In this document: positions 1-64,000 of the stretch, one piece after another
Layout of the letters: each line of letters starts with the position of its first letter
Position numbering within the stretch: the stretch's first letter is position 1
Assembly (NCBI RefSeq): GCF_032362555.1
Contig: NC_083511.1
Location: 2,294,001 to 2,358,000, forward strand
Length of the DNA: 64,000 nucleotides
Source of the DNA: Amyelois transitella
Lineage: Eukaryota; Arthropoda; Insecta; Lepidoptera; Pyralidae
Reading direction: 5' to 3'
Program-made: the position numbers and the translations under genes
The notes under the pieces: generated by a model
Databases searched by the model: none
What the model was told of the DNA's origin: nothing
What the model saw: only the letters and a program-made list of their open reading frames with translations

Positions 1-67
1 GTTTCGTTAAAATACGTTCAGTAGTTCCGAAGATAAGCGTGAACAAACAAACATACAAACAGACAAT
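1..67 (+). repeat. Family C retroelement 3' end, fragment
   Basis: GTTCAGTAGTTCC and GCGTGAACAAACAAAC match the end of the family C copy at 6417-6655. It is cut by the window edge. Confidence 0.6.
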
Positions 68-101
68 TTTCTTTATTTTTCAAATTCATACTCGGTTACT
101 A

Positions 102-107
<6 letters not shown>

Positions 108-147
<40 letters not shown>
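108..147. repeat. (TA)n microsatellite
   Basis: About 20 uninterrupted TA units in the MMS19 intron after exon 6. Confidence 0.95.
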
Positions 148-148
<1 letters not shown>

Positions 149-243
149 TTATAAATTATTTTTTTAATAATATAATATAACTATAAAAAAAAAATAATAC
201 AACAGTAAAAATATTTTTACTGTATATTATATATATGACTTAC

Positions 244-3200
244 CATAGAGTTAGCATATCTGGTCAGATTGACCAGCCTAGGCAGCACGGTTTGCAAGCT
301 GTCGGCGACTAAAGGCAGTTGTAATTGTACAAAATAGCTGAGGACGTCCGTCATAACTACTAACAGATCCTTGTTGTCGTATGTCAAGGCGTCTATAACT
401 ACTGGCGTAATCTGGAAAGGAAGAGAATGTACAAACATACATACATATCTCTTGCGGGGTAGACAACAGTCTTGAAAACACTGAGAGGACACGTGCAGCC
501 GTTTGGCTTAATGATTGAATTGAGATTAAAATAGTGACAGGTTGATAACCCATTGCATAAAAGAAAAATCCCAAGTTTATACTCTTTATTTAGGTCGTAA
601 TATTTTAAACATATTTTAACACATTTAACACACGCTTAAAAATACACAAATTTAAATATTATAAACACATTTTGTGGTTAGTAGTTTTTTAGTTAACGAG
701 TTGGCAACTTCGAATCGCCTAAAAATATTACAATTAAAATCATCACAATTATTTACCTTGATAACTTGGTTCTTAAGTACACTTTTGGGCACTCCATTCA
801 ACACATACGCCCAACTCAACAGGAACGCTTCTTTCGAATCTTCAACTACCGTCAATTTCTCAGTTAACGTCGAGAACGTCTGGAACATTCTCTGTTTGTA
901 TAGAAGACTGACGCGGCAATGATGCTTCGTGTTCAGACATTCTGAGAAGTCAGTCATGATGAGGCGCACTGCGTCGGAGCCTTGATGACAATATTCCGGT
1001 GTCGATAGTGTGGATACTATCTGAAAATTGGAGAAAGGATGTTTAAGTAAAGAGTTCTATCTAGCTATACATATAATCACGTCTATATCCATTGCGGGGT
1101 AGACAGAGCCAACAGTTTTGAAAAGACTGAAAGGCCACGTTCAGCTGGTTTTCTTAATGATAGAATTGAGACTCAAATAGTGACAGAATACTAGCCCATT
1201 GCCTAAAAGAAGAATGCCAAGTTTATAAACGTATCCTTCGTTTATAAACGTATTTATCCGTTCTCTAGCTATTCTCGCAGTTCAAGCTTCAAATATTACT
1301 TGTTATTATAATCATTGTATTGTTTGCTAATCGATATGTTTATAATAAAGAAAATTATCGTGAGGTAACCTGCACATTCAATTACTAGATTAACCATGAT
1401 CCCTAAAAGTCCTGCAATGATAGCAGAAAATAGACGAGAGTCGCTTTGTAAACACCTGACTTACCAAGACCGTGTTTATAGGGGCATGAATATAAAATCA
1501 AATTCATTTATTTGCCAACTAAAATTATAAGGCACAGATATTCAAAAGGTATTGAATCAAATAAATTGAACAAGAGGCCATCACAACAGATAATGTCTGT
1601 GGTGACCTACATTTTATTAGGTTACTTACCAGTAACAGCAACAAAAACTTAATGAAACACTCACCTTTTGGAGCCAAAACACAAACATATCATGTCCTCT
1701 CATTATCAACGCCTTAGTTATCCAACTGTAAAGAACTATGAGGCGCGGACACAATTCCTGTTTGTTCCTACTGCAACTACTCAAGTAATTCTTCAGAATC
1801 TCATACAAAAGCTCAAATTTCTGCCCAGACTCCGCTTTGTTCAAGAAATGTGCCACTAATATACAAGCCTTTGTCCTGATCACTTCCTTCTCACTATTCA
1901 GAGCTAAATCCAAACTCATTGACAATATCTCTTCAAATTTGGCCTCATAAATTGTCTGATGCAATGAAATATACAGACTTTGTAATATATGGTAATAGAC
2001 CTCCTCTGTTTTACATTTCTCTAAAAGATCTGGACTATGTTTAGCTAACATTTTCAATTGTTTCTCACACGATAAACTGCTTATCGTATTCGCTATCAAA
2101 TTAAATCCATGTGACAACGACTCGTGAGGCCGCTGTATTTCTTTGAGAAGCCAGTTTATTATAGAATCTATTAATCCATGATCACTTTCGATTTTTATTA
2201 ATTTCTCGTCTGTATACAAACTAGTATTCGACATGTTCTCACTCAATGCCTCAACCACTTTATCTGCTTCGGCGTCGTTACTCGTTATAACTTTAAGCAT
2301 TTCTTCTAGAATCACTTTAGTAAATTCATCAATACTCGCTAAGTTGGTAAGCAAATTCAACCTTTTCTGTAAACCGGTTTTGTCTTGCGTCAAATTCTCC
2401 AAGTCACATTTTCCTATAACTACTAAATTCATTATCAACTCAGGATACTTTCTTGCAATAGCGTGTACAGTTTCCACGCTAACTGCAAGCAAATCACTGT
2501 CTTGACTGTACTGAATATTATGCGTAAGAACTTCAACAAATGGCAACACTAAATTACTATCCAAAACGTTTTGCACTTTGACCAAAGTTCTAAAACCGGC
2601 CATTTGGTACTCCTTGGTCGTTTTACTAACAGCGGTTAAACATAACACTGGTATTTCTTTAACTTCATTTTCAAGTTCCGACAATACATCCCAATGCTTG
2701 CCCAATTCGTACAAATCTGATAAAAAATCCAAACTAGCTATTTGCAATTTAGGAGAAGTTTTAAAACCGTAATACGCTATAGTTGCTGGTATCATAGACT
2801 TCAGTATCATAATACACGACGCTCTTGACGCGTTTGCTGTAGTAAGCAAAACCTTTGCAACTTGAACAAATTGTGCGACCGTTTTGGACTCTGCAATAGC
2901 TGTTTGCATTGAAATAATAATTCCTTTTACGAAATTTTCAAACGCTTGATCTGTGTCTGCCGATGTCGCTAAATTCGCGACAAGAGCAGACAATGCCTCG
3001 TGCGCGACCATTTTCAGTTCATCGTCAGTTTTATGCGTTATTTCTCTTTGTATCGAGGACCACAGAGTTTTTGTAAAGGGTACGTAACTTTCTGGTTTGA
3101 AAGTTTTACAGCTTTGTGCCTGAAACACACAAGAAACATTAGGTTAATCTCAATATTATGATATTACATACATACATACATATGATCACGTCTATATCCC

Positions 3201-6200
3201 TTGCGGGGTAGACAGAGCCAACAGTCTTGAAAAGACTGAATGGCCACGTTCAGCTATTTGGCTTAATGATAGAACCGAGATTCAAATAGTGACAGGTTGC
3301 TAGCCCATCGCCTAAAAGAGGAATCCTAAGTTTATAAGCCTATCCCTTAGTCGCCTTTTACGACATCCATGGGAAAGAGATGGAGTGGTCCTATTCTTTT
3401 TTGTAATAGTGCCGGGAACCACACGGCACGGTATTATGATATTTTTTGGATGATTACTCCATTTTTGGGACACCATCGTAGGATGTACCCCGACGCGGCC
3501 TCAGAGAAAAGTACAACATAAATATACAACCATAACAGACGCCAGAAAATCCTTTGAGAAAAAATATAGTAAATTAACATACATATTTTCTAACAAATTC
3601 AGATACTTACAAGGAGTCTCAACGAATCCACTTTGGCCAATCTCAAACTAGAGTCCAACTTCTCCACCAGCAACACCAAGCAATGCTCAGCGAATTCAGG
3701 CACCGCAGACAGACATGGACACAAAGCCGCAGCCAAATCCTCCCTGGACACCGCTGCAGGGTCATCAGGAGATGGATGGAAGTCAATTGGATAGTAACAC
3801 GATATGATGTCAAACATTTCTTCGACTAAGTGGCCTAGGGGGATGTTCACAAGGAATTCTGGTAAGAAATGGAATAGGAATAGTAAATTTCTAGGGTCTC
3901 TTTCGCCGTCCATTGCCGATATCACACCATAGACGAAATCTGGACCTAAGGTTTTCATATCTGCAATTAGAAAAGTTAGTTGTGATGTGTGGTTCCCAAA
4001 ACCAATAATAAAAAGAATAGGACCACTCCCTCTCGTTCCCATGGAGGTCGTAAAAGGCGACTAAGGGATAGGCTAACTTTGAATTCTTCTTTTCGGTGAT
4101 GGGCTAGCAACCTGTCACTATTTGAATCTCAATTCTATCATTAAGCCAAACGGCTGAACATGGCCTATCAGTTTTTTTTAAGACTTTTGTCTACCCCACA
4201 AGGGAATATTATTATATTATTATTTATAGACGTGACATTTGTATGTAGGTACAAAAAGTAACGTTTGTAGGGCATCAGGATATTCTGTTGTTGACAAGAG
4301 GTTCAGAGGAGGTTCACATATAATAACGTAGCTTTCGTCTTTCCGAAACTCTAGGCTCTTTTTATATAGCTTTGTTGAGCTGTGTGGCACAATGATGGCA
4401 TTGAGATTCAATGTTGCTCACCCATCGCCTTAAAATAGAATCCCAAGTTATCACCCTTTCCCTTAATGGCATTATCAATATGAACATTATTATTAACAGA
4501 TATTTTTGTAAGTTTGGCAACGGGTGGTGAGTGAGGAAATCAAGACCTCTGATTTTTATTGAGAACTGTAACATACTATTCATTTATTTACTCGTCTAGG
4601 TGTTACATACATAGATATAATCACGTCTATATCTATTGTGGGGTAGACAGAACCAAATGTCTTGTAAAGATTGATATGCCATGTTCAATTGTTTGGCTTA
4701 ATGATAAAATTGAGATTCAAAAAGTGAAAGGTCGCTAGTCCATCGCCTAATAGAAGAATCACAAGTTTATAAGCATATTCCTTGGTCACTTTTTACGACA
4801 TCCATGGGAAAGAGATGGAGTAGTCATATTCTTTTTCCTGTTGGTTGAACTAGGTGTAAGAACTAAGAGAAACTAAAAAGTTCTAGAGCAGATCAAAAGA
4901 ATATTAAGTAATGAATTTTTAACAGTTTTTTACAGCATAGTATGAACTAAGATAATACTTAATGGGAACTATATTTTCTATCACCAAAATTTATATTTGT
5001 CATCAAGTTGTATCACCTAATAAATAGATCTATCGCTACGAAATATTTTCGTTCTCAGATAAACAAAAATTGTTCCCAGGTATGAATTATCAAATTAATG
5101 TTAATATATGTGTAAAATAAGAGATCGATAACCAATAAAATTATATTGAATTACATGAATATAAACTTCGTTCTTATAATAATAGTTTTGTTACTTAAAT
5201 AATAGCTCTGTGCTCAGAATGGTAGATCTGTCACCAAATAAATCGATTATCGATCCCTGACTGCGACTCCTTTTTATTTGATATTTTGTCACCAATACAG
5301 TAGTAACATTTTATTTCGTTCAGATATTAAATTAATAGTATTCGTTACCAATTTAATACATCAATTTATAATTTTAATGAAAAAATGATCAAAGGGGCGG
5401 AGACAAATTGGCGCGCTTTAAAAATTGACCAATCCGGCCTCAACGATGGGTAGTAGTTAACTATTGATTATTTTAACTTTAATTAAGTGTTTTATCTACT
5501 ATTCTGCTAGCCATAAGCCAGCTATTTTAAACCAGCGCTGATTGTTCAGTGGTAATTATTTTCAACAATAAATTTTGATTATTTTAACTTTAATTGTTTT
5601 ATTTACTACTCTGCTAAAAATTTTATTTAAATATAATTTATACTACCAGTGGAAATTTAGAACCTTGGGAGTCTAGTTAATTAGCAGAATCTTTTGGTTG
5701 AAACGATGATGACAACCCTAATTTTTTATTTGAACTTAATGCAATTTTCTAGTGACATAATATGATTTATTGGTGATCTCTTTAAATTAGTTTGCTTAAA
5801 TACTTATTAGGACACACCTATTATAATACATACAAAAACATTTATTTGGTACTAGACCTTATATCTCAGGATTTTAGGTGATTTATTGTGGAACTGATTT
5901 TGCATTGTTTGGTGACTACATTTTGGTGACAGATCTACTATGTTGAGGACAAACCCTATTATTTAAGAAACACAAAACTAATTAAATTGGTGATAGCTTA
6001 AATGATACCCATACTTAATATTATGTAGTAACAGATTTGTAGTTCAGATGTCAAACTAAAGTTAACCCTTAGACCAATGTAATGTGGTACAGAATCAAAG
6101 AACAGCTAAGATGACATTGATAATTTTAACTGTGTTTAGTGAAACAAGTTAGTTTATAATATTCTAATTATTTTGATTGTGGGATGATGAAATAATCTAT

Positions 6201-8011
6201 TAAAACAAACTGGCTTATCAGCCAAATAGTCTGTTTACATTTTGTCCTCATTAAACAGATATTATTGAAAAACAAATGTGTCTATAGGCACAAGAAATAA
6301 AAATTATTTAACTATAGTTCCTTATGCACCCTGTACCTCAATTCATCAGGGCCAGCCTGGCTGCCAGGGGGGGGCGGCCTTCCAACACTTCTTTTTGCAC
6401 ATTGTTTTTTATAATTAACTAGCTGTGCCCGCAACTTTGTCCATGTGGAAAAGTTGTTTTGGGCATCATTGAAGCCCTCAAGGATGAATAATTTTCACTG
6501 TTCTTTTTTCACATTTTCCAGTATTTCTTTGCTCCTTATAGTTGCAGCGTGATATTATATAGCCTAAAGCCTTCCTCGATAAATGGTCTATTCAACGCAA
6601 AAAGAATTTTTCAAATAGAACCAGTAGTTCCTGAGATTAGCGCGTTCAAACAGCTCTATAATACTACTAAAGATTAACATTTCGAAACAAAATATTTAAA
6701 AAAACAATTACTTACAATCCACATCTCTCTCAATCAGTTTCTTTATAATCATGTAATAATTATATCTATCAGCCCTCAACTGGGACTGGCAGGGAACCTC
6801 CCTAAAAAGTATGGTTAAAAATTCGCCAGTACTATTCATACTATAATTTTTCATATCTATTATTATTAAATAACCTTCTAGAACTGGTGGTATAACTCTA
6901 TGGTTGTCTTTTAATCTGTCTATGTAGAATTTAGATATGAATTTCACTTCTATTTCTGTTAAGTAATCGTTTGGTAGATCTTTGAGTAGGGTTGTGAAGA
7001 ATCTCATTCCTTTTTCTCTATTCTCTGGCTCCTTGTGTGTGAGGACTCCGGATAAATTTTCTACTATCTGTGTTAGCGTAACACGTCTTGACATAATATC
7101 TGAAAAAAATAATGGAGCACATAGTAAGTCATGGACATTCGCATTGTTCCTTATTTTCCCTCCCTGGCTTACTCTAGAGGTGTAACAAATAGTAAGAGAC
7201 AGCAGATTTGATTTAAGCCTTCTTGAATAAACAGTAAGAACTATTCACATACATATAATAACATCTATATCCCTTGCAGGGTAGACAGAGCCAACAGCCT
7301 CAAAAAGACGAATAGGCTATGTTCAGCTGTTTGGCTTAATAATAGAATTGAGATCAAAACTCAGAACTATGAGATTGATAATAGCAACAGTATTGAAAAT
7401 GTAAATCAGAATCATCCTCTTGATTTTGTCTTGTTATAGTCTCTCTCTGGAGAGAAACCCAGGGTCCGCCACCAGGCAGACGTGGAACAGAAATATTATT
7501 TTGTAATTGTTGTAAAAACCATACATATTACATTGAATTCCCTAATTCAGGTCAAAAGTACCCGAAACCGCCGAGCTTGCATGAAGAGAGTTATGAATGT
7601 GGATGAAGCGAAGGAAATATGCAGAGATCGTGGCAAGTGGAAAGAGGTAGTCTCTGCCTACCCCTCCGGGAAAAAGGCGTGATTTTATGTATGTATGTAT
7701 GTATGAGTGAATTTTATTACATTACAATTAAGATAAACGTTATTTATTTTTAAATAAGTATGGGGAAACACAGTTAAAACTTAATCTGAGTACCTGAATT
7801 GTGAACAGAAATATAATCATAAAAGTTAATTATAGTCAAATAAGTTATCGTACGACTTCAAATTCGAGGTAAAGTATGTAACATTATACACCTACTTAAG
7901 CAAATATGAAGTAAATTACTAACCTGCAGCGACACTCTTAGTTTGATCAAAAATATCATTGTTTGTAATTATTTCATCGGATAATTGGGGAATACACCAA
8001 AGTGACTCCAT
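244..8011 (-). CDS. MMS19: MMS19, cytosolic Fe-S protein assembly factor (3' end missing)
   Basis: MMS19 is a HEAT-repeat scaffold of the cytosolic Fe-S targeting complex that delivers clusters to DNA-metabolism enzymes. Coding exons on the minus strand are 8011-7924, 7099-6716, 3960-3611, 3119-1665, 1020-757 and 411-244. All join in phase with GT-AG sites and give 903 residues; the vertebrate protein is about 1030, so roughly the last 100 residues lie off the left edge. Diagnostic matches to the MMS19 N-terminal domain are NREKGMRFF and RLKDNHRVIPPVLEG in exon 2, and MDGERDPRNLL, SCYYPIDFHP and VSREDL in exon 3. Exons 5-6 carry the C-terminal HEAT region (VLNGVPKSVL, LPRLVNLTRYANSM). The start at 8011 (MESLWCIPQL) is the first in-frame ATG, and phase 1 fits exon 2. 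Exon 4 is unusually long at 1455 bp. Introns hold several family A repeats. Identification is firm; exon ends are read by eye. Confidence 0.93.
435..590 (-). repeat. Family A SINE-like, 5'-truncated
   Basis: Starts at the TATG-type tail and matches family A to the CCCAAGTTTATA block. It lies 24 bp from MMS19 exon 6, near its splice acceptor. Confidence 0.8.
1066..1250 (-). repeat. Family A SINE-like, partial
   Basis: TATCCATTGCGGGGTAGACA through CCAAGTTTATAA. The head half is missing. Confidence 0.8.
3166..3429 (-). repeat. Family A SINE-like, full length
   Basis: A good reference copy, read in reverse. It runs from (CATA)n and CTTGCGGGGTAGACAGAGCC through GACATCCATGGGAAAGAGAT to the GTGCCGGGAACCACACGG end. 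It is about 260 bp and ends 181 bp from MMS19 exon 3. Confidence 0.88.
3988..4248 (+). repeat. Family A SINE-like, full length
   Basis: Begins GTGTGGTTCCC and ends near GACGTGACATTTGTATG, with a short AT-rich expansion inside the tail. Its head lies 28 bp upstream of the MMS19 exon 3 splice site. Confidence 0.85.
4370..4842 (-). repeat. Two family A fragments in tandem
   Basis: 4370-4475 is a decayed middle fragment. 4603-4842 is a longer copy from ACATACATAGATATAATC to GGGAAAGAGATGGAGTAGTC. Both are in MMS19 intron 2. Confidence 0.75.
4860..6410. other. MMS19 intron 2, no recognised element
   Basis: About 1.5 kb of AT-rich DNA. I see no coding potential or family A-I repeat, apart from a G8 run near 6369. 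Confidence 0.5.
6417..6655 (+). repeat. Family C retroelement 3' end
   Basis: Starts CTAGCTGTGCCCGC, contains GCGTGATATTATATAGCCTA, and ends near GCGCGTTCAAACAG. Copies also lie at 18645-18932 and 42600-42765. Confidence 0.8.
7246..7356 (-). repeat. Family A SINE-like, partial
   Basis: Tail half only, from CATACATATAATAACATC to the TAGAATTGAGAT block. Lies in MMS19 intron 1. Confidence 0.78.
7549..7706 (+). repeat. Family B, 5'-truncated LINE 3' end
   Basis: An open frame reads [20 protein letters not shown] then [11 protein letters not shown] and stops, followed by TTATGTATGTATG. A short Arg/Lys/Trp C-terminus of this kind is typical of non-LTR retrotransposon ORF2 ends, so this is the 3' stub of a LINE. 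The clade was not determined. Confidence 0.75.
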
Positions 8012-8600
8012 TTCTTCAAAATTTTATGTTAATATCTTATAAAATTTTATGTTTTACATGTAGGTATATCGAACAATTTTGTCCAACACAAAAATTTAAT
8101 TGCCCTTAATTCCCATTTTTTGTTTAACTAAAATATAAATGAAATGAGGTTAGGTTATGTATGTGTTTCATTTCATGGATTATTATGTTGTTTTGTTTTG
8201 GTTGAAATTTGACGTTTCCAAGAAAGAAAACTTAAACAGCCATCTCATATAATTATGAAAATTGTAATTTCATTTCGTTTGTTTCTTTAGATGTTAAATT
8301 TAATTTAGGTTTAGCGTCCAAAAAAAATTCTTTCTTAGAATTATGTAGTGTGTAGTAACTAAGCAGTAGGTACACCAATTTTTGCCGAAAAAGAATTATT
8401 ACTGTCTAAAAAAAATCACTGTCAAATGATGAATAATTTGGTTGACGTTGACAGTTCTATCATGACAGTATGAGATAGTTTCATGTGGTGGTTTTGCTGT
8501 TTTCAAAAAGTATTTCATCATCAAATTATTACATTTCATTTACCAGACTGATCACATCTCATCGTGGAAAAAAAGGCGTTAACAGTGGCACCTGCACAAA
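8012..8600. promoter_or_regulatory. Divergent intergenic region between MMS19 and DNLZ
   Basis: A 589-bp gap separates the start codons of MMS19 (minus) and DNLZ (plus). No known repeat is visible, so it probably holds both 5' UTRs and a shared or back-to-back promoter. No convincing TATA box was identified, which is common for housekeeping genes. The role is inferred from position only. Confidence 0.6.
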
Positions 8601-9137
8601 ATGTCGCACAGAACACTGATAGACTTCATAGTAAAATATCATACACCACGACTGTTGAATAACATGGTGTTCTTTCCAAGCATAGGAAATTCTTATTTTG
8701 GACGGCGTCTAGGGTTCCCTGTAGTTTCATATTCTACTTCTACTCCAAAAGTACAATCTCCAAGAAGTTTCAGCACATCAACTACCACTCTGACTGGAGT
8801 CCCGCTAACAACGGCGCCCAACCAATATGAAGGAAAATTTCAGCTCATGTTTACATGCAAGAAATGCGATACAAGGAATACAAAATTCATTACAAAACTA
8901 GCTTATTACAAGGGTGTTGTAATTGTTATTTGTGATGGTTGTGAAAACAAACATTTGATAGCTGATAATTTAAATTGGTTCTCAGACATGAATGGAAAAA
9001 AGAATATAGAAGACATAGCAGCAGAAAAAGGAGAAACAGTGCAAAAAATCTTGTCCCCAGATTTAGAATACATAGCGACTGAGATGTTGAAGAATTTGGA
9101 GAAAGATGACTGTGATGTTCCATTATTGAAGAGCTAA
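8601..9137 (+). CDS. DNLZ: DNLZ / Zim17-type zinc finger, mitochondrial Hsp70 escort protein
   Basis: Single-exon gene of 178 residues, the same size class as animal DNLZ. The family (Zim17/Tim15/HEP1) keeps mitochondrial Hsp70 soluble and active for protein import and Fe-S biogenesis in the matrix. Residues 1-70 are rich in Ser/Thr/Arg and poor in acidic residues, fitting a presequence. The DNL zinc finger follows: FTCKKCDTR at about residue 85 and [18 protein letters not shown] at about 110 supply two CxxC pairs and the conserved HLIADNL block. The first ATG is at 8601; a second Met at residue 22 is possible but less likely. The TAA stop at 9135-9137 overlaps a 14-bp direct repeat linked to a tRNA-fragment insertion (see 9150). 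Confidence 0.93.
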
Positions 9138-9203
9138 CATGTGCAACTAAAGTCAGGTTGGCCGAGTGGTCTAAGGCGCCAGATTTAAAAACATGTGCAA
9201 CTA
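9136..9203 (+). repeat. tRNA-Leu 5' half flanked by 14-bp target site duplication
   Basis: Positions 9152-9189 read as the 5' half of a tRNA-Leu with anticodon TAA: acceptor 5' strand, D arm with an A-box (GGCCGAGTGGTC), anticodon stem, ending just past the anticodon. There is no 3' half and no B box. The perfect repeat AACATGTGCAACTA occurs at 9136-9149 and 9190-9203. This arrangement indicates insertion of a reverse-transcribed tRNA half into the DNLZ 3' UTR, not a tRNA gene. Confidence 0.85.
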
Positions 9204-9404
9204 TGATGTAACTTATTTCCAATGTAAATATGAATATTTAACAGATTGGCAATATTTCAGTAGCATTGTTTTTTTTAAATTGCAACATACTTATTAGTAT
9301 TCTTATTTCAGTAACTAATGTAACTTGCACTTTATAGTTTAATCACCCTGAGTGAGGATCCTTCATGGACTATTATAACTATGAATGAATGCATTTATAA
9401 AATG

Positions 9405-9410
9405 AATAAA
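9405..9410 (+). terminator. Candidate DNLZ polyadenylation signal (proximal)
   Basis: AATAAA about 270 bp after the DNLZ stop. A second AATAAA at 9554-9559 could be a distal signal. Assigned by motif and position only. Confidence 0.45.
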
Positions 9411-9553
9411 GCAACTGTCTAACAGTGAGGTATGATTTTATAAATGTGTAGATGCTCCAATAGTCTATTCAAACAAATTTCCAGATTATTGTTATACTTT
9501 AACTAATTTATTTTTATTAATTCTAAGTTAGGTTTAGTTTGTGTTTGTAAAAT

Positions 9554-9584
9554 AATAAAATGTTTAATGATTAAATGATTTATT
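9554..9584. terminator. Back-to-back poly(A) signals of convergent DNLZ and Dok
   Basis: AATAAA on the plus strand at 9554-9559, and AATAAA on the minus strand at 9584-9579 (TTTATT as written). They are only 19 bp apart between the convergent genes. If the minus signal serves Dok, its 3' UTR is about 1.1 kb long. The stretch 9560-10681 holds no other gene or recognised repeat. Confidence 0.4.
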
Positions 9585-10681
9585 CATAGTATATCATCTC
9601 TCAATACATATACAAATTACATAATCACAAAAATATGGCCAGGTTACAAAAAATATATTGCGTTGTCAGATTTCTACAGCATGTTGTTTATATGCAACGA
9701 ATTCTAAATATTCAAATAATCTATACATATAACAAAATCATAGTTAAAAATATTGCCAAACAATTGATATGAGGGATTTATATAACCAGCGATTTTTTAA
9801 ATTTATCTATTCTTACATCATGCAAAAGCTATTTCTCCAGTTTGGATGTGGTTTTTTTCAGATGTATTGGGCTTGGTCCAACTTTAAATCTATTATACAA
9901 AAATGTATCTATCCCACCCACCCATTTAAGGGGCTATATTAGTCAACTTACAGCAAACAAAGTCTGGCAATGGATAAGTATAAAATAAAGTAAAATATTC
10001 GAGTCACTGAGATATGTCTGTCTGTAAAATGATGTTCCTGACTATACATTTGCATCTTTGTGTTAACATGAAATTGTGGTAAAATATTTACTTGAGCAAT
10101 AAAATATTTATGCAAACTTAGATGCACAAACATATAGTTAGAGTTAGAACCACCTTCTTACATGGATTTATCAAACTGGAAATTTAATAATTTTTGATAT
10201 AATTATTATCATATACAATATCACAAAACCAGCCTAAAACTGAGCGAGTTCAATATATCTATCATTGTAACAGTCACAGGTTTAAGGCACATCTTCACAG
10301 CTATACTTAAGCACTTCTAAAAATAAGATACAGATTCTTGAAACTTGGCACAATCTTGGTATATCATTAAATCTTTACACTTATAAGGCACAATAATCAC
10401 TAATAATACATTTTTCATAATGACATTATATGCATAAAACACTTGTGCGTTGATAAAATATACAATTTCATGTACACTTCGTAGTTTATCTTAATTACAA
10501 TTATAAGTAGAATGTAAAAAAAAAGGAATGCAATACAGTCTCATTTTGGAATATTTTTTACAACTTGGCTAAAACATTGTCTCTTAAACTAAACAAGAAT
10601 TCGAAAACTGCCAATAAAATACTGATACCATCTTCGGTAACTTATAGCACACACTTTCAGTCTTAATTTTGTTGAGTAATC

Positions 10682-12530
10682 TCACACTCTTTTCGGACGA
10701 CTTACAATAGCATAGTCGGTACCATTGCAACTGTTATGATTCACTTCTTCTAAACCTACTTGATTTTGCAAAGCTTGGACCTGAGCCGCTGTTGGTACTT
10801 GAGGGCCTGGAGGGTTGGGTTTCCTGATCATACCATATCCCAAATGTGAATCATCAGCCAACCGTGCAGTCTGCATGACATTCTCCACCTCATCATAATC
10901 ATTCCAAGTGTCTTTACTCTTGGGATCACCCAAAGCCAATGTTGTGGGGCGCGCTTCCATTTTCTTATATCTCGATGATTTATTTAATTTACTTGTTGAA
11001 CCAAAATACTGCAATCTATCATAATTTTCATCCTCAGGGTCCACTACCGGGCTAGGTATCAAAATCAAACCAGGTGTGTTCAAATTATCCTGAGACCTGG
11101 ATATAAGTTTGATACAATTTGGGTTGTCTCCTAAATTAGGAGTGTGTTCAATATGTTCAGGTTCATCAATTCCTAATGTTTTCCAGGCTTCAGTTCTCAC
11201 TTCGATCTTATCATATGGCACTGATGACGGACTTGGTTCCCTTTTCACTTGATCAATAGGCTCATAGTTGTCCAAATGACTATACCTGCTGAAACTACTG
11301 TCTTCTGTGGAACTGGGTACTTCTTTAGTAATGTGTTTGGGAAGATTGATGATCTTACGAGGTGGTTTTTGTGGCTTAGGTTTCAAAGCAGGTTTAGGCA
11401 TCAGTAAAGGCGCAGTATCTCTTTCAGTGCAGCTACTTTGTTGACTGGACGACACTGAGCTTGTTTTGAAAGACAAAGAACTTAAGTTCAAGTCATCAGG
11501 TCTAGCAGCGATAAGTGGTGTTCTAGATCCAGGGAATAAATTAGCACTGTGCTGGATGTTAAATTCGGCATGCTCTGGGCTATTCAAATTATCACTTCCT
11601 ATCATTTGCTTCATGGTTTTCATCTTCAATGAAAGACATTTAAAAATTTCAGATTGATTTGGATGTTCCAAGTGGAATATTCCTTCTCCAGTATCACATT
11701 TTCGACCAGCTTCAAATGTAAATTTACCTTGCCTGTAACCATACCGCCTAATGTACCTATAAGGCCATGTAGCATATAATTTATTATCACTTATGTCTCT
11801 CAATTCAATGGTGTTAGAAGTTAAGAGTAGAAGATACTTAGTTGGCTCAAATCCACACCTAGTAGAAGCCTCAGATGGACACATTTTCACAGAGAATATT
11901 CCTTCTCCGGATGAACAATATAGATCATTATCTTCATCACAACTTATAGGACAAGAGTCTCTGCCTTTAAATGCTACTGTTTGCAGAGCATGCACCCACT
12001 CCTTGGTTTCTGTTTCTGATTGTGCACTGATTTGTTGAGTGTGTGACTTAGTAAGAATAGTAATAGTGTTTGGACTAGAATGTGTTATTTTTATACAATT
12101 CTCAAGAGTTATAATCTTGGGGATGGCACCAGTGTTAACCTCGTCTTTATTGTCATAAATTTCTAGCCGTTCAATTCCCTGTTTGCTTGCATTGAACAAG
12201 ATGCAATATTTCTGTTGCCAGTTTTTCTGCAAAATAAAAATAATATCATCAATTTTAAGAGTATTATTCTTAATTAATTTTCCATTACAAAATTATGTAG
12301 AGGATACTGAGCGGTAAGCTTTTATAAAATACGCGTTGTGTGACTCATTTTGAAAATGTAAGGGGCATGTACTACGTGATTAAAGATAGCTTTATCATGA
12401 TAAATAACTGAACAAAGATGAAAATTACAAATAGAATGTATGCTTTTACCTTTTTGGGAAATTTGTTGAACATATTTCCCCCGGCAGGGAATAACAAATA
12501 ACCAGATTTGATTTCATCGTCTTGATCCAT
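10682..12530 (-). CDS. Dok: Dok, PH-PTB adaptor downstream of tyrosine kinases
   Basis: Two coding exons, 12530-12450 and 12226-10682, joined in phase 0, give 541 residues. Dok proteins are membrane-recruited docking adaptors phosphorylated by tyrosine kinases. The PH domain spans about residues 7-112 (IKSGYLLFP to KEWVHALQTVAF). An IRS-type PTB domain follows at about 128-231, with RRYGYRQGKFTFEAGRKC carrying the phosphotyrosine-binding arginines. The tail is disordered, with a Pro/Lys-rich SH3-type stretch near 304-317. It also has Tyr motifs YEPI (348), YDKI (365), YDRL (429), YDEV (471) and YAIV (532) suited to SH2 docking. Exon 1 starts MDQDDEIKSGYLL at 12530; the exon 2 acceptor TTTTGCAG is clear. 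Confidence 0.92.
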
Positions 12531-12907
12531 GTCGAGTGTTTGTTTACACGAGATTAATTCAGCTTTCTTGTAATATCAATGCACAGAAACACATAGCACT
12601 AGGCCAAAATCTACTAAATATTCTTTTCAGACAAAAAGGTTGGTAACAATAACACGCTGGAAAACAGCACAGCAGAGAAGGAATAGTCAGTCAGACGGTG
12701 CGGTTTACTGCCGCCATTTTTGTTTAATGATTTTTTTATCGTCTGTGTCTGATTCACGTCAGTGGCTCCAAAACTTTCATTAAACAAGCTTACAAATGTA
12801 ATTGAAACGTAACCCGAGTGTCAAAGTTACGGACGCACGAGGCTTAACTAGGCGTAGTATCGCCGAGATTATGGAGTTATATAATAGGCTGATTGGTTAT
12901 TGGTTGG

Positions 12908-13425
12908 TTATATCTATACTTATAATAAATCTGTAGAGTAGTCAATTCTATACATGGAATATAATTTCAAAATAACTATCAGGGGGTGATTAGTGATCGA
13001 TATTGATGCCAAAAATGCAACCAGTAAAATTTTTGTCTGTCTGTCTGCATGTTCTTTATAGTGTAGCGGAAGCGATGATTCGGTTCGACCGCCACCAAAG
13101 GGAAGATCTTCCGCCAGGCTAGGTGTTATGCCTGGGGAACCGCGGCTCCAACGATGTTGTGTCGGAGGTTGTATATATAGCTCCAATCCGTGAAATCTTT
13201 GAAATCGCGTCTTAGATTCTTCGCTGCTATTGGTTAAGCGCGTCAATTTCTTCGCGATGATTGACAGTAGTTGTTTGATTGGATGTTGTGACGAGTGGCG
13301 TAGAGATGTCGCCACAATAGAAACAAAAACTACTTGACAGATTTTAACGAAACTTGGTACAGTTATTCTTCATACTCCTGAGAAGGTTATAGTATACTTT
13401 TCATTACGCTACAATTAGACTGATT
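12908..13425 (+). repeat. Old dispersed repeat, split by an LTR-like insertion
   Basis: The two flanks, 12908-13061 and 13317-13425, read as one continuous element: a TTTTTGTCTGTCTGTCTGC segment, then AAACAAAAACTAC, then a CGAAACTTGGTACA-like tail. I recognise this arrangement as a common moth repeat from memory. The 255 bp between the flanks is a later insertion. Confidence 0.6.
13062..13316. mobile_element. Solo LTR-like insertion with 4-bp target duplication
   Basis: 255 bp beginning TGTAGCG and ending CGCCACA (imperfect 7-bp inverted ends, one mismatch), flanked by ATAG at 13058-13061 and 13317-13320. A TATATATAG box lies near 13170. TG...CA ends with a 4-bp duplication fit a Ty3/gypsy-type solo LTR. 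No internal coding region is present. A MITE is less likely because inverted ends stop after 7 bp. Confidence 0.6.
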
Positions 13426-13529
13426 ATAGCTTAGCAGTTCGGAGATTTCTGATTATAATTATATCTTTACTCTGACGTTTGTAATACCAATAACACTCAC
13501 ACTCATTCCAAGATCAATCAATGAGACCA

Positions 13530-13760
13530 CATCGGAGACGTCGTGGCGAAGACCAAGGCAGCCAGGGGGAGAATTCACGCAGTTCTAACGTACGCGGCCC
13601 CGGCGTAGTACGCATACTGCTCTGAGACCAACAGGAGAAGACTCAGAGCACAAGAGAACCAAAGACTCAGAACAGTCGTCGGAGACCCCGCACTTCGTGA
13701 GGAACTCGACGATCCTCAGGGACTTGAAGTGGGATGCCACTTCCTTAAGTGTTACAATAT
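13530..13760. other. GC-rich unassigned stretch
   Basis: Richer in GC than its surroundings, with an open minus-strand frame of about 60 codons (residues like SHFKSLRIVEFLTKCGVSDD). No start, splice context or family is recognised. It may be a fragment of a retroelement coding region or a non-coding repeat. Confidence 0.3.
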
Positions 13761-13997
13761 TTTGAGTGTGGTAGAAACCATTAAAAAAAAAACGATAAAA
13801 AACTTGAATCCAACAGCTCAGCTTTTGTAATGTTATTGTCAATCTGTCAGTCATTTATGGGATGTCTTCGTCTGCTGGGATGTCATGTCATGTATCGTCG
13901 GGTTCATCTCATACATACATTGTTTGTTTTCGAAGTTCGAACTTTTCGAAGTGTTCTGTTTTGAGTACTTCCCTCTGTTAAAATAATAACAAATAAA

Positions 13998-15486
13998 ATG
14001 TCTGGAAATATAAACCCATTGGCAGGAACAGCCCATTTACTGGACGAACTAGATAGTATGTCTCTAGTGAAAAGTTATTTTATTTATTCACGTTTTGTCG
14101 AATGTTTTCTGTAATAATCTTTAAATTATTTGTGTTCCATAAAGAAAAGCTTATGGTGCTGCTGCGTGATGGTCGAACCCTTATTGGCTACCTGCGCTGC
14201 GTCGACCAGTTCGCTAATTTAGTTTTACATAAAACTATTGAAAGGATTCATGTTGGTAAAGAGTATGGGGACATACCTCGAGGAATATTCATTGTTAGAG
14301 GCGAAAATGTTGTACTTTTGGGTGAGATAGTAAGTATACAATGATTTCATAATTTTTTGTATAATTCCTATTAAAAACAAATTGAGGTGTTGCAATTTCA
14401 TTGAGAGTCTATCCATCTGCAATCATCATCATTTTCATTAAGCCATCATATTAAAAGCTAGTAAACAGTATTTAACATAATAACTTAAATTTATTAAATA
14501 AAATTTTTTCTGCTATTATATGTCACAGAAGGACTTTAATTTAGGTTATAGTTATATGCTAGAGTGCCACCTAGTGAGGTACAACTTATATTGAGTTTTT
14601 TCTTATTTACTGATGGCGTAATTGTAGGTAAATTGATCAAAGCAAAGACAGTTTACAGGCTCTGAATATGATTGTACCTATACATAAGTACTTTAGTCAT
14701 GTCTATATCCCAAGTAAAGGAAGAAAAGAGCCAACAGTAATGAAAAGACTGATAAACACACCCACATTTAGCTATTGAGCTTTATGATAGAATTGACATT
14801 TAAATATTATCACCTATCGCCGAAAAGAAATCCCAAGTTTATAAACCTATCCCTTAGTCATCTTTTATGACATTCATGGGTAGAATATGGAGTTGTTTTT
14901 ATTTTAAAGTACTGGAAACCACATAACACATTCCATGGCACTGATTGTACCTATATGTTAAATAAAGTTATGCCGCACGAAAGCCAAAAAAGAATCCACT
15001 CCAAAATTTCCTCCCTAATTATGTTATTACAGACTGGAACAAGCTTCATACAAGTGTCATAACTGCTCCTACAGTCAATTGTTTTAAGAATTGGCTAGAC
15101 AAACTTTAAAAAATCTCCAAGCATCAAAATTCACATGCATCAGCTTTATGAGCTGCTAGTGTGTTTAAAGTATACATATAATAATAATAAAGTTTCAATA
15201 TACTTAACCGTCCTGTGTCTCAATTCCTGACTCATGAACTAACTTTAGCTTAGGGCATGCCATGGGTTAATAGGCAATTACAAAGGATTAATGTTATGTT
15301 TCATTCTTGCAGGACAGAGAAAAAGAAGAGAATTTACCACTAACGGAAGTATCAGTGGATGATATACTTGATGCTCAAAGACGAGAACAGGATTCAAAAG
15401 TTGATCAACAAAAATTACTTTCTAAGGCATTGAAAGAAAGGGGATTAAATTTACTGGCTGAATTAGGTCATGATGATATGTTTTAG
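13998..15486 (+). CDS. LSM1: LSM1, subunit of the Lsm1-7 mRNA decapping-activator ring
   Basis: Three exons, 13998-14055, 14145-14329 and 15313-15486, phases 1 and 0, giving 138 residues. LSM1 defines the cytoplasmic Lsm1-7 ring that binds oligoadenylated mRNA 3' ends and promotes decapping. The Sm fold is nearly unchanged: [20 protein letters not shown] (Sm1) and [20 protein letters not shown] then VVLLGEI (Sm2), in exon 2. Exon 3 is the family's acidic/coiled C-terminal helix ([20 protein letters not shown]) ending GHDDMF. The N-terminus [19 protein letters not shown] resembles the short LSM1 leader. Poly(A) signal AATAAA lies at 15577-15582. Intron 2 holds a decayed family A copy. Confidence 0.95.
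14690..14945 (-). repeat. Family A SINE-like, decayed
   Basis: Lies in LSM1 intron 2. Recognisable blocks are GAGCCAACAGT, AATCCCAAGTTTATAA, CATTCATGGGTAGA and TGGAAACCACA. Confidence 0.75.
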
Positions 15487-16559
15487 ACTTTTATTAGCAA
15501 TCTAAAATTATGATTATCATTGGGCATTTTAAGAGACTTCTCTATTTAAATTGAGTCATTGCCTTTTTTCCACACAAATAAATAATATGTATCCAATGAC
15601 TTATTTTGGGAAGCTCTAAATGCTACTCTGCTTATTTTTAACATAAAGGTTTCTCAAGATATTTAAATTTTGTTTATTCCATATCTGGGTCAATGTAAGA
15701 CTGTATCTACTTTGGGAGACTGTAAATCTGTAAAATATTATGTAAGTTTATTTGATAAAAGGAAAATAAGTTAATATCTTCAAAGTATTTTTTATTTATT
15801 TGCCTCCATTTTAGACTTAAGTCTTACGAACTGCAATTGTGCGTGGCATGGCAAGGAAAACACTTTTCCACACATTTAAAAACATTACTGTATATTTATA
15901 TGTTTGTGGTTTTCCAGCACTTAAGAATAGAACCACCCCATATCTTTCCTATAGATGTCGTAAAAGGTGAATAAGGGAATTTACAAAGATTTATGTATAA
16001 CATTGCTGCAAAGAGCTAAGCGCCACCAGTTAAAACCCATTATCCGAAAAAGTTATGTCCTGTGCCATAATTACTTTAAAAAAATAATGTCATATTAAGA
16101 CCTTCAGTGTGTCAGAACGTTTTGTTCGTATTAAGAACGTAGCGGATAAATTCTCTTTGGTTCGTATTAATGTGTTTTGTGCGTTCCTTTTGGATTTTTT
16201 TTTTATTATTTTTATGCACCTTATTATTTTGCATTAATGTACGAAAAATATCACAAGTATCTTATTATTTTAATTAATAAATAATTTTATTTCAAGACAA
16301 TGTTCAAAACGTACTTTCAGTTGGCTCGTCTGTCCGTTGTGTAGTGTCAAATGGCGTTTGAATACAATGTTTGTTTCCATTTGCATTTTCTAATTATTCT
16401 CGCCAATTAATCCATATTTTGTCTTAAAAATGACGATGTTTTTTGAAGTGGTCTTCGTTCAGCTGAAGTCAATTATTGTGTAATAATATGCGAACTCTGT
16501 AGCAGACATTTATTAAATAAAACTAGAAATAAAAAAACTGCCTTGTGATATAAAAGAAA
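15487..16559. other. Intergenic region LSM1 to ARHGAP19
   Basis: LSM1 3' UTR to about 15600, a short family A fragment at 15912-15978, then unique AT-rich DNA presumably containing the RhoGAP promoter and 5' UTR. Confidence 0.5.
15912..15978 (+). repeat. Family A head fragment
   Basis: TTCCAGCACTTAAGAATAG through TAGATGTCGTAAAAGGTGA, downstream of LSM1. Confidence 0.7.
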
Positions 16560-19500
16560 ATGAGTTCCTCGGATTTATCTCTGATAGAAAAGCTGAGAAA
16601 GGAAAATTTAGACCAATTCTTTACATTGGTTCGCATGCATTTATCATTCGTAGTTGATATTAATACTGACGAGTAAGTAAAACTGAATCACATTTCCTCT
16701 TTTGATAATTTATAAAAAGTTTTCTTTTGTCAATTATAAATATTATTTTTTTCAGTGTTGATTGTTCAACAGATAAACCAAAGCAATTCCGATGGAATTT
16801 CCACAAGAAAACCAAACATATTGGTTCAAATTCTAGTCAAAATAGTAATAATAATGCCAAATCTGATGGTACATCCATAACTGAAGATGGATTATTGAGG
16901 CTAAATGAATTGATAGATTTTCTATCTAAACAAGAAAGTGAGTATAAATATAGTGTTTCACATTGGATCACATGGATCTAGGATGTCCTGTAGGTGATAC
17001 CTCTGGGACATCCTGGATCCTAATGGATCCAGTGTCCCAAATGTCCAGTGCACAACATTTGTTTATTGGTTTTACCAAGTACAAGAATTAATTGAATAGT
17101 TTTTTTACTACACACATACATCTATAGAAATATGGATAATGAAATTTCTATGATCCCCAAAGTATCATGTATATAAGCCCTTCCCTTGATTAACTTCCTC
17201 AATCCGCATGGAGAGAGAATGTACACAAACAGCAGCTCTCATACACTATACTACTTATTCACTAAGAGACCAACATGTAATGTATGGCAAAATGTAATAT
17301 CCTACTACTATTATAAAGGCGAAAGTTTGTATGGATGTATGGATGTTTGTTACTCTTTCACGCAAAAACTACTGAACCGATTACCATGAAATTTGGTATG
17401 TAGGTAGCTGAAGACCCAGAATAACACATAGGCTACTTTTTATCCCAGAGTTCCCGCGGGATTGATAGGGTTTCCATGCGGACGAAGTCGCGGGCGGCCT
17501 CTAGTGTTATTATAAGGGGAGTGTAATTGGGAATGTTGGAATTTGCAGGCTTAGACAAACATGGTTTGACCAAATCAGAGTCAATCTGTTTAAAGGTCAG
17601 GTTGAGAATGCTAGTATGCAGGATATGGTGTACAAAAAGTATGCAGGAATCACATAACCCTCTGGGATATTTCCTTAGGGTTTTTATTATAGACATTTTA
17701 CAAGCATTTTACATTTTAAAACATAGTCTTGATATTCCTGAAATTTCACATACTTTTTTTCTAAAATAAAAGTTGCCAGGGCTAACAATAACTAAAAATA
17801 ACAAATACAACTTTAATAAAAAACACACTCAAAAATTTAATGCTATGTATTGTTTTTAATTACAGATGTAACACAAGAAGGTATATTTCGACGCACTGGC
17901 TCTCTCAGTCGGCAGCAGGAGTTACGTCAGCTGCTCCTCACCGGCTCTAGTTTGCAGCTGGAGGAGGGACGGTTCTCTGTTCATGACTGTGCTTCAGTCC
18001 TCAAGGGTTTCTTAGCAGAATTACCTCAGCCGCTGTTGATGGATCAGTATTATCAGACATATTGCACTTTGGCTAGTAAGTAAAAGTAAAGAACACAAGC
18101 ATATTTTGTAAAACGGAAATATTAAGTCCATTTTAATAGAAATGTAAAAATAATAATTGCCTGTTGGTGGCATATGCATATATTTTTTTGTTGTACACTA
18201 AAGTGTATTCTATTCTCTATCCATCAAGGATTTCTTACTGCACCAGTAATCACTGTTGTGAGTGCTTATCTAGTAACATTTACTTCTATGAAATCTACAA
18301 GAAGAGAATATACTCTTTTCTACTTTCTGAGAACTGAACTACAAGGCCTCAAACCAACAGTGCTGTTGATAACTATTATAAGCTTTCTTCTGTCGTGTGG
18401 TTCCCAGCAACTAAGCATAGGACCACTACATCGCATTCCCATGGATTTTGTAAAAGGCGACTAAGGAAATAGGAGCACATTCATCTAGTGCAAGCTTCCA
18501 TGCTGGTCATGAAAAATAAACATGGTTCATCAGCCACACCTCGAGCAAATGGTAAAGGTAATCAAGTGAAAAGCTAATAAACTTGGGATTCTTCTTTTAG
18601 GCGATAGGCAAGCAACCTATCACTTTTGGAATCTCAATTCCATTATCTATACTAACATTATAAAGCTGAAGAGTTTGTTTGTTTGAACGCGCTAATCTCA
18701 GGAACTACTGGTTTGAATTGAAAAATTCTATTTACGTTGTATAGACCATTTATCGAGGAAGGCTTTAGGCTATATAACATCACGCTGCAACCATAAGGAG
18801 CAAAGAACTAATGGAATATGTGAAAAAAATGGAGAAAATTATTCATCCTTGAGGGTTTAAAATTATTCATCCTCCTATGATGCTCAAAATAACTATACCA
18901 CGCGGATGAAGTCGCGGGCACAGCTAGTTAAGCCACAAGGGATAAAATTTTGATTGTATATATGAATGTTCTTTCTTGCAACCGCAGCCCAATACCCGCC
19001 AAACGCAGAGTCGTCTGAAACCAAACTCCTCACGGCGTTGCAACTGCTCTTACTTCTACTGGCCCCGTCACACCGGAGTTTCTTGGAGAGATTGCTGACA
19101 TTGCTCCGTCTGGTGGCCGACAACGAAGCTTCTAACCGCATGTCTCCAGATACACTGGCTACCATGTTCACTCCTCACTTACTGTGTCCGAGAAAGGTTA
19201 GTTGTTAACTTATTGGAATTAAAAGTTCTCTGCATTATCTAACTAAATCTATTATATTATCTAACAGCGTTGTATCGCTGGGTTAACCCAATGCTGTTAG
19301 ATAATGCCATTGGCATTAAGTCCGCCTGATTTTATTAAGTACAATATAGTAGAAATAAATCATAAAGCCGTAGTGCGCTTGTCTGTGACACAATAGGTTC
19401 TCGGTTCGAATCCCGGCCAGGGCATGATGTGAAACCAACTTTATCTGATTAGCCTGGGTTTTGGATGTATATCTATATATGTCTATAAAAAAAGCTGCAG

Positions 19501-22500
19501 TGTAGTTTGTTCCGCCGCTTCTTCTACACATGCGCTTTGGAAGCGGTAGTAGTTATAATTAGATTTATGTGCTGTGTCGTCAATAAGTAATACCTTGTGA
19601 ATGAAGCGAAGGAAGTATGCAGAGATCGTGGCAAGTAGTTAGATGTAGTCTCTGCCCACCCCTCCGGGAAAGAGGCGTGATTTTATGTTATGTGTATGTA
19701 TGTATGTATCTCCTCCAGTTATCACCAGAAACGTTCCACACGGAAGCCGTAGCACTCGCCCCGGTCATCAGTTTCATGATCCGCCATTGCTCACGCGTGT
19801 TCGCTGCGCCGGCGCGGCTGGCGACTGACGCCGCCGCGTACTTCACAACGCGGGAGAAACGGAGACTCCTGTCGCCTGATGTCGACCTGGACGAGAGTAT
19901 TACTGACAAGTAAGTACATACATACATATGATCACGTCTATATCCCTAGCGGGGTGGACAGAGCCACCAGTCTTGAAAACACTGATAGGCCACGCTCAGC
20001 TTAGCTTAGCGGCTTAGTGATAAAATTGAGATTCAAATAGTGACGGGTTGCTAGCCCATCGCCTAAAAGAGGAATCCCAAGTTTTTAAGCTTATCCCTTA
20101 GTCGCCTTTTACGACATCCGTGGGAGAGAGATGGAGTGGTCCTATTCTTTTTTGTAATGGTGCTGTGAACCTCACGGCAAGTAAGTATTTATGAGAAAGA
20201 GGACAAAAATATATTTATCTCATTTCTCATTCCTATATAAAACCATGGAAAATTACCTGTGCGTACCGTGTGGTTCCAATAGAAAAAAGAATAGGACCAT
20301 TTCATGTCGTTCCCATGGATGTCGTAAAAGGCTACTAAGGGATAGGCTTCTAAAGTTGTGATTCTTCTTTTAGGCGATGGGCTAGCAACCTGTCACTATT
20401 TGAATCTCAATTCTATCAATCAGCCATATAGCTGAACGTGGCCTATTGGTCTTTTCGAGACTAGGCTTTATCTACTCCGCAAGGGATATAGACGTGATTT
20501 TATGTGTGAAAATCACCTAGCGAGTGCATATTACTGGCCAATACATGACGCTAAAGCAGGAACCACACACCCAAAAGATGGCGCTCACGTTCTTACCTAA
20601 GAGTTCAGATGACAATCACTTCTAATATATTTGTTATTTTCTAAGGGTTATTTTCAGATTAACATACCTAGTTGCTTCAAAAGCATCTTGCGCCAAATAA
20701 AGATTTTTCTTTCTTTCTTTCTTTCTAGTTACTTAATCTTTTTAATCTTTATAGAACTCTATTATTCAATGAAGTTAAAAATCTTCGTTTTTAGAACCGC
20801 AGCGAACACGGTGTACACGTTCGTGGACCGGCATCGAACCCGCGCCGAGAACGCGACCAACCCCACGGACACTGCGCTCGCGCAACTCTACGCGCACATA
20901 CAGGCTCTGCCCGCCTCGCAACACAAGAGACGGCTTATCAAGCACTTCAACAGGCAGAATGGATATGGCAAGTATCTTTGCTGGTCTTGGAGTTAAAAAA
21001 AATAACAATATATGCCTGATTTAATCAAGGAAAAGGTTAAAAATGTTTAGATAGTTAATCACTTTATCAAAATCTCAATTGTCTTTTTTGTTTTTTTTTA
21101 TCCTCTTATTCTGAGCCTAATTGGATTTAAAATGTTAGGACTTTTGAGCCTGTCTATCCCTAAAAGAGTAAGAATGAAGTGTGCAAAGATATTTGTGTAT
21201 GCTTTCGAGGAAATAAGATTATTTCACAAGATGAAATGTGACATCAGTCACTCAGTGTGAATGCTATAAGTTTATGATATAAGATTTGGTAAATCGCAAC
21301 ATGCAAAGTGGGGATAATAAGTGGGATAATAAATCGATGTGCTTATAATAATTTTCCAGGTACTCCCATCCAAATACAGAGGACGGGCAAAGTCGCAGGC
21401 TCGCGTAGTTTCGGAGACTCCATCAAGAGGCACATATTTAACAAGGGCCTCCTCAATAAGACGCCCAAAAAGGGGTCCGGATCTAGCATTAATACTGTCG
21501 AAGAGGTAAGATTGATGCTATTTTGATATTTAATTTCATTCCTTTCTGAGCTACTAATGCTAAAATGTTTGTTTAATTTCTAAAGTACAGTCAACAGCAT
21601 ATATCATCTCTTAAAAATTCACTGATTGTAATCCTGAAAGTTGCTTAATGATTACTTGACGTGTTGTTGACTGTACTAAAATATTTTCCTTTATTAAAAT
21701 AACACCACTCTCTTATATAAATGTAATGTTGTGTCAAAAGCCTACTCTGTATGCGTTTTCGATTGTGACTAACAATACGATCGCCTTAACTTACCTCTGT
21801 CTCATATCGTGTGTTCACCTAACTTTCGCATCATGTGCTAAAAGCATGCAATCTTTACAGAAATCGAGCAAAGGGAAATTGCGTTTCACGGACGACAGTA
21901 AAGTCGATGTTTCGCACAAAAATATTGTACTGAAAAATCTTGCGAACAAAATAGCCAGTTCCGAATCGTTGGACGACGATTACGAGTCGGACGCGAGCAA
22001 CGAGAGCACTCTTTCCGATGGTGCATTAAATAAATCCAAGAAACACAGTCCTAAATTTGTTTCTGAACCAAATTTGAGCGTTTTAGACGCCGAGGAAACG
22101 CCTAAAAATACGAAAAAACGCACGAGACTTTTCCGTTCGAAGATACTTTCAGCGTCGCAGAATTTGAACAAGAAGTATCAGAAGCGAGCCGCTATTAGGG
22201 GCACGCCGACATCTTGCGTTTCGTGTTTTGACGAACAAGACACCGGATCAGAAAACGACCTTTCTCACCCTGACGATAAAGAGCAAATTCGCACGCCAAC
22301 GAAGTCTAGCTCGGATGATAGCGACGATATGAAGTTACACTATTTGACTAGTACCCCGGGCTTTTCTGAGGCGATGTCCGAAGAGGAATGCAGTACACCT
22401 TTCACAGTGAATTTCAGAAGAGCCTCCATGTCCCCTATTACGAAGTCTACTCAGAAATTGTCGAAGGCTATGCAGGTTTGTTTGTCATGTGCATTTTGTT

Positions 22501-24153
22501 TTCATGCATCGTTTCGTTTGCTTTGCTATGTGATTGTATTTTCTAACTTAAATGCATTTTGAATTTATGAATTGTCATCGTCCTGACTATTTAACGGTTG
22601 CCTGTCTTCAGGCACTATAAAATGGGAAGTTCAAGTAAGTAGAATAATGTTTTCCGTTTCTCATTCTTCCCCGACATTAACTAACAGGGGAATGTAACCG
22701 ATTTGTTTTATTCATACTTTTTCATTTGCCTGAAAAAATGTGTTCTTTAAATGCGGTTTTAAGGATTTTGAAGTTGTGAGTTGTAATTTGAACGGTTTCT
22801 TTATATTTTTTTATATTATTCATATATGTTTATACCCAAGATTTATGCAAATTGATCGCACGCGTTCAATATATGCGTCAACTAGTACCTACTATTAATT
22901 ATTACATTAGTATTTCATAGAACTGACTCTAAATAAAATTCATAGGAATCAATAATGACGCCACGCTCCCGCAAGCCGCTGATCATCACGTCGGAACAAC
23001 GCGACAGCCTGCCGGAGAGCGAGCGGCCGAAGCCCGAGCCGGTGTACGAGGCCATGTCGCCGAAGAACGACAGCGATTTTGTGTCCTCTGACGATGACGT
23101 ATCCAGATCTTCGTATTATGAGAGGTAAATGGTAATATAGTATTTGTGAGAGCTGGGTTTTCTCACTGTAAACAAGTTGGTATTGGCTAACTCTCTGCGC
23201 CACATGCCAATAACAGCGAGAAATTTAATCTGGCCAAGTTAAGCAACGTATTCAAAAGTACCAAAAAAATTATGAGCCAAAGATGTCACCAGAGTGAGGG
23301 ACATGAAGTGAGCCTACGTGCCTCTCCAGAGAGGTGAGGATGTAATCGAGAGATGAAGAAGATAAAAAGGTTAGTGAGAAACTTAATTTTGGATGTCTTT
23401 CTGGTTGTACGTAAGCCACAAATCATAACGTTGGAACAACGGGACAATGGGCCGGAGAGCGAGCAGCCAAAGCGCGAGCTTGTGTTTCTCGGATTATGAG
23501 ATATGTGTTTCTCGCTTTGAGAGTGTGTTATTGAGACCATTGCGTTGAATGACCATATATTTTTTTAATATCTTTGATTTTTCAGATCAAACACATCACT
23601 CCCGCGACCAAAAACTTCTTTCGACGGCCGCTCAACTTCGAACGCTGAAATCAGTCCTTTAAGAACCCACACCACTCGATTTGTTATTAGCCACGAAAGA
23701 CCAAACATAACGGAAGACCTCAACACTACTCTCTGCGGCACCGAGGAATTACCGCCGACATTCAAGATCTCACATGAATTGAACGAACAAAAAATAAAAT
23801 CTCTAACTGAGCCGTTCAGAGAATACCTCCTTAGTCGATCAGTGCTAACGGCGACACCAATTGATCTATCGATTCTAAACAAATCGAGTGACACGGAGGA
23901 AAAGATAACGGAATCACTCATGTATTGCTTAGATGGCAATATTCCATCCGATTTGACTCTATCGATCAGCAATTTAGCAGTTGATAAAGAGCCGACCAGA
24001 TCTCCGTTAAAGAATCTTGCGAATTTGGAAAGTCCGAGTCGCAAACGTTATGGTAGTAAAGATGATGCCTCTATGGAAGTTAAGAAGTCTATGGTCGAAA
24101 AGGAGAACGTTTTAGAATCAGAAGTGTTTCAAATAAGGGAAACTGAACTGTGA
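16560..24153 (+). CDS. ARHGAP19: ARHGAP19-type Rho GTPase-activating protein
   Basis: Ten coding exons: 16560-16672, 16756-16937, 17866-18075, 18988-19196, 19719-19909, 20795-20967, 21360-21505, 21861-22475, 22946-23124 and 23586-24153 (861 residues, all phases agree). The family stimulates GTP hydrolysis by Rho, and ARHGAP19 acts on RhoA in cell division. The GAP domain covers about residues 80-275: EGIFRRTGS with arginine finger R107, VLKGFLAELPQPLL in exon 3, and NRMSPDTLATMFTPHLL in exon 4. The N-terminal LIEKLRKENLDQFFTLV and the post-GAP block (AHIQALPASQHKRRLIKHFN, then SRSFGDSIKRHIF) match ARHGAP19 specifically. Exons 8-10 form a long, probably disordered Ser/Asp/Glu-rich tail, so the protein is much longer than the roughly 494-residue human one. 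Intron 6 appears to use a GC donor. Confidence 0.9.
17301..17511 (-). repeat. Family D retroelement 3' end
   Basis: Reverse of the CTAGAGGCCGCCCGCGACTT type. It contains CCCGCGGGATTGATAGGGTT at its inner end and TATTATAAAGGCGAAAG at its 3' end. Lies in ARHGAP19 intron 2. Confidence 0.8.
18396..18646 (+). repeat. Family A copy with a 100-bp extra segment
   Basis: The head half (18396-18473) and a middle part (about 18573-18646) are separated by about 100 bp absent from other copies here. No target duplication was seen, so the segment may be an ancestral variant rather than an insertion. Confidence 0.65.
18647..18932 (-). repeat. Family C retroelement 3' end
   Basis: Runs from CTATACTAACATTATAAAGC to GCGGGCACAGCTAG, ending 55 bp before ARHGAP19 exon 4. 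Part of the GAGGGTTTAAAATTATTCAT block is duplicated inside. Confidence 0.8.
19355..19480 (+). repeat. Family F tRNA-derived SINE
   Basis: GTAGTGCGCTTGTCTGTGAC (A-box region) and GGTTCGAATCCCGG (B box) at 19391-19404, then the GATTAGCCTGGGT body. It resembles the better copy at 44799. It is not a tRNA gene, since no tRNA cloverleaf closes. Confidence 0.75.
19486..19560 (+). repeat. Family G fragment
   Basis: TGTTCCGCCGCTTCTTCTAC and GCGCTTTGGAAGCGGTAG. It recurs in reverse at 28612-28680 and diverged at 30088-30185. The GCTTTGGAAGC core is a short palindrome. Confidence 0.65.
19588..19711 (+). repeat. Family B LINE tail abutting ARHGAP19 exon 5 acceptor
   Basis: Matches the family B coding tail and ends in TGTATGTATGTATC. 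Only about 8 bp separates its TATG repeat from the TCCTCCAG acceptor at 19711-19718. Confidence 0.75.
19915..20506. repeat. Inverted pair of family A copies
   Basis: 19915-20178 is in reverse and 20264-20506 in forward orientation, nearly full length, with an 85-bp loop. The left copy begins 6 bp after ARHGAP19 exon 5, overlapping its donor region. Confidence 0.82.
20968..21359 (+). other. GC-AG intron (ARHGAP19 intron 6)
   Basis: Only a cut after 20967 (ATG|GCAAGT) leaves phase 1, which exon 7 (GT then ACT CCC ATC) needs. The GT four bases further on gives phase 2 and a stop (TAG) soon after in exon 7. The acceptor is TTTTCCAG at 21352-21359. GCAAGT matches the usual GC-donor consensus. Confidence 0.75.
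23410..23500 (+). pseudogene. Decayed partial copy of ARHGAP19 exon 9
   Basis: Lies in intron 9, about 400 bp after exon 9. It reads RKPQIITLEQRDNGPESEQP where exon 9 has RKPLIITSEQRDSLPESERP. It then jumps to a TTATGAG like the exon end. Frame continues to a stop (FLGL*). No acceptor AG sits directly upstream and no donor follows the TTATGAG. Confidence 0.7.
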
Positions 24154-24884
24154 ATTTCGCGCCAATTAGAATTGACCTGTCAAGCGGCCATTTTGTTTTG
24201 CGGTCTCGTTCTAACTGTATTTAACGAAATGTTTGTTTGATAAGTCATTTTTGTTGGGAACTGTATATATCGGCGTTTTTAGGAATAATTACTAATGTGA
24301 TCTACTGCCTTATTGAAATAATAATTTGGTTTATAAAATATTTTTTTATATTTTTAAAATGATAGTTTATAGCAAAAAATAATTAGTAATTGATACCTAA
24401 TAAAGTATCTTTAGAATTTATTGAAACTCATTTGGTCTCTCTAACAAACAACTTCGATGTTTGGGTTAAGGAGTATTTTATTTATCATGTGATTCGGACA
24501 AGTTGTTTATATTTTTAGTGTTGACTTGAAATTGTTATTTAAGAGGGAATACTGGGGCTAATTTCTCTACATTGACGTAGTGTTACTATGTTTTTGTTTT
24601 CATTTAAATATCGTCTACTAAAATTGTGTCTGCAATGAATATTCCCCTGTTATTAATTAATTTGTTTCTGGTTCTTGCAGCATAGCAAAAATTTACAGGA
24701 ATGACCTTTCCACTTAAGTATGTAATGTAAAAATAATACAAGTTACAATATATGTTGTTAGTTGTATATCACAACTATAGATCTAAGGATTACCAGTGAT
24801 AGAAAAAAAATATATTTATGGTGAGAACAGATTTTTAATGCTATGGCAAGCAAATATATTTTGAAATGCCTTTCACACAAATGG

Positions 24885-25185
24885 CAACACTAAGCTGTCA
24901 AGCGTAAAGTCCAATACAAATCTGCCATTCGATTGTCATTTGCCAATGACGTTTGTTCTTCGGTCGTTTTTTTTTTGCTAAAACATTCAAATATATTTGT
25001 ACTGTGTGTACTGATTTCATGATTCAGCTCCCGAATTTTTACACGCGCGACGCCGTTTTTATCGTGCAAATACTTTGCTGTTTCGCTTTTTATCATGACG
25101 TGTAACGGGACAGCGATAGTTTTTCGCGCGATAAAAACGGAGTCGCGCGCGCATGTTACGGGGGCTGGCAACACTTGGATCGTAG
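24885..25185. repeat. Dispersed element with GC-rich inverted-repeat core
   Basis: Arms at 25041-25067 and 25125-25154 (CGCGCGACGCCGTTTTTATC against its near reverse complement) would pair across a 57-bp loop. TGGCAACACT occurs near both outer edges. A diverged copy with the same core is at 31550-31790. Confidence 0.55.
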
Positions 25186-25376
25186 TAAAGGGCGGACCTA
25201 GGGGTTTGTCCTGAATCTTTCTACCTTGGGAAGGAGAACCAGGAGCAATTAGGGCAAACGCCAGGAAGATGATGTTACTACAGTCAATAAAATAATTGAT
25301 CTCTCTGACAGGATTGAACGATAACTATTTTATTTAATACTTAAGTCTATCCTCTAAGATAACTACGAGTATGACG

Positions 25377-25633
25377 TACATACATAAAATAAATGTAATC
25401 ACGTCTATATCCCTTGCGGGGTAGACGGAGCCAACAGTTGAAAATACTGATGGGCTATGTTCGGCTGTTTTAGATTAATGATAGAATTGAGGTTCAAATA
25501 GTGACAAATTGCTAGTCCATCGCCTAAAAGAAGAATCCTAAGTTTATAAGCATATCCCTTAGTCGCCTTTTACGACATCCATGGGAACGAGATGGAGTGG
25601 TCCTATTAATTTTTTAATGGTGCACACGGCACG
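25377..25633 (-). repeat. Family A SINE-like, near full length
   Basis: ACATACATAAAATAAATG, CTTGCGGGGTAGACGGAGCC, then GACATCCATGGGAACGAGAT and a shortened head (TGCACACGGCACG). Confidence 0.85.
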
Positions 25634-26204
25634 GATTATGACGTAGGTGCGAAAATGTATTAATTCGACTTCTGTCATAAAGATGAAGCTATATTCTATA
25701 GACTGTACATAGGAAAGCATAACGTAGTATACTTTATCATGCAGCCCACTGTATGTACAATAATGTACCGCGCAAATATTACATATGATATTATAGTTAT
25801 TTGAATCTACGATTTGTTTTATTTATCAATGTCCTAATTAATGAATGAATACTGACCGATTATGTTATCTATAGCAATTAATTCGAGTTTTAAGCTACTA
25901 TGGGCTTTAATTATCGTAATTCAAATGCTTCGTAGAGGTCAATACGTGACCATTTAGTTGTCTCATGAATGCCTCGTGGAAGTGATATATATCTTTTTTA
26001 TGACATCTCATTTTATATCATCCTACAGCCTGTTTTTGGTACCGTGATTAAGGAGTTTTCACGAAAATCGTGGGTTCCAAATTCGCATGACCCAAGTCTT
26101 TTTTATATAAGTAGTTTTTGATTCACCTGTTTAATTTTCTTAGCAATGAGCAAATTTAGTTTATATATTTCCTATCATCTGAACATATGTACATACATAA
26201 AATC

Positions 26205-26463
26205 ACGAGAGTTATGAATGTGGATGAAGCAAAGGAAGTATGCAGGGATCGTGGCAAGTGGAAAGAGGTAGTCTCTGCCTACCCCTCCGGGAAAGAGGCG
26301 TGATTTTATGTATGTATGTATAAAATCACGCCTATATCCCGGAAGGGTAGGCAGAGACTACCTCTTTCCACTCTTGCCACGATCTCTGCATACTTCCTTC
26401 GCTTCATCCACATTTAAAACTCTCTTCATGCAAGCTCGGCGGTTTCGGGTACTTTTGACCAGA
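26205..26463. repeat. Head-to-head inverted pair of LINE 3' tails (family B)
   Basis: The left arm (plus orientation) ends in TATGTATGTATG. The right arm begins at once in reverse orientation (ATAAAATCACGCCT) and runs about 145 bp. About 100 bp pairs with few mismatches and almost no loop. The right arm extends further into the LINE coding tail. Confidence 0.8.
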
Positions 26464-26698
26464 ACAAATGATGAAAGAAGTTTTAAAGAATCTTAAATCA
26501 AAATAACGAATTGCTATCAATAGATTAAGTTTTGGCGTTAATACGTTCTTAAAAACAACAAAGACATTATTAAAAAAAAAAGATATCGATTTTTTGAGTC
26601 CTAGTAGTTTAATAACACGTTCACATGATATGTCATAATAAGCTTATTATAATTTTATATTACGAAAATAAGAACAAACAAAACTAATAAAACACACG

Positions 26699-28066
26699 TT
26701 AAGTAGCAGTAGAATTGACAGCAAAGCCTGTAGAACCAGTGGGAAAACCTGTCAGTCCAGGAAAGGCGGTGGTGACTGAAACAAGAAATTTGTTAGGAAA
26801 TTACATAATTTTAATTTAAAAAACGGGAATTCGGTTTAGATTTATTATAATCCTCATAGATGGTGTGTGATGATATAATGAATTTGGGATTCTTTTAGGC
26901 GATGAACTAACAACCTGTTATTATTTGAATCTCGTGGTGTTTCTGTCTTTTTGGGACTGTTGGCATAACCACGTCTTTATCCCTTGCGGGGTAGACAGAC
27001 ACAGCAAGTGATAAGGGCGTGGTTATGTATATCTTGAAATGGTCTCTTAGTAAGCGTTATTTACATGTAAAAACTTTGCCATGACTTTAACGTTCTTCCG
27101 CCTTAATAACATATTTGAGAATTACTTAATTACGACATAAGTATTTAAAAAAAAAGTTGAGTAGATTATATGGATTGAATACCGAATAAGCTTACTGTAC
27201 TTACTTATTGCTTTTATATAATTTTTTACTTGCACTATCGACAGTCCTCTTATTTTTTGTACTATCTTTATAAGACGTTTCTGTTTCCATACGTAACTGT
27301 GGGTAGCTTTTTAAATACTTTTCTTGTTCTTGTAGCTGTTTCAATAATTCCTTTTCCCTCTCTCTCTGCAATCGATTATATTCCTCAAGTTGTGCATTTT
27401 CTAACTTTTTCTGTTCCCGCGCGATTCTCTCCTGTTCAGCTTGTTGATTTTTCTCGAATTGCTTTTGCGCCTTCTGTAATTCAATCCTTTCTTTTTCATA
27501 CAATTTTCGTTCCTTTTTCTCTTGTGATTTCTGTTCCCTAGCGGCTCTATGTTTTTTGTACCAATTGCTAATGTTATCGCTGGAACACTTGCGATCAGAA
27601 GTGTCCTTTTTCGGAGGTCTGTTGACTAAACTTGACAAACTGTCTCTTATTTTAATAAGTCGGCCTTGTCTTTCGGTAAAACGCTCAACTCTGATGGGAA
27701 TGGGCGAATTGCGTGATTGTTTGACTTGTATGCGGGGTCTGAAACAACGAAAGAATTCAGTAATATGCATATTATAGTTTTTCAAATTAATTCAGGCCTG
27801 GCGTTAGTTGTAGGTATACATTGAAATCAGATTTTTGTGGGTAAAAAATATGTAGCACCCTGAACTCCAAAACAAAACTATGTTTTAAGCCAAAACTAAA
27901 AGTTGTTGCTTTGATTGTCTGTGAAAATCATCCCTCATAGATTCTGAACATTAATTCTGACCAAAAGTATAGTAGTTTTTTTAAATCTAACATGAATCGT
28001 CGGGTTGAACCGACATTCCCAATCTTGTTTTTACCTTTTATATTTGGCGACAACGTAAAAGTACAT
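26699..28066 (-). CDS. Unrecognised Lys/Glu-rich coiled-coil protein
   Basis: Model: exon 1 28066-28035 (MYFYVVAKYK plus two bases), exon 2 27738-27230, exon 3 26775-26699, about 205 residues. Exon 1 to 2 is well supported (AG|GTAAAA donor, TTGTTTCAG acceptor, phase 2). Residues about 75-155 are a strongly charged predicted coiled coil (KKERKLYEKERIELQKAQKQ, REREKELLKQLQEQEKYL). The C-terminus is uncertain. Donor GTAAAA at 27229 gives a tail reading TTAFPGLTGFPTGSTGFAVN. A stronger donor GTAAGT at 27204 gives a different, less protein-like tail. I recognise no family. It lies convergent to ARHGAP19 and divergent from P5CS, 5.8 kb away. Confidence 0.5.
26880..27003. repeat. Rearranged family A fragments
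   Basis: Forward TTGGGATTCTTTTAGGCGAT to TTTTTGGGACTGTTGGC is followed directly by reverse CACGTCTTTATCCCTTGCGG, giving a small inverted junction. Confidence 0.65.
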
Positions 28067-28611
28067 CGGTATTTATTTAAAATGTGTAAATAAACGAGAG
28101 AATTACTTTAGCTTCCCCGGATAGCAAGCATGGCATATTTTGTGGTCGGGACACGAACAAGGTCTTCCTTTAGACGCGTTTACAATTTTATTCATTGAAA
28201 TTCACTACATTTTATTGGGAAACTTTGATTTCACTTTCAAATTTATGTTTATTTTTGGCGAAATTGTGACAGGTCAAATAGGAAACAGGAAAAAAGTCAA
28301 AATAATAATATCAGTCATATTTTGACTTTTTTCTTCGTTATGATAACGTAAGGAATGAGTGCGGAATTAAGTTTAAGTTTCAGATTTATCTCAGAATAGG
28401 CAGGGTAGACCTTCAAGGTGATAAATAGGTAGGTTAGCATCTCAATTATTGCTTGGATTTAGACGAAACGCGACTCTGTCTTTAATTCTATGGACGTTGT
28501 AGTAAGAAATAATAGAATAGATTTATTTTCAAAATCGGATGGTGGATTTCATGATTGGACTTTCAACAAGGTATCACTCACTGACGTCAACACAACTTAA
28601 GTCTAATTATA

Positions 28612-28680
28612 TCTACTACCGCTTCCAAAGCGCATGTGTAGAAGAAGCGGCGGAACAAACAACACTGCAGCATTTTCACC
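28612..28680 (-). repeat. Family G fragment
   Basis: Reverse of the 19486 copy: CCGCTTCCAAAGCGCATGTG followed by GTAGAAGAAGCGGCGGAACA. Confidence 0.65.
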
Positions 28681-29605
28681 AGATGTCAATTTACAAATCT
28701 AGATCTCTTAATCTAAATCGTGGAAGAATGCACGCACATTGCCTATATTTAAAAAAAAATGTGAATAAATTATAAAATTAATCATTTCAATACAATGAAT
28801 TTATAAAATCGCTCCAGTAGTTTTTGGGCCTCATACAATCAAAGTTTAACTCTATATAATATTAGTGCAGAAAACACCAGTTAGCTTTGAAGTTATCGAT
28901 ATCAAAAACCATAGACGTGAGAAGTTTCTTTTTTTAAATTGATTAAAAAGTAGCCAGACTTTATGAGCCGATGTTAATGCATTCTGTGAGCAAAGTTAGC
29001 CGCCATGCGGGCACACAATGTCTATCTCCGCTCTGCATAATCCGCTAAATGGCCGGCTGCATTTTATAGCATCTTTAAAGTCTAAGCTATTTCCTGCTCC
29101 GACATAGCAGTTTTAGTGCCGAGGCTAAGATTTAAATAAAAATATGATAGTTTAAACGCAAATTTAACATAGAGGAATTTATAATTTTTTTTTTAGTTTC
29201 AGTGGTTCTCATTTTAAATTTGATAATATAAAACTATCAATGCAATTTGTTTTATTTATTTTTATGTGCAATAAAGAGTTTACAAACAAACAAACAAACA
29301 AACTATCTATTGATGAACCAAATGTCGTCCTTATGCATCGCACTTTTTACTTCCTTACTTTACTTAGGTATTACTTCATTGTTATATGCACGCAATATCT
29401 TTATTGTTGTATAGCTTTGTTAAAGAGCTTTTAGAGCTCACAATTTTATTAAGATATGTGATCAAAACGTTATTGTGTACCAGTACCTGCTGGAGGAGTA
29501 GGCAGAGACTTTATCTTTGCCATGATCCCACCATAACCTACTCTTAACTTGACCTTTTACTAATACATTATATTTTTTCGGATTCTATCATCATAATTTT
29601 AATTA

Positions 29606-29868
29606 CCGGGTGGTTGCCGGCACCAATACAAAAAAAAGAATAGGACCACTCTATCTCTTTCCCATGTAGGTACCTATGTCGTAAAGACGACTAAGGGATA
29701 GGCTTATAAACTTGGGTTTCTTTTTTAAAGCGACGGTCTAGTAAACTATCACTATTTGAATCTCAATTGTATTATTAAGCCAAACAGCTGAACGTGGCAA
29801 TTCTTCAAGACTGTGGGCTTTGTCTACCCCGCATGGGATAGAGACATGCCTATGTGTATGTATGTATC
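29606..29868 (+). repeat. Family A SINE-like, near full length
   Basis: CGGGTGGTTGCCGGCACC to TATGTGTATGTATGTATC, with a small duplication inside the CCATG block. Confidence 0.85.
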
Positions 29869-30087
29869 ATTTTAATTATATCATCGTATCTTAGAAACCT
29901 GAAATAGCGGAAGCGAATCATTTCCTTTCAGAAATTGCGATTGCTTGAAATCCGTTCAGGTAGTTTTCGTAGGTGCAAAGAACATCTTGCTTGTTACGTG
30001 AAATTTTTCAAGCGAGCATCCTGCACCCTGTAAGTCTTATAGTCACTTACCCGTAATGATATCCTTCGATCGAAGAAGAAAATGCTG

Positions 30088-30341
30088 CTGTGCAGTTTGT
30101 TACCGCTTCTTCCGTTCTGACGTTTTGGAAGCGGCAGTAAAGTTTAGTTTTAAGTAATTCATTTGACGTCAACCAATGTTGTGTAACCAAAACATATGAC
30201 TAAAAATTTATTTATTTTAACTAACATACATAAAGTCACATCAATATCTCTTACGGGGTAGACAGAGCTAATAGTCTTGGAAAAATTGATAGGCTACGTT
30301 CAGCTGTTTGGCTTAATGATAGAATTGAGATTCAAATAGTA
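30088..30341. repeat. Family G fragment plus reverse family A tail half
   Basis: 30088-30185 carries GCTGCTGTGCAGTTTGTTAC and TTTTGGAAGCGGCAGT. 30224-30341 is a reverse family A tail half (CATACATAAAGTCACATC to GAGATTCAAATAG). Confidence 0.65.
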
Positions 30342-30651
30342 ATTTAAATGTTATGCAGGTTAAATTTATATTAAGTTACATCAAGGCTTAAATTGATAGC
30401 ATTATCAATAATTTGACGAAACAAAGGGCTTGTTAAATATATTATCTCATTTATACGCTAGATAAGTAATAGGTTTGATTAATTGTGTAATTTTAGAACT
30501 GTAAATTATGTGGGTAGTTTCACATCGAAATTGTGGTCGGTGTTCATATCGAGTCCCGGCTAACGAACTGAAGGGTTGCTTAATTTATTCATAAATTCTA
30601 TACTTAATTCAGATACGTACACGTATTTGGACTGATTAACTCGATGATGCC

Positions 30652-30914
30652 ATGCCGTGTGGTTCCCGGCACCAAAACAAAAAGAATAAGACCACTCCAT
30701 CTCTTTCCCATGGATGTCGTAAAAAGCGACTAAGGGATGGGCTTATAAAATTGCGATCCTTTTTTTAGGCGATGGGCTAGCAACCTGTCACTATTTGGAT
30801 CTCAATTCTATCATCAAGCCGAGCAGCTGAACGTGGTCATTCAGTCTTTTCGGGACTGTTGGCTCTGTCTACCCCGTAAGGGATATAGACGTGACTATAT
30901 GTATGTATGTATGT
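30652..30914 (+). repeat. Family A SINE-like, full length
   Basis: One of the best forward copies: GCCGTGTGGTTCCCGGCACC head, CCCGTAAGGGATATAGACGT, then TATGTATGTATG tail. Confidence 0.88.
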
Positions 30915-31549
30915 AACTCGATGATTTTGACAACTGTTTTGGAGGCATTATGTGGACAAGTCTTAATTATGCCTCTGGCGTTGTATCTTTCTAGTGTTAA
31001 CCTCGATTGGACCTTTATCTTTAGAGGGGAGCCCGGGGCCCGACTATGACCACGATTTTGGATAACTCAGGTTTGCAAATTTATTGACGATATTTTATGC
31101 GCTTTTTACTCAGTCGAATTTTACGATATCCATGCTTCAATTGTAGGTTTCTTTACAATGCATCCTACATCACGCTTTCATATCTAGGTATCATAACCAA
31201 TTGACCAATGATCCTCTCCTTGGTTCAAAATACTATTAGGTACTATGAAAGCTGTTTATACCTAAGTCAAGCGAAGCAAGTGATTACCATAACAAGTGAA
31301 CTGTGGAGATTGGATATACTAGTCAGACTAATTTGATGGTTCTATAATTTCATACATACCTACCTACATCTTGTAGTATGAGTAATTATAGTCTGATATC
31401 TCTTGTTAGGTATATGTCTCAGTTTTCACGAAAACAAAGCTTATACCATTGATTTTGATCAAGAATTTATATAAATGTCTATATTTTGTACAGCTATTTA
31501 TATGTCGTAGAAACTGAATTTTAGTTGCTAGAAATCTCATTGAAAATCG

Positions 31550-31800
31550 AAATTTCTACCCTCGTAGCATGACACGCGTGACGCCGTGCAAAAAACAAAC
31601 GCTGCTTTATACATGCATACATATAATCACGTCTATTTCCCTTGCGGGGTAGACAGAGCAGACGGTCTTTGTATATAGGCCACGTTCGGCTGTTTCGCGC
31701 GATAAAAACTGTGTCGCGCGTGCCATACTGCGGGGTTGGACCCGAAATATTGTTAACTGAGAAGGTAAAGCTGGCATCACATGAATATGAGAGAGATATA
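31550..31800. repeat. Second copy of the GC-rich hairpin element, with family A tail inside
   Basis: GACACGCGTGACGCCGTGC and CGCGCGATAAAAACTGTGTC correspond to the arms at 25041 and 25125. A reverse family A fragment (about 31612-31692) lies between them. Confidence 0.5.
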
Positions 31801-31807
31801 TTGTTAA

Positions 31808-32022
31808 CTAGAGGCCGCCCGCGACTTCGTTCGCTCGGAAACTCTATCAATCCCGCGGGAACTCCGGGATTAAAAGTAGCCTATATGTTATTCTGGGTCT
31901 TCAGCTACCTACATATAGCAAATTTCATCGTAATCGGTTCAGTAGTTTTTGCGTGAAATAGTAACAAACATCCATACTGACACAGTTACAAACTTTCACA
32001 TTTATAATATTAGTAGGATAAA
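31808..32022 (+). repeat. Family D retroelement 3' end
   Basis: CTAGAGGCCGCCCGCGACTT, CAATCCCGCGGGAACTCCGG, then TATAATATTAGTAGGAT at the 3' end. Confidence 0.82.
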
Positions 32023-32475
32023 TTAATTGCATATCACTTTGTATACAAAACAATAACGTAGGCATATTTTTAATAAAGGATTTTCAGGAATTCCCACTTG
32101 TGTTGATCCCTGTACAATAGTTTGTATGTATGCGCTTATCTCGGAAAGTTGTGGACGGATTTTTTTCCTGCTTTTAGTAAGTTGGAAAGAAGGTTTTCTT
32201 AGACAGGTTTATATCTACGAGTACAAATGCTACCTTTAAGAAGCAGACTGACGTCGCTAATCTATTATAAATAGTACCTAATGCAGAATATTGCAATGTT
32301 AATAAAACTGCATTTGCATTGCACGGACGCAATCATTGGGACGTGAGCGGTTAATTGAGCCAATTTGTATGTTTGTTTTGCCGTTCACATTTAACGAGGT
32401 CGCTACTTATTTATTTTAACGTCACAACTATAAGAGGTTTATGTTTTTAATGTAAAAAAAACACATTGTATGTTT

Positions 32476-32706
32476 TGCCGTGTGGTTCCCGGCACCAATA
32501 AAAAAAAGAAGAGGACCACTCCATCTCTTTCCCATGGATGTCGTAAAAGGCGACTAAGGGATAGGCTTCAAAACTTGGGATTCTTCTTTTAGGCGATGGG
32601 CTAGCAACCTGTCGCTATTTGAATCTCCTATCAGTCTTTTCAAGACTGTTGGCTCTGCCTACCCCGCAAGGGATATAGACGTGATTATATGTGATTATAT
32701 GTATGT
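32476..32706 (+). repeat. Family A SINE-like, near full length
   Basis: GCCGTGTGGTTCCCGGCACC to GACGTGATTATATG, with an internal loss of the TCATTAAGCC segment. Confidence 0.87.
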
Positions 32707-33169
32707 TAAAAAACCATTTGTTCGATTAAAGTTTTTTTGGTTACCATTACGTCTTTTCTTTGACTCAGATTTAGATTTTTTTCATTCTTTAAAAGAAAGA
32801 AACTCCACGGTTCTTTTCGATTTGGCTGGCATCATGAATGATCACCTTATCAGTGGTTTTAGCATAAAATTTGCTTTTGGTAGCTTTTAGACTCAATAAA
32901 CTTAAATAACCGTCATGACCTAGTAGGATTACCTTTCTGGGGTACTTATTTACTTATCATATCAGATATATATCTGTCCTTATGTATGCCCTTGAATTTA
33001 TTTATTATGTTATATTGTTTACCGAATCCAACAATATATTATTACTGAACTTTGATATTCCTGTTTATGTTATAGTATTATAGATACTTTAGGTATTGCT
33101 CTTTATCACATCATACGTCAGATGTATATTTTTATTTACATCCTGTCCCACAAATATTGGGCCCGGATT

Positions 33170-33350
33170 ATTTGCCGCAACATAAAGTTGTGATGGTCTC
33201 TGTAGTTAAAATCCCGGCCTGTACAAGATAAATAACTTTTCTGATTGGCCTGAATTTTTTTTAATCTGTAAAATGTTAATTCATTTATTATTAAATATAA
33301 TATCGTTGAGTTATCCCATGATAAAAGTCTTATACTTACTTCAGGTTTAG
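33170..33350 (+). repeat. Family F SINE, decayed
   Basis: GATTGGCCTGAATT and AATATCGTTGAGTTA blocks match the 44799 copy. The tRNA-like head is barely recognisable (AAAATCCCGGCC). Confidence 0.55.
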
Positions 33351-33842
33351 CTGAATGTTCTCTATCTTGTATTTTGTTTACTTACAATTAAAAAGATGCT
33401 GTTATCAAATAAGTATTACGGCATTTAGAAATCAACGTAATTAGTTTCAAAGTTCAGATAAAAAATATTACCTAATTAAGTAAATATTATCTAAACGCGT
33501 TTTTATCGAGCACCTAATTTAGTTTCTGATAAGTTTTATACATAAAGATACGCGATATTTTTTTTTATCAAAAGCGAAGATATTTTATTGCGAATATTTA
33601 ATAAAGAGCACTAACAAAACTATTTTTAGAACAATCTGGAGTAGGACGAAATTTCCGAGCCACGATGTAAATGCGTTGACACCACGCGAACAGCAAATGT
33701 AAAGTACATCAGTAATTGTTACAATATCGACTTAGAAATACATATCTCTGTACATAAAACAAGTAATCAAACGCTGTTTTATTGTAATTTGAGCAGTGGA
33801 AAATTTGTGTCTGTCTTTTATAATCGTGATAAGTGTTGAACG

Positions 33843-33941
33843 ATGTTTTCTTTGTGTTTGAAAAGTGGGGTGAGAAATAAATTGGTGGGCAAGGTACATC
33901 TGTCCGCGAGGAAATTCACTGTCCAAGGGGTGAATTTAGGC
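33843..33941 (+). CDS. P5CS first exon a (mitochondrial presequence)
   Basis: Encodes [20 protein letters not shown] and 13 more residues, rich in Lys/Arg/Ser with no acidic residue, ending GGC|GTAAGT in phase 0. It fits a mitochondrial targeting peptide joined to exon 2 ([11 protein letters not shown]). The link across 16 kb is inferred from phase and position. Confidence 0.7.
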
Positions 33942-36900
33942 GTAAGTTGCCTACTTTGTTATTTATTTTTTTAATGAGAGATAATAAACACATTCAAATA
34001 AAAAATATTTCAGTTAGTTAACTTCGTCGTAATTATATGAAAGAAATATAAAATTAATCCACTTGCGAGTTGGTCCAACTTTTTCAACATTACAACTTTT
34101 GCAACATATTGGATAACTATTATTTACCTATGCGTGGTAAACTTGCGTTTAAAGAAGGATTTGGATACGGGCACAGAATGAATAAAAGTAAGATAAGAGA
34201 TCAAATTAAGAACTTCCTAGCAAACGGTCAGGTCAAGAGTACCCGATACCGCCGAGCTTGCATGAAGAGGTGAATGTGGATGAAAAGAAAAGAAGTATGC
34301 AGAGATCGTGGAAAGTGGAAAGATACCTTCTACTCGTTATTCTATTTTGTTCTACGATTCGTATATTATATAATTTTTAAAGTCCAAATGTAACCTAATT
34401 TTGAAGGTTTAAGTATTATTGAAGTTAGAAAATCGCAAAGCACTCAATGTTTCGCACATGTGCCAAAAAAACTGACACCATTATTTTTATTTATAAAAAT
34501 CATTACCATTGATTGAAGCGATAACCATTGATTATTTATGTTCCGGGTCATTTGATAAGCGACTTTTAAGATATTTGCGGAAAAAAGACAAACAAAATGT
34601 TTATCTCATTATAATAAATACACATACATTCCAGATTGTAAAATTTTACAGTTTTTTTAATACTTACCGGTGTTCATACGACGAGGGAAATCGTGAGGAA
34701 GCCTGCATATTCAAGCGAATACATGAAACCATGATCTATGCGCATTCAGATTTTTCACGAAGCAAATCCCACCAGACCTCCGCAACCTTTGCAGGAACCT
34801 AACTTAAGTATATTGACCAAGATTTATAACTCCAGTTGCCAGAATGCGCAGGTTTCCTTACTATGACTTCAGCACAAGAGCATCGGTTAGCAATGAAACT
34901 AATGTACATTATTCAGAGAGTCATCAGTACTCAGCCGCTGTTTAATTTATATCTTCAACATTATTTTTTAAATCAGGTACCTCAAACGTTCGACCACGGA
35001 CGGTAGACAGTTAATTCCTATTTATTAAGCACTATTAGGGAATAAAACTTCCAAGTTTAATTTTAGCGTTAATTACTTTTAATTGTTATTGTTTCTGAAG
35101 TTAACGTTACCCCTGGGATATTATTCGAGCCTAAATTACTTAATCTAAATAGGTTTTAATTTTAATTCGTTGTAATTTTACCTGTAATATTTTCTCTATT
35201 GGGGTATTTACGAAACGAGTGAGGTGGAATAATATCCTTTAACCTTTAATAAATAGAAATTTAATGCCAGAAATACTTGATAGGCACTTACTTATGACTT
35301 ATTTTCAAAATTAACGTGCATGTGTGTAGGCACTAATCTCGGAAAATTGTAGACGGATTTTATTCATGTTTGAAACAGATAGAACCAATGGTCTCCAAAT
35401 TCTTAGGCTACGTTTAGCTGGATGGCTCTGAAGATGTATTCTATCTCTGTGCCAAATTTTATCAATAGCGATGTATTAAAAGTTCATACATACATACATA
35501 TGGTCACGTCTATAGAGCCAACAGTCTTGAAAAGACAGATAGGCCTCGTTCAGCTATTTGGATTTATGATAGAATTGAGATTCAAGGTTGCTAGCCCATC
35601 GCCTAAAAAAATAATCCCAAATTTGTAAGCCTATCCCTTAGTCGCCTTTCACGAAATCCATGAGAAAGAGATGGAGTGGTCCCATTCTTTTAATTGGTGC
35701 CGGGAACCACACGCACTTTGTTAGATTAAAAGTTTTTGAGTCAATTATAAACAAATACAAAAATATATCTATCTTTATTGTTTAGGTAAATAAAACATTT
35801 ATATCTATCTAAATCGAATTATACGGATTATTAGTTAATAATCATAGATCATTTTATTATCTACTTTAAAATTGCGTTATGTAGTTCGAATCGATTTCAA
35901 CATAATTATGTTATATAGATAAGATAAAGGGTTTTAATTATTGTTTCGATATGTAGTTGCATATATAATTAAATAACATAAATGTTTCATAGCTATAAAC
36001 GATACAGAGTTAAAAAATAACTGCGCCAAATATCAATTTTTTTTATAAATTGTTAAAATTACGAACTACTCATCAATTCACATTTCTCTCGTCATGAATG
36101 CAAAAAGCTTTTGTTTCAAAAATGTATTTGAATCAAGTTTCACGTACCAAATGAATGGAATAATAGCTAAATGAACGTTCAATAGCGATATCGACATTTA
36201 CAATTAAATTTTCAACTGATTCTTTATATTCAACATTGCATAAAATGTATGACTGAATTTTAAACTTTCGCGTTGCATTACACTAACGTATTACGTTAAC
36301 AAAGTACAAATATTCTAATAGTTAAATAAAAAAAAATACTTATTTGTATAAAATAAAATATATTTTCCACTTAATCGTCGAAATCCCTAAATTGATCAAT
36401 ACATTATTAAAAACACATACATTCATATAATCACGTCTATATCCCTAGCGGGGTAGACAGAGCCAATAGTCTTGAGAAGACTTGTAAAGCCATTTTCAGC
36501 AATATGGTACAATGATGGAATTAAGATATAATAGGTTGTTTGCTCATCGCCTTTCTACAAGAAAGATGCCAAGGTTGTAAGCCTATGGTTATCGTAAAAG
36601 ATGACTAAGGGAGTCTTATACGAAACCATGTGAAAGATATGAAGCGGTTCTTTTCTTATGTGCCGGGAACTACACGGTACGTAATTTAAAAAAACATATG
36701 CCGTCAGGAAGACTATAATGGGAAGCGAGTAGACTATTTATTTTGTGATAAAAAACTAAGGTCACGGGTACTCATTAAAATTTGTGATAATGTGATTAGC
36801 GGGTTGACAGACGTCATATTTCATGTTAAATTTTATTATAAGAAAAATATCATCATTGTAGTATTTGTTGCGGTTACGTCCTTCCCAAAGAGTTCCTACT

Positions 36901-39900
36901 AATTGAGTGAAAGGGCTTATTCCCTTAGTCGTCTCTTTTTAGGGAAATAGATGGAGTGGTCCTACTTTTTTTATTTGGTACCGGAAAACACACGGCATTT
37001 AATATACGGTATATATTATTAATTAGTTACATTATACTAGTTATATCTATTGGCTCCGTCTACCCTGTAAGGGATTAAAACGCGATATGATTGCGTGATC
37101 TGTCAAGTCTTTGGTATTTTAAGTTAAGACCTTAACTTGAATAACGTTAGTTTCAAAAGGGCCATGATAATTAAAATCACATGCAAATGTATAGCAAACA
37201 TGGTTTGTTTATTTATACGTTAAACAGATGCAACAAACAGGTTGCATGTATGTATATTAGCATCTGTGACGACGCTATGCAACTAATCAAATGTACCTAC
37301 TGGTTTACCTTCCCAAGTAAATACATACTACAACTAAGGTAACTAGTTAAATTGATTAATTTAAAGATTGTTAGAAGGTGCCTTCTAGATGGCTATCAGT
37401 ACTGTGAATAAAGTACAAGAATTATTTTTTTATTATTATTTTTTAATAATTATTATAATCAATTTTGTATATGATTCTCTTATTGTCAGGTTGGCTGGAA
37501 GAGATCCCACTTAGGGATATGCCCGCCTTTGTACTGTTCTGTTTTTATTTGTAATGTACTGAATAATAAAGCATTTACTTACTTATTATTTATTTGAATC
37601 TCAATTCTATCATTAAGCCAAACAGCTGAACGTGACCTGCAGTCTTTTGATGACAGTTGGCTCTGTCTACCCCGCAGGGTAAATACACGTGATTATTTGT
37701 TATGTTATGTTATTTTTATTTTTTTTACCAGTAACACTAAAATATCTTATCATCAAATAAGTCATTAATGTTTATGGCATTGAATAGATCTCTTTTACCT
37801 TTTTTTAAAAAGGCTCTGACTGCTGACACAAAATTCTCATAACGCCAATTAAAATAAGAACAAGATGACATAATTAGTTGTTACATAAAATTTACTAATA
37901 TTTATTTACCTCGAATACGAACAACAATCGTTATTATTACAACTGATGATAAGTCCTCATTTGAGTGTTAGATAACATAAGTACTGGCCGTCTGTACTCG
38001 CGTTATGTGAAACAAGTTCTTTTTTTAAACAGTTTTTTTTTATTTGTAGTTACACTTCTTTTAGTTCTTAGTTCTTTTTTTTAATTAGTTTTTTTTAACA
38101 TGCTACATTTGGGTGGCCGGGTTATTAAGGAAGTTAGTGGAAGGAGGTTTTATACGGTTGTGGGCTATGACAAGCTCATCACAGGAGTTCGGAAGAACCA
38201 GGTAAGACCATTGTCTTTTAAGAAAAAGCATACAAAAAATAATGCCACTTTCTCGGAAGGGTAGGTTCTTTTTACTTGCTATCTCTGTATATAAAATTAA
38301 CGCACTAAAATCTTATTCCACCGGTTCTATGAATTTATGGTGTGAACACCTACTTGGTCTTATTCTCCTATAGTTATTACTTCTAAGTATACAATTTATA
38401 AAATCGCTGTTTTTTTTAATAAATGTATATTAAGTTTAACTGAAAGCTCCACAATATTTTTTATTTAACTCTCATCTTTAAAATGGCTTACTTATATTTA
38501 AAACAACAATAAGAAATACGTCTTTAGTACTTCCATAGGATTGTAATTATGGTCAAATTGAGCTGAAAATGTCATATATTTTAACTTATATTATCTTGGT
38601 ATTACAAAATTTAAAACTGGTTCATTAGTAGGTACTTATTTATCAGTCTGGCAATGGACATTGACCATTCGTCTATATAAATAAAAAGGTTGAATGAAAT
38701 TTAACCAAATATAGATAAGTCTCATCAAATGAATACAATTATATGTTTTGTTCATTCATTATACTAAATTTAATAGAATAAATAATAATGATTGTAATAT
38801 AATAGTAAGTATGTTTTTCACTCTTTTTTAAATCAACTGAACGAATAAGGTTAAAGCCTGATAGCAGTATAGCTTACAGGAACATAAAATAATATTATAC
38901 GGTACGATTAACATGTTAACAATAACATGATAAACAAAATTCATAAAATAAAGAACTTTTTTTGGGAAAATGGCGTCATTAAATTGTTGTACACAAAATC
39001 TTTATTTCATGATGTTCATATTGTATTTCATAAGTAAGGAGTTTGTTTCATAAACAATCCTATTACTTAGTTACGTCAAGTTCTACTGAGTGAGGAAGAA
39101 GCTGAATAATATAACAATTAATGTTACGGTCAGTTAAACACAGAGTTTACTCTGGTCGAGTGCAGTAGGTGAGTTGACTCGACCGTTACAACCTTAGATC
39201 GTAAAAAGGAATTGAACTAATAAATAATAATTAGTGTTTAAGACAATTTTGCCGTACATAAAATCGCAAGTTAATAAAAAGAACAGTATTTAAACAGGAG
39301 TCTCATATCAGGAGATCTTTGCATCTGAATTTGATGTCATCACAAGTAATAAGAACTGACTGCAGCCGCTGTAAGTTGATTTAGTACACCTTTTGTACAT
39401 TTTATATTGTGTAATTAAATTATGAATAAATTAAATTAATCTAACTGGACGCAGGAATTTCATCCGCCCAGGCGAAACCACTGACGAAATGATGATAACA
39501 TATCATAAAATACCAATTTCTTACTGCCTAATTTGCCCAATGTGAAATTTTCTGAAAGTACCTTAGAGAGCCATCATTGTTGACCTGAGTACTGGATTAT
39601 GTAGGCTCTTATTTTGGGTGTGTACTATGTGACAAGGAAGCCATTATTATGAACCATTTTAGTATTTCTTTTATTTTTAAAGTGCGTACATTAAACTCAG
39701 ATTTTCATATTGTATTTCATAAGTAAGAAGGTTGTTTCATGGTAGCTACCACCTGGTTGATACGTATAGGTATTTTCCCGGATCTTAGATATTTATATTT
39801 TTAAATATTAATTATAGCATAACTAGAGAAAGGCTTATAAACTTGGGATTACTATTTTAGGCGGTAGAATAGCAACGTGTGACTGTCTGAATCTCAATTC

Positions 39901-42900
39901 CAGCATTGAGCTGTCCAGCTGAACGGCCTTTCAGTCTTTTCGAGACAGTTGGCTCTGTTTACCCCGTTAAGGTACGAACGTGATAATGTGTAGGTATGTC
40001 ATAAAACATACATATGATATAGTTGAATTAGTATCCACAATACAAGTCCCAAAGTTACTGCGGAACTAGGTTCATCAGTATGATTTGTCCTGTAAATTTG
40101 ACGTAAACATTTATATACAGTATGAACGAGTCTTATTATAGTACCCTGTAAAAGTAAGGTGTGGGTTAAGAGCCATTTATCTCAATTCAGCGAGCGGCTT
40201 CGCCACACGCATCCATCATACCTGTTCCCTTGTTACTGTCCTATTTTATAGATACTTAGAAGGTGGTATAAAAATATCTTTTTTGATAGAGTAATTACTT
40301 ATACATACATACATATGGTCACGTCTATGTCCCTTGCGGGGTGGACAGAGCCAACAGTCTTGAAAAGACTGAATGGCCACGTTCAGCTATTTGGCTTAAT
40401 GATAGAATTGAGATTCAAATAGTGACAGGTTGCTAGCCCATCGCCTAAAAAAGAATACCAAGTTTGTAAGCCTATCCCTTAGTCACCTTTTACGACATCC
40501 ATGGGAAAGAAATGGAGTGGTCCTATTCTTTTTTGTATTGGTGCCGGGAACCACACGGCACATTGATGATAAATTATATTATATTTAACGGAGCCGTGTG
40601 GGTCCCGACACAATAAAAAAAAAAGAATAGGACTACTCCATTTCGTTCCTATGGAGTTGACTAAGAGATAGACTTAAAAACTTGGTATTGTGACATCCAT
40701 AGGAACTAGATAGAGTTGACTTAGTTATTTTCTTTATTGGTGCCGGGAACCATACGGCACCAACAATATTGATGTTAATTTTAATTTATTACAATAGGCA
40801 GTCTTTCATTGTGTATTAAAAAATAAAATGAAACAACATAAGTTTGATTAACTTTATATTACAAGTATAACCTAAGCAAGGACATTCCTTTTGGTTCTGT
40901 CTAAAAAAAAACAAATAAATACTTACATAACTTTTCATTTACAGTTGAGTATTACGCTAATAGGTACGTTTGATATAATTTTCATCGAAAATATGACCGC
41001 GAATTAATATATCAGTGAAGACATAAACAATGTACGTACTTTTATTCTGATAAGGACAAATTTTATGGATGTCAAAGAGGGTATTCTGTTATTATAGAGT
41101 GCAGCTCAAAGTGTATCATGTTCGCATAGCACCCGAGTGTAATGTAGATATAGTACAGAGACCAAGCTTTGACGAACAGGTATTGATGACTAAAATTGTA
41201 ACGTGCTTTTGAATTTACTAAATTTAAATAACGAAATCCAAATTAATGTCATAATATACATTCATACATATATTCACGTCACGGGGTAGAGCCAACAGTC
41301 TTAAAAAGACTGATAGGCCACGTTCAGCTGTTTGGCTTGAGGAAAGAATTGAGATTTAAATAGTGTCAGGTTGTTAGCCCAGCGCATAAAAAAAGAATCC
41401 CAAGTTTATAACCCTATCCCTTAATCGCTCTTTACGACATCCAAGAGAAATAGGTGGAGTGGTCCAATTATTATTTGGATTGGTGCCAGGAACCACGTCG
41501 CATATAGATGTAGATTATCCGAGGATTTATGGGAAATGGGAAATGTTCCATAACCATGTTCCAAAACGGATAAGTTTCCCCTGTAAACATTGCGGGGGTC
41601 CGTCGGGAGTCATTTCGCGTTAAAACCGGATTAACTCAAGCCAAGACTATGGCAAAAAATTCACATCCGACTTCTCTCCAGAGAAGTGACAATGTAACCA
41701 GGCCCAACGCTAGGAGGTAGTAGACTACAGTGTATAGCTACTCCGTACCCAAGCATACGATGTTTTTCGGTTCACTATCTTCTTTTGCAGACTAGCATAT
41801 AATATAAATATAGCCTCCTAATATAATAATTGCGAAAGTAAGTTTATTTGTTTGTTACCTATTCACGGGTTATCTACTGAATTAATATTTTCGAATCACG
41901 TACATACATATAATTCAAAAAAGGACATAGGTTAACCTTTATCCCGGTAAAAACTATAGTTCTCGTGGGGTTTGCGTAAAACCTGTATTCTTTTGTAGAT
42001 GGCGCTAAATTCGCGCGGGCGAATCTGTTAGTAAAGGATAGTAAAATATAAAGTCTAGACTCTATAGTGTATAGCTACTGTTAATATAACACCCTGGTTA
42101 TACACGTGTCGCGACCACTGCATAGTTCCATTTGTATCAATTACGTTCATTGAGTGCATCATGAATGTGCATCTGTATGTTGGCACAAATGCACATATTT
42201 CGCAGTAATGGCTGACCAGAGTCATGCCTAAAAGCTGATGCAAGTATGTTACGCCATTTGTATTTTTTTATTTTTGTAGATTGCGTTAATTAACATTTTA
42301 AAAAAATATGGGAATAGATACGAAACTGATTCCAAGATGTTTACTAATAAGCGTAATGTTAATAAATAAATTTAAATATAAAAATATTATTGATACATAC
42401 AAACCCTAAACTGAAAAGGTTGCATGGAGTAAATGATGAATGTGGATGAAGCCAAATGAGTATGTAGTTTGTTGCAATTGGAAGGATGTATATATATGAT
42501 GTCTATGCCTACCCCTTCCGATTTATCTGTACTATAGGATAACCACATAATCTATTGTAAGTTAAATTAACCCTAAACAAGGGAGGTAATGTCACTGCGG
42601 CAGTTATGGGCGGCCTTAGGCTATATAACATCACGCTGCAACTATAAGGAGCAAAGATATAATGGAATATGTGATAAAATGGGGAAAATTATTCATGCTT
42701 GAGGGCTTTAATGATGCCCAAAATAACTATTCCACGCGGACGAAGTCGCAGGCACAGCTAGTACTTAATATAATATTACAAAACTGGCAACATTTTCTTT
42801 CTTATAATGTAGCACCATCCGTATATGTTGTGTTACCATTCAGTTTTTTTAAAGATTCGACAGGCAATAATATTGTTTAGTTGCAATCTTCTTAATTTAT

Positions 42901-45900
42901 AAAAGAGGACATTGACTAACTTATTGACTAACCAAGTAGCCCAAAACGCTGAATCTAGAAAATCATTTAGATAGAGGTGTGATACACTGAGAAGAATTCT
43001 CCCTAAATTCTCGCGGGTAGGGAAATTACTTACGTGGGCGGTAGGTACCGCGAGTGTACTCAAATAAAGATGAGAATGAAAATTAAAAAAACGAATAGCA
43101 TATTTTTTTTATTAAAATTCATGGCAATTGAATACAATATTTCAAACTCGAAATGTCTCTTCTAAAAAAAATAACGTCACAGTTTCCCATTTACTTTCCG
43201 AATGCGGGGCTCTCTACGGCTCATTAATTTTATTTATGGTACTTATTATGAAACTTTATAATAGGAACTCGGATATTGTTTTTATGACAAAGTTTCTACG
43301 GCCATTTGATCGTTAATGTATGTAAAGTATAATAAAATAAAAGATTTGGGTAATTATTGTTTACTTTCTTCTTCCTCCAGGCTGATGAACTCACGGTAAC
43401 TGATATTAAACAAAAATTACTTCTCAGGATAAGAGCCTGAGGTGCGCATTGTGATCCATGGGATCTTTTGTTTTTTACAAATTAAATTGTGAACGTCGGC
43501 GTTTGAATATTAACTGATACTCTAACGGTGAGAGAAAGCATCGTGAGGAAACTTGCCCATTCAGGCAAATGGATGGATAACTATGATCAGGCCAATAGGT
43601 ATTGGGTTCCCCTGCAAAGGTTGCAGAGGTCAGATGGAGTCGCTTCTTGTGAGAACCTGACTCGCCTAATCCAGGATCCATGGTCAAAGCCGTACTAAAA
43701 GCCAGGTCATGTCATGACGGAAAATGATTTATATCTATAATTCTATATATATATATAACCTAAAAATATCAATGTAATACAGCTAAAGTTGGCAAACGAA
43801 GCATACTCTGTCGGGGTAGACAGATTGTAGATCTGATTATGTGTATGTATTCTTATGGATTTATAGCACAGTACGTTTACAAATCATTGAACCAGCGTCC
43901 TCCGTTCGGCTAAACGTTTCCGGCCCCCGAATTTCCGAATGGTCCCTCTATTTCTATTTTGTTCCATTTGGCCTCGTCCGCTCGACTGGATACTGCGAAT
44001 CCATTCGTTGTAAGTGGTATAGGCAAGACTGAGGAATAGGTAATAAGATACAGGGATACGTTCTTATGTAAGTAATGAGAAAACGATATATTTTGAACGA
44101 AAAAAAAAGCTGAACGTGGACTTTCAGTCTTTTCAAGAAGTCTTTGTTCCCCGCGTGGGATAGAGACGTGATGATAATGTATGTATGTACAAAGAAACTC
44201 AACCATGATCCAACTTAATGTTACGCTGTTCGGATCACGGAGATTATCTGATCTAGTTATACCTACCTACACTTAGATCTCCATCTAGGTGTCATCAAAA
44301 AATATGCGTCAAACATTCCAACACACGCGTCTCAATAATTTACACGTCTATCCGTGGGGATTTATATAACTGGGACAGCGGCTACAACAAAATATGGAGG
44401 CCCGCATATAATATAGATAAATTAGCTCTTGATTAATGGTCGAGATCCTTATATATTTTTATAACATAAATGGTATTTACTTACATGACTTTTCTGGTGT
44501 GTATTTCGTTTTATATCTTAGAGATGCCCAGGGCTTTCCGAAGAGAGGGTGAAACCGGAATAAGTGACAGTGAGTTGATAGAATACCGTGAGGTTCCCAG
44601 AATATAATAGATTTGAGTGCTTTTAACCTCACTCTGTCTGGTGGTAAGCAAAATGAAGCCTAAGATGGTGCACACAAGCTCAAATAGTGCTTATTCACTC
44701 TTGCCTTGCAAATTCTTTTTTTTTAACTGGCAACAGGGAAGTATAGGCGAGGAGTAGCAGTCGCACGCGGCATCAGCCAACTCCTATCAGAAGACGACGG
44801 CCTCTGTGGTGCAGCGGTAGTGCGCTTGTTTGTGACACCGGGGGTCCCGGGGTTCGAATCCCGGTCAGGGCATGATGAGAAAAGAACTTATTCTGATTGG
44901 CCTGGGTCTTGGATGTTTATCTATACAGGGTGACATTTAAAACAACTGCATCCTTTTAAACATAGAATATACCCATGCTTCTGAGCCGTTTAAGCCTATT
45001 TTTATTTAAATTAAACGTCATCATTTTCACATTTAAAAAACCCTCAAAAAAACTACTTCACACGCTTTAATACAGACCAATACTACAAAAAGAAATTAAA
45101 ACTAAACATGTAAATAAATGTCTGAAAAATAAATTATTTTTCTAGTAACAAGATCAAGTAAAGTACAGAGTTGACGAGATCACTCAGCTGAATGAATTGT
45201 GTCGTTGACCTCTGAATCTTACGCGTCGCTTTTGGTATTTGTCGCGGGGTGATATGACGTATGTATGATCGTGGATTATGCTATTTTATTTTTTCGTACT
45301 TTCTGAAGTATGAACCGATAATTTTCTTTTAACGTTTATAAATATTCTTTAGATGAGTACACTTAACAGTTAAATTTATGCAGTTGAATTAAAAGTCACC
45401 CTGTATAAGTATTTATTATAAAAATATAGTATCGTTGAGTTAGTGTCTCGTAACACAAGTCTCAGACTTACTTCGAGGCTAACTCAATCTGTGTAATTTG
45501 TCCCATAAATATTTATATTTATTTAAATTTAATCGCTGCGTAGTACGACAGACTAGCGTTGGGCGAAGACCGCGAAGTCGCTCTAGAGTCAAAAGAAACC
45601 CCCTTTTTTACCCAAAGTGTTAAATACATGATGTGTGTTTACATAATAGAATGATCGTCTTATTGGAAGGATGTAGCAACTGCTAACAATACCGAAATTA
45701 AACCAACGTCAGTATTACACGCCCTATAATCAAATTGTTAATTCTAAGGTGCCACCTGCGACATGTCTGCGATCCAATATGTATGCAAACAGGCATTCCA
45801 GGGAACTTGTTATTTATACGTCGTCGGTGCGAGCAATTTAGCTGAAATAGACGCTATTGAAATACTAGCATTCTGGTACAATTGGCTTGGCTAAGCTTCG

Positions 45901-48900
45901 TAGAAACGACGGGAAATATTGCCATGACAAATGCATCCGTAATTCTGATCTGACTAAGTCAGTGATGGGTACGTTTTCGCCTCTGAATAGGAGCCTAGGT
46001 TACACGTTTTGCCTGCGATCCTGAATTGGGCATGTCAGTGTTTAACAAGAAGCGAATTCCTTATAATCTCCGCAAGTTTCCTGGGAAACCCAATTTATAT
46101 TGGTTCATAATTGGTTCAAATATACCATGGAATATATAGAAAAGTTATCATAGAAAAAGCAGTGTTTCAATTCTGACTTGAAATAATCACTTACTTAAGC
46201 ATATATACCTAAAGATCATATGTAAACAGATTTCACTGCTTGAGATAACTACATAAGTACTTAATATATTTAATTAAATTCATATTTTATTCGTAGCAAC
46301 ATCAACGTATAAAGTATGAAGGTATTTCTCTATCGGGGTGTCTTAAATAATTTTCTTACAGGTTACCTACGTACTACGTAAGCAAGTTTTCAATTATAAG
46401 TATTACGAAAAAAAACTTAAAGAACCTTACTAAATAATAAAATATTAAAAAAATACAGTGACTTTCAATTAACGCCAGTATTAAACAGTAGGGCTAATAC
46501 TGGCTGAATAGAAAATAAAATAGACTAAAATAAAAAAAATATGGCGCGAAATTTTTGTATTTTCTTTTTTCAAATTGCGTGTTACCTATATTATGTGTAT
46601 CTGTCCCTTTGTTCTTTTTTGAATGTTTTTACTCTATTGAGAAAATATTTGTTTATTTCCAAGAATAAACTAATCGGTGACCATGTTTATTAATCAGTTG
46701 AAGAGAAAATACAATGCGTAGTTTCTAACAACGGAAAGTATGTAATTTTATCACATAAAAATCACGACTCTTGCCCGGAGAGGCAGGCAGGTTTATAAAG
46801 AGTTATAAAGAATTAACTGTTCAAGATTAATTACATATTTATTTGAGTTATATGTGTATGTAACTTCTTTAAAATATAAGTAGCTTGATATGCAGTTATA
46901 TAATTCCACACGAAATGAAAGTAAAATTATACCTTATTCTGGATTTATTTCTTAAAGCCGACTTTGAATAGATTTCATACGAAGTCGGTGTCATAAAAGT
47001 GTGCTCTTTCGCAGTTGTATAATTGGCTAAGTTTACCTTTTTGTGAACTGTGTTTTAATACGTTTATGAGAAATTTCATATTTGAATGGGCGTGTTTTTT
47101 ATTTTTTTAATAAGTTGCGAGACATATTCATGTCAGCAAATGGTAACTGCTGTTTCTCATGAAAGAACTAAGTATTGACTAAATCAATTATAAGATAATT
47201 AGAAGAAAACCGTTTGGTTCCAGGAACCAATAGAAAAAGACCAATCCATCACTTTCTCATGGATATCGTAAAAGGCGACTAAAGGATATGCATATAAACA
47301 TGGGATTCTTCTTTTAGGCGACAGGCTACCAACCTGTCACTATCATTAAGCAAAACAGCCTAAAATGGCATGTGGTCTTAATTTACTCGTAGTAGTAGTA
47401 TTTTTAACACAGTTTACAAGTTAACGGTGGTAAACCGCAATGACTTGCTGACAAATATGACGTCACGTCAAAAAATTAAAGGACTTTTCAGGAATGAAAA
47501 TTTTCAAGACTGAAATAACAATCAAAGTTCAAAATATGTATACATACTGTGAGTTTGCATTAAACTACATTAGACATTACCATAAGACATATTATCAGAC
47601 GTTCAAATTGTCAATAACAAAAAAAAGGAATTATCTATTTCCTTTATTGTTTGCCGGCTGACTGGAAGAGATTCCTTCATGGAATAAGTCCGCCATTGCA
47701 AGTGATTTGTTTCTTTTATAACTATGTACCTATTACTTTCTTGTTACTGTGTAAATTTCTGTGTAATGAAGATATTACATACAAACAAAGGAAAAACAAA
47801 TAATATGTAGATAGGTAAGAAAAACTTAACTTAGCCAATTTCTGTAGCGGAATGATATATTGTTCCGTCGCCTTAGGAATGTAATAATCGCGTATGTCAT
47901 GACCTGTGACCTTTATCACAGTCCCTCAGGCTGCACTCGTTTTTTTTATTTCCCACCTCACATTTTACAAATGTGTAAGGTGTCAAGATGTCAACAACTT
48001 GAGATTGTAATAAGTACGAGTATCGTTTTAAAAATAAAAAAGGCGGTTTTAGTATGTGAGGCAGGAAACGGAAATGTAATGGTTATATTTAGCACATGTA
48101 TGTCACAAAAATATGAGACTTCTATTTTGTAAGCTATAAGGAATTCATGTTTGACTATTGATCGAATTTGAATGCCTTAATGACGGAATTAAAATTCAAA
48201 TAGTGATAGATTGTTAGCCCATTGTCTAAAATAAACATCCCAAGTTTATTAGTCTATCCCTTAGTCGCCTTATTAGTAGTTATGTATGTGTTCATAAAAC
48301 TGAACCAATCGAGCGAAGCGTGACATTTCGCGCTATAAATGATCTACAGACACGAGGTATCTAATTAATATATAATCTGTGGCTAATACTGACGCCTTCG
48401 GAATAACACTATTTGGATCTCAACTCTATCATAAAGCCAAACAGCTGAATGTGGCCTATCAGTATTGTCAAGACTGTTGGCTCTGTCTACCCCGCAAAGG
48501 ATGTAGACGTGATTATATGTATATATGTATGTTTCTTCGGAATAACAAAGGCAATAATTGATTGCCTTAAGACTTGAAGTTAATTACTTACATAATACAT
48601 TAAATGTCAAAACTAAGACATTTCATCGTATTTGATAGACTTGCGGAAATTAAATTGTGTTTAGCTGGCAATACGGAGCTTATATCAATATTCTAGACGT
48701 TCAGTTTATGCTTCCATAAGTGGATTAAAAAGTCTTAGAAAATTGATTCTTCAAAAATCTTAATACTACTGGAATCATATGCGATCAAAGTACCTAGTAA
48801 CAGCTTATGTTGGAAATTGGATGTACATATTTTATTTTATATTCACGAGAATAAGTGTTCCAACACTTGACTACTCCATCTCTTTCCCATGGATGTCGTA

Positions 48901-51900
48901 AAAGGTGATTAAGGGAATTACCAATCCAATGTTAAGATTACGAACGTCAGACGGGAATCATTTCGAGTAAAATCCTGACTTACCCAATCTAGGACGAGAA
49001 TAAGAGCTGTATTTTTTCATGGCAATATTTATTTTAATTAAAGGGGGAAGTTTTAATTTTCCTGTCGTTTGTGAGACACCGGTTATGATTACGGTTTAAA
49101 GTTGAGAAGTAATCTGATAATTGCAATCCATACTCGTGTTTAGGGATTTGATCGGAGAACCTAACCCAATCTAGTAATGCTCTAGGTAAAATTACTTATT
49201 TGCAAAAAAGTTTTTACTCTCTCACAAGATGATATTGACGATTATAGTACCAGAATTTCTGTTCCTATACGATTAAAGATGGACCTAAAGCGAATTATTT
49301 CAAAACCTAAAAAAAGACTGTACATCTATTATTTTTATATCCAAGAGTACGTGTCTATGAATATATTAACCAGTGCACTGACTGCGGTTAAAAAAATAAT
49401 GCACGCATACAAAGCATTGCAAACTTTGTACACTCGAGATGAAAAGTTCCAAAATTTAATTTACGATTTAAAACACGCTGGCATAAAACTAATTTCAAAT
49501 TAAAAAAAAATATATATATGAAACAGAAAGAACCGCGGCTTGCGCAATTAAAAATAACTGCGTTCTGGTGTGTTCGTGTGTAGAATTAATTTGATAAGCA
49601 GAATGTTAACAAATGCTCTTTGAGTTTTTCTAAAAGGCACAGTTTCAAGTTATTCAAGTACTGCCGGTAAAGTTTCAGTTAAAAATATTTTTCTCGTTGT
49701 ATTCTGGTGCAGGTGAAACATTAACAATGAATACAATATTTTTATGTATTTTTTTAAATCATTGTTGACGTAGGCATGTAGAATAATGTAAGAATGTAGT
49801 CGTTAGCTTTTACTAAGGTAAGTTGGTAAGTAAGTAAAACATTTTGCTCCATTGAAGCTGATGTTTTATTTTTTATGTAGTTATTTAACTTAATCTAAAA
49901 TTTTATTGTAAGCATAATCTTAAACTTGGCGATTTTCAAGGCAAGAGTGTGAAAAGACTTTAGTTGAGATTTCGCGCACCGCTTTAGACCCATCTTGCTT
50001 ACCATCACGCAGATTGAGGTCAAATGCACTTAAGTTGTCAACTAAATCTGTAATTTACTTCTGTGTACAATTACTTATATAAATCATTGTTCCCAGGGTC
50101 TGAATGTAGACAAACGAAGCTTGGCCAGCAATGAACGCAAGCAGCGTACCTTCACCGACAGGTCGCAGCTGAAGTATGCCAGGAGACTGGTGGTGAAGCT
50201 GGGAAGTGCCGTCATCACTAGGGAGGACGGCAACGGCCTCGCCTTGGGAAGACTAGCCTCTATTGTGGAACAGGTACGTACTTGGAATCTATACTTAATA
50301 ATAATCACTACATAGTATAAAAACAAAGTCGCTATTTTAGTCTGTTTGTCTGTATGCTTAAATCTTTAAAATTACGCAACGGATTTTGATGCGGTTTTTT
50401 GTAACAGGTAGAATGATTCAAGAGGAAGGTTTTTATGTATAATAACATTTATAATTTTGCACCCGTGCGAAGCCGGGGCGGGTCGCTAGTAAATATATAC
50501 GCGACAAATTTCAGAGATTGGGTTAGCCTCGAAGTAAGTTCGAAACTTGTGTTACAAAATACTTACTCAACGATACTATATTTATACTTATATAGATAAT
50601 TATACATACATAGGTGCCAATTCTATAAATGGGAAAATCTGATTAGCTATAAGTTACGTGTTAAGGCTAAAGCTATACCTAAGACTTTTGGCTCTGTTTA
50701 CCCCGCAAGGTATATAGGCGATTGATTATGTGTATGTATGTAGGTAGCTGAGGTCGATTTGGGTTCTAGCTACTTAACGTACTTACCGAAAAAGTGCAAA
50801 TGTGTAAGAAAACATTTTTTTCATTAATGATTTAAATTATTTTTTAAACAAAGTTCAAAATGTGTCAAAGAAAGGTCAGAAACATAATGTGCAAAGTGAA
50901 TGGCCTGAAAAGTATCTTGTCTCAAATTCCATTAAGTTAATTAAATTCTTTCCGAAACACATTTTCATTTTCTCAATGACTTATTGAATTGAAACTGAAA
51001 AGAAGGCCCTCTTTATAGCGACAAATTGAATTGAAATTTTAGTTGAATTTTGTTTTACCTGAAAACTGGTTTCATTGATATAAATTATTAAGGAAGTAAT
51101 TGAATTGTTAAATAAAAGAGATTTATATATTTTGGTTCCTTAAAAAAAATTATAGTTTTATTTTTACAAAAGATATTTTTCATTATGAGTACAAGTTTAA
51201 TATAGCTATATTTTTGTGCGGGCGTACGTACTATTTATTTAGAATTTAAAAGCTAAATTTCAACTCAGTCAGTTGTTGTATTATGCCAAAAATAAAGATT
51301 TTTAATATCAGTATAACAGATTAGAATAGCACCATAAGAAAGACTGTTTCAATTCAACGCGGAAACACTCAAAATAAACGGCCAGCTTGTTCTACGACAT
51401 TTTTTTTATCCAAGACCATTGGTACCCTGGTATCAGAGTACTTTACTAATTGGCCGTAATATTAGCTGCCAGACACTCCGCAGTCGCATTGAAAGCATAG
51501 ATAACAGATAACAGAAGATTAAACAAGATTACGAGAACACCTCGTGTAATAGCGCTTATGATAACAGTTATTTTTGAGTTATCAATAGGGCTTTGGTAAG
51601 TATCATCAATGATATTTTTATTTCTAAAACTATTTGGTTAGTTTGTTTTTTTTTAATTGAGACCTTTTGTTTAAATTTCGCTACAGCCAAAGAGTAACTT
51701 TAAAATACTATTTGCTATATTTCAGAAAAATCTGTTGATTCGTTTTGGTGCATTAAAATTCATAAGGCGGGCTGGTTTCAGACAGGCAGCTGACTGTTAA
51801 ACTTCGCAAATCATTTTACAGCATTTACCTCCTATATCCTATATCATGGCCGCAGGAAGACATTAAGTCAGGAAACTATGACATACCTTATTATAACTTA

Positions 51901-54900
51901 GGTGCAATGTCACACATACCGTATATATATTTCTAGTTACCCGCACTTAAGAATATAATCAATCCATCTCTTTCCCATGGATGTCGTAAAAGGCGATAAA
52001 AGAAAAGACTGATAAACTTGAGATTCTCTTAGGTTGTAGGCTAGCAACCTGTCATTAATTGATTCTCATTTGCATCATTAAGACATATTCCTTAACGTGG
52101 CATTTTAGTCTTTGTGAAACAGTGGACTCGGTCTATCCCGCAGGGTATAGGACGTGATTATATATATATGTATGTGTTTTTAAATGTATAAAGCATTGAT
52201 GTTACGACGGCATGTTAATTGGGATTCATGACTGTCACTATATGAATCTAAATACTATCGCTAAGCCAAACAACAGAACGTGGTTTTTCAGACTTTACGA
52301 GACTATTGGCTCTTGTCAACCCCGCAAGGGATAGAGACGTGATTATATGTATGTATAAAATAAATGTTAACATCCAAATAAAACCTTCTTTACAAAATCC
52401 ATGTGAAAATACCAAAATCAGAAATAAAAAGAACATAAACTGAGTTTGTGTAATAATCCTTTGTCCCGCCCTCCTAATAATAGATTCTCGTTTGCGTCAA
52501 AAGGACCCTGTAAATCCTATTTCTTCAATGTTTACCTTAGCTTAGGCTTTAAGGCTTTGGCCTTTGTTTATAGCGAAAAGGTCACAGAAAAATAATGTCA
52601 TTGTTCCTAATCCATTGTGATGATCCATTTTAATTAACATAAAAATAAGAAAATCGATATAGTCTGATTTTTTAAATTAAACTTTTTATGAATATAATTT
52701 TAATACTTTCCTGGTTTTGTGGTCTAACTCCCTTTTGTGTGGAAAAATTTTCAGAAATCCTTTCTGTCGGTGTTAGCTGTCAGAAATATCTATTACCAGC
52801 TTTCAACAATAAGGTAGTAGTTTTGACTGTGCGTTGGTCGATCAGTCAGTCTTCCAATGGTTAATTTAGTTCTTCAAAATTCAGAACTATTTGAAAATTC
52901 TAATAGTAGATTCAGATCAATTTGTATGTGTTTTAATCAGCGCCATCTAGTGGTAAAGCGATGGTACTAATGCAACTCCATACAAACTCGCGTTTACTTG
53001 CTCTACGCGTTTACATACATACATACATACATACATAAAATCACGCCTCTTTCCCGGAGGGGTAGGCAGAGACTACCTCTTTCCACTTGCCACGATCTCT
53101 GCATACTTCTTCTCTACGCGTTTCACGGAGTAAAACTTGCACTTCCCCTAAGAAATGAAAACATTTGGAAAATATGTTTTGCGATCGCAGATAAATTGGC
53201 GATCAGCAGACGCTTATGTTGAAAAGTCGAAATTTAAGTTGGCAATCATAAGAAACTGTCAATTTATATCGGATTTTTTTTTCTTATAAGTAAACTAGAA
53301 TTATAACTTAAATATATATAATATATAGACCATATGTATATATGTAGAATTCAGATATTTGACTGGTGTTAAAAAGCCACCTTGATTATACACATACATA
53401 AAATCCCGCCTCTCTCTCTCCGCATTAGGCGGAGACTACATCTTTCTGCATAGTTCTTTCGCTTCATCCACATTCATATATTATCCTTATTAATAAGTTA
53501 CATTATTCCAGGTAGCAGAATGCCATCACGAGGGCCGGGAATGCATCATGGTGACCAGCGGGGCGGTAGCATTTGGTAGGCAGAAACTGACCCAGGAATT
53601 ACTGATGTCACTCTCAATGAGGGAAACTTTGTCTACCACCGACCACACAAGAGAAGTAAGTATTATTCTTTTGACTAATTTAAAAAAATATTTTCTATGC
53701 CAGTGTGAATGCGAGGAAAAAGACATAGAGATATAAATAAGGTTTTTTTCATTTAGACGATGCGATGGGCTGGCAACACAGTTTCTATAGCTTAATCTAA
53801 ATTTTATCACTTCATCGTGTCTTTTGAGTCTTGTTACAAATGGCTCTGTCTTGTCTGTAAAGGATAAATACGTGACGTGTAAAAATTGAGGCGACGCTAT
53901 ATGAGTTTTTCATAACGTAGACTTTCTCAACAAGCAAGGTCAAGCGATTAAAGTTTCAACGTCGACATGGCCCTACAATAATTGGTTTAAAATATTTTGG
54001 AAGTTTAGAAACAAAATAAAATATATGAAAATTTTAACATTATCATCATTATTTCGTAGCCGTAGGACGTCCACTGCTAAACATAAACCTCCCTTAATTT
54101 CAACAATAATAGCAAAATAAACTAGAAGTTTAAATTTAATTTCATGTCAGTGAATAGAGATTACATCAATTTATTTTATATCTGAAACCCCAAAATACAT
54201 AAAACGTCTGCAATTGAACGGTCTATAAAAATTTATAGTGATAGTTGTAAGCCGTAAAATAAATCTTCAAGACGTTTTATATATGTTATATTTTGGCGAA
54301 AATAATATTTCGATATCTGGATAATGATTTAAACTTCGATGATTTTTTTTTTCGACAAAATGAACATATATTTTTTATCTTTTATCATACATGCACTTTT
54401 ATTACATATTACACACAAACTCATAAAGTCTTAATCCCCTGCGAGGCAGACAGAGCCAATAGCCACATAATTCCGAGGTATAAGGTTTAGATGTATAGTT
54501 TATGATGGAATTGATGTTCAGAGAAATATTAAAGTTAGGTTCAAGTAGCTAGCCCATCGCCTACAAGGAGATACACAAGAGATATGACTACAATACTTAG
54601 TATTATTGCGATTCTTTTGTAAAGACAGAGTTTCTAAAAAGCTTTTACTTTGTCGATTTAAAAGTTTTCCATTCCATCATCGTCAAAGGTCGATCTTTAT
54701 TGTACTTTTTAGTCATAAATATCGGTACAATGTAACCTTTTTCATATCTATTAGCTTGTCGTTTATTTGAAATACAATTATGTCTTCAATATATAAATGT
54801 ATTATATAAACTCTTTGATAGGAATAATTCGGCTTACTACTAGTTTCTTTGAAACTTCCCACAAGAGCAAAGCCCTAGGCAAATCTCTAGTGAAATAAGA

Positions 54901-57900
54901 AAAGATAAATAGACACTATCCAATGTTTAAAATTTATTTTACTACTTTTAAAACAAAATGTTTTTTCTAAGTAGCTACAACTGGTGTCTGCAAGCATCCG
55001 ACTGTTGTTATAAAATTATGCATTGTTATGCTAGACAAAAAAAAGTTATACCGGATATTTTGTACGGTATATTTTTTAAATACTAGCTTTTGCTCGCAAC
55101 GTTTTTCATTAATATTGCTTTTTTCTAGGATGAAAGGTACACTTTCTCAATACTCCGAGTATTTATTATATATTTCCGAAAGAAAAATCAGCAAAATTTG
55201 TTAAGTTAATCGTCAAGAAATAGTAAAACAAACAATTGGATGGCCGCATGATGATAGATAAAACTCTTTATTGCACCATAAGAGTAAACTATACAAAACA
55301 GATAGAGATGGTACAAAGGCGGACTTATCGCTAATGCAATCACTTCCAGTTAACCTTTGATGATGATTAAAATAGAAATAGTATTATAAAAGGTTAAAGT
55401 AAATAGTAGAAGTGTTCAAAACCTTAGTTAAGCCAATTCCTTGATTGACTTTTACAATCTGAACGAAAAGGCAGCAGCTGGCACACACTGTTTTTTTTTC
55501 GCAATCAGACTAGCATGGAAGCATTCTTCTTCCTCCTGGCCTTAGTCCCGGTTGCATCCTCACCACTCTGGAAAGGAGCCCGGGATTAGCCCTTGACCAT
55601 GGATCCTGAATTGGGTGAGTCAGGTTTTTACACGAAGCGCCTCCCGTCTAACCTCCGCAACTTTTGCAGATAAACCTAACCTGTATTGAATCATATGGTT
55701 ACACATACAGTTGCTCAGTTGAGTTCCTGAATGTGAAGGTTTCCTCACGATGTTTTCCCTCACCGTAAGAGCATCGGTTAGTATTCAAACGAATTTACTT
55801 AACTTCAAAAATAGTCATTGGTATATGGCCGCGATGGGATTCGAACCTTTATGTTCGTCACGCATTTGAACCGGTCACCTTACCTATTAGACTAAAAACG
55901 CTCCTCATTGTATTAATGTAAAGTTTATATTTAATTGTAGGATGCTGGAAGTATCTTGGACCCTCGGGCCGCAGCTGCCGTGGGCCAGTCGGAGTTGATG
56001 TCCATGTATGATGCCATGTTCTCCCAGTATAACGTCAAAATTGCTCAGGTATTTAACTTTAGTTAGCGATTTTCTGGATAGCCAATTTTGTATAATGTCG
56101 GAATTGCAGTTCTGAAACACCTATGAATTTTGGTCGATAGTTAAAATTTTTAAGCTTTTCTAGTATGTAAAAGTTTAAGCTCTAAAAAGATGTCATAATG
56201 AACAATTATAAAATGACAGGACATATTTTAAAATTATTGTTTTTAGTATTTCGAAAAAATAAACTTGAACAATATTGGTGTAAGAAACAGTTTCTCTCAA
56301 CGTGATAAAGTGTGCATTCTTCGTGGTGTTTAATATGAAAAAAAACTCAAGATGAACAAAGCGCACCCTCGCATTGTACCCAAGATGGATGAGATGCCTC
56401 AAAACATAATGTAAAGTTAAACTTCTAGTAGGTATATTCCAAGGCAAATAATTGTGTGGTTTTGACCGCATATTCTTTAGGTTATAATAGATGTGCCGTG
56501 TGGTTCCCGGCACCGAGAGAAAAAAAAACATAGGACCACTCCATCTCTATCTCACGTCGTAAAAGGCGACTAAGGGATAGGCTTTCAAACTTGGGATTGT
56601 TCTTTTAGTCGGTGGGCTAGCAACCTGTCACTATTTGAATCTCAATTCGATCATTAAGTTAAACAGCTGAACGTGGCCTGTCAGTCTTTTCAAGACTATT
56701 GGCTCTGTCTTGCCCGCAAGCGATATAGACGTGTTTATATGTATATATGTATGTACAAATAAATGTTTAACCACTGAATTAAGGAAATGAAAATCCTCAC
56801 AGTGTAATTTACTTGTCCATTAGCTATTGCCTTTAGTTTTTAAGGCAGCTTCAGGCAGCTAGTAGGTAATATATTCCACATTGAACCACAGATATCTAAA
56901 TACTTCTAATTCTGTTTTGAGAATTCGTTCACCAAATTAAATAATGAAATGTGACAAGACCTGCTCGTAATACTACGCAACCGTAATTATACTCGTATGA
57001 ATAAAAATTCCACAGAAATTCTTTGGCCATAAAGAAAAAAGTAATGCAAATAATCATACTTATAAAAATAAAATGCCAATATATTCTCAAACGTCTTATA
57101 AACTCAGTATGTTAAGAAGTTGCACCAAGCATTATAAGTCATGTACGAGTATGCATATACATTCTAAGAATCCCTCAGGATCTACGCTGTTACAATGTAG
57201 TTTCATCTCCCGAGTATATTTCTCAGGATGCAATATCGGAACTTGTTATCATGTAAGTTACACAGAACTGCATCAATATTGGTTACTTAGTAAGTGACAG
57301 TAATTTAAAAGAGATGTGAAAAGAATTATGATCGCCGTGATGCAGTTGTCGATATTAATAAGAAATTGAGTAATAACAGTTACGATCGCCGATTAGAGCA
57401 AGACGTTTCGCGTCTCATATTTTTTTTTACTAATTTTGTTAAATTTTAAATTGCTTTTTTTTGCGAAATCTTCTTTTCAAATGCCTATTGTTGAACTTCT
57501 ATAGCAATTTGAAGAAGCATGTTGCTAATTACAGATATTTATTTGTGTGTAGAATAAAAACTCATATTCTCATCAGAAATATTTCATTTTCCTACATCTG
57601 GGATTTCTTTTTGTTATTAGTTAATCCCTAAATCACTTGTGAAGTCTTGACTTCAACGTAAGAAAATCGTGAACAATATTTTATTTACCAGTACGAATTC
57701 CATTTCTACGTTTCTCTAAGGTTCTTGTGACGAAACCCGACTTCTACAACGAGGAGACGAGGAAGAACTTGTTCTGCACGCTATCCGAGCTGATCTCCCT
57801 GAACATAGTGCCGATAGTGAACACCAATGATGCCGTCAGTCCGCCAATGTACATACATGATGATACTGTGGTACCTGGTACTGGGAAGAAGGTTAGTTAA

Positions 57901-60900
57901 TTTTTGTAGTTACCGCAATTTTTTGTTGTAATAGAAAATATTTGTTCTTACCGTGAATGTTTGGAGTTAGAGTAAATTTTTGTAGTGATCGCACATAATT
58001 GCGTTGCAGATATATGTATGTCCGTTTTAAATCTTACATCTTAAGATCAGACTAACAGTACACTGATTAGATTAAGAAATCACTAATTTTGCGAAGCATT
58101 TGTATTGACTATTAAAATAAAATGTTAGCTTGATCCTTTGAGAATTTTTTAGAAATTGAGTTGAAAGACCTGTTTGATCATTCTGCGTTTAAAGTTTGCC
58201 AAATATACTGTGAGCTCGTATTTTCTATTGTAATTATAAATAGTACCTCGAATGCTTATTTGTACAAAGCAGTCTGACATAAAGTACAAAGTAATTTAAA
58301 CATTCCCACCAGTTTCTAAAATTTAATTCAACTCATTTTCAAACTTAGATTCTCACAAAACTACACATAAAATAATAAGGAGGGATGGATCCTAATCAAA
58401 CAGCTGCTTGTTTGAGCTACGTAAGTACATAAAGTTTAAGTTCTGGGCAAACATGGAAGCGCTACAGAAAATCGGATTTGTTAGAATACTGAACGCCCGA
58501 GGTTGAGTGCAATTGTATGTAAAGATACCACTTGAACGTGGGGTTGCTTTATTTTCAAAGCAGTTGCATTACACTGAACCGGATATCTTTCGTCTTTTGA
58601 TCGCGAGATAAATGTGTTGAGATTAAATTTCAAAATTCGTTCTCTTTAGTGAAAATCGTGGGAGTTTTTGCTGTAATGGTGATTCAATATATAAAGAATA
58701 GTAGCTGTTACCCACAGCTTCGCTCGTGCGAATTTAGCGCCACCTACAAAGTAATATAGGTTTTTTTTTGCAAATCCCACGGGAACTACAGGTTTTACCG
58801 GGACGAAAAATACCGTATGGCCTTCTTCAGACATTAATTATATTTACGCAAAATTGCAAGAAGAGAGGTTCAGTCGATAACGCGTGAAGAGATAACAAAC
58901 AAAAATATAAACTTACATTCGCATTTATTATATTAGTTGACTAGCGACCCGCCCCGGCTTCGCACGGGTGCAAAATTCGGAAAAAATTATACATAAAAAC
59001 CTTCCTCTTGAATCACTCTACCTGTTACAAAAAACCGCATCAAAATCCGTTGCGTAATTTTAAAGATTTAAGCATACAGACAAACAGACTAAAATAGCGA
59101 CTTTGTTTTATACTATGTAGTGATGATATGGATTACAGCTAAGTCAACTATATGAATGTTGGAAACCGGGGAAAATTGGAGAGTGAAATATAGGAATGTG
59201 GATCCCAATCGTAAAACGTAGCTATAGAGAGCGCAACCTGGAACACGCAAAGATTTCAGCTTAGATAAAAAATATTCTAGAAACAAAATAAAACACTATT
59301 GGTGTTTTTACATTGCATAATTCTTTTTTTTCGATTTAGGGAATTGGCATCAAAGACAACGACAGTCTATCAGCTTTGTTGGCGGCTGAAATACAATCAG
59401 ATCTATTGATCATGATGTCCGATGTCGACGGAATCTATAACAAGCCCCCGTGGGAAGATGGCGCTAGGATGATGCACACTTACACCTCCAAGGAACAGGT
59501 CCAGTTTGGGCAGAAATCTAAGGTAATGTTCGTGAGGCCTAAAAATATTGTAAGGTCAAGTGCGTTAACCATGATCCAATATGGATTAAATTTCCTTACC
59601 CTGCAAAAGTTGCAGATGACAGAAGAGAGGAGAGTAGCGGAGGAACTTGACTTACCCAATCCGAGATCATGGTTAAAGTATTTTTCCAGAGAAGTTAGGA
59701 TGTTACCAGAGCGAACACCAGGAGGAAGAACATATTATAATAGCAGTTTTAAAAATATTCTGCAACATTTTTACATTTGAGGCCATTATTATAGGCTTTA
59801 CTTACTGACAAATTAATTGAAATGTTCACAATATAGTCAATATCCCAGATATACTCATTTTTATTCCAAGTTACGAAATGCCCCCTAAATGATGTGTTTT
59901 TTTTAGGTTGGAACAGGTGGCATGGATTCTAAAGTTAATGCTGCAACCTGGGCTATGGCTCGCGGAGTCAGTGTTGTTATTTGCAACGGTATGCAAGAGA
60001 AAGCCATCAAAACCATAATTAGCGGCAGAAAAGTAGGCACTTTCTTTACCGACCACGTTACCAGTTCTTCCACATCAGTTGATGTATTAGCTGAAAATGG
60101 TAACAGTATATTTTTCTAATATATTTATATCAATTTATTAGATTGGTCGTAGACATGATAATACATCGAAATTTTTGTTACAGCACGCACTGGTAGTAGA
60201 GTTTTACAGAAACTGACCCCTTCGGAGCGTGCATCAGCTATTCATACGCTTGCTGACCTATTAGTCGATAAACAAGATTTAATTTTAGAAGCGAACTCGA
60301 AAGATATTAGTGAGGCAACTAAAGGAGGATTAGCTAAACCTCTCTTGAATAGATTAGCTTTAAGTCAAGGAAAGCTAAAGACCTTATCAGTAGGATTAAA
60401 ACAAATAGCCGATTCTAGTTACGAGAACGTAGGACGAGTTTTGAGAAGGACTAAATTAGCAGAAAATTTGACACTTCAACAAGTAACTGTCCCAATTGGT
60501 GTTCTATTAGTTATATTCGAATCTAGACCAGATTCACTACCACAAGTTGCTGCCTTAGCAATGGCATCGGCTAACGGTCTTTTACTGAAAGGTGGTAAGG
60601 AAGCTGCTCACTCAAATAGGACTTTAATGGATTTAGTAAAAGAGTCACTAAGGACTGTTGGTGCAGATGATGCTATTTCTCTAGTTTCTACAAGAGAGGA
60701 AATCAGTGATCTGCTATCTATGGAGAAACACATAGATCTTATTATTCCACGAGGCTCATCAGATCTCGTTAGAAATATTCAGAAGCAATCTCAACACATA
60801 CCTGTGCTTGGTCACGCTGAAGGTATTTGCCACGTCTATTTGGACAAAGACGCTGACCCTTCGAAAGCGATTAAGATTATCCGCGATGCTAAATGCGATT

Positions 60901-63825
60901 ACCCAGCCGCCTGTAATGCAATGGAAACTCTTCTAATTCACGAGGATCATCTTAATAGCTCTCTGTTCACTGACATTTGCAATATGCTTAAACAAGAAGG
61001 TGTGAAGATTCACGCCGGTCCGAAACTAGCGAGTCATCTAACTTTTGGTCCTACACCAGCGAAGACTATGAGACATGAATACGGATCTTTGGAATGCTGT
61101 ATTGAAGTAGTCCAAGACTTTGACGAAGCCGTTGACCACATTCACAAATACGGAAGTTCACATACAGACGTCATCATCACAGAAAATGGTATGATTTTTA
61201 TCTGCATTTGCATGTTATTTGCACGTGTATTTATGAAGTAAGATTTGAGATCGCACTATAAAAAGTAGTGTATTCTTTATATATATCTTCAATAAAGATA
61301 ATAATTACTCTATTATTTCAAGGCAAATATCTGGATAGAAATTGTCAATGTTGATATAATTATAATATTTTGTTTGAATTTTGTTGGGTGCACGCTAGTA
61401 GGTAATGTCTGCGATAAAAGAGTCATCTGTGAAAAACTTAATAGATGTGTAAATATTGGATTTAGTATATAAATCTAAGGCACGTGTTACAAGTATGTTG
61501 GATAGTAGCATTGAAGTAGTGATAAGGTGGTTGAAGTGTTATATTGTAGTAATTATCTGTACCAGATGTTTGGAAAAGATAAACTTATCTATGAATTGTT
61601 GAAATATAATAACCTTTAACAAACTTTGTTCGTAATGTTATACGACCTTCAAGTCGTGACCGTTCACTCATGAAATATACCGTATAATAATCCCTGGAAC
61701 ATCAGATTCTTCGTCGGCACTTAAGTTACCAATCTGAGAATTTATATTTTTCTAGAGGCCGCCTGCGTTAAGAGTAACAAACATCCATACTGACATCCTG
61801 TCATACAAACTTTCACATTTATAATATTAGTAGGATTATCAATATTTATTTAGTGATGTCTGGTTCCAGGCACTTAACTATATGACCTCTACATATCTTT
61901 CCCATAGATGTCGTTAAAAGCACAAGAGATAGGCAATTATGTAAATCAGGAATTCTTCTCGTAGGCGATGGTCTAGCAACCTATCACCGTTTGAATCTCA
62001 ATTCCATCATTACGCCATACAGTTAAACGTGGCCTTTCAGTTATTTCAAGACTGTTGGCTCGGCTTATCCAGCAAGGGTTATAGACATAATTAAACGTAT
62101 GTATGAGAATTAATATACATGCATCTTCTTAACCAAATTTTGAACACTATGCCACCACCACCCATGGCTCTTCCAATGTTACACGACCTGAATCATAATA
62201 CGAATGCCCCGCTCTCGCAATTGCTTTTTCTTACAGCGCACCCTTTTTTGACTCCGTATGCAAATCTGATTAATATTAATTCTTCAGGTGAAATGGCGAA
62301 ACGCTTCCTAAACTCCGTGGACAGCGCGTGTGTCTTCCACAATGTGTCGTCCCGCTTCGCTGACGGGTTCCGCTTCGGATTGGGCGCCGAAGTTGGTATT
62401 TCTACGGCCAGGATTCACGCAAGAGGTAATAAATTTTCGTTCATACATGACTTTTGAATTGCGAAGCGTGTCCTTAATTAACTTACCACAATAGGTAAAC
62501 AGGTCGAAGTGCTCCTTAAAAGAAAAAAAAAACATACGATGATACGTATTATAATTAACTGTAAAATTAGAAAAAAAACTGTAAATTTACGATTAAATTA
62601 ACTGATGGTAAGGTGAATATCGGCAGCGGCGATCAATTTGCTGTCATTAAATGAATCTCGATTAAGAATTGTCGTTTGATCAATTTTAATTAAAAGACGA
62701 TATCAGATTTTCCACGCACTTCAGCCTTTTAAAAAATTAAACTTATTTTCAAATGAATTAAGATTTTTTTATATATAGGCGGCATTTTGGTTCTCTAGTC
62801 CTGCCACTGAAATCTTAATTTCTAGGTAGTCATTATTTGGTAACAACAAAATATATTTCAGTTCTTAAAGAAAAGTAATAATCCAAACTCGAGTTTAAAA
62901 CTTAGTTCTTTTTATTAATGATGGTTACAAGAAAGTTAATAAATCCGCATCTTATACAGAACACTGCATCACAATATTTTTAAAGAACAAAGAACAATGA
63001 GTAATGACGTTTTATATTCTTCTCCCAACTTTTCCTTTGTTTCATAGTTTTGTTTCGAACAAGGATAAATAACTGAAATAATTTACAATAATGAATACAT
63101 TAACAGATGATGAGGTAACGGAATGAATAAAACCACACCCCATCTTAATTATACGGTTAATGTTATTCCTTCCTCGCTTCATGATGTCTGTAATAAAAAC
63201 AAATGTCATTTTTGTCGTTTCATTTAAAATGTAAAATGTTTCAGCGGGTATACGGGTCAGTTGTTATTGGCTATACAAATTATGTACTTACATTTAATTC
63301 AAAAAAGTATTATTTTTTTAAACCAAATTGCGTAATTACAATCCCATATGAGATGAAAATTTAAATAACTTTATTAAAACAAAAGTTTTACAAAGTTACT
63401 TATTTAAATTATATTATTTACTACTATTTCATTTCACTGCAAGCGGTGCTACATATGTACTTAAGCACTTGTTTTGTGGCTTATTAGTGATTTTTTCTAG
63501 TTATAATTTTCATAGACTTCAATCTTTTCAAATTATAACTTTTTTTTTGTATATCAATAAATTATAACATGTTTATTAACTTTTATAAGTAATTCATATT
63601 TTAAAGTTCAATATATTATTACTTCTTACTCCAAAAATATTTATAATTGATGAACCAAACACTTACTAAAAATATCATTAACATTTTTTGTACGTGTTTA
63701 CAGGTCCAGTAGGCGTAGAAGGACTTCTAACGACCAAATGGATCTTGGAAGGCACTGACCACACCGCAGCCGAGTTCAACGAGGGCAAAAGGCAGTGGCT
63801 TCATGAAAAATTGCCAGTCAATTGA
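33843..63825 (+). CDS. P5CS: Delta-1-pyrroline-5-carboxylate synthase (P5CS), bifunctional
   Basis: Mitochondrial enzyme converting glutamate to pyrroline-5-carboxylate for proline, ornithine and arginine synthesis, using ATP and NADPH. Exons: 33843-33941, 50097-50273, 53512-53655, 55941-56048, 57721-57891, 59340-59522, 59907-60099, 60184-61188, 62288-62425 and 63704-63825; 779 residues (human 795), all phases consistent. The glutamate-5-kinase domain spans about 60-330 ([12 protein letters not shown] with Lys67, [45 protein letters not shown]). The gamma-glutamyl-phosphate reductase domain spans about 355-775 ([45 protein letters not shown] with the catalytic-type Cys602, [22 protein letters not shown]). 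The two-domain fusion is normal for animals. Exon 1 encodes a basic presequence. Seven introns are phase 0 or 1 and repeat-laden; the first is 16.2 kb. Confidence 0.96.
34228..34325 (+). repeat. Family B LINE tail, truncated
   Basis: GTCAAGAGTACCCGATACCG through GCAGAGATCGTGGAAAGTGG. It lacks the final TATG repeat. Lies in P5CS intron 1. Confidence 0.75.
34660..34905. repeat. Family H fragments, partly inverted
   Basis: AATCGTGAGGAAGCCTGCAT (forward), then ACCTCCGCAACCTTTGCAGG and AAGAGCATCGGTTAGC (reverse). Compare 43490-43700 and 55540-55870. Confidence 0.55.
35486..35716 (-). repeat. Family A SINE-like, near full length
   Basis: CATACATACATATGGTCACG, lacking part of the GCGGGGTAGACA segment, through to GTGCCGGGAACCACACG. 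Confidence 0.83.
36414..36682 (-). repeat. Family A SINE-like, diverged full length
   Basis: CATATAATCACGTCTATATC, CCCTAGCGGGGTAGACAGAG, and GTGCCGGGAACTACACGG at the head end. Confidence 0.78.
36905..36998 (-). repeat. Family A head fragment
   Basis: TTATTCCCTTAGTCGTC through GGTACCGGAAAACACACGGC. Confidence 0.7.
37480..37702 (+). repeat. Family I fragment followed by family A tail half
   Basis: 37480-37585 has GGCTGGAAGAGATCCCACTT and CCGCCTTTGTACTGTTC, ending in AATAAAGCATTTACTTACTT; similar blocks occur at 47650 and 55265. 37588-37702 is a forward family A tail half. Confidence 0.65.
38100..38201 (+). CDS. Possible alternative P5CS first exon b
   Basis: Open from ATG at 38100 for 34 codons, [20 protein letters not shown] then [14 protein letters not shown], ending CAG|GTAAGA in phase 0. 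The Arg/Lys-rich N-terminus also resembles a mitochondrial presequence, and its phase matches exon 2 at 50097. An alternative is that it is the start of a small separate gene joining an exon at 43381 (see findings). Not supported by any homologue I can name. Confidence 0.45.
39122..39500 (+). repeat. Possible solo LTR with internal hairpin
   Basis: Begins TGTTACGGTC and ends about GATGATAACA. Inside are an AGTATTTAAACAGG promoter-like box and an AATAAA near 39424. The first 72 bp can fold (TGTTACGGTC against GACTCGACCGTTACA). No matching target duplication was found, so the call is weak. Confidence 0.3.
39826..39994 (+). repeat. Family A SINE-like, 5'-truncated
   Basis: AGGCTTATAAACTTGGGATT through GTTGGCTCTGTTTACCCCGT to GTGATAATGTG. 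Confidence 0.75.
40304..40763. repeat. Family A copy followed by a foldback of two family A heads
   Basis: 40304-40563 is a clean reverse full-length copy. 40588-40763 is a forward head (CCGTGTGGGTCCCG) joined to a reverse head (GGTGCCGGGAACCATACGGC), making a palindrome of about 80-bp arms. Confidence 0.8.
41260..41502 (-). repeat. Family A SINE-like, near full length
   Basis: CATTCATACATATATTCACG, short loss in the CCTTGCGG segment, then GGTGCCAGGAACCACG. Confidence 0.8.
41815..42035 (-). repeat. Short retroelement end, family D-like
   Basis: CTAATATAATAATTGCGAAA, TTATCCCGGTAAAAACTATA and GATGGCGCTAAATTCGCGCG. A forward relative lies at 58705-58935. Confidence 0.6.
42415..42520 (+). repeat. 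Family B LINE tail, decayed
   Basis: GATGAATGTGGATGAAGCC and ATGTCTATGCCTACCCC. Confidence 0.6.
42605..42765 (-). repeat. Family C retroelement end, truncated
   Basis: TAGGCTATATAACATCACGC through GACGAAGTCGCAGGCACAGC. Confidence 0.78.
43381..43440 (+). other. Exon-like segment of unknown status
   Basis: A strong acceptor (TTCTTCTTCCTCCAG, ending 43380) precedes a frame reading [19 protein letters not shown] then TGA. It is in phase 0 and could receive the exon at 38100-38201, giving a 53-residue basic protein. There is no independent support. Confidence 0.25.
43490..43700 (+). repeat. Family H repeat
   Basis: AACTGATACTCTAACGGTGA, AGCATCGTGAGGAAAC and AGGTCAGATGGAGTCGCTTC. Relatives lie at 1355-1460, 34660, 55540 and 59560. 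Confidence 0.7.
44106..44191 (+). repeat. Family A tail fragment
   Basis: AGCTGAACGTGGACTTTCAG to GTGATGATAATGTATGTATG. Confidence 0.72.
44799..45530 (+). repeat. Family F tRNA-derived SINE, split by a MITE
   Basis: GGCCTCTGTGGTGCAGCGGT and GTAGTGCGCTTGTTTGTGAC supply the A-box region; GGTTCGAATCCCGG at 44852-44865 is the B box. The body resumes after 45405 with ATAGTATCGTTGAGTTAG and AACTCAATCTGTGTAATTTG. The tRNA type was not resolved. Confidence 0.8.
44927..45403. mobile_element. MITE with CAGGGTGAC inverted ends and TA duplication
   Basis: 477 bp, CAGGGTGAC...GTCACCCTG, flanked by TA at 44925-44926 and 45404-45405. No transposase frame. TA targets and this type of end fit a Tc1/mariner-like non-autonomous element. 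Its excision would restore the surrounding SINE. Confidence 0.78.
47213..47383 (+). repeat. Family A SINE-like, 3'-truncated
   Basis: GTTTGGTTCCAGGAACC to the ATTAAGCAAAACAGCC block. Confidence 0.72.
47650..47712 (+). repeat. Family I fragment
   Basis: GCCGGCTGACTGGAAGAGAT and AATAAGTCCGCCATTGCA. Confidence 0.6.
48172..48533. repeat. Family A fragments, reverse then forward
   Basis: 48172-48276 is a reverse middle fragment. 48407-48533 is a forward tail half ending TATATGTATATATGTATG. Confidence 0.7.
48868..48915 (+). repeat. Family A head fragment
   Basis: CTCCATCTCTTTCCCATGGA then TGTCGTAAAAGGTGATTAAG. Confidence 0.65.
50304..50490 (-). repeat. Family E element, left arm of an inverted pair
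   Basis: Reverse complement reads ACTAGCGACCCGCCCCGGCT at its start. It is near identical, apart from a few substitutions and one small indel region, to 58940-59124. Lies in P5CS intron 2, 31 bp after exon 2. Confidence 0.88.
50505..50590 (-). repeat. Family F SINE body fragment
   Basis: GGGTTAGCCTCGAAGTAAGT and ACTCAACGATACTATATTTA. Confidence 0.65.
50672..50742 (+). repeat. Family A tail fragment
   Basis: TTTTGGCTCTGTTTACCCCG to TATGTGTATGTATG. Confidence 0.7.
51938..52356 (+). repeat. Two forward family A copies in tandem
   Basis: 51938-52175 is near full length (head without its first bases). 52240-52356 is a tail half ending GATTATATGTATGTAT. Lies in P5CS intron 2. Confidence 0.75.
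53014..53480 (-). repeat. Two reverse family B LINE tails before P5CS exon 3
   Basis: 53014-53112 begins (ACAT)n then AAATCACGCCTCTTTCCCGG. 53393-53480 is shorter, with CGCTTCATCCACATTCATA ending about 30 bp before exon 3. Confidence 0.75.
53744..54560. repeat. Weak family A fragments in P5CS intron 3
   Basis: 53744-53880 (forward, GATGGGCTGGCAACA then GGCTCTGTCTTG) and 54418-54560 (reverse, GACAGAGCCAATAG then CTAGCCCATCGCCTA). The DNA between them is unassigned. Confidence 0.5.
55265..55360 (-). repeat. Family I fragment
   Basis: CTCTTTATTGCACCATAAGA and GGTACAAAGGCGGACTTATC. Confidence 0.6.
55540..55890 (-). repeat. Family H SINE with tRNA-like head
   Basis: On the minus strand AGGTTCGAATCCCATCGCGG supplies a B-box-like site (about 55830-55850). 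The body contains CCTCACGATGTTTTCC and ACCTCCGCAACTTTTGCAG as written on plus. It ends about 50 bp before P5CS exon 4. Confidence 0.7.
56494..56754 (+). repeat. Family A SINE-like, full length
   Basis: GCCGTGTGGTTCCCGGCACC to TATGTATATATGTATGTA. Lies in P5CS intron 4. Confidence 0.87.
58705..58935 (+). repeat. Short retroelement end, family D-like
   Basis: CCCACAGCTTCGCTCGTGCG, AATCCCACGGGAACTACAGG and ATTCGCATTTATTATATTAG. It immediately precedes the family E copy at 58940. Confidence 0.65.
58940..59124 (+). repeat. Family E element, right arm of an inverted pair
   Basis: Forward copy: ACTAGCGACCCGCCCCGGCT to TATACTATGTAGTGAT. Near-identical reverse partner at 50304-50490. Lies in P5CS intron 5. 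Confidence 0.88.
59555..59735 (+). repeat. Family H fragment in P5CS intron 6
   Basis: AACCATGATCCAATATGG, CCTGCAAAAGTTGCAGATGA and CCAATCCGAGATCATGG. It lets the exon 6 frame read on, without function. Confidence 0.6.
61760..61838 (+). repeat. Family D element with internal deletion
   Basis: CTAGAGGCCGCCTGCG joins straight to AAGAGTAACAAACATCCATA and ends TATAATATTAGTAGGAT. The central part present at 31808 is absent. Confidence 0.78.
61855..62106 (+). repeat. Family A SINE-like, near full length, diverged
   Basis: TGTCTGGTTCCAGGCACTTA to TTAAACGTATGTATGAG. Lies in P5CS intron 8. Confidence 0.78.
62426..63703 (+). other. P5CS intron 9, no recognised element
   Basis: 1.28 kb of AT-rich DNA between GTAATA and TTTACAG. 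I see no repeat family or coding segment. Confidence 0.6.
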
Positions 63826-64000
63826 CTATATAAAGCAATTAGAAGACATTTCTGTAAATTTAAAACTATCGTCTTGAAAACGTAATGTTACTAAGTGAAA
63901 AAAAAAAATTTTGGTTTAAAAAAGTAAAATTGAACGTTTCTAGAACAAGTAAGTAAAAGTTTGTAATATTAAAGTACAAAAACAATGCAAAAAAAATGTA

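Follow-up and report, generated by a model that had tools for sequence, protein, structure and literature searches.

How did the front half of a tRNA come to lie directly behind the stop codon of a protein-coding gene, enclosed by two identical copies of a short sequence? We addressed this question in a moth genome of 327 Mb in 33 contigs, the window being the stretch of 64 kb that was analysed in full (C7:2294001-2358000; positions below are counted from its first letter). The gene is an open reading frame of 178 amino acids that carries a stretch matching the Pfam domain zf-DNL (E = 8.4e-29), and on this match we call the host gene DNLZ-like. Reading on from position 9136, there follow a 14-bp repeat, AA, the first 37 nt of tRNA-Leu(TAA), a single A and the 14-bp repeat again. 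The features of the locus are these:

8601 to 9137, forward strand: host gene open reading frame, DNLZ-like (zf-DNL domain), from the Pfam match and the reading frame; stop codon TAA at 9135 to 9137
9136 to 9149, forward strand: putative target-site duplication, copy 1; perfect 14-bp repeat that shares its first two bases with the end of the stop codon
9150 to 9151, forward strand: AA linking repeat copy 1 to base 1 of the tRNA; either an untemplated addition or derived from the 5' leader of the C12 tRNA gene, likewise AA
9152 to 9188, forward strand: 5' half of tRNA-Leu(TAA), from base 1 to the last anticodon base; 37 of 37 positions identical to two genomic genes
9189, forward strand: one additional A in place of G37 of the tRNA; it may be untemplated, a misread G37, a later mutation or what remains of a short oligo(A) tail
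9190 to 9203, forward strand: putative target-site duplication, copy 2; perfect 14-bp repeat

The 37 nt are 100% identical to bases 1 to 37 of the tRNA-Leu(TAA) genes that this genome carries at C12 and C16, both of them full-length, identical to each other over 84 nt and named tRNA-Leu with anticodon TAA by ARAGORN. The half covers 37 of the 84 nt of the tRNA and stops at the last anticodon base, inside the single-stranded loop; after 9188, where the tRNA continues with G37, the window has A and no further tRNA sequence. The first-pass annotation of this DNA had drawn the half as 9152 to 9189 and had proposed its alignment to the tRNA-Leu(TAA) of the same genome as a check; the alignment bears out the identity of the tRNA (37 of 37 positions in both genes) and the end at the anticodon, and moves the last matching base back to 9188. 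We rejected tRNA-Leu(CAA) as the source: its gene at C25 (Lys(ctt) according to ARAGORN, in our reading an intron-containing Leu(CAA)) carries A at base 7, C at base 16 and CTCAA in the loop. With 37 of 84 nt and left uncalled by ARAGORN run over the window, the half is neither a complete tRNA gene nor a complete retropseudogene. The window gave no Rfam match at the gathering threshold, and the Rfam tRNA model recognised the half only below threshold, as a 3'-truncated match (15.8 bits; E = 0.21). Folded alone the half had no excess stability (z = -0.87), and viral contigs scanned with the half and with its 24-nt core yielded 0 matches each.

Examination of the flanking repeat leaves little room for coincidence. 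The two copies of AACATGTGCAACTA are identical at 14 of 14 positions and form the only non-simple exact 14-mer pair at a spacing of 30 to 80 nt in the 64-kb window, and no comparable pair arose at that spacing when the window was simulated 60 times with a second-order Markov model, on which ground a chance origin was rejected; a 14-mer match between two specified places has a probability of about 3e-8. No third copy of AACATGTGCAACTA was present in the window when up to two mismatches were allowed. Under the wider spacing of 20 to 120 nt the window holds two more non-simple 14-mer pairs (5464/5575 and 18835/18859), and the former is an exact direct repeat (5464-5477 and 5575-5588, 111 nt apart) whose likeness extends beyond the 14 bp. 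The first copy begins, as had been noted in the first reading, one base into the stop codon (TAA at 9135-9137, repeat from 9136), and the stop codon is preserved because the duplicated segment opens with its last two bases; judged by the sequence, either copy could be the original one. The earlier statement that the repeat flanks the half perfectly applies to the identity of the copies and not to the junctions, where AA (9150-9151) and A (9189) intervene.

A half of this kind could be what is left of a SINE derived from a tRNA, or of a complete tRNA retropseudogene whose 3' part was lost later, and a SINE-like tRNA-related repeat is indeed present in the window (44800, 19366). At 44800-44872 ARAGORN calls a tRNA-His, and this tRNA-like part together with about 50 nt beyond it recurs at about 19366-19477 (83% over 113 nt), a pair that appears to be the head of a tRNA-derived SINE; the direct repeats around the two copies were uninformative on the LINE partner. 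The searches for relatives of the half itself gave a different picture from that expected of a remnant. The full tRNA-Leu(TAA) used as query found five matches, namely the two genes, the half and two relatives at 78-79% that are Leu(TAG) by ARAGORN. The Leu/Ser box-A pattern had 29 exact matches in the genome and its reversed control 0, and box B lies downstream of 28 of the 29 (18 of 18 newly fetched and 10 of 10 others), the half in the window being the sole match lacking it. Surveys with two more tRNAs, which like that of Leu/Ser detect only copies close to an intact tRNA and whose counts are possibly lower bounds, found no 5' half among 13 matches to tRNA-Asp (all spanning 1-72 of 72) or among 8 matches to tRNA-Lys(TTT) (seven full-length, one at 80% over 3-63). 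The tRNA list behind the searches draws on 63 scored candidates of 37,413 found at first look. Throughout 355 kb of loci plus window (overlaps included) the half was the only lone tRNA half, beside 95 full-length tRNA regions in which overlapping loci are counted repeatedly; the other partial rows there were, by eye, Leu/Ser genes split by the grouping, a gene cut by the end of its locus, or SINE-like pieces.

Tested against what defines a tRNA-derived SINE (boxes A and B, a body, a 3' tail and many copies), the insert has no box B and no body between its repeats, and no second partial copy was found; given these absences we discarded the SINE remnant. The half is moreover 100% identical to a real tRNA-Leu(TAA), and since a single base separates its truncated end from the perfect repeat, a later deletion must have ended almost exactly there, which makes a remnant of either sort very improbable. 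As far as seen in these sequences, the half belongs to no repeat family. Membership in a longer repeat consensus, which the first-pass annotation had named as the finding that would speak against its reading, was not found (28 of the 29 box-A matches have box B, the half has none), and the search for further tRNA 5' halves that it had suggested brought up no second one among the Leu/Ser, Asp and Lys types.

Two other features of the tRNA genes were observed. Many of the Leu genes and some of the Ser genes (L002, L003, L064-L076) have in common an upstream element like TAATTTCRCCA, about 12-25 nt before the tRNA, which is possibly a Pol III upstream promoter element; a loose version of this motif occurs in 13 of the 20 genes checked and is absent from a cluster of five Ser genes (L059-L063). 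A Leu tRNA with the acceptor arm of Leu(CAA) and a different anticodon arm (its anticodon is CAG by eye) is encoded in four of the 18 fetched loci (L067, L073, L075, L076).

Seen directly in the DNA are the half, its identity to tRNA genes of its own genome, both of its boundaries, the perfect duplication and a lone box A unaccompanied by box B. The insert begins at most 2 nt from base 1 of the mature tRNA and ends in the anticodon loop, and from two ends defined by an RNA together with a target duplication we infer target-primed reverse transcription by a LINE-type enzyme. The reading that we prefer, to which we give a probability of about 0.8, is a single event in which a 3'-truncated tRNA was inserted by target priming of the LINE type, the counterpart of a mammalian tailless retropseudogene. 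Under this reading a LINE-type reverse transcriptase/endonuclease would have nicked the 3' end of the DNLZ-like gene at GCT/AACATG, the nicked strand would have primed the copying of a 3'-truncated tRNA-Leu(UAA) from the anticodon loop toward the 5' end, and the joining of the second strand would have left the 14-bp target duplication. That the intermediate was an RNA, that a LINE supplied the enzyme and that priming ran in this direction accordingly belong to the interpretation. The central claim of the first-pass annotation, that a tRNA-Leu(TAA) 5' half was retroposed with a target duplication, finds support in the 37/37 identity, in the repeat and in the lack of a longer repeat.

The bases at the 5' junction bear on whether an RNA was involved at all. 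AA and the half together are identical to the C12 locus at 39 of 39 nt, including two bases upstream of the tRNA, whereas the C16 gene has AT instead of AA. These two flanking bases would agree with an event at the DNA level, in which a fragment of the tRNA gene was captured during the repair of a staggered break and fill-in produced the 14-bp repeat. However, AA precedes base 1 in 4 of the 20 Leu/Ser genes checked, and the two-base match is weak because of this; nor does capture of DNA predict that one end should fall within 2 nt of the mature 5' end and the other in the anticodon loop. We therefore consider capture unlikely. That AA is the leader of an unprocessed transcript has likewise weak evidence in these two bases, an untemplated addition being as likely.

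If the half was indeed copied from an RNA, its template may have been cut in the anticodon loop beforehand or may have been an intact molecule primed internally, two models that carry similar weight. The 3' junction reads TTT-AAAAA-CATG; of its five A the tRNA can account for two and the repeat for two more, with one left over; depending on how the run is divided, the oligo(A) at the junction amounts to between 1 and 5 A. In the first model the template was an anticodon-cleaved 5' half with a short oligo(A) tail, on which TT of the target was primed, and the cut would have been made after U34 (3-5 A added) or after A36 (1-3 A added). Such a tail would be the simplest source of the A left over, its alternatives being an untemplated base, a misread G37 and a later mutation. 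Halves of this sort end in a 2',3'-cyclic phosphate, which must come off before any tailing, and AA before base 1, should it be a leader, would mean that the template was not a mature tRNA. A further count against the cleaved half is that tRNA-Asp, the major source of halves in BmN4 cells, left no half among its 13 genomic matches here. According to PMC8302750, 5' halves are abundant in the Bombyx germ-cell line BmN4, where they make up about 65% of the tRNA-derived reads of a cyclic-phosphate library, and tRNA-Asp is cut there between anticodon bases 1 and 2. By analogy this cut would correspond to U34/A35 in tRNA-Leu(UAA), a fit of position and not of sequence, because the Bombyx nuclease, RNase kappa, cuts mainly at C-A in the same study and U34-A35 is U-A. 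The region 1-37 nt is also described as frequently incorporated in tRNA/LINE-1 chimeras (PMC13174262), whereas oligoadenylated truncated intermediates of human 5S and U2 were sought and not found in the experiments described in PMC5322556. We hold the cleaved half tentatively, at a little short of an even chance.

In the second model the tRNA or pre-tRNA was intact, and the nicked target paired with its anticodon loop. Internal priming on intact RNA is the published explanation, favoured by its authors, of the same anatomy in mammals (PMC5322556), and an anticodon-cleaved template, which the first-pass annotation had taken to be implied, does not follow from that anatomy. The element ends in a single-stranded loop containing A, and TT at the primer end can pair with A35-A36. 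That pairing, however, predicts two A before CATG instead of five, and slippage or untemplated addition would be required. Beyond AA, the only contiguous bases that the target and the anticodon loop have in common, similarity between target and tRNA is at background (4 of 14 from G37; 6 of 14 from A35, a value also reached by three of the 70 remaining offsets). Internal priming thus seems possible, at rather less than an even chance. Because the run of five A has one A that is not supplied and because the target shares just two contiguous bases with the loop, we lean slightly to a template that was already cut. Improbable, in our judgement, is a template that combines both junctions, a nuclear pre-tRNA from the C12 gene, shortened at its 3' end and oligoadenylated, with AA as leader and a short A tail. 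Such oligoadenylated pre-tRNA fragments are expected as intermediates of TRAMP/exosome-type decay.

The insertion under the preferred reading, of a 3'-truncated tRNA by a LINE-type enzyme, is of a known kind, its new aspect being a probable insect case. Tailless retropseudogenes, a class described by Schmitz et al. 2004 as cited in Noll et al. 2015 (PMC5322556), are in the latter's account truncated in single-stranded regions and flanked by target-site duplications, and include copies derived from tRNAs; the first-pass remark that tRNA-derived insertions are mostly SINEs or whole tRNAs leaves them out of account. Noll et al. tie them to a relaxed L1 in therians and anole, report none found in platypus and chicken and mention eight tailless U2 copies in maize. 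The half resembles this class in its retained 5' end, its truncation in a loop and its flanking repeat, and differs in coming from a moth, in the one copy found, in the extra A at the junction and in a poorer fit to the consensus, the nick site CT/AACATGT agreeing with TT/WAAAAWW at 5 of 9 positions (our own count; consensus as given in PMC5322556). An insect LINE producing such an insert would need a similarly relaxed choice of template. In the tRNA/LINE-1 chimeras of a 2026 study (PMC13174262) the tRNA part is typically of half length, target-site duplications measure 9-19 bp in eight cases checked and cleaved tRNA halves are proposed as templates; the length of our half (1-37) and its 14-bp duplication are alike, but those tRNA parts are joined to LINE-1, mostly antisense, and no LINE sequence lies between the repeats here. 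With the lepidopteran SINEs HaSE1/2 (PMC3272025) and PxSE1-3 (PMC8010984) the half shares tRNA-related sequence and target duplications; those elements have boxes A and B, a body, a tail and many copies, and the half has no box B, body or second copy. Among the titles, abstracts and passages searched in an open library of papers we recognised no report of a tailless tRNA retropseudogene from an insect.

The coding frame and the stop codon of the DNLZ-like gene are intact despite the insert, and because they are unharmed the effect of the insertion on the host gene is most likely neutral. The event had been called young in the first reading, with which the perfect repeat is compatible; the limit on its age is nevertheless loose, as zero changes at 65 sites (37 of the insert and twice 14 of the repeat) place the 95% limit at about 16 million generations under an assumed mutation rate of 2.9e-9. 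One neutral-looking case leaves the general picture unchanged. If the event is what it seems, insertions of loop-truncated small RNAs occur beyond the L1 of therians and anole, in the genome of a moth, and if the pre-tRNA of the C12 gene was in fact the template, a LINE would have fossilised an intermediate of RNA surveillance in the insect germ line. Each such insertion would be a snapshot of the tRNA fragments that reach the reverse transcriptase in the germ line.
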